This document shows positions 1 to 29,839 of a stretch of DNA of 29,839 nt, piece by piece. Position 1 is the first letter of the stretch. Every line of letters starts with the position of its first letter. Source of the DNA: a virus; IMG/VR virus record IMGVR_UViG_3300027974_000115, positions 1 to 29,839 of that record. One strand, 5' to 3'. The notes under the pieces are model-generated. The model made no database searches and was not told the origin of the DNA. It saw only the letters and a program-made list of their open reading frames with translations. A program made the translations under genes and the position numbers.

Positions 1-495
1 ACGCATTTTTATAAACATAAAGAAATGGCTGATGGTTATTTAGGTAAATGTAAAGAGTGTACAAAAATTGATGTTAGGACAAGAGAGATTGAATTAAAAA
101 ACAATCCAGAGTGGATAGAAAAAGAACGAGAAAGAAATAGAGAAAAGTATTATAGATTGAATTATAAAGGACTCTTTAATCCATCGACAGAAAAGAAAAG
201 AGAAACAATGAAGAAATATCGACAGAAGTTTCCTGAAAAATATATGGCGTCTAGATATACAGAACTTTATTTAACAAAAATACAAGGATTTCATCTACAT
301 CATTGGTCATATAATCAAGAAGATTGGTTAGACATAGTTCAATTATCTATTCAAGAACATAATTTTTTACATCGACATTTAACTTATGTTCCTGAATTAA
401 TGGTATACAAAACAAAAAAAGACGAGTTACTTGACACAAAAGAAAAACATCTGAATTTTTATCAAAGTTTAAAAAATAAAACACATGACATTTAA
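1..495 (+). CDS. HNH-type endonuclease-like protein, 5' end missing (partial)
   Basis: The frame is open to the left edge, and residues before the first ATG (position 25) read as the middle of a zinc-finger-like motif (FYKHKEMADGYLGKCKECTK). The true start is therefore probably outside the window and ATG 25 is unlikely to be it. The visible C-K-E-C pair would be the second half of a Cys4 knuckle, a common N-terminal part of small phage HNH proteins. The middle is Lys/Arg/Glu-rich and probably DNA-binding or helical. The C-terminal half has HHWSYN followed by an acidic residue and later H-N-F-L-H-R-H, resembling an HNH/beta-beta-alpha metal site. Such genes are often free-standing homing endonucleases inserted between phage replication genes, which fits its place upstream of uvsX. 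The last 11 bases overlap the next gene. The nuclease call is by motif only; it could be a DNA-binding protein without cleavage activity. Confidence 0.6.
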   Translation, partial: THFYKHKEMADGYLGKCKECTKIDVRTREIELKNNPEWIEKERERNREKYYRLNYKGLFNPSTEKKRETMKKYRQKFPEKYMASRYTELYLTKIQGFHLHHWSYNQEDWLDIVQLSIQEHNFLHRHLTYVPELMVYKTKKDELLDTKEKHLNFYQSLKNKTHDI

Positions 496-778
496 AGAAG
501 AAATTGACTTACAGTTGAAAGACAATAAAACGCTGTCTTATGAATTCCTAAGTCAACTTAAAGATAAAAATTACTTCTCAGGTAGAAGTAAAGAAATTGG
601 TGATACAGTTTTGTTTGGTATGATGAAAGAAGTAGACGACAATGGTCAAATGACATTTAGTCTAATCACTTTTCACGAAGAAGAAGTTGGAGTTTTGTAT
701 GAACAAGACGAAACATTTTATAAAGGACCAAAACAGAATAAATTACCAAACATTAAAAGAATAGAAAATGGCAATTAA
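485..778 (+). CDS. hypothetical protein, 97 aa
   Basis: I do not recognise this small acidic protein. It starts inside the end of the HNH-like gene (11-base overlap) and ends 11 bases inside the start of uvsX. The tight overlaps on both sides support it as a real, translationally coupled gene. No signal peptide or membrane segment is visible. The central part (GDTVLFGMMKEVDDNGQMTF) alternates polar and hydrophobic residues, suggesting a small beta-rich fold. It has no cysteines and no evident catalytic motif. Being wedged directly before uvsX, it may act in DNA metabolism, but that is positional inference only. Confidence 0.6.
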   Translation: MTFKEEIDLQLKDNKTLSYEFLSQLKDKNYFSGRSKEIGDTVLFGMMKEVDDNGQMTFSLITFHEEEVGVLYEQDETFYKGPKQNKLPNIKRIENGN

Positions 779-1769
779 GAAAAACGATTTTAAGTCTATT
801 AAAGACAAATTCTCAACCTCAGCAAAATATAAACCACAAAGGTTTTTTGACTTAGGTCCTGATTTCTTGGATGCGGTTGGTCTACCAGGTCCTGCGATTG
901 GACACTTGAATATGTTACTTGGTCACTCAGATACAGGTAAGACTACTGCACTTGTAAAGACTGCGGTTGATGCTCAAAAGAAAGGTATCCTTCCTGTGTT
1001 TATTATCACAGAACAAAAATGGTCATTTGAACACGCCAAATTGATGGGGTTTGATTGCGAGGAAGTAGTTGATGAAGAAACGGGTGAGTTAGATTGGGAT
1101 GGTTTTTACATCTTCAACAATAACTTCAACTACATCGAACAAATCACCGACTACATCAACAACTTGTTAGACGAACAAGAGAAAGGTAACCTTGACTACA
1201 GTTTGTTATTCTTATGGGACTCAGTTGGTTCTGTACCATGTAAGATGACATTCGAAGGTAAAGGTGGTAAACAACACAATGCAAGTACTTTAGCCGACAA
1301 GATTGGTATGGGCATTAACCAAAGAATTTCAGGGTCTCGTAAAGCAGATTCTAAATACGAAAACACATTGGTTATTGTTAACCAACCGTGGGTTGAATTA
1401 CCTGACAATCCATTTGGACAACCAAAGATTAAAGCTAAAGGTGGTGAGGCCATTTGGTTAAACTCATCATTAGTATTCTTATTCGGAAACCAAAAAGGTG
1501 CGGGTACAACTAAAATTACCGCAACAAAAGATAAGAGAACTATTAAGTTTGCATCAAGAACAAAAGTTTCTGTAATGAAAAACCACATCAATGGATTGGG
1601 TTATGACGACGGAAAGATTATTGTTACTCCACACGGATTCATTGGAGGTAAAGAAGCTAGTGAAGAAAAAACTTCTTTAGAAAAATATAAAAAAGAATAC
1701 GCAGACTATTGGAAAGATATCATTGGAACCGACGGTGACTTTGATTTGAAAGAAGAAAAAGAGGATTAG
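768..1769 (+). CDS. uvsX: UvsX/RecA-like recombinase
   Basis: Strand-exchange ATPase of the RecA/UvsX family, 333 aa. It would form filaments on single-stranded DNA and drive recombination repair and recombination-dependent phage replication. Walker A is GHSDTGKTT at residues 52-60. Walker B is LLFLWDSVGS at about 146-155, with D151 as the Mg-coordinating residue. The segment VIVNQPWVELPDNPFG near 203-218 and the following KAKGGEAIWLNSS match the loop/L2 region where RecA proteins contact DNA. The length is close to T4 UvsX. The C-terminus is strongly Asp/Glu/Lys-rich, as in many RecA proteins, where the acidic tail modulates DNA binding. It overlaps the 97-aa gene and is followed by the RNase H/FEN gene after 31 bases. 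I see no UvsY-like mediator in the window. Family assignment is firm; the UvsX name rests on the phage context. Confidence 0.92.
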   Translation: MAIKKNDFKSIKDKFSTSAKYKPQRFFDLGPDFLDAVGLPGPAIGHLNMLLGHSDTGKTTALVKTAVDAQKKGILPVFIITEQKWSFEHAKLMGFDCEEVVDEETGELDWDGFYIFNNNFNYIEQITDYINNLLDEQEKGNLDYSLLFLWDSVGSVPCKMTFEGKGGKQHNASTLADKIGMGINQRISGSRKADSKYENTLVIVNQPWVELPDNPFGQPKIKAKGGEAIWLNSSLVFLFGNQKGAGTTKITATKDKRTIKFASRTKVSVMKNHINGLGYDDGKIIVTPHGFIGGKEASEEKTSLEKYKKEYADYWKDIIGTDGDFDLKEEKED

Positions 1770-1800
1770 TATATATTGTTTCACAATTTAAATCACAACA

Positions 1801-2802
1801 GTGATTAAGACATTATTAGTAGACGGAGACAATCTGTTTAAAATAGGATTTCACGGAGTAAGAGAGATGTATGATGGCGGTGACCACTTAGGTGGAATCT
1901 ATCACTTCATCAACATCTTAAGAAAGTTCTTGGAAGAGCACAACTTGGATAAGGTTGTTGTCTTTTGGGACGGAGACTCGAACTCATCTATCAGGAAATC
2001 GATATACCCACAATACAAGGCGAATAGAAGACAGGATATGAACGAGTACAAGTACGAGTCATACCTTCAACAAAAATCTCGAGTTAAACAATACCTCGAG
2101 GAGATATTCGTACGCCAAGTTGAAATGATAAACAACGAGGCTGATGACTTGATAGCTTACTACTGTAAAGTATCGAATGAGGAGGATATCATTATCTTCT
2201 CTGCAGATAAAGACTTAACACAACTCATATCAGAAAGAGTTACCATATATTCTCCAATCTCAAAACAATATTTTAAGAACGGAGATATGATAACCATCAA
2301 TAAGGTTGACATACCACATTATAATGTTTTAGTTACCAAAATTTTCACAGGAGACAAGTCTGATAATATCGATGGTATTGAAGGGTTAGGGGAAAAAACT
2401 TTATTAAAGTTCTTTCCTGAATTACATAAAAAACCCTGTACTATGGAAGAATTACTTTATATTGCACGAAATAACGAGCAAAAGAAAAAACCAAAAGCCC
2501 TTGAAAATATTTTGACTGGTAAGACAAAAAGCGGTATACTTGGTGAAGACTTCTACAACACAAATAAGAAGATTGTAGACCTTGAGAACCCACTTATTAC
2601 CGATGAAGGTAAAGAACTTGTAACACAGATACATACCGATACAATTGACCCTACAGATAGAGGATACAAAAACTTAATGAGACTGATGATGGAGGATGGA
2701 CTCTTTAAGTACCTCCCCAAGAACGACGAGGCTTGGGTAAATTTCCTCAAACCATTTATGAAATTAACACGAAAAGAAAAACGTAACACAAACAAAAATT
2801 AA
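1801..2802 (+). CDS. rnh: 5'-3' exonuclease / RNase H, FEN family
   Basis: Structure-specific 5' nuclease related to T4 RNase H and the polymerase I 5' nuclease domain, 333 aa. It would remove RNA primers and flaps from lagging-strand fragments. The acidic two-metal site is complete: D8 and D10 in LLVDGDN, D57 and D59 in FWDGDS, E113/D115/D116 in NNEADDLIAYY, D136/D138 in FSADKDLT, and D185/D188/D191 in GDKSDNIDGIEGLGEKT, which also begins the helix-hairpin-helix DNA-binding element. Basic residues after SIYPQYKANRR (67-77) match the helical arch that handles the 5' end. Translation appears to start at a GTG (1801), because the frame contains no ATG before the conserved N-terminal strand. The gene follows uvsX and precedes an unknown gene and the helicase, a T4-like replication cluster. 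The exact substrate preference (RNase H versus flap) cannot be read from sequence. Confidence 0.88.
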   Translation: MIKTLLVDGDNLFKIGFHGVREMYDGGDHLGGIYHFINILRKFLEEHNLDKVVVFWDGDSNSSIRKSIYPQYKANRRQDMNEYKYESYLQQKSRVKQYLEEIFVRQVEMINNEADDLIAYYCKVSNEEDIIIFSADKDLTQLISERVTIYSPISKQYFKNGDMITINKVDIPHYNVLVTKIFTGDKSDNIDGIEGLGEKTLLKFFPELHKKPCTMEELLYIARNNEQKKKPKALENILTGKTKSGILGEDFYNTNKKIVDLENPLITDEGKELVTQIHTDTIDPTDRGYKNLMRLMMEDGLFKYLPKNDEAWVNFLKPFMKLTRKEKRNTNKN

Positions 2803-2805
2803 AAC

Positions 2806-3258
2806 ATGAGAGAGCAAGACAGCACGAAAATGGAATTCCTTTTAACATTGAATGACAACATTGTAGTTCAAAGATTTTTCAACGTTAGAGGGTATATCCC
2901 GAAAGCAAAAAACTCGGTGGAGTTGTATGAATTCATCCTGAGTTTGAAAAATGAATTACAATATGCTTTGAAAATGAAGACTGTAATTTACATGATGGAC
3001 AACAGAGACGCAATTGCGCATGACCCATCAATTATGGAGACATCTTACACTGAGGGTCCTGAAATTTTTAACATTTATGTTAAAGTTGGAGAACAGACAA
3101 TTTGTCATAGAGTTTTTGACGGAAAATTTTATCCGCCAAAAGTTCGTTATACAGTAGACGTAAGACCATTTTTAAAAGAGGTCCTTCGCGAGTTAACTGA
3201 CATTTTTTCAAACAACAAATTAACTTACGAATATTTGGAATTTGACCTTAGCAAGTAA
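2806..3258 (+). CDS. hypothetical protein, 150 aa, in replication cluster
   Basis: Not recognised. The gene starts 4 bases after the RNase H/FEN stop codon and ends 38 bases before the helicase gene, so it is very probably co-transcribed with them. The protein looks like a soluble mixed alpha/beta protein with no signal peptide or transmembrane segment. A helical stretch around residues 42-62 (ELYEFILSLKNELQYALKMK) and another near 122-137 (RPFLKEVLRELTDIF) flank a central beta-rich part (EIFNIYVKVGEQTICHRVFD). No nuclease, ATPase or zinc motif is visible. Its conserved-looking, low-repeat composition and its place between exonuclease and helicase suggest a replication accessory protein, but that is inferred from location alone. 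Confidence 0.7.
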   Translation: MREQDSTKMEFLLTLNDNIVVQRFFNVRGYIPKAKNSVELYEFILSLKNELQYALKMKTVIYMMDNRDAIAHDPSIMETSYTEGPEIFNIYVKVGEQTICHRVFDGKFYPPKVRYTVDVRPFLKEVLRELTDIFSNNKLTYEYLEFDLSK

Positions 3259-3296
3259 CTATTTAATTAATACGAGGGATAATTTTAAAACAATAT

Positions 3297-4682
3297 ATGA
3301 ACAAAAATTTCGATTATTTAGGTAATACATTTCAGATACAACTACTGAATCAGATAGTTGTAGACAAAGACTTTTCATCGTCTATTATGGACGTGATTGA
3401 GTCATCGTACTTTGACAACAAGTACTTTAAAATCATCTTGCAGATGATAAAAGAATACTATGTAAAGTATGAATCAACTCCTAATTTCGAAACTCTTGAC
3501 CAAATTGTTAAATCAGAAATTACACAGGAAATTGTTGCAAAAGTGGTCTTAGATACCTTGAAACAGGTAAAAGACGCACCTTTTGAAGGAACTGTATTTG
3601 TTCAGGAAAAAGCTTTAAAGTTCTGTAAACAACAAGAACTTCAAAAGGCTATGGACAAGGCTCAGAAGATTATTACTGAGGGTGATTTTGAGTCTTATGA
3701 TAAAGTTGAGGGATTAGTGAGAAACGCGTTACAAGTTGGTGAAATTGACAAAGGACAAACGGATATTTTTGATAACTTGGATACCGTATTAGAAGAAGAT
3801 TATAGACATCCAATTCCAATGGGGATTGCGGGAATTGACAGACTACTTAAGGGTGGTTTGGCTAAGGGAGAGATTGGTGTTATTTTAGCTCCAACAGGAG
3901 TTGGTAAGACAACAATTTTAACCAAGATTGCAAATACTGCATTTAACTTAGGATACAATGTCCTTCAAGTATTTTTTGAGGATAACCCTAAGATTATTCA
4001 GAGAAAACACTTCACACTTTGGACAGGAATTGAACCAGACAATTTGGTAAAAAATAGAGATGAGGTAATGTCAAAGGTTACTGAGATTCAAGAGACTATG
4101 AAAAACAAATTGGTTCTTAAAAAGTTGGCATCTGATACTATGACTATGAATCAAATCAAAGGTCAAGTAAGAAAAATGATTGCAGACGGAAACAAAATTG
4201 ATTTAATCATGTTAGATTATATCGATTGTATATTACCTGAATCAACAAGTAAGGATGAGTGGAAAGCGGAAGGTTCTGTAATGAGAGGATTTGAAGCAAT
4301 GTGCCATGAGCTAGACTTAGTTGGATGGACAGCCACACAGGGTAATAGGTCTTCAATTTCAGCTGAAGTAGTAACGACTGACCAAATGGGTGGGTCAATT
4401 AAAAAGGCTCAGGTTGGTCACGTAATCATCTCTGTAGCTAAGACACTCCAACAAAAAGAAATGAACCTCGCAACTATTGCAATAACAAAATCTCGTCTAG
4501 GTAAAGACGGAGTAGTTTTTGAGAATTGTAAATTTAACAATGAGTTACTTGAAATCGATACTGAAAGTTCAGTTACCTTCTTAGGTTTTGAAGAACAACA
4601 AGAAGAAAGAAAAAGAGATAGAGTAAAAGAGTTAATGGAGAAAAGAAAACAAAAAGAAGAACAACAGAAACAACAATCTTAA
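3297..4682 (+). CDS. DnaB-like replicative helicase (T4 gp41-like)
   Basis: Hexameric replicative helicase of the DnaB/gp41 family, 461 aa, which would unwind the fork 5' to 3' on the lagging strand. Residues 1-150 form the helical N-terminal domain expected for primase contacts (YLGNTFQIQLLNQIVVDKDF resembles the DnaB N-domain start). The RecA-like motor follows from about 170: Walker A APTGVGKTT at 198-206, Walker B IDLIMLDYID at 301-310, then GWTATQGNRSS near 341-351 and the DQMGGSIKKAQVGHVIISV segment typical of DnaB motif 4. A very Lys/Glu/Gln-rich tail (about 430-461) is probably disordered. The ATG lies after an A/T-rich leader without a Shine-Dalgarno site. No separate primase or loader gene is visible in the window. 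Confidence 0.9.
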   Translation: MNKNFDYLGNTFQIQLLNQIVVDKDFSSSIMDVIESSYFDNKYFKIILQMIKEYYVKYESTPNFETLDQIVKSEITQEIVAKVVLDTLKQVKDAPFEGTVFVQEKALKFCKQQELQKAMDKAQKIITEGDFESYDKVEGLVRNALQVGEIDKGQTDIFDNLDTVLEEDYRHPIPMGIAGIDRLLKGGLAKGEIGVILAPTGVGKTTILTKIANTAFNLGYNVLQVFFEDNPKIIQRKHFTLWTGIEPDNLVKNRDEVMSKVTEIQETMKNKLVLKKLASDTMTMNQIKGQVRKMIADGNKIDLIMLDYIDCILPESTSKDEWKAEGSVMRGFEAMCHELDLVGWTATQGNRSSISAEVVTTDQMGGSIKKAQVGHVIISVAKTLQQKEMNLATIAITKSRLGKDGVVFENCKFNNELLEIDTESSVTFLGFEEQQEERKRDRVKELMEKRKQKEEQQKQQS

Positions 4683-4703
4683 TACAAAAAAATACAATTA
4701 ATT

Positions 4704-5651
4704 ATGGAGAAAATTTTAGTAGAGAACCCTAACAGGTTCGTAATATTTCCAATTCAACACGATGATATTTGGGAGTTCTATAAGAACCACCAAGCCGCAT
4801 TATGGACAGCGGAAGAAGTTGATTTAACAAACGATATCAGAGATTGGAATAATCTTACTGAAAACGAACAATATTTCGTTAAAAATATATTATCATTCTT
4901 TGCGGCATCGGATGGTATTGTTAACGAAAATCTTGCCGAAAACTTCTATAGAGAAGTACAATACCCTGAAGCTAAGTTCTTCTACGGGTTCCAATTGATG
5001 ATGGAGAATATACACAGTTTAATGTATTCTTTATTAATCGATACGTATATCTCAAATGAAGAAGAGAAACAATTATGTTTCACCGCCTTAGACAACCTAC
5101 CTGCAGTACAAAAGAAAGCAAAATGGGCTCTTGATTGGATTGACAACGCATCTTTCCAAGAAAGACTTGTAGCTTTTGCTGCGGTTGAAGGAATATTCTT
5201 CTCAGGGTCATTTTGTTCAATCTTTTGGTTGAAATCAAGAGGAATCATGCAAGGACTATGTAATGCTAATACTTTAATTTTTAAAGACGAAAACTTACAT
5301 TGTGACTTCGCAATCCATTTGGTAAATAATCACTTAGAAAACAAACCAACTGAAAAAAGAATTAGAGAAATCTTATTATCTGCACTTGAAATTGAAAAAG
5401 AATTTATCACAGAATCTTTACCTGTTTCGTTAATCGGTATGAATTCAAACTTGATGAAACAATATCTTGAATTCGTAACTGATGGGTTATTAGTTAAATT
5501 TGGTTGTAAAAAAGAATTTAACGTTGAACAACCATTTAAGTTTATGGAACAAATCGCAGTTGAAACAAAGGGAAACTTCTTTGAATCAAGAACGATGGAA
5601 TACCAAAAAGCAAAACTAAACGAAACATTATCATTTGATTCTGATTTCTAA
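4704..5651 (+). CDS. nrdB: ribonucleotide reductase class I, small (beta) subunit
   Basis: R2 radical-generating subunit, 315 aa, which houses the diiron site and tyrosyl radical used by the large subunit to make dNDPs. By comparison with known R2 proteins the metal ligands are all present: D70 (FFAASDG), E101 and H104 (MENIHS), E162 ([10 protein letters not shown]), and E196 and H199 (DENLHCDF). The radical tyrosine aligns with Y108 (E-x2-H-x3-Y), so this looks like a standard class Ia enzyme and not a tyrosine-less class Ic. The sequence resembles the eukaryotic/Bacteroidota R2 branch ([11 protein letters not shown]) more than the E. coli one. It lies 21 bases after the helicase and 18 bases before nrdA. 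It probably boosts dNTP supply during phage replication. Beta-before-alpha order is unlike the usual nrdAB. Confidence 0.95.
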
Positions 5652-5669
5652 TTTATTATTTTTAAATCT

Positions 5670-8096
5670 ATGATGTCACTAAAAATTAAAAAAAGAGACG
5701 GGGAAGACGCGTCTTTTAATCCACAAAAAATATATAACAGAATTAAAAGAGCTGCTAAAGGTTTGAATGTAAATTCAGATGAAATCTTTATTAAAGTTAT
5801 TACGTCTGTTCCAACGGAAGGTATTATTACAACTAAAGAATTAGATAAGCTTGTATATGAAATCGCTGCCGCTTATACAGGCAGTCACCACGATTATTCA
5901 AGACTTGCATCTTCAGTTGCGATTTCTTCTTATCACAAAGAAACTGACCCAAGTTTCTCAAATACAATGCATACGTTACACGTTGATGGTATTGTACATG
6001 ACGAACTAATGTCAATTATTGAAAAATACGGCCCAAGTAAAATTGATGAGGTAATTAATCATGAAAATGATTATAACTTTGATTATTTCGCGTGGAGGTC
6101 ATTACAAGAAATGTACTTGTTAAAGACACCTGAAGGTAAAGTTGTTGAAAGACCTCAACACATGTACATGAGAGTTGCTCTATGGGTGACTAACACGTAT
6201 GAAGAGGCTGTAGAATACTACAACTCATTATCAAACCAACGTATATCAAAGGCAACACCTATCATGATTAATGCAGGTACAAGAGTACCTCAATTAGCGT
6301 CTTGTGTGTTACATTACAACAACTCTGACTCGAGAGAAGGATTGTTGAAAACCTTGAATGACATCTCAACTTATTCTTCAGATGCTGCGGGAATTGGACT
6401 ATCAATGTCTAACATTCGTAGTAAAGAAAGTAGAATTAAATCATCAGGAGGATTTGCGGGTGGATTGTTGAAGTACTTAAAAATAGTTAACGAGTCATTA
6501 AGATTTTTTAACCAACAAGGAAGAAGACCTGGTAGTGCAGCTATCTATTTAGAACCATGGCACAGAGATATCATGGACTTGTTAGAAATTAAAAAGAACA
6601 CAGGTGCTGAGGAATTAAGAGCGAGAGATTTATTCACCGCGTTATGGATTCCCGATAATTTCATGAGAGCGGTTAAGAACAATGAAGATTGGTACTTATT
6701 CTGTCCTAATGAAATTATTAAATCGGGTATCAAACCATTACAAGAATGTTATGGTGATGAATACGAAGAAAACTATCAAAAGGCTGTTAATTTAGGTATC
6801 GGTAGAAAAGTTAAGGCCCAAGACATTTGGTCTAAAATTATCGAGTCTCAAGTTGAGACAGGAGTTCCTTACTTATGTGCTAAAGATAGTGCGAATAAGA
6901 AAACTAACCACCAAAACATAGGTGTGATTAAACAATCAAATTTATGTAACGAGATTTACCAATATACTGATGAAGAGACAACTGCAATCTGTACGTTATC
7001 TTCTATTGTATTGAAGAACTTTATTGTTGATGGTAAATTTGACTATAAGTTATTGATTGAAGAAGTTAGAAGAGCGGTGAAAGCATTGAACAACGTAATT
7101 GACAAGAACAACTACTCAACTGAAAAAGGTTTAAAAGGAGGTCTTGAACAAAGAGCTATCGCGATTGGAACTCAAGGATTAGCTGACGTATTCTATCTAA
7201 TGGATTATATCTTCACATCAGAAGAAGCTAAGACTTTAAATAAAAATATATTCGAAGCTATCTACTTTGCAGCGATTACCGAAAGTAATGATTTATGTAA
7301 GAAAGGTATTAGAGAACCGTATAAATTCTTCAAAGGGTCACCAATGTCAAAAGGTATTTTCCAATTTGATATGTGGGGATTAGATGAGTCTGATTTGTTT
7401 TTAGACTGGTCAACTTTAAAAGAAAATGTTAAAGAATACGGAGTGTGTAATTCTTTATTTACAGCTCAGATGCCAGTTGCATCTTCAGCTAAAATTACAG
7501 GGTCATTTGAAATGACTGAACCAGCTCACTCTGCGTTATTTAACAGAAGAGTTGTTGGTGGTGAAATCATGATTGTTAACAAGTACTTAATTAACGACTT
7601 CGAGAAAATTGGGGTATGGTGTGAAGACTTGAAAAACGAAATCATCATGAATGAGGGTTCTATTCAAAACATTAACTTTAACCAATACCTTGACCCTGAG
7701 GACAAAAACTATAACAAGAAAGTTAAAAGAATTGAACATCTAATTCCAAAGTACAAAACTATTTGGGAGATTTCTCAAAGAGAATTAATTGACATGGCGG
7801 CTGATAGAGCACCATTCATTGACCAATCACAATCAATGAATATCTATATGGCAAATCCAACACTGTCAAAGATTACATCTTCTCACTTCCACTCATGGGA
7901 GAAAGGTTTGAAAACTTTGTGTTATTATGTTAGAACTAAAGCGATTTCAACAGGAGCTAAACATTTGGCTGTTGATGTATCAAAAATACAAAAACCTAAA
8001 ACAAATGTTGAGGTTCCTAAAGTAGACTATAGTGATATGAATTTACCACCAAAACCTGAAGGAATCGAAATTGAATGTTTCGGTTGTTCATCTTAA
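5670..8096 (+). CDS. nrdA: ribonucleotide reductase class I, large (alpha) subunit
   Basis: R1 catalytic subunit, 808 aa, which reduces ribonucleoside diphosphates. An ATP-cone (about 3-92, starting KIKKRDGEDASFNPQKIYNR) suggests dATP feedback control is retained. Catalytic residues are visible: C212 (ASCVLHY) and C441 (AICTLSS) as the redox pair, and N424-x-C426-x-E428 (SNLCNEI) as the thiyl radical site and its partners. GSFEMTEPAHSALFNRR lies near 610-630. The C-terminal ECFGCSS carries a C-x2-C pair (803/806), which would pass electrons from thioredoxin or glutaredoxin. The gene starts ATGATG; either ATG could serve. It is the last gene before the strong terminator at 8103-8134. The protein is complete and shows no inserted intein or intron, unlike many phage nrdA genes. 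Confidence 0.95.
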   Translation: MMSLKIKKRDGEDASFNPQKIYNRIKRAAKGLNVNSDEIFIKVITSVPTEGIITTKELDKLVYEIAAAYTGSHHDYSRLASSVAISSYHKETDPSFSNTMHTLHVDGIVHDELMSIIEKYGPSKIDEVINHENDYNFDYFAWRSLQEMYLLKTPEGKVVERPQHMYMRVALWVTNTYEEAVEYYNSLSNQRISKATPIMINAGTRVPQLASCVLHYNNSDSREGLLKTLNDISTYSSDAAGIGLSMSNIRSKESRIKSSGGFAGGLLKYLKIVNESLRFFNQQGRRPGSAAIYLEPWHRDIMDLLEIKKNTGAEELRARDLFTALWIPDNFMRAVKNNEDWYLFCPNEIIKSGIKPLQECYGDEYEENYQKAVNLGIGRKVKAQDIWSKIIESQVETGVPYLCAKDSANKKTNHQNIGVIKQSNLCNEIYQYTDEETTAICTLSSIVLKNFIVDGKFDYKLLIEEVRRAVKALNNVIDKNNYSTEKGLKGGLEQRAIAIGTQGLADVFYLMDYIFTSEEAKTLNKNIFEAIYFAAITESNDLCKKGIREPYKFFKGSPMSKGIFQFDMWGLDESDLFLDWSTLKENVKEYGVCNSLFTAQMPVASSAKITGSFEMTEPAHSALFNRRVVGGEIMIVNKYLINDFEKIGVWCEDLKNEIIMNEGSIQNINFNQYLDPEDKNYNKKVKRIEHLIPKYKTIWEISQRELIDMAADRAPFIDQSQSMNIYMANPTLSKITSSHFHSWEKGLKTLCYYVRTKAISTGAKHLAVDVSKIQKPKTNVEVPKVDYSDMNLPPKPEGIEIECFGCSS

Positions 8097-8102
8097 AGTA
8101 AT

Positions 8103-8134
8103 TAAATAATCCCGACCACCATCGGGATTATTTA
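8103..8134 (+). terminator. strong hairpin terminator after nrdA
   Basis: A perfect 13-bp inverted repeat (taaataatcccga / tcgggattattta) with a 6-base loop (ccacca), starting 7 bases after the nrdA stop and followed by more T residues. It has a GC-rich centre and A/T-rich flanks and would work in either direction. It separates the replication/nucleotide block from the virion block. Confidence 0.88.
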
Positions 8135-8141
8135 TTTTAAT

Positions 8142-8153
8142 CTATTTATAAGG
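8142..8153 (+). promoter_or_regulatory. candidate late promoter element, copy 1
   Basis: CTATTTATAAGG lies just downstream of the nrdA terminator and 39 bases before the ATG of the gp25-like gene. The 10-base core CTATTTATAA is the same as in the elements before 10592 and 19008. The position, directly after a terminator and before the first virion gene, is where a late promoter is expected. The resemblance to the T4 late promoter box (TATAAATA) is only partial. Confidence 0.4.
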
Positions 8154-8180
8154 AAAAATCAGGACATTATATTTATAGTT

Positions 8181-8651
8181 ATGGCTCAAGGTACAACATA
8201 TGGTCTTAATTTCCCTTTTAGAGATTCTAGTAGGGGAGATTATTTGCAACTTACTCAGTTTGAAGCACAAGAAATTAAAGCGGATTTAATTCATCTTTTG
8301 TTAACAAGAAAAGGTTCAAGATATTTTTTACCTACTTTTGGAACAAGATTATATGAATTTGTATTTGAACCGTTTGATGGACTTACATTCGACGCAATTG
8401 AATCTGACATAAGAGATGCTGTGGCAAACTTTATGCCAAATCTATTGTTAAACAATATAACAATCACCCCTGCAGACCCACAAGAGGAAGTTGATATTGC
8501 AACAGGTCAAAGCACATTAGGAACAACTGAATCTCCAATATATAGATTTCCAGGAAAAGGAACTTCGGATTACACGGCAAAAGTTAAAATAGACTACTCA
8601 ACAGATAAAAACACTTATTCGCAGAGTGATTTTGTTATTATCAATATTTAA
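8181..8651 (+). CDS. baseplate wedge protein, gp25-like
   Basis: A 156-aa protein of the gp25/GpW family, the small baseplate wedge protein that joins the sheath initiation site to gp6 in contractile tails. The diagnostic part is residues 31-60 (EIKADLIHLLLTRKGSRYFL followed by PTFGTRLYEFVFEP), containing the G-x-R ... P-x-F-G-x-x-L core of this family. A C-terminal extension (PADPQEEVDIATGQSTLGTT, about 98-117) goes beyond the minimal family length. It is the first gene after the terminator and stands 5 bases before the gp6-like gene, the same gp25-gp6 pairing found in many contractile-tail phages and related injection systems. The name lysozyme sometimes given to this family is not implied; no lysozyme active site is visible. 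Confidence 0.9.
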   Translation: MAQGTTYGLNFPFRDSSRGDYLQLTQFEAQEIKADLIHLLLTRKGSRYFLPTFGTRLYEFVFEPFDGLTFDAIESDIRDAVANFMPNLLLNNITITPADPQEEVDIATGQSTLGTTESPIYRFPGKGTSDYTAKVKIDYSTDKNTYSQSDFVIINI

Positions 8652-8656
8652 TATAA

Positions 8657-10495
8657 ATGGCAAATCGTAAAATATCATATACAACCAGAGACTATCAAGG
8701 AATAAGAACTGAGTTATTAAATTATGTAAGAACATATTATCCTGAATTAATTCAGGATTTTAATGACGCTTCTGTATTTTCAGTATTCTTAGATTTGAAT
8801 GCTGCGGTCGCAGATAACCTACATTATCATATTGATAGAAGTATTCAAGAAACAGTTCTTCAATACGCACAACAAAGGTCTTCAATTTATAACATTGCAA
8901 GAACCTATGGTTTAAAATTGCCAGGTCAAAGACCTTCAGTATCTTTAGTTGATTTTTCAATTACAGTACCTGCGTTTGGAGACAAAGAAGATGAAAGATA
9001 CTTAGGAACACTTACAAGAGGTTCTCAAGTGACAGGAGCGGGAATAGTTTTTGAAAATATATATGACATTGATTTTACATCACCATATAACGCCCAAGGA
9101 TTCCCGAATAGATTAAAGATACCTAACTTTAACGCAAATAACGTTTTAATTAACTATACCATTACAAAAAGAGAACTTGTTGTTAATGGTATTACTAAAG
9201 TATTCAAAAGAGTTATTGGGCCAAATGATGTTAGACCATTTTTTGAATTATTCTTACCTGAAAAGAACGTATTAGGTATTACTAGTGTTTTATTAAAAAG
9301 TGGAACAGAGTATACAAACTTACCAACAGCTGCAGAATTCTTAGGAGCTTCTAATAAATGGTATCAAGTTGACGCATTAGCCGAAGATAGAGTGTTTATT
9401 GAAGACCCTACAAAAGTATCAGACCAGCCAGGTATTAAAGTTGGAAAATATATCCAAACTCAAAATAGATTTATTAGCGAGTACACTTCTGAAGGATTTA
9501 AAAAGATGACATTTGGTGGTGGAACTAACACCGCTCAAGATGCATTAAATCAATTTACAACATTAGGTACAACATTAGACTTACAAAGATATTCTAATAA
9601 CTTTTCATTAGGTTCTGCATTAATCCCTAATTCAACATTATTTATTCAATATAGAGTCGGTGGTGGATTAGCAACAAACTTAGGTACAAATGTTATTACT
9701 CAAATAGGAACCGTTTCATTTTATGTTAATGGTCCTTCAGAGTCAACTAACTCTTCAGTAGTTAACTCATTAAGATGTACTAACGTGACTGCGGCTATCG
9801 GTGGAGCAGGTATTCCTTCGTTAGAAGAAATTAGAAACTACGTTTCATTTAACTTTGCCGCACAAAAAAGAGCGGTTACAGTACAAGATTATGAGGCGAT
9901 TATTAGAAATATGCCATCAGAGTTTGGAGCTCCTGCCAAAGTTTCAATTACGGAAAACAATAACAAAATTTTAATTCAGTTATTATCTTACGATACATCA
10001 GGTAAATTAACAAGTATAGTATCTGATACATTAAGACAGAACGTTGCAACATATCTTTCTAATTATAGAATGATGAATGATTATATTTCAATATTAACTG
10101 CTGAGGTTATTGACCTTAGTGTTGATGTTCAAATTGTATTAGACTCTGCACAAAATTCAGGACAGATTATTTCTGATGTTGTTGATAAGATATCTACATA
10201 TTTTAATCCACAAGTAAGACAACTTGGTCAAAACGTTTATCTATCTGAGATTAGAAGTATTGTTCAAAATCAAAATGGTGTTTTAACTGTTGCGGGTCTT
10301 AACGTTTATAATAATGTTGGGGGGCAATACTCTTCGGCTGAAACGTCAATGCAATATTCAAATCCCGAAACAAAAGAAATTGTACCTGTTGATGATACAA
10401 TTTTTGCTCAACCATCACAAGTTTATCAAATTCGTTATCCAAATAAAGACATCAGAATTTCGGTTAAAAACTTCCAATCGGTTACCTTCTCTTAA
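8657..10495 (+). CDS. baseplate wedge protein, gp6/gpJ-like
   Basis: A 612-aa baseplate wedge subunit of the T4 gp6 / P2 gpJ superfamily, whose dimers form the ring that triggers baseplate opening. Supporting features are the N-terminal segment SYTTRDYQGIRTELLNYVRT with DASVFSVFLDLNAAVADNLH (residues 6-56), and the central AAQKRAVTVQDYEAIIRNMP (about 400-420), which is the most conserved part of the family. After that comes a repeat of beta-rich wedge domains. The length is close to T4 gp6. It starts 5 bases after the gp25-like stop and is followed by a 96-base gap containing the second candidate late promoter. No signal peptide or membrane segment is present. Confidence 0.85.
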   Translation: MANRKISYTTRDYQGIRTELLNYVRTYYPELIQDFNDASVFSVFLDLNAAVADNLHYHIDRSIQETVLQYAQQRSSIYNIARTYGLKLPGQRPSVSLVDFSITVPAFGDKEDERYLGTLTRGSQVTGAGIVFENIYDIDFTSPYNAQGFPNRLKIPNFNANNVLINYTITKRELVVNGITKVFKRVIGPNDVRPFFELFLPEKNVLGITSVLLKSGTEYTNLPTAAEFLGASNKWYQVDALAEDRVFIEDPTKVSDQPGIKVGKYIQTQNRFISEYTSEGFKKMTFGGGTNTAQDALNQFTTLGTTLDLQRYSNNFSLGSALIPNSTLFIQYRVGGGLATNLGTNVITQIGTVSFYVNGPSESTNSSVVNSLRCTNVTAAIGGAGIPSLEEIRNYVSFNFAAQKRAVTVQDYEAIIRNMPSEFGAPAKVSITENNNKILIQLLSYDTSGKLTSIVSDTLRQNVATYLSNYRMMNDYISILTAEVIDLSVDVQIVLDSAQNSGQIISDVVDKISTYFNPQVRQLGQNVYLSEIRSIVQNQNGVLTVAGLNVYNNVGGQYSSAETSMQYSNPETKEIVPVDDTIFAQPSQVYQIRYPNKDIRISVKNFQSVTFS

Positions 10496-10564
10496 TAGGT
10501 TTATTCTCAAATCGTTTAGTTTATAATTTAAAAAGAGTGTGTTTATACTTTAAAAATAACACAT

Positions 10565-10583
10565 AAACTATTTATAAATTAAA
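10565..10583 (+). promoter_or_regulatory. candidate late promoter element, copy 2
   Basis: AAACTATTTATAAATTAAA, identical over 19 bases to the element at 18980-18998, ends 8 bases before the ATG at 10592. It contains the perfect 10-base palindrome ATTTATAAAT and, on the + strand, TATAAATT, one base off the T4 late promoter box. It lies in the 96-base gap between two virion genes. If it is a promoter, the leader would be only a few bases long. Confidence 0.5.
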
Positions 10584-10591
10584 GGTATTAC

Positions 10592-13500
10592 ATGGCTGAA
10601 TCATATCGTATTAAAACCGAACTTGGTGTTAATAAAAATATTAATGTTCAAATAGACCAAGAATTTGAGTTTTTAGAAATTTTATCGTTGAAAATACAAC
10701 AGTCCAACATTTATACAAGAAGTTGTTCGGAATATGGTGTATTAGTAGGTAGGGTTACTGCAAACAATGGATTTGGTATACCTAATGCGAGAGTATCTGT
10801 TTTTGTCCCAATAAAAACTGTAGACGAATCTAACCCACTTATTTCAAGTATATATCCTTACAAATCACCAACAGATAAAAATGATGATGGTTATAGATAT
10901 AATCTATTGCCTTACGAAAAATCTTATTCAAAGCACGCGGCAACAGGAACCCTTCCAACAAGATTGGATGTTCTAACAGGATTAACTGCCGTTGAAATTT
11001 ATGACACTTATTATAAGTTCACAGCCAAAACTAACGAGAGTGGTGATTACATGATAATGGGAGCTCCATTAGGAGAACAAACTATTGTTATGGATGTTGA
11101 CCTGTCAGACATAGGGGACTTCTCTCTAACACCTCAGGATTTGATTAGAATGGGTCTTGCAACTGAAGCTCAAGTTGCTGGTAGTAAATTTAGGTCATCG
11201 ACTGATTTAAGTTCACTACCTCAAATTATTAGTTTAACTAAAAACGCCGAAATTTCTCCATTATGGGGTGACCCAACAATTTGCCAAATTGCAGTTAGTA
11301 GATTAGATTTTGACTTAAGGGATGACGCTAATGTTGATATTCAACCAACATCAGTGTTTATGGGTTCAATGTTCTCAACACCAGATAGTTACAGATTACG
11401 CGCAAATGGTAGACCAAGGGATGATATGGGTAACTTATGTGGGTTAACAACAGCTCCTGGCCAAATCTTGGCGTTAAGACAAACAATACAACAAGATAGT
11501 GAAGGTAATCCTGTTTTAGAACAATATGATTTAGAACAATCAGGTAATGTTATTGATGGTTCAGGAACATGGTTAATAGAACTTCCAATGAATTTGGATT
11601 ATTTTATAACTAATGAATTTGGAGAAAAAGTTTTGTCTAATGACCCAACAATAGGTATTCCAACAAAGGCAAAATATCGTTTTAAAGTTAAGTGGACGCA
11701 ACCAAACGATTTAACTTTACAAACAAGAAGGCCTTATTATTTAGTTCCAAATGTTAAAGAATACGGATGGTCAACGCCAACTGCAGACCCAACAACATTT
11801 GGTACTCCGACAACTTTAAATGGTAAAAGACAACAAAGTTCTTATTATTTTGGACTTGCGTGGAGCGGATATACCAATGGATTTAGTGGACAACAAAAAA
11901 TAGATAGGCTTAATGAAGTAATAGATTGTGAAGATACATTTTATGAATTTCAATATAATAGAGTTTATACTGTATCGTCATTAATTGACCAATTTAAAAA
12001 AGGGGGAGGTTTTCTTGGGCCATCTCCTGGTAAATTTATTGGTATTAAAGAAATTGATAACCAAGACTGTGAAGATAGTGTAAATAAATTTCCAGTTAAT
12101 GACGGATTTAAAAATTTTGATTTTTTATTTTTTCTATTTTCAATAATTTTTACGGTAATACAACCAATTGCATTAATTTTATTAACACTTGGACATATTT
12201 TATTATTCTTGTATAACTTAGTTCTTGATTTTTTATGTTGGCTTTCGGGTATTGGTTTTAGTATTATTGCGATAACTTGGTACCCATTTAAGAAATGGAG
12301 AAAATATTGTAATAGAAAAGATTATACAATAAGATTACCAATGATAACTTATCCTGATTGTCAGGCCTGTGAGTGTACTCAAGATTTAAAAACAACAGGT
12401 ATTGCTAATAATACTGCTTCTGGAGGGGTTTTAAGTTTTTTATCATCACCTGATTCTTATTATGATGGTTTAGTATCAACTTATTTTTCAGGGTTAACTG
12501 AAGATGGGTCAGTATATGCAACAATGGTATCTGAGTCATTCGCGGGTTTATCGTTATCATCCGCTAATATGAATCCAGGAAGATATAAATTACCACTTTC
12601 TCAAACATTAAACACTAGTGATGGAGTTTCTAGATTTGTTAATTCATATAGTTTACCTATTGGAGAAAGGATTAATATTTTTAATCAAAGAGATAGTTAT
12701 TTTTCAAACATTAATAAAATTAAAGTAACAATCGCGAAAGATTCTAATTTAGGTAAATTTCATTATGACAATACAATAACAGTTTTATGTCAAGAACAAT
12801 TTCAAGCTGGAGACCTTTTGACTTTTGTTAACATAACAGGGACTACTGACACTAATTATCTTTATACTGGATTGACAACAGGTGATACGGCGACATTGGT
12901 TACAGGAATTAGTGGACAAACTTATAATGGTAGTGGAGCAACATATATTGATGTGTCATATGCTACAACTCAAACATCAAATATTTTAACACCTGTAAGA
13001 TATAATTTACCATATGGTTCTTCAGAAACAAATTATAGATTCCCTGCGGATTTTGAATATTATCAAGTCATTACCGCAATAACTGTTTCAGACGCGGCTA
13101 AAATATGGAACACAGGTACAACCCAATCTTTTGGGAATGTTTTAAATACTCCTTCTATCTCAAATATCTGGAGGGCGTGGATTGGGGGATACATTTTTGG
13201 TATAAGTAATACTTTAAACGCTTATGAATTTTTCCAAGGGGCTAACGAACAATATATTGTAGTTTTACAAAGAGGGGTTGACCCATATTCTCCAAAATAT
13301 GTTAATGAATATTGTTTGGGTAATTTATTTGGAACAACTGAGTTTGATTCAAATTGGACAATAACCGCATCAACAAGAGTTAATATACCTATACAAAAAG
13401 TAGACACATCTAGCATGACTGTACAACCGTATAATCAAACTAATATGTACTATCAATCTTATTTCTTTAAACCTGGTACTACAACATCACCAATAGCAGG

Positions 13501-15352
13501 ACAATCATTTACGGGATTTACAACAACAAATACCGCCTATTATGGTTCATTAGACGCAACAACAAGTCCTTTACCTGTTAAGTCAACAATTAATGGTAAC
13601 AAAGTACTTTCGTTATCTTCAAATGGTTTTTATTATGTCAACGCATCTAGTGCCAAATACGATAACAGTGAAGACTTATCTGGGTCTGCAGTAATGGCGT
13701 GTAATTCAGGTATAAGTAATTTTGTGGTTAACACAGCTAGCTTTGGTTATTATTATACAACAAAAACATTCTTTAGTACTAATCCTACAATGTTAATTAA
13801 TAATGACACATTAAATGTTTTACGAACTGATAGATTACCATCTTCGGATGGATTGGATGGCTCTTCATTTACAAATAATCCATCTTTATTACAGCAAAAT
13901 AATAATTTTTATGTTTATTTGGTTAATACTGAGTCTGATGATATTACCTCAACCGCTTTCTCAACAGGTGCTCAAACAGTTACTCCTGATTTAGAAGGAT
14001 TAGCAAACTCAATTAAAGTATTGGAAAGTTTTAATTGCGAATCTATGGTCGGATTAGATTGTTACCAAGGATTTGGAGATAACTTTACTATAAACCAACA
14101 ATGTACAACTGCGGATGCGGTTGAAGGTGGTTGTTATATGTTCATGAGAAGACCTTTAACGGACTTAGTGAAAGACCTTGGAAACTTTGGAGAATGGGGT
14201 TTTAGGTTTAGATTTTTCTATGGATTGTGTAGAGGAGTTCTATCTCAATCATTTATGAATAATTGGATTAATGGTTCGTTATATGCATTTCCATTACAAG
14301 TTAACACATATTACGACAGTAAAAATAAACCCGAATATCCTAGATTTGCCAACGACGTTGCATATTTTAATATGGATAGTAATAATTTCTATTATAGAAG
14401 TAGTCCTTGGAATGATATTTCAAATAAATTTATAGGTAAAAAAACAAATAACCCTGGAGGTGTTAATATATTAAATTTATTATATCCAACAACAATAATT
14501 AACTTGGGTATGAAAGATTATTTTTATTCTGAAATAACTTTTGACCCAGCAACTAAAGGATATATAATACCTAATATAGACTCAACTAGTTATGGAGATA
14601 CTTCAGATTTAATTAATTTATTTGTTATTTCTAGAATTACAGATGAAAGTTTTTTGGCTCAAATAATTCCTTTAGGTAATAACTCAATTAACCAATTATT
14701 TTCAAGACCCCAACTAAGAATTGACGGTGATTTAGCACAATTAATGTCAATAAATTCTGAAATAGGTAATGTTAATTTTTCACCTGAATATTATGAAATA
14801 AGACCTGGAGCAATTAATGCGACAAACATCTTAGGTACAAGTAGTGACCCAATTATGGCTGTTTGGTATTCATCAACAACTCAAGACCTTCAAACTAAAG
14901 ATTATTTAACTCCTGGTAGAATTGATTTTAGAGGGACTAATAATAATGGGTATTTTCCATTTGCTTATGGTGTCAAATCACAATTAACACCATTTTATCA
15001 ATGGAAAATGGCGTCTGGCAGTAGTACTATTTTTGGAAATCAAAATAATAATTGGGCGACAGATACCGCTGACATTATTCAAAATAACTATCAATCTTTA
15101 GATAGGGCTGCCACAAATACAAAATATTATTTAAATGGAACATCAGTTGCAAATGACTTAACCGCAAGAGGATACATATATAGTGTAGATGGAAACGTAA
15201 CAAGTTATCCAACAGTAGGAGGACGATACACTTCAACACCACAAACTTCAAGTAAATTTTTAGTCGGAGCTCCGTTCCAATTTTATTTTGGAGTGGTTAA
15301 AGGGGAATCGGCATTAGACAGATTTAAAACAAAATATTCAATAGATGAGTAA
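10592..15352 (+). CDS. large baseplate/tail structural protein with internal hydrophobic segment, 1586 aa
   Basis: The function is not certain. Its place right after the gp6-like gene suggests a large wedge protein in the position of T4 gp7, but I see no gp7-specific motif. Residues about 40-190 look like a carboxypeptidase-regulatory/Ig-like beta domain (YGVLVGRVTANNGFGIPNAR ... NESGDYMIMGAPLGEQTIVM) carrying an insertion. Residues 511-566 are a long, almost uncharged hydrophobic run that could form two membrane spans. It is followed by a basic patch (YPFKKWRKYCNRK) and a Cys cluster at C573, C590, C593 and C595. The rest (600-1586) is Asn/Ser/Thr/Tyr-rich, as in tail fibres or adhesins. The last 8 bases overlap the next gene. 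A membrane-active segment inside a virion protein is unusual. Alternatives are a tail-tip protein or a host-envelope-penetrating device. Confidence 0.72.
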   Translation: MAESYRIKTELGVNKNINVQIDQEFEFLEILSLKIQQSNIYTRSCSEYGVLVGRVTANNGFGIPNARVSVFVPIKTVDESNPLISSIYPYKSPTDKNDDGYRYNLLPYEKSYSKHAATGTLPTRLDVLTGLTAVEIYDTYYKFTAKTNESGDYMIMGAPLGEQTIVMDVDLSDIGDFSLTPQDLIRMGLATEAQVAGSKFRSSTDLSSLPQIISLTKNAEISPLWGDPTICQIAVSRLDFDLRDDANVDIQPTSVFMGSMFSTPDSYRLRANGRPRDDMGNLCGLTTAPGQILALRQTIQQDSEGNPVLEQYDLEQSGNVIDGSGTWLIELPMNLDYFITNEFGEKVLSNDPTIGIPTKAKYRFKVKWTQPNDLTLQTRRPYYLVPNVKEYGWSTPTADPTTFGTPTTLNGKRQQSSYYFGLAWSGYTNGFSGQQKIDRLNEVIDCEDTFYEFQYNRVYTVSSLIDQFKKGGGFLGPSPGKFIGIKEIDNQDCEDSVNKFPVNDGFKNFDFLFFLFSIIFTVIQPIALILLTLGHILLFLYNLVLDFLCWLSGIGFSIIAITWYPFKKWRKYCNRKDYTIRLPMITYPDCQACECTQDLKTTGIANNTASGGVLSFLSSPDSYYDGLVSTYFSGLTEDGSVYATMVSESFAGLSLSSANMNPGRYKLPLSQTLNTSDGVSRFVNSYSLPIGERINIFNQRDSYFSNINKIKVTIAKDSNLGKFHYDNTITVLCQEQFQAGDLLTFVNITGTTDTNYLYTGLTTGDTATLVTGISGQTYNGSGATYIDVSYATTQTSNILTPVRYNLPYGSSETNYRFPADFEYYQVITAITVSDAAKIWNTGTTQSFGNVLNTPSISNIWRAWIGGYIFGISNTLNAYEFFQGANEQYIVVLQRGVDPYSPKYVNEYCLGNLFGTTEFDSNWTITASTRVNIPIQKVDTSSMTVQPYNQTNMYYQSYFFKPGTTTSPIAGQSFTGFTTTNTAYYGSLDATTSPLPVKSTINGNKVLSLSSNGFYYVNASSAKYDNSEDLSGSAVMACNSGISNFVVNTASFGYYYTTKTFFSTNPTMLINNDTLNVLRTDRLPSSDGLDGSSFTNNPSLLQQNNNFYVYLVNTESDDITSTAFSTGAQTVTPDLEGLANSIKVLESFNCESMVGLDCYQGFGDNFTINQQCTTADAVEGGCYMFMRRPLTDLVKDLGNFGEWGFRFRFFYGLCRGVLSQSFMNNWINGSLYAFPLQVNTYYDSKNKPEYPRFANDVAYFNMDSNNFYYRSSPWNDISNKFIGKKTNNPGGVNILNLLYPTTIINLGMKDYFYSEITFDPATKGYIIPNIDSTSYGDTSDLINLFVISRITDESFLAQIIPLGNNSINQLFSRPQLRIDGDLAQLMSINSEIGNVNFSPEYYEIRPGAINATNILGTSSDPIMAVWYSSTTQDLQTKDYLTPGRIDFRGTNNNGYFPFAYGVKSQLTPFYQWKMASGSSTIFGNQNNNWATDTADIIQNNYQSLDRAATNTKYYLNGTSVANDLTARGYIYSVDGNVTSYPTVGGRYTSTPQTSSKFLVGAPFQFYFGVVKGESALDRFKTKYSIDE

Positions 15353-17060
15353 GTATACAATAGTTCCAAGTAACTTAAGATATAAAGGAGCACCATCGGT
15401 TAATGAAGAAATTTCATTAACACTTGAAGAACAAAGTCAACAAATCACTGAATATGATAGGAGTTCGACAATTAGTTTGGCTCAAGTATATGATGATGAA
15501 CGACAAGGATGCACAATATTTAGACCAACGTTTAAAGTCTCGTATCTATATGCCAATACTTATACAGGAACTACAGGGTACTTACCTTTCCAATATAATC
15601 TTTATTATACAAGTCCTGAGAATTCAAAATCAAGTGCTCAAAATGGTGGTACTAGTAAATGGCCAGGTTATCCGCAATATTATGAATTTGATTTTTTTAG
15701 ACCAGATATTTCAGACCAACATTTTGTATATAAAGCCAAAAGCGCTTATACCTATAATTGGATGTACTATTTAACATATTCATATGAAAACAATTATAAT
15801 AAAGAATTAACTTATTATTCAAATAATACAAATGCAGTAAATTGGTTGGCAAAAGATGGAATACCTTTTTCAATATTAAATTCTACATCAAATGGTAATG
15901 GACTTATCGCGTTTAATTGTATTGCACCTCATGGATTAACTGAAGGAGAATATGTTGAATTATCTATAACGTATAGAAACTCAAATATATTTCAAGTATA
16001 CTCTATAGGTAATGGTTTATTTGATAGCGGTGTTTATGTCTTTAATGTTTTAAATATTGGATATACGGGAACAACATTTAGTAATGGTACAACAGGTACA
16101 TTTAAAAGAGTTATTAATCCTGATAACTTAACAGAAACTAAGTCAAAATATTATGTAAAACAAAACAAAGTTTTAACAAATCTAACTGACCTTGAAATGG
16201 TTAAAGCTGGATTTGAAAAAAATGTTTTTAATGAAGAAAAGAAATTAGAATATAGTTCAATAACTCCAAACAACATTACTAGAATTTCTCAAAAAACTAG
16301 TAGTAATACTTATAATGTGACATCAAAATATGATTTGGATTTTGCTGGATTAAAAGACAATCAACAAAGACCTATAACTGAAATTTATTTAACAATAGTT
16401 AATAAAGGTTACTCAGGTTATTTTAATAATCCACAAAATGGAGTTGGTTTAAAACAAGGATGGGAATTTAATTTATCAAAGAGAACAAATCCGTGGTGGA
16501 ATTTGACCAATGAAAAATCAAACACAAACATACCAGTCTCGGCATACACATTTACAAACGGAGAAACCAAAACATTCTACTATAACTTAGATTTACAAAA
16601 AGGAGATATAATGGATGGTGATTTCTGTGAATGGAATGATTATGAACAAATAGAAAGAGTAGTATCTCCATACTATCATAAATTAAAGTTTAATCAAACT
16701 GTGTTTCAAACAACAACAGTTGCAACAACAAACGCGCCAGGGTATTATTACCAACCTCATAATAAGATGACAATTAGGGTATTCTCTGATTATATTGAAA
16801 CAGGTGGAGTCGCTTTTGTAGACCAAGTACCTGAATGGTCATTTTACTCTATGACGGACCAACAGTTTAGATGGAGAGATTTGTATACTTATGGATATAG
16901 AGATAATCTTGGTAGAGGTGTTGATTATCCATATTTGAATACTGCACAATACCCTTACTCAGATATAAACTTTAGATTAATACCTGAAGGTATAAACTAT
17001 AATGATAATCTAACAGGATATGATTTTTCATTCAAACCATTAATAGATAATTGTGAATAA
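15345..17060 (+). CDS. virion structural protein, unknown, 571 aa
   Basis: Not recognised. The protein is Tyr/Asn/Thr-rich with many short beta-like stretches (YTGTTGYLPFQYNLYYTSPE), a composition typical of phage tail and fibre proteins. There is no signal peptide, membrane segment or catalytic motif. Residues 175-240 contain FNCIAPHGLTEGEYVELSI, similar to a pattern seen in baseplate or fibre beta-sandwiches. Its ATG lies 8 bases before the end of the 1586-aa gene and its own end overlaps the following GTG-started gene by 8 bases, so translation is probably coupled at both ends. The position inside the baseplate operon supports a structural role. An accessory baseplate protein is the best guess. 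Confidence 0.7.
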   Translation: MSKYTIVPSNLRYKGAPSVNEEISLTLEEQSQQITEYDRSSTISLAQVYDDERQGCTIFRPTFKVSYLYANTYTGTTGYLPFQYNLYYTSPENSKSSAQNGGTSKWPGYPQYYEFDFFRPDISDQHFVYKAKSAYTYNWMYYLTYSYENNYNKELTYYSNNTNAVNWLAKDGIPFSILNSTSNGNGLIAFNCIAPHGLTEGEYVELSITYRNSNIFQVYSIGNGLFDSGVYVFNVLNIGYTGTTFSNGTTGTFKRVINPDNLTETKSKYYVKQNKVLTNLTDLEMVKAGFEKNVFNEEKKLEYSSITPNNITRISQKTSSNTYNVTSKYDLDFAGLKDNQQRPITEIYLTIVNKGYSGYFNNPQNGVGLKQGWEFNLSKRTNPWWNLTNEKSNTNIPVSAYTFTNGETKTFYYNLDLQKGDIMDGDFCEWNDYEQIERVVSPYYHKLKFNQTVFQTTTVATTNAPGYYYQPHNKMTIRVFSDYIETGGVAFVDQVPEWSFYSMTDQQFRWRDLYTYGYRDNLGRGVDYPYLNTAQYPYSDINFRLIPEGINYNDNLTGYDFSFKPLIDNCE

Positions 17061-17877
17061 AGTAGTAATAAGACAAGACGGAATTACCGACAAACAAATC
17101 AATATTCCTGTTGAATTGCAATGGGATTATTTAGGTTTAGATATGGCAATTGAAGAGTATGAACAAACTGTTATTACTGAAGTAATAGGTATTGGTAGAG
17201 ATTTTGAAGTTTCAAGATTTGAACATTTGCCTGCAACTGCAACAACAAATAATACTGAAATTAATTATGAGTTTTATTTTTATTCTGGAGGTTCATTAAA
17301 TGATATTAATAATTGGAGAATCAATTATTTAGGAGAAGGGTTTACACCTCAAGAAGTTTACTATTACGAAAACAATTTTAGTAATTCATTTTTTAAATTG
17401 GACTTTTATGACACTCCTGATGAAAAAGCCCAAACAAATTATTTGACAATAATTTTACCAACCCAACAAGGTTTAACAATGGAAACTCAAATGCAAAGAA
17501 CATTGGTTAACATTAAGAAACCAAAGTTTGTATTAGATTATGTTGGAGATAAAGAAGGGTTTTTTATTTATTGGTTAAAGAAAAGAAACTTTTTGGATGT
17601 TAGTACATTTTATATGAGTGCCAAGTTTTACAATGCTAAGACAGGTCAATTTACTAAAATGATGACAGGTAAAGGGACTAATCCTTTGGACCAAACAAAT
17701 GGGCCACAAGCTTATTTATCGGGTAATAAATACGCCTTCGATAGTACTCAGTATTTCTACTATACGGTTAAGTTGGACTATACAACTCAAACATATCAAG
17801 TCTTTAATACTCAAGGTCAAAGGGTGGGAACAAATATACCCATAAAATGGTTCGAATATGTTAATCCGCCACAATAA
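17053..17877 (+). CDS. virion structural protein, unknown, 274 aa
   Basis: Not recognised. It starts at a GTG that overlaps the stop region of the preceding gene by 8 bases. No ATG occurs before the region that begins the conserved-looking N-terminus (NKVVIRQDGITDKQINIPVE), so the GTG is preferred. The N-terminal third is beta-rich with acidic residues (LDMAIEEYEQTVITEVIGIG). The C-terminal third (GNKYAFDSTQYFYYTVKLDY) resembles a beta-sandwich. No membrane segment and no cysteines were noticed. The next gene starts on the last base of this stop codon. The tight coupling between neighbours makes a multi-protein baseplate or fibre-attachment unit likely. Confidence 0.7.
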   Translation: MNKVVIRQDGITDKQINIPVELQWDYLGLDMAIEEYEQTVITEVIGIGRDFEVSRFEHLPATATTNNTEINYEFYFYSGGSLNDINNWRINYLGEGFTPQEVYYYENNFSNSFFKLDFYDTPDEKAQTNYLTIILPTQQGLTMETQMQRTLVNIKKPKFVLDYVGDKEGFFIYWLKKRNFLDVSTFYMSAKFYNAKTGQFTKMMTGKGTNPLDQTNGPQAYLSGNKYAFDSTQYFYYTVKLDYTTQTYQVFNTQGQRVGTNIPIKWFEYVNPPQ

Positions 17878-18965
17878 TGCAAGACTTATATAAAATAACT
17901 GTATCGCCAGAAAATATTAAAGGAGACTTATTCGTTGTTAACTATAGTGGAACTCCTGTAGGAGTTTATTCTGCAATGACCGCGGTTGTTAGTTCTGGTC
18001 CTGATGGTACTTCATTATTAACTAACCTAACGGTACCTATTCTATTAAGACAAACAGCGGTAGACGCTGGTTACTATAGCCCATTTGATGGAGCGGTATT
18101 ACAAAAAGATGTGGTTGCAAATTTTATATTTTCATCAACAACTACAAACCCATATGTTTATAATGTTTATAATACATCAAGCCAATTTCAAAAGTTTTTA
18201 GATTTATCTGCATACAAAGTTGATTGGGGAGATGGTACACCAAAAGAAATTATAACAGGGTATACACCAACATCAATAACACATACTTACGCTTCGGCAA
18301 ATAGTGAATACACTATTACTATGGAACAAACTAATCCATGGGGTGTAACAAGAGTATCAAAAACAATTAAGACTCCATTCACAAATCCAACAATTTATAA
18401 CCCACAAGGAACCGCGTATTTTACTCCTTCGTCTGGAAATTGGATTGGAACACCTGTGTCATATGATTACATATTTTCAGGAGATGCTGTCAATGTCGTA
18501 TCCGCACAAACGTCTAACAATTATGTGACAATACCATTTACGGTATCTGGATTAACAAAATCAAGAGTTAACGAACTAGCTCAATATGGTTCACCAAAAT
18601 TCCAAGTTGGAGTTCCTGTCATTGCTAACGGACAAATATGGGGAGCGATATCAGATATTAATTCAGTATATACTGCTTACACTATAACAAACGTAAACTA
18701 TTATGACTATAGTGACGGGACAACTATTTTTTTCCAACAATCATCAGGATTAACTAGTAACAATTTAACTTCTGTTCCTATAACTAAAGATGAGGTTTTA
18801 TTAAAAGTTATTGACCAAGCTCAAGTACAAACGGACGTATTTGTGGAGAGAGGAAAGAATAGTGCATATGAAAGAGTACAAAGATTAGGGGAGGTTGATA
18901 ATTTAGGAGACATGATTAATTATGGTTATGGATTTTTTAATGTCGATAATAAGAAAAGAACCTAA
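17877..18965 (+). CDS. structural protein with PKD-like domain, 362 aa
   Basis: Contains a PKD-like (Ig-fold) domain at about residues 85-165: YKVDWGDGTPKEIITGYTPT followed by HTYASANSEYTITM, i.e. the typical WGDGT ... HTY pattern. PKD domains are extracellular interaction modules in surface proteins and phage fibres. The N-terminal part (1-80) and C-terminal part (190-362) are not recognised; the C-terminal stretch QTDVFVERGKNSAYERVQRL GEVDNLGDMINYGYGFF is reminiscent of conserved phage structural termini. The ATG overlaps the preceding stop by one base. After the stop comes a 42-base gap holding the third candidate late promoter, so this gene probably closes one transcription unit. No signal peptide is visible, so it would be assembled into the virion and not secreted. 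Confidence 0.72.
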   Translation: MQDLYKITVSPENIKGDLFVVNYSGTPVGVYSAMTAVVSSGPDGTSLLTNLTVPILLRQTAVDAGYYSPFDGAVLQKDVVANFIFSSTTTNPYVYNVYNTSSQFQKFLDLSAYKVDWGDGTPKEIITGYTPTSITHTYASANSEYTITMEQTNPWGVTRVSKTIKTPFTNPTIYNPQGTAYFTPSSGNWIGTPVSYDYIFSGDAVNVVSAQTSNNYVTIPFTVSGLTKSRVNELAQYGSPKFQVGVPVIANGQIWGAISDINSVYTAYTITNVNYYDYSDGTTIFFQQSSGLTSNNLTSVPITKDEVLLKVIDQAQVQTDVFVERGKNSAYERVQRLGEVDNLGDMINYGYGFFNVDNKKRT

Positions 18966-18979
18966 TGAAAAAAAGAACT

Positions 18980-18998
18980 AAACTATTTATAAATTAAA
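18980..18998 (+). promoter_or_regulatory. candidate late promoter element, copy 3
   Basis: AAACTATTTATAAATTAAA, identical to the element at 10565-10583 and 9 bases before the ATG at 19008 (8 bases in the other copy). It occupies most of the 42-base gap between two otherwise tightly packed virion genes. Two exact copies at nearly the same distance from a start codon argue for a functional site, most simply a late promoter; a translation-enhancer role is also possible. Confidence 0.5.
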
Positions 18999-19007
18999 TA
19001 AGAGAAC

Positions 19008-19916
19008 ATGGCAATAGGCTCATACGGTACAATAAGACCATCAGATGTTTCACCACAGGATGTTGAGATAATCATGAACTACACTCCAACAAGGGATGTG
19101 ACAGACCAATTTGTGCTTACAAAATTGGATGCACCTACCATACTTAAACCTTACTTTGCTAATAGTGAAACAGGAGGAAACGCGGGTGTTGAAGTTTTAG
19201 GTGGGTTATATAATTTAACATTACCTGCAAATCAATTTAACGCATTAGGTATCTACACATTATATTTAAGACCAGCTCAAATAAGAACCGTTATTACTGA
19301 TTGTGGTGTTTTAAGCGCATTACCAAATGTTAAAGGTCTTGTTATCGATATTAGTAACGTACCTACTCAATACCAAAATAAATTTGTTCCTCAAGGACTT
19401 GTAGGATTTAGAATTGAATACTTAAATAATGACGGCTCAAAAATACCTAACTTCTTTAGAGTAGTTACTTCAAGTTTTTATTGCGAACCAGTTGTAAGTA
19501 ATGAAGTTAATACTTCTCAAAAATCTATTAGATATAGATATGTCGATGGAGATTCGAATCTTATTTTCCTAACACTATCACCTTCATCATCACCAACTAA
19601 CAAACCAAATGCAACTCCATATATTGGACAGCCTGACCAAGATATTATTATCACTAACACTTTCTTTAATCCTATTAGTTTGGAGGTAGAAATGGTTGAA
19701 TACGATATCTCATCTCTTGCTATTGCTCTTTACGGTAATCAGACCAAGTCTATTGATGATGGTATTTACACAATCTATGACTCTCAAAATAACATATACA
19801 GACAATACAACTTATATGAAATTAGAGACCAATTTAACGCGTTGTTATATGAGGTTAGACAAAATAGAAACGATAATATTGATTTCAGTAAAAACTTTAC
19901 AAACATAACTAGCTAA
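19008..19916 (+). CDS. virion structural protein, unknown, 302 aa
   Basis: Not recognised. The protein begins with a short conserved-looking N-terminus (IGSYGTIRPSDVSPQDVEII), then a beta-rich body. Length and position after large wedge genes loosely suggest a gp8-like baseplate wedge subunit (T4 gp8 is 334 aa), but I see no sequence motif that would confirm this. A Ser/Pro/Asn-rich linker occurs near 195-210 (LSPSSSPTNKPNATPYIGQP). The C-terminal part (YEIRDQFNALLYEVRQNRND) is probably helical. It starts 9 bases after the third candidate promoter and its stop overlaps the following ATG by one base, indicating coupling with the 995-aa gene. Confidence 0.7.
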   Translation: MAIGSYGTIRPSDVSPQDVEIIMNYTPTRDVTDQFVLTKLDAPTILKPYFANSETGGNAGVEVLGGLYNLTLPANQFNALGIYTLYLRPAQIRTVITDCGVLSALPNVKGLVIDISNVPTQYQNKFVPQGLVGFRIEYLNNDGSKIPNFFRVVTSSFYCEPVVSNEVNTSQKSIRYRYVDGDSNLIFLTLSPSSSPTNKPNATPYIGQPDQDIIITNTFFNPISLEVEMVEYDISSLAIALYGNQTKSIDDGIYTIYDSQNNIYRQYNLYEIRDQFNALLYEVRQNRNDNIDFSKNFTNITS

Positions 19917-22903
19917 TGGCGATAACGCAAAAGACTACGAAATACTTTTACCCTCCAAGACCTGGTAGTGGAGCTGCAACCTTTTCTGACAACATTGTAG
20001 GATTACAAACAGTTGAGGGTGGCGGACTTACGCAAGGTAATTTTGAGTTTACAACTTCAGTAGTTGAAAAGGTTAATAGAACCTTTAACGTTGGAGCGTT
20101 CTCTGAACCTATTAGTTTAGATTCGTTAGATATTGAAGATTTAACCGAAAGTCGTAGAATAATGGCAACTCAATTTAGAGTTTATCCAAACTATGACGTA
20201 TCTCAGGTTCTTAACTTTTCAATGTATGGTTCTTTAAGTAAAAGATTCCAAGTTTCGGTTACACATATTCTTCATCAGTTTCCAGCTTCTTTGGATATTA
20301 TGTATACCAACCTTGATTTTACAACAGGACCTACAGCAACTAATATTCAATATAATGAAACAGAAGATGAAACATATTTTCAAGTTGACGTTAGTAGAAT
20401 TAACAACCCTTTTGGTATCGATTACTCAATAAGTGCATCAACTAATTTATTAGCTAGTGAGATTACACAGTCACCATACAGAAATTTATATAACACTTAT
20501 TTAGATTATTGTGTGAGTATTAACGATAACATATATAATATTGTATCATTTACACCATCAGAGACGTTAAATTCGGGATATATTCAATTTTATGTATCAG
20601 GAGCACCATTTGGTACTACAGCCTCTACAATCAACGAACAATACCAAATAAGACCAAATGATTTTATTACAGATAAAATATTCGCTGAGAATTTTGATGA
20701 GGTTGAAAAGTTTTTATTAAATCGTTTAATAAGACCACCATATACTGCAATATTTCAAGTACCTCAACAAAATGAAGATGGGCAATTTTATACTGACTAT
20801 CAACAAGTTACTTGGCCGTTGGATGGCACTTGGAATTTAGATATTAGGTCCTTTTTGTTTGATGACTATTTAAGTAAATTAGAGGAAATTGGTAAGAATT
20901 TAGATTCGTTTAAAACAAATTTAATATCAAGATTTTTAACTTCTGATTCATTAAAAGAATTTGATACAAGAGGACAAAAGGTTGAAAAAATATTTCAAAT
21001 ATACGGTAGAAGTTTTGACCAAGTAAAACAATTCATTGATGCGTTAGCATATATGAATTCGGTTAATTATAATCCTGAAAATGATATTCCATCTGAGTTG
21101 TTAGTTAACCTTGCAAGAACGTTAGGATATTCTTCAAATTTTTCACCAATAACAAATGAAGACTTTTTAAGTTCTGTTTTTGGAAATACAAACACACCAA
21201 CTTATCCTGGTTATGCAAGAGCCCTAACGCCTACAGAATTAAATTATGCGTTTTATAGAAATTTAATTTTAAATGCAGCATACCTTTTCAAATCTAAAGG
21301 AACAAGAAGGTCTGTTGAATTTATGATGAGATTAATTGGAGCTCCCGAATCATTAATTGAATTCAATGAGCACATTTATCTTGCTGACCAAAGAATTAAT
21401 TTAGACCAATTCTATACACAATGGGCTTCAATATCGGGAGGTACTTACGTACAAGACACTCCATCTTATTTGCCAGGACAAACATATAAAATTAAAGGAA
21501 ATGTATATAGCGCTTTTACATCCGTGGCAACTTACAGTAATGTTAACATTAGATTAGAAGATTATCCAATAGATGATTTAGGTTATCCTCAAGCACCTCT
21601 TAATACTGAGGATTATTTCTTCCAATTAGGAGCGGGATGGTACGAAGTAACACCACAACACAGAAGTCCTGACCAAGTACGAATTACAGGAAGCGTATAC
21701 ACAGGACAAAACTATGATATTCAAACTCAATTAACTCCGTTTTCTTATGGTCAACCATATTTGAATAGATTTAGAGATTTTCCTTATATGACGGAAGGAT
21801 TTAAATTAACTCAAGTTGTTGATAATAATAAATCGTGGTTAGAAGAAGATAATAAAATTAGAGTTTCAACAAACGCCGACTATAATGCTTATTATTATGT
21901 TGATAATGAAAAGTTAGTCCTAAATGTTAAGAATGTTGATTTATTCTTAAACCCTGGACAAGGTCTTGTTTATGATGTTTGGGACCAATCAAGAAGATAT
22001 GATTATCCAATTCCTGAATCAGGATTAACTGTTGGTTATCCTGTACCTGGTGGAGTAGATTGGACATATGTTGACCCTAAGCCAAAGAAAAAAACATTCT
22101 TCGAATTCTCTCAAACATTTTGGCAGAACATGATTAATGTTAGAAACAGACAATACATTACAGATGGTAAAACAGGAGGATATCCAACATTACAATCCAT
22201 TTGGTGGAAATATATTGAATCTGAAGCAACTGTTGGATTACCAAACAACAAGTATACGTATCAAAAACTAATTGATTACGTAAATGGTATTGGGCCTTAT
22301 TGGATGAAATTGGCAGAACAAATGATTCCTGCCACAACTATTTGGAATACAGGTGTTAGAATGGAAAACTCAGTTTTACACAAACAAAAATTTGTTTATA
22401 GAAGACAAAGAGGATGCCAATTTATACCAGTACCTGTCGACCCTTGTTTTATTATTTCAAATATATTTGATTATACATGTGCGACGGAGTATACAGATTT
22501 TAATATATATCCTTGGTTAAATGGTGATACTAATGTGAGTAATTTTAGTAGTATTTTATCTAACAGATTAAATAATATGTTATCATCAAGTGGGGTAACG
22601 TTAAATGAATGTGTACAAAATTCAGTACAATCTAATTGGTATGTTAACTTAACAATTGGAGGTGACAGTATTATACAAGAACCATTTTATACTGGTTACG
22701 GATTAACAGATGTACCATCAAACAGAGATTGGAGAAATGCTTTAATTCAATATCTACCTGAATTATATAAATATGGATACACTTATTACTTAAATGGTAA
22801 TATTTTAACAGTAACGAGTCTTACTTGTACTGAAAGAAATGTTGGAGAAATATTGTCTTTAAATTCAGGAATAAACATTAATATAAATTGTAATACCATT
22901 TAA
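19916..22903 (+). CDS. tail/baseplate protein with gpI-like motif, 995 aa
   Basis: A large tail protein. Residues about 449-490 (LFKSKGTRRSVEFMMRLIGA, then P-E-S and EHIYLADQ) match the helical K-G-T motif of P2 gpI-type baseplate proteins, which link baseplate to tail fibres. Residues 265-400 (DEVEKFLLNRLIRPPYTAIF and onward) are part of the same helical/beta body. The N-terminal 60 residues are Gly/Ser/Thr-rich. The C-terminal ~115 residues form a separate domain that is recognisably similar to the C-terminus of the next protein, which starts one base before this gene ends (shared pattern P-S-x3-W-x-N). Function is inferred as a baseplate or fibre-connector protein; an adhesin-bearing tip protein is the alternative. 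No signal peptide or transmembrane segment. Confidence 0.75.
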   Translation: MAITQKTTKYFYPPRPGSGAATFSDNIVGLQTVEGGGLTQGNFEFTTSVVEKVNRTFNVGAFSEPISLDSLDIEDLTESRRIMATQFRVYPNYDVSQVLNFSMYGSLSKRFQVSVTHILHQFPASLDIMYTNLDFTTGPTATNIQYNETEDETYFQVDVSRINNPFGIDYSISASTNLLASEITQSPYRNLYNTYLDYCVSINDNIYNIVSFTPSETLNSGYIQFYVSGAPFGTTASTINEQYQIRPNDFITDKIFAENFDEVEKFLLNRLIRPPYTAIFQVPQQNEDGQFYTDYQQVTWPLDGTWNLDIRSFLFDDYLSKLEEIGKNLDSFKTNLISRFLTSDSLKEFDTRGQKVEKIFQIYGRSFDQVKQFIDALAYMNSVNYNPENDIPSELLVNLARTLGYSSNFSPITNEDFLSSVFGNTNTPTYPGYARALTPTELNYAFYRNLILNAAYLFKSKGTRRSVEFMMRLIGAPESLIEFNEHIYLADQRINLDQFYTQWASISGGTYVQDTPSYLPGQTYKIKGNVYSAFTSVATYSNVNIRLEDYPIDDLGYPQAPLNTEDYFFQLGAGWYEVTPQHRSPDQVRITGSVYTGQNYDIQTQLTPFSYGQPYLNRFRDFPYMTEGFKLTQVVDNNKSWLEEDNKIRVSTNADYNAYYYVDNEKLVLNVKNVDLFLNPGQGLVYDVWDQSRRYDYPIPESGLTVGYPVPGGVDWTYVDPKPKKKTFFEFSQTFWQNMINVRNRQYITDGKTGGYPTLQSIWWKYIESEATVGLPNNKYTYQKLIDYVNGIGPYWMKLAEQMIPATTIWNTGVRMENSVLHKQKFVYRRQRGCQFIPVPVDPCFIISNIFDYTCATEYTDFNIYPWLNGDTNVSNFSSILSNRLNNMLSSSGVTLNECVQNSVQSNWYVNLTIGGDSIIQEPFYTGYGLTDVPSNRDWRNALIQYLPELYKYGYTYYLNGNILTVTSLTCTERNVGEILSLNSGINININCNTI

Positions 22904-25035
22904 TGGCGGCTTTTAATTATATATTACAGATTACGGGTGATTGTCAATCAAATAATGGTGGAGCTATTACTATAGTACCAACAGGAGGTACCGCACCATA
23001 TACCGTTCAATGGACAAGTCCTGATTTAGGTCAAGATACCGCAGTACTTTATTCATCTAGATATGGATTGTCGGCAGATACGTATGTAATCAGAGTTAAT
23101 GATTCTACAATACCAACTAACCAAGAGTTTTATATAAACATACCTGTGTCAAGCGGAGTTTGTGCTTCAATTTTAGGGGTGCAGGATACAACATGTAATT
23201 TAGCCAATGGTTCTGTAACAGGAACTTCAACATCTCAATATTCGTCAACAAATTTTTATTTGTATGATATGAGTAACACCTTGATTCAATCAGCAGTGAC
23301 CAATACTGAGCAAGTTGTTTTTGGAGGAATTGATTATGGTTCTTATTATATGGTGGCCCAAGATTTAGGAGGATGTACGGGAGAGACACAAAGTTTTATT
23401 ATTGACACGTCAACAGAGTTTAGTTTTGGTTTATATGTTGTACCAAATTCAAGTTGTGGAGGAACTCCAATAGGTAAAATAATTGTAACAGGACAAACAG
23501 GACAAGCTCCATTCTCATATCTTTGGAGTAACGGTCAAACAGGAAGTACCATTACGGGATTAACCTCAGGTAGTTATTCGGTTTCTGTAACAGATGCATA
23601 TGGATGTACAAAATCTGCGGAAGGGTCGGTAACAAATGTTAATCAAATTGGATTAGGTATTATAACTTCAACATCACCAAGTTGTTTTCAAAATAATGGT
23701 GTTATTAATTTAACTATCACGGGAGGAACTGCGCCCTATTATTATTCGGCATCAACTGGTAACGTATTAATATCATATTCAAAAACTTATAGTTTATCAG
23801 GATTGACTGCGGGTGATTATAACTTCCAAGTTACAGATGCTGCGTATTGTCAATTATTTGCTGGAACTACATTACAAACTCCTGGAGGAATAACTTCAGT
23901 ATTGGTTACTAATCAAAATTCAACTTGTTCAAGTACAAATGGATTAATTCAAATATCGGTAGTTGGTGGAGCAACTCCTTATACTTATACATTAATTTCA
24001 CCAGATGGTACACAACTTAATATAAACACTTCTCAAACAACTTATGTTTTTGATGGATTATCTACAGGGACGTATACTGTCGCAGTTTCAGATTCGACAG
24101 GGTGTTCTTACATGCAAGAAGTTACCATTATAACAGAAAACAAATTTACAATTTCAACAAATGTTACTGAAACAAGTTGTAATCAAAATAATGGGACAAT
24201 AACCATATATTCAACAACAGGAGGTACAATGCCTTTGGATTATTCTGTAGATGGGTTATATAACGTACTTGATACTAACTTAAGCGCGGTAACGTTTAAT
24301 AATTTATCGGCAGGAGCCCATAATGTTAGTGTTACTGATTCTGATGGGTGTGTTCAAAATCAAACTGTTTTTATTCCGTTCAGCCAACGTTTAGATTTTT
24401 CATTATATAGTACTTCTTGTGGTAGTGGTAGTAATGGACAGATAACAGCATTTATATCGTCAGGTGAACCACCATTTAATTTTAATTGGTCGGACAATAT
24501 TCCTAATGAGCCACAACAAATTCAAGTTACAGGATTAACCGCAGGAACATATAGTTTAACCGTAGTTGATGATAATGGATGTTCTTTAACAAGAACGACA
24601 AGTATTAATTGTTATAAAAATTATGCTTCATATCAATCATATGTTATGGGTGCAGAAGTATTCAACGTTTCTTCACCAACTAAGTTTGGTATGTTACAAA
24701 TGTTGAACGAAGGATTTTATGATTTAACTACAGGTAATACAAGTTGTAATTTAGTTGATGCAACATATACTGCCAAAGTATCGGTAAATCCTGCAGGAAT
24801 AGTAGTTAGCCAACCATTCTTTACTTCAACATCTTTAGTTCAAGCTCCAAGTGATAATTTATGGTATAATACTATAAAATCTTTATTGTTGAGTATTCCT
24901 GGTATAGGTAATGTGACTATCAACCAATTAAATAATCAAATCACTATTGAAACAAGCAAAAACAATACATCCTTACAAGGACAAGAAATTGTAATTGACT
25001 TAATAATAGTTTATGACATAATGTGCTTATCATGA
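22903..25035 (+). CDS. SprB-like repeat surface protein, 710 aa
   Basis: Contains seven consecutive SprB-type modules at about residues 10-87, 98-158, 185-235, 261-316, 342-401, 426-483 and 506-560. Each has the form C-x-x-NNG-x-I-x-I-x-x-x-GG-T-x-P-Y ... G-L-(S/T)-A-G-x-Y-x-V-x-V-x-D-x-x-G-C, starting and ending with a Cys about 50-73 residues apart (C98/C158, C185/C235, C261/C316, C342/C401, C426/C483, C506/C560). In Bacteroidota such modules build cell-surface adhesins, including the gliding protein SprB. There is no signal peptide, so this version is probably carried on the virion. Residues 595-710 are a C-terminal domain similar to that of the preceding protein, probably for attachment to the tail. 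The start overlaps the previous stop by one base. It likely acts in host binding or surface attachment. Confidence 0.82.
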   Translation: MAAFNYILQITGDCQSNNGGAITIVPTGGTAPYTVQWTSPDLGQDTAVLYSSRYGLSADTYVIRVNDSTIPTNQEFYINIPVSSGVCASILGVQDTTCNLANGSVTGTSTSQYSSTNFYLYDMSNTLIQSAVTNTEQVVFGGIDYGSYYMVAQDLGGCTGETQSFIIDTSTEFSFGLYVVPNSSCGGTPIGKIIVTGQTGQAPFSYLWSNGQTGSTITGLTSGSYSVSVTDAYGCTKSAEGSVTNVNQIGLGIITSTSPSCFQNNGVINLTITGGTAPYYYSASTGNVLISYSKTYSLSGLTAGDYNFQVTDAAYCQLFAGTTLQTPGGITSVLVTNQNSTCSSTNGLIQISVVGGATPYTYTLISPDGTQLNINTSQTTYVFDGLSTGTYTVAVSDSTGCSYMQEVTIITENKFTISTNVTETSCNQNNGTITIYSTTGGTMPLDYSVDGLYNVLDTNLSAVTFNNLSAGAHNVSVTDSDGCVQNQTVFIPFSQRLDFSLYSTSCGSGSNGQITAFISSGEPPFNFNWSDNIPNEPQQIQVTGLTAGTYSLTVVDDNGCSLTRTTSINCYKNYASYQSYVMGAEVFNVSSPTKFGMLQMLNEGFYDLTTGNTSCNLVDATYTAKVSVNPAGIVVSQPFFTSTSLVQAPSDNLWYNTIKSLLLSIPGIGNVTINQLNNQITIETSKNNTSLQGQEIVIDLIIVYDIMCLS
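22942..24582 (+). repeat. seven SprB-like protein modules
   Basis: Amino-acid-level tandem modules within the 710-aa gene, diverged at the DNA level. Modules 1 and 2 are the most degenerate; modules 3-7 keep the terminal Cys pair and the G-T-Y/F-x-V-x-V-x-D-x-x-G-C ending. Confidence 0.8.
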
Positions 25036-25412
25036 CACAAGTTAGAATAACAGACATATCAGGGAGTACGGCGTATCCGTTTAGTGTTTATATATCGGAC
25101 GTTTATGGTAATTATCAAACTTTGATTGGTACCATAAGTTCTGCGGTTCCACCTACAGTTTATTATAATACTGTTATACCTTCAATTTTTCAGACTGCAC
25201 CTCAAATAATGTTGACATTGGTCGACTCTAATAATTGTTCAATATTCAAAATATTGAATTGTACTTTTGGTTGTACATTCCAAATTACAATTGAGATGGC
25301 AAATTGTAATGTTGATATTAATATTCAAAATTCATCTTGTACTTTTGGAGTTTCTTTAGCCGACCCAAGTTGTTTTATTAATGATTTAAATTTATCAGAC
25401 CCAAGCTGTTAA
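25032..25412 (+). CDS. small Cys-ladder protein, 126 aa
   Basis: Not recognised as a family. The ATG at 25032 overlaps the preceding stop by 4 bases (ATGA) and is preferred over the in-frame GTG at 25023. The N-terminal 75 residues look like a beta domain (AYPFSVYISDVYGNYQTLIG). A similar P-F-S-(V/I)-Y-(I/V) strand occurs in the N-terminus of the next gene product. From residue 77 there is a short repeat with Cys at 81, 92, 103, 114 and 126, i.e. one Cys every 11-12 residues, each followed by alternating hydrophobic residues, ending in two near-identical D-P-S-C steps. This suggests a small beta-solenoid or disulfide-stapled strand stack. The Cys count is too regular to be chance. It probably assembles on the tail with its neighbours. 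Confidence 0.75.
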   Translation: MTQVRITDISGSTAYPFSVYISDVYGNYQTLIGTISSAVPPTVYYNTVIPSIFQTAPQIMLTLVDSNNCSIFKILNCTFGCTFQITIEMANCNVDINIQNSSCTFGVSLADPSCFINDLNLSDPSC

Positions 25413-25507
25413 TAAATAATTTTAAAAAAAGATATTCATTTTATTATTTTTAAGATTATTAGTAAGGAAATAGAATACTTGCGGTATTTATTAAATAAAA
25501 TCCGCGG
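25413..25507 (+). promoter_or_regulatory. intergenic region with two weak hairpins, candidate terminator/promoter
   Basis: This 95-base gap is almost entirely A/T. An A/T-only inverted repeat (25415-25428 with 25447-25460; 14 pairs including one G-T) could be a weak terminator for the small Cys-ladder gene, but has no clear T-tract. A second, imperfect dyad (25481-25505; gcgg ... ccgc ends, A/T centre) lies directly against the ATG at 25508 and may act as an operator or occlude translation start. Its centre, tatttattaaataaa, weakly resembles the candidate late element. No Shine-Dalgarno site is visible. Confidence 0.35.
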
Positions 25508-27196
25508 ATGGCACTTTATAATATTTTAGTCGTAAATAACGCACCTGGTTGTAATGACACTACAGTAACTGAACAAGTTAGTGTAAGTGCATGTACAACA
25601 TACATAGTAAGATTAGCTTCCAACTCAAATGCGTTAGGCCCATTTAGCATTTATGTTAATACATCGTTCTTCGGTTCAGGGTATACAAGAACAGATATGT
25701 TCAACGGAGTAGTAGTTTCTTTAGATTGTACAACACCTACTCCAACACCAACTCCATCGATAACTCCAGGGGCAACATTAACTCCAACTCCATCAGAAAC
25801 TGCGACTAATACACCGACTCCAACAGAGACTGCAACTAATACGCCAACACCAACAAATACACCAAGTCCAACTCCTACAATAGGAGCTAGTCCTACGCCA
25901 ACTGAAACTGCAACGCAGACACCTACAGTAACTCCGACAAATACTCCAACCGTAACACCAACTAACACTACAACCGTAACACCAACTAACACAGAAACTC
26001 CTACAAGTACTCCAAGCGAAACTCCTACAAATACACCAACGGTAACGCCAACAGAAACTCCAACAAATACACCAACTAATACTGCAACTGTAACTCCAAC
26101 TAATACTGAAACTCCAACTAATACTCCAACAGAAACTCCTACAACTACACCAACTAATACTCCAACCGTAACACCAACAAATACTGAAACTCCAACACAG
26201 ACTCCAAGTGAGACTCCTACAAATACGCCAACTAATACAACAACTCAAACACCAACCAACACCGCAACTAACACAGAAACTCCTACAAGTACTCCAAGCG
26301 AAACTCCTACTAATACACCAACGAATACTCCAAGTGTTACTCAAACATCAACGAATACTCAAACACCAACTCCGACTGTAACCGCAACTAACACTGCTAC
26401 CGTAACTGCAACATCAACACCTACACCAACAGAAACCGCAACCGCAACTCCAACAGCTTCGATAACTGCAACACCGACTGAGACAGCAACTGCAACACCA
26501 ACTGCTACAACTACTGCGACAGTTACACCAACAATGACACAAACTCCAACAGTAACGCAAACACCAACAAATACTGCAACTCCAACTAATAGTATGACTC
26601 CAACAATGACCCAAACACCGTCACCAACAGGAGCTCCATTCTTGGCATATTTAACAATTGAACCTCAAGCTCAGAATGTTAACTTCAACGGATGGATGGT
26701 ATCTCAAGGTTCAACGTTCCGTGGATTCTTCAATAATGGAGCAACTACTGCAAACGCTGTAACATTTAATCAACAGATGAATGCTTACTTGAACTACTCA
26801 GGATGGGGAGGAAACTCACCTGCAATTATTACAGGTACAATTTCTCCGACATCAGGAGGAAACGATTTTTACGGAAATCCAATCAATGCGTACTTGTTCC
26901 AAACTACGCAAGTATCAGGAGGTACAACACCAAGTAATGCTTGGTATACATGGTATGTTTCAACAGGAGCGACAAACGGTCAGATTATGACTCAAATTGG
27001 AACAAATACCGCAAATAATCCAAACGCATTAACCGCTAGAAATTTAAATTCAGCATATTACAATCTAACAATCAATTATACGGGAGGAACAATCCCTCCA
27101 GGAACATATCGTGTTTACACGACATATTCTGGTACAGATTTTAGAATAAATGCCTCAGTAAATAATGTTTACTTTAAAGGGAACACCTTAATATAA
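25508..27196 (+). CDS. surface protein with Thr/Pro-rich stalk, 562 aa
   Basis: Three-part protein. Residues 1-74 are an N-terminal beta domain with P-F-S-I-Y-V and three Cys, similar in look to the preceding small protein and probably its attachment to the virion. Residues 75-374 are a 300-residue low-complexity stalk of T-P-T/T-E-T/T-N-T units (for example [20 protein letters not shown]), with no Lys, Arg or aromatic residues and one Met-containing stretch near its end. Residues 375-562 form a C-terminal globular domain ([20 protein letters not shown] ... [14 protein letters not shown]), likely the exposed receptor-binding or display head. Such Thr-rich stalks resemble mucin linkers and might be O-glycosylated in a Bacteroidota host, although the host's D-S/T-hydrophobic sequon is not present in the stalk. 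There is no signal peptide. The exact function is unknown. Confidence 0.8.
25730..26629 (+). repeat. Thr/Pro-rich low-complexity stalk repeat
   Basis: About 900 bases encoding 300 residues dominated by Thr, Pro, Asn, Glu, Ser, Ala. Building blocks such as actcctacaaatacacca recur with synonymous variation (act/aca, cca/ccg/cct). The two antisense frames that stay open here are a by-product of this composition. Confidence 0.9.
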
Positions 27197-27212
27197 AAAT
27201 AATAAAAAGACT

Positions 27213-29839
27213 ATGAGCTTTAACTATCAAAATCCAATAGCAGGAACTATCAACGAAGGACCAATCGGCGTTTCTCTTGATAACAGTAATGGTACAAACT
27301 TCAGTGTATACTCTATAGGTGGGTATATGGAAGTTTACTCGCACCAAAATTTAAACTATACAATACCTGAGGGAAGCTCGGGTCAAATTTTGTATAGTGG
27401 GAATACTATACCTATCGCATTCAATTATAATGCACCAAATGAATTTCCAAATGTTTTAACACTTAATAGTGATGAAATATCTTCAGGTAGAAGACGTTTA
27501 GGTATGATGGTATATGTTATATCTGCGGATACCACATATCAATATATTATTGATGGTTATGCTGCATTATGGGATGCTGCACAAATTTCAGGAGCTCTTG
27601 GATTTGATGGATTTGGATGGACATGTGAAGACAGTACTGTAGCGGGAGCCGCGTTTTTAAATGCGTGGACAGGTTCGACTATTGAAGGTGTTAGTGGTGT
27701 TACAAGAGAAAATGCGAGATGGAAAGTTGCGAATATGAACGATACTGTTATTACAGGAGGTACATATTTTTCAGCAACAACTACATTACAATTATACGAC
27801 AATTATGGAGCCACTGTAACTGTTACAGGATTTACAGGAACAGTAACGGGAGGAACATATAACAGTGGTACCTCAACGTTATCTCTTAATAATAGTGACG
27901 GTAGTGTAGTATCAATTACAGGTATAACTTCAGGGTCTGGCTCAGCCTTATCCGTTGGAGACGGAACAACAACAGTTACTTCCGTTTCAGGAATTACATT
28001 CAGTGGAGCATCGGTAGTAAATAATGGTAGTGGAAACATTACCGTAGTAATAACAGGAGGAACTAGTGGAACATCAGGTTCATCAGGAACAAGTGGAATA
28101 GATGGTAGCTCAGGAACTTCTGGTTCAAACGGAACAGACGGTTCAAGTGGAACTTCAGGTTCTAATGGTACAGATGGTTCTTCAGGAACTAGTGGTAGTA
28201 ACGGAACAGACGGTTCTTCAGGAACTTCAGGTTCAAATGGTACAGATGGTAGTTCAGGGACTAGTGGAATAGATGGTTCAAGTGGAACTTCAGGTTCTAA
28301 CGGAACAGATGGTTCTTCAGGAACTAGTGGTAGTAACGGAACAGATGGTAGTTCAGGAACTAGTGGAATAGATGGTTCAAGTGGAACTTCAGGTTCTAAT
28401 GGTACAGACGGTTCTTCAGGAACTAGCGGTAGCAACGGAACAGATGGTAGCTCAGGAACTAGTGGTAGTAATGGAACAGATGGTTCTTCAGGAACTAGCG
28501 GTAGTAATGGAACAGATGGTTCTTCAGGAACTAGCGGTATAGATGGTAGTTCGGGTACCTCAGGAACAGATGGTTCATCAGGAACAAGTGGAATAGATGG
28601 TAGCTCAGGAACTTCTGGCTCAAACGGAACAGACGGTAGTTCAGGAACTAGTGGAATAGATGGTTCTTCAGGAACTAGCGGTAGCAATGGAACAGATGGT
28701 TCTTCAGGAACTAGCGGTATAGACGGCTCAAGTGGAACTTCAGGGTCTAATGGAACGGATGGTTCTTCAGGAACCTCAGGTATAGATGGTAGCTCAGGAA
28801 CTAGCGGTAGCAATGGAACAGATGGTTCTTCAGGAACTAGTGGAATAGATGGTAGCTCAGGAACTAGCGGTAGCAATGGAACAGATGGTTCTTCAGGAAC
28901 AAGTGGAATAGATGGTAGTTCAGGAACTTCAGGTTCTAATGGAACAGACGGCTCTTCAGGAACAAGTGGAATAGACGGTAGCTCAGGAACTTCTGGTTCA
29001 AATGGAACAGACGGTTCAAGTGGAACTTCAGGTATAGATGGTTCTTCGGGAACTAGCGGTATAGATGGTTCTTCGGGAACTTCAGGTTCTAATGGAACTG
29101 ATGGTTCTTCAGGAACTAGTGGAATAGATGGTAGCTCAGGAACTTCGGGTTCTAATGGAACAGATGGCTCTTCAGGAACTAGTGGAATAGATGGTTCTTC
29201 GGGAACTAGTGGTAGCAACGGTACAGACGGTTCAAGCGGAACTTCAGGTTCTAATGGAACTGATGGCTCTTCAGGAACTAGCGGAATAGATGGTTCTTCA
29301 GGAACTAGTGGAATAGATGGTAGCTCAGGAACTTCGGGTTCTAATGGAACAGATGGCTCTTCAGGAACTAGTGGAATAGACGGTTCTTCAGGAACTTCTG
29401 GCTCAAACGGAACGGATGGTAGCTCAGGAACTTCTGGCTCAAACGGAACGGATGGTAGCTCAGGAACTTCGGGTTCTAATGGAACAGATGGCTCTTCAGG
29501 AACTAGTGGAATAGACGGTTCTTCAGGAACTTCTGGCTCAAACGGAACGGATGGTAGCTCAGGAACTAGTGGAATAGACGGTTCATCAGGAACTTCAGGT
29601 TCAAACGGAACAGATGGTTCTTCAGGAACTTCTGGCTCAAACGGAACGGATGGTAGCTCAGGAACTAGTGGAATAGATGGTAGCTCAGGAACTAGCGGTA
29701 GCAACGGAACAGATGGTTCTTCAGGAACTAGTGGAATAGATGGTAGCTCAGGAACTAGCGGTAGCAACGGAACAGATGGTTCTTCAGGAACTTCTGGCTC
29801 AAACGGAACGGATGGTAGCTCAGGAACTAGCGGTAGCAA
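27213..29839 (+). CDS. collagen-like Gly-X-Y tail fibre protein, 3' end beyond window (partial)
   Basis: Open from ATG 27213 to the right edge (875 codons plus two bases), with no stop codon; the 3' end is outside the window. Residues 1-288 are an N-terminal structural part (FNYQNPIAGTINEGPIGVSL ...), Gly/Thr/Ser-rich towards its end, where a G-T-S G-T-S run leads into the array. From residue 289 a strict Gly-X-Y array follows, made only of Gly, Ser, Thr, Ile, Asp and Asn with no proline. It consists of 54 complete modules: 23 of 9 residues (22 GSSGTSGID, one GSSGTSGTD) and 31 of 12 residues (GSSGTSGSNGTD), plus a partial one. Collagen-like fibres are known on other phages, where they form trimeric stalks; the lack of proline makes a polyglycine-II-type or other fibre an alternative. 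It probably ends in a receptor-binding tip. The opposite strand is also open here but does not encode a credible gene. Confidence 0.85.
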   Translation, partial: MSFNYQNPIAGTINEGPIGVSLDNSNGTNFSVYSIGGYMEVYSHQNLNYTIPEGSSGQILYSGNTIPIAFNYNAPNEFPNVLTLNSDEISSGRRRLGMMVYVISADTTYQYIIDGYAALWDAAQISGALGFDGFGWTCEDSTVAGAAFLNAWTGSTIEGVSGVTRENARWKVANMNDTVITGGTYFSATTTLQLYDNYGATVTVTGFTGTVTGGTYNSGTSTLSLNNSDGSVVSITGITSGSGSALSVGDGTTTVTSVSGITFSGASVVNNGSGNITVVITGGTSGTSGSSGTSGIDGSSGTSGSNGTDGSSGTSGSNGTDGSSGTSGSNGTDGSSGTSGSNGTDGSSGTSGIDGSSGTSGSNGTDGSSGTSGSNGTDGSSGTSGIDGSSGTSGSNGTDGSSGTSGSNGTDGSSGTSGSNGTDGSSGTSGSNGTDGSSGTSGIDGSSGTSGTDGSSGTSGIDGSSGTSGSNGTDGSSGTSGIDGSSGTSGSNGTDGSSGTSGIDGSSGTSGSNGTDGSSGTSGIDGSSGTSGSNGTDGSSGTSGIDGSSGTSGSNGTDGSSGTSGIDGSSGTSGSNGTDGSSGTSGIDGSSGTSGSNGTDGSSGTSGIDGSSGTSGIDGSSGTSGSNGTDGSSGTSGIDGSSGTSGSNGTDGSSGTSGIDGSSGTSGSNGTDGSSGTSGSNGTDGSSGTSGIDGSSGTSGIDGSSGTSGSNGTDGSSGTSGIDGSSGTSGSNGTDGSSGTSGSNGTDGSSGTSGSNGTDGSSGTSGIDGSSGTSGSNGTDGSSGTSGIDGSSGTSGSNGTDGSSGTSGSNGTDGSSGTSGIDGSSGTSGSNGTDGSSGTSGIDGSSGTSGSNGTDGSSGTSGSNGTDGSSGTSGS
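29316..29432 (+). repeat. 117-base exact direct repeat, copy 1
   Basis: Identical over 117 bases to 29451-29567 (offset 135 bases = four modules: 36+27+36+36). The flanking bases differ on both sides, so this is a recent local duplication within the collagen-like array. Confidence 0.9.
29451..29567 (+). repeat. 117-base exact direct repeat, copy 2
   Basis: Second copy of the 117-base repeat at 29316-29432, in the same reading frame. Confidence 0.9.

Follow-up and report, generated by a model that had tools for sequence, protein, structure and literature searches.

Collagens are usually said to owe their stability to imino acids and to pairs of opposite charges (PMC13138384), and those known from bacteria and phages depend on Pro at position X together with charge pairs (PMC3368898, PMC8968730, PMC13138384). 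A gene at the end of the 29,839-nucleotide stretch of viral DNA analysed here (IMG/VR record IMGVR_UViG_3300027974_000115, hereafter the window) encodes a long Gly-X-Y array that lacks both. This locus raises the question of what kind of structure such an array forms, and by what means it could be held together.

The reading frame and the array it encodes

The gene lies on the + strand at 27213..29839. Translation from ATG 27213 meets no stop up to position 29839, where the window, a truncated viral contig, ends inside the Gly-X-Y array. The start codon is supported by residues M1-S2, which are conserved in nearly all relatives of the protein. The complete gene was found in a separate assembly (L003) and encodes 1530 aa; residues 283-1395 form 371 uninterrupted triplets, and the last 135 aa do not follow the Gly-X-Y pattern. 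The 109-kb contig IMGVR_UViG_3300027763_002462, from another assembly, contains the whole window with 0 mismatches in 29,839 positions, and two further assemblies match the window's sequence through the fibre gene. Misassembly as the origin of the array was thus ruled out, because four contigs from different assemblies are identical base for base.

In the window the array occupies 28059..29839 (+ strand, residues 283-875) and consists of 198 triplets, which are solely GTS, GSS, GTD, GSN and GID. That is, it contains no proline, and Asp is its only charged residue, as had been predicted. The pattern is also as strict as described, although the run begins at residue 283 (nt 28059), six residues before residue 289, where its start had been placed. 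Residues 289-867 (28077..29813, + strand) parse without remainder into 54 exact modules in the order originally reported, namely 31 copies of the 12-residue module GSSGTSGSNGTD and 23 modules of nine residues (22 GSSGTSGID and one GSSGTSGTD). This two-module grammar holds for the window part only, because the complete gene also contains GIS, GVN, GVS, GES, GTA and GSA. The residues of the full-gene array are G, S, T, D, N and I plus two V, two A and one E, with 0 Pro and 0 Lys/Arg. If Pro and Lys+Arg were as frequent as in the other proteins of the window, 198 triplets would be expected to contain about 16 Pro and 34 Lys/Arg, and 371 triplets about 30 and 63; both observed numbers were 0. The absence of Pro and Lys/Arg from the array is not due to chance.

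The 60 copies of the 12-residue module occur in 46 DNA versions, all of which encode one peptide. The variation falls on codon position 3, and positions 1-2 vary solely at Ser codons (TCN/AGY), of which both kinds are found at identical module positions. The synonymous versions and the mixed Ser codons thus indicate that the peptide, and not the DNA, has been kept. A frame of 678 aa is open on the - strand (27803-29839), but it reads the same modules as 17 different peptides; the codon variation rules out antisense coding of the array, and this frame is a by-product. It is therefore exceedingly improbable that the repeat is driven by the DNA, as an assembly artefact or as coding on the other strand, for although nearly all family contigs end inside the array and the - strand frame is open, the contigs agree, the codon variation fits the + frame alone and the N-terminal domain is conserved on the + strand. 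Among the 80 best family loci, 77 are open at their end, some of them merely from the extent of the stretch taken.

Searches against the collagen and phage fibre profiles had been proposed as a check. The protein matched the Pfam Collagen profile PF01391 (1.2e-87, 288 bits against a cut-off of 27.2). PHROG tail-fibre profiles matched in the array only, and no PHROG profile matched the N-terminal domain at E<=0.001. The PHROG matches of the full protein were set aside as homology, because they arise from array composition. When the PDB was considered as a source of a solved Pro-free Gly-X-Y fibre, the matches were ordinary collagens and a Pro-containing fibril, found through the Gly spacing. 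The array's matches to PF01391, PHROG and the PDB are compositional, and they are silent on stability. Of the features of collagen, the array has Gly at every third residue and has neither imino acids at X/Y nor opposite charges, which are typical of collagen-like proteins and bacterial collagens rather than strictly defining.

The N-terminal domain family and the exchangeable shaft

The N-terminal domain (N-domain; 27213..28058, + strand, residues 1-282) is conserved in at least 318 viral stretches that matched in a profile search. It includes repeats of presumably beta-type fold, ITGGTYxSxTxTLxLxNxxGxxVxITGxT, at 27753..27932 (+ strand, residues ~181-240). It has no relative in Pfam, none in PHROG at E<=0.001, none in a profile search of the PDB sequences, and none was found in annotated phage records. 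An AlphaFold model of the N-domain from 12 sequences reached a pLDDT of 41 and was not used. A protein search with the array returned no relatives, for which the low-complexity filter is probably responsible.

In the best 80 of the at least 318 relatives we counted 13,181 triplets, with 0 Gly substitutions, 1 Pro, 3 Lys/Arg, 12 His and 2,433 Asp/Glu; this set includes near-duplicates, and the counts are hence not independent. Relatives down to ~50% N-domain identity still obey the same rule of constant Gly and near-zero Pro and Lys/Arg. Position X is occupied by Thr, Ser or Ile, with some Val and Leu, and position Y by Ser, Asp or Asn; Ile, Val and Leu keep to X, and Asp and Asn keep to Y. One relative with a 96% identical N-domain (L005) has different array units, GTSGID/GTSGTD. 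Array units are thus replaced more quickly than the N-domain changes, but the Gly spacing stays fixed, which we read as selection for a Gly-dependent structure.

Several relatives carry two arrays in one protein. G006 (2733 aa) has 369 and 336 triplets with a knob between them, G008 (2796 aa) has 191 and 568, and G009 (1803 aa) has 180 and 262. The knobs are exchanged and lie in phase between the arrays; the knob of G009 is shared with G008, and its C-terminal domain with L015. At least three unrelated C-terminal domains stand behind the one N-domain, a combination of constant N-terminus and variable tip that is characteristic of tail fibres. One relative, L370, on a small contig assigned to a metagenome-assembled genome, has no array, and more of the beta-type N-domain repeats stand where other relatives have it. 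Its N-domain (43% over 261 aa, 3e-46) and its C-terminal domain (43% over 75 aa, 2e-12) both match those of the family. The array is thus an exchangeable shaft module, since L370 joins the same N- and C-terminal domains through a short beta shaft; the family offers an example of how, with both end domains retained, a Gly-X-Y shaft can take the place of a beta-structured one. The L370 contig was placed in the bin of a marine Euryarchaeota genome and is probably a mis-binned viral contig.

A second array gene lies directly downstream in L003, L015, G008 and G009. In this second gene we found in-phase Gly-to-Ala changes (ATS/ATA) in 40 of ~526 triplets in G009 (L366) and in 7 of 149 in L015 (from ~10636), whereas they were never seen in the first array gene. 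The changes in the second gene of G009 fit a strict triple helix less well.

Genome context and the proposed fibre

Upstream of the fibre gene lie genes of recombination and replication (UvsX-like, exonuclease, DnaB-like helicase) and then ribonucleotide reductase genes. These are followed by baseplate wedge genes, gp25-like (8181..8651, + strand) and gp6-like (8657..10495, + strand), by large virion genes, by a SprB-repeat protein (PF13573; 22903..25035, + strand) and by a Thr/Pro-rich repeat protein (25508..27196, + strand). The fibre gene therefore stands in a baseplate/tail-fibre region, with both wedge genes upstream on the same strand. The order resembles that of Flavobacterium phage immuto, where tail fibre and tail spike genes have been annotated at a like position. 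Immuto and Microcystis phage Mel-JY01 are the nearest named phages for the gp6-like protein (~26-27% identity), and the ribonucleotide reductase is nearest to those of Cellulophaga and Tenacibaculum phages (~42%). The SprB repeat is familiar from Bacteroidota. A Bacteroidota host is likely.

The Thr/Pro-rich neighbour has 70 Pro in 562 aa, showing that this genome has no difficulty in encoding Pro repeats; genome composition as the cause of the missing Pro is countered by this gene. Its repeats have the form TPTNTPTxTPT, and a relative has several such genes (L363, L364).

For the C-terminal domain (C-domain), AlphaFold with nine sequences predicted an eight-stranded beta-sandwich at a pLDDT of 85. 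A profile search of the C-domain against the PDB sequences gave no matches. In a Foldseek search the model matched tail-fibre proteins of the cyanophages S-SM2 and S-TIM5 (TM 0.74-0.76), a virion protein of S-SCSM1 (TM 0.83), and Acinetobacter phage tailspikes and T4 gp9, so that the predicted fold is of the type found at fibre tips. The tailspikes and gp9, which are the solved relatives of this fold, are homotrimers.

A tail-fibre role is thus supported by gene position, by domain architecture and by the predicted C-domain fold, and with it the original prediction of a phage fibre with the collagen pattern. We consider it likely that the protein is a subunit of a tail fibre, or of a comparable host-recognition fibre, of a T4-like phage with a putative homotrimeric collagen-type shaft, probably infecting a Bacteroidota host. 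In such a fibre the conserved N-domain would attach the protein to the virion, the Gly-X-Y array would form the shaft, and the swappable beta-sandwich would be the tip, which, judging from architecture and fold, may nucleate trimerisation, bind the receptor, or both. Most likely, the three chains would wind round one another as a collagen-type helix. With a rise of 0.288 nm per residue (PMC3368898), the 1,113 array residues of the window's phage would give a shaft of ~320 nm, and the two arrays of G008 (759 triplets) one of ~650 nm. Among predicted phage fibre shafts, that of the window's phage would rank with the longest.

How could such a shaft be stable? Gly would allow close packing of the chains, and the imino acids and ion pairs may be replaced by backbone hydrogen bonds, by the very long cooperative length and by water at low temperature. 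Asp-bound cations are a further candidate stabiliser, and O-glycans on Ser/Thr possibly also stand in. Taken comprehensively, we propose tentatively that a stable trimeric fibre of the collagen class, hundreds of nanometres long, can exist without imino acids or ion pairs. It may follow another rule, which might consist of backbone packing with Ser/Thr hydration, of Asp-metal binding, of O-glycans made by the phage, or of a non-twisting polyproline-II bundle.

Alternative readings and related arrays

The array might depend chiefly on modification. That is, enzymes encoded by the phage might O-glycosylate the Ser/Thr-rich array, and the glycans would hold the helix together, as was proposed for the spore collagen BclA. 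Glycan stabilisation has likewise been proposed for the cuticle collagen of vent worms. Ser or Thr is offered by every triplet except GID, and the 109-kb contig encodes a PF11397 GlcNAc-transferase (2.7e-66), a GT25 match and fucosyltransferase-type GT10 and GT11, as well as GT2 and GT1/4 enzymes and sugar-nucleotide genes. PF11397 was present in 16/16 contigs of the fibre family but in 1/12 other viral contigs, and GT25 in 14/16 and 2/12, respectively. However, the 16 contigs are one clade, so that the association is not independent, and the glycosyltransferases may instead act on DNA, lipopolysaccharide or the capsid. A general link between PF11397 and Pro-free arrays was rejected, because the association is perfect within the clade and absent outside it, where PF11397 was found in 1/23 contigs of phages with the same kind of array. 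For this reason glycosylation is treated here as a rival and not as a finding; as the main source of stability we regard it as possible, on the doubtful side.

The glycosylation cluster of the 109-kb contig (L278-L282; ~63-68 kb and 77-97 kb) consists of PF11397, GT25, GT10, GT11, GT2, GT1/4 and HtrL/YibB genes, together with genes for UDP-glucose dehydrogenase, an epimerase, a DegT aminotransferase, a PglD-like protein and an NAD synthase. Near the PF11397 and GT25 genes the same virus encodes a small Gly-X-Y protein of 247 aa with 31 Pro-free triplets (L281, 1861-2601, - strand).

A polyproline-II or polyglycine-II assembly other than collagen, that is, a non-twisting bundle as in the phage S16 adhesin, the snow flea antifreeze protein and the C1q stem, seems unlikely. 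Such bundles are of the same sequence type, with Gly-rich helices of polyproline-II kind that do not need Pro or other imino acids, and non-twisting triple-stranded forms exist (PMC11869133). However, the helices of the S16 adhesin and the snow flea protein (both cited in PMC11869133) are short and fold back through frequent turns, whereas the array of the complete gene runs for 371 triplets, or 1,113 residues, without a turn; the known form, a polyglycine-II sandwich, is therefore unlikely. Nor did the array match the sequences of 6F45 or 2PNE at E<=0.001.

The array might also be a flexible, disordered spacer with a strong negative charge, which would hold the C-domain on a tether and form no fibre; we judge this improbable. 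Its composition (G, S, T, N, D) is linker-like, its modules turn over quickly and array lengths vary widely in the family. A linker would hardly keep Gly at every one of 13,181 triplets in the best 80 relatives, or such fixed preferences at X and Y, and a structural rod is suggested both by the in-phase knobs and by the fact that the array stands in for a beta shaft. A collagen-type shaft thus stays our preferred reading of the array.

We then compared the array with other viral Gly-X-Y arrays. A scan for any DNA pattern of 20 Gly-X-Y triplets, not chosen by composition, gave 119 viral loci among the matches listed. In the longest run of these loci, Pro made up >=10% of X/Y in 67, 2-10% in 23 and <2% in 29, a few of the last being GG-type repeats. 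The original statement that the usual phage arrays rely on proline was thus overstated. Over all runs, counted for 107 loci, Pro was <1% in 21, and 13 of these also had <1% Lys+Arg. A second scan with one Ser/Thr-type motif found at least 117 loci, whose 24,758 triplets contained 220 Pro. Judged by sequence, Pro-poor arrays are a sizeable minority of viral Gly-X-Y arrays, of which the window's array is an extreme variant, and Pro-free arrays are a recurrent viral sub-class, with the window's family among its longest and purest members. The Pro content of viral arrays rises with flanking GC (Spearman 0.43), so that Pro-poor arrays may be favoured where the genome is AT-rich. We found nothing specific to these arrays, or to proline-free collagen, in open-licence papers, which is weak evidence of novelty.

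Among known systems, the E. coli prophage fibres EPclP (PMC3368898; PF01391) likewise have a Gly-X-Y shaft between non-collagen N- and C-terminal domains, and their array length varies by whole triplets as in the window's family. However, they carry Pro at about half of X, plus Asp/Glu and Lys/Arg, in at most 322 residues, compared with 0 Pro and 0 Lys/Arg in 1,113 residues here. The streptococcal Scl and Bacillus BclA proteins (PMC8968730) are also collagen-like without hydroxyproline and rich in Thr and polar residues, and BclA is glycosylated; unlike the window's array, they keep Pro at X, Scl has charged residues, and both are cell or spore proteins.

An array that is as long as animal fibrillar collagen and constant in Gly across a viral family suggests either that the usual rules are incomplete or that a hidden modification is at work. 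Because it has neither Pro nor positive charge, it is a naturally occurring test case for the requirements of a collagen-type fibre. With its two repeat units the module is simple, can readily be produced and lends itself to direct testing.

A parallel with a different N-domain is the published record of the 735-kb uncultured huge phage LR756501 (L372), which likewise has Pro-free arrays, of 245, 307 and 223 triplets in one 3488-aa frame. Its C-terminal region resembles that of G006, whereas its N-domain differs from that of the window's family. Adjacent fibre genes of this phage also have Pro-free arrays, and one frame contains a Pro-free array (93 triplets) and then a Pro-rich one (163 triplets, 144 Pro).
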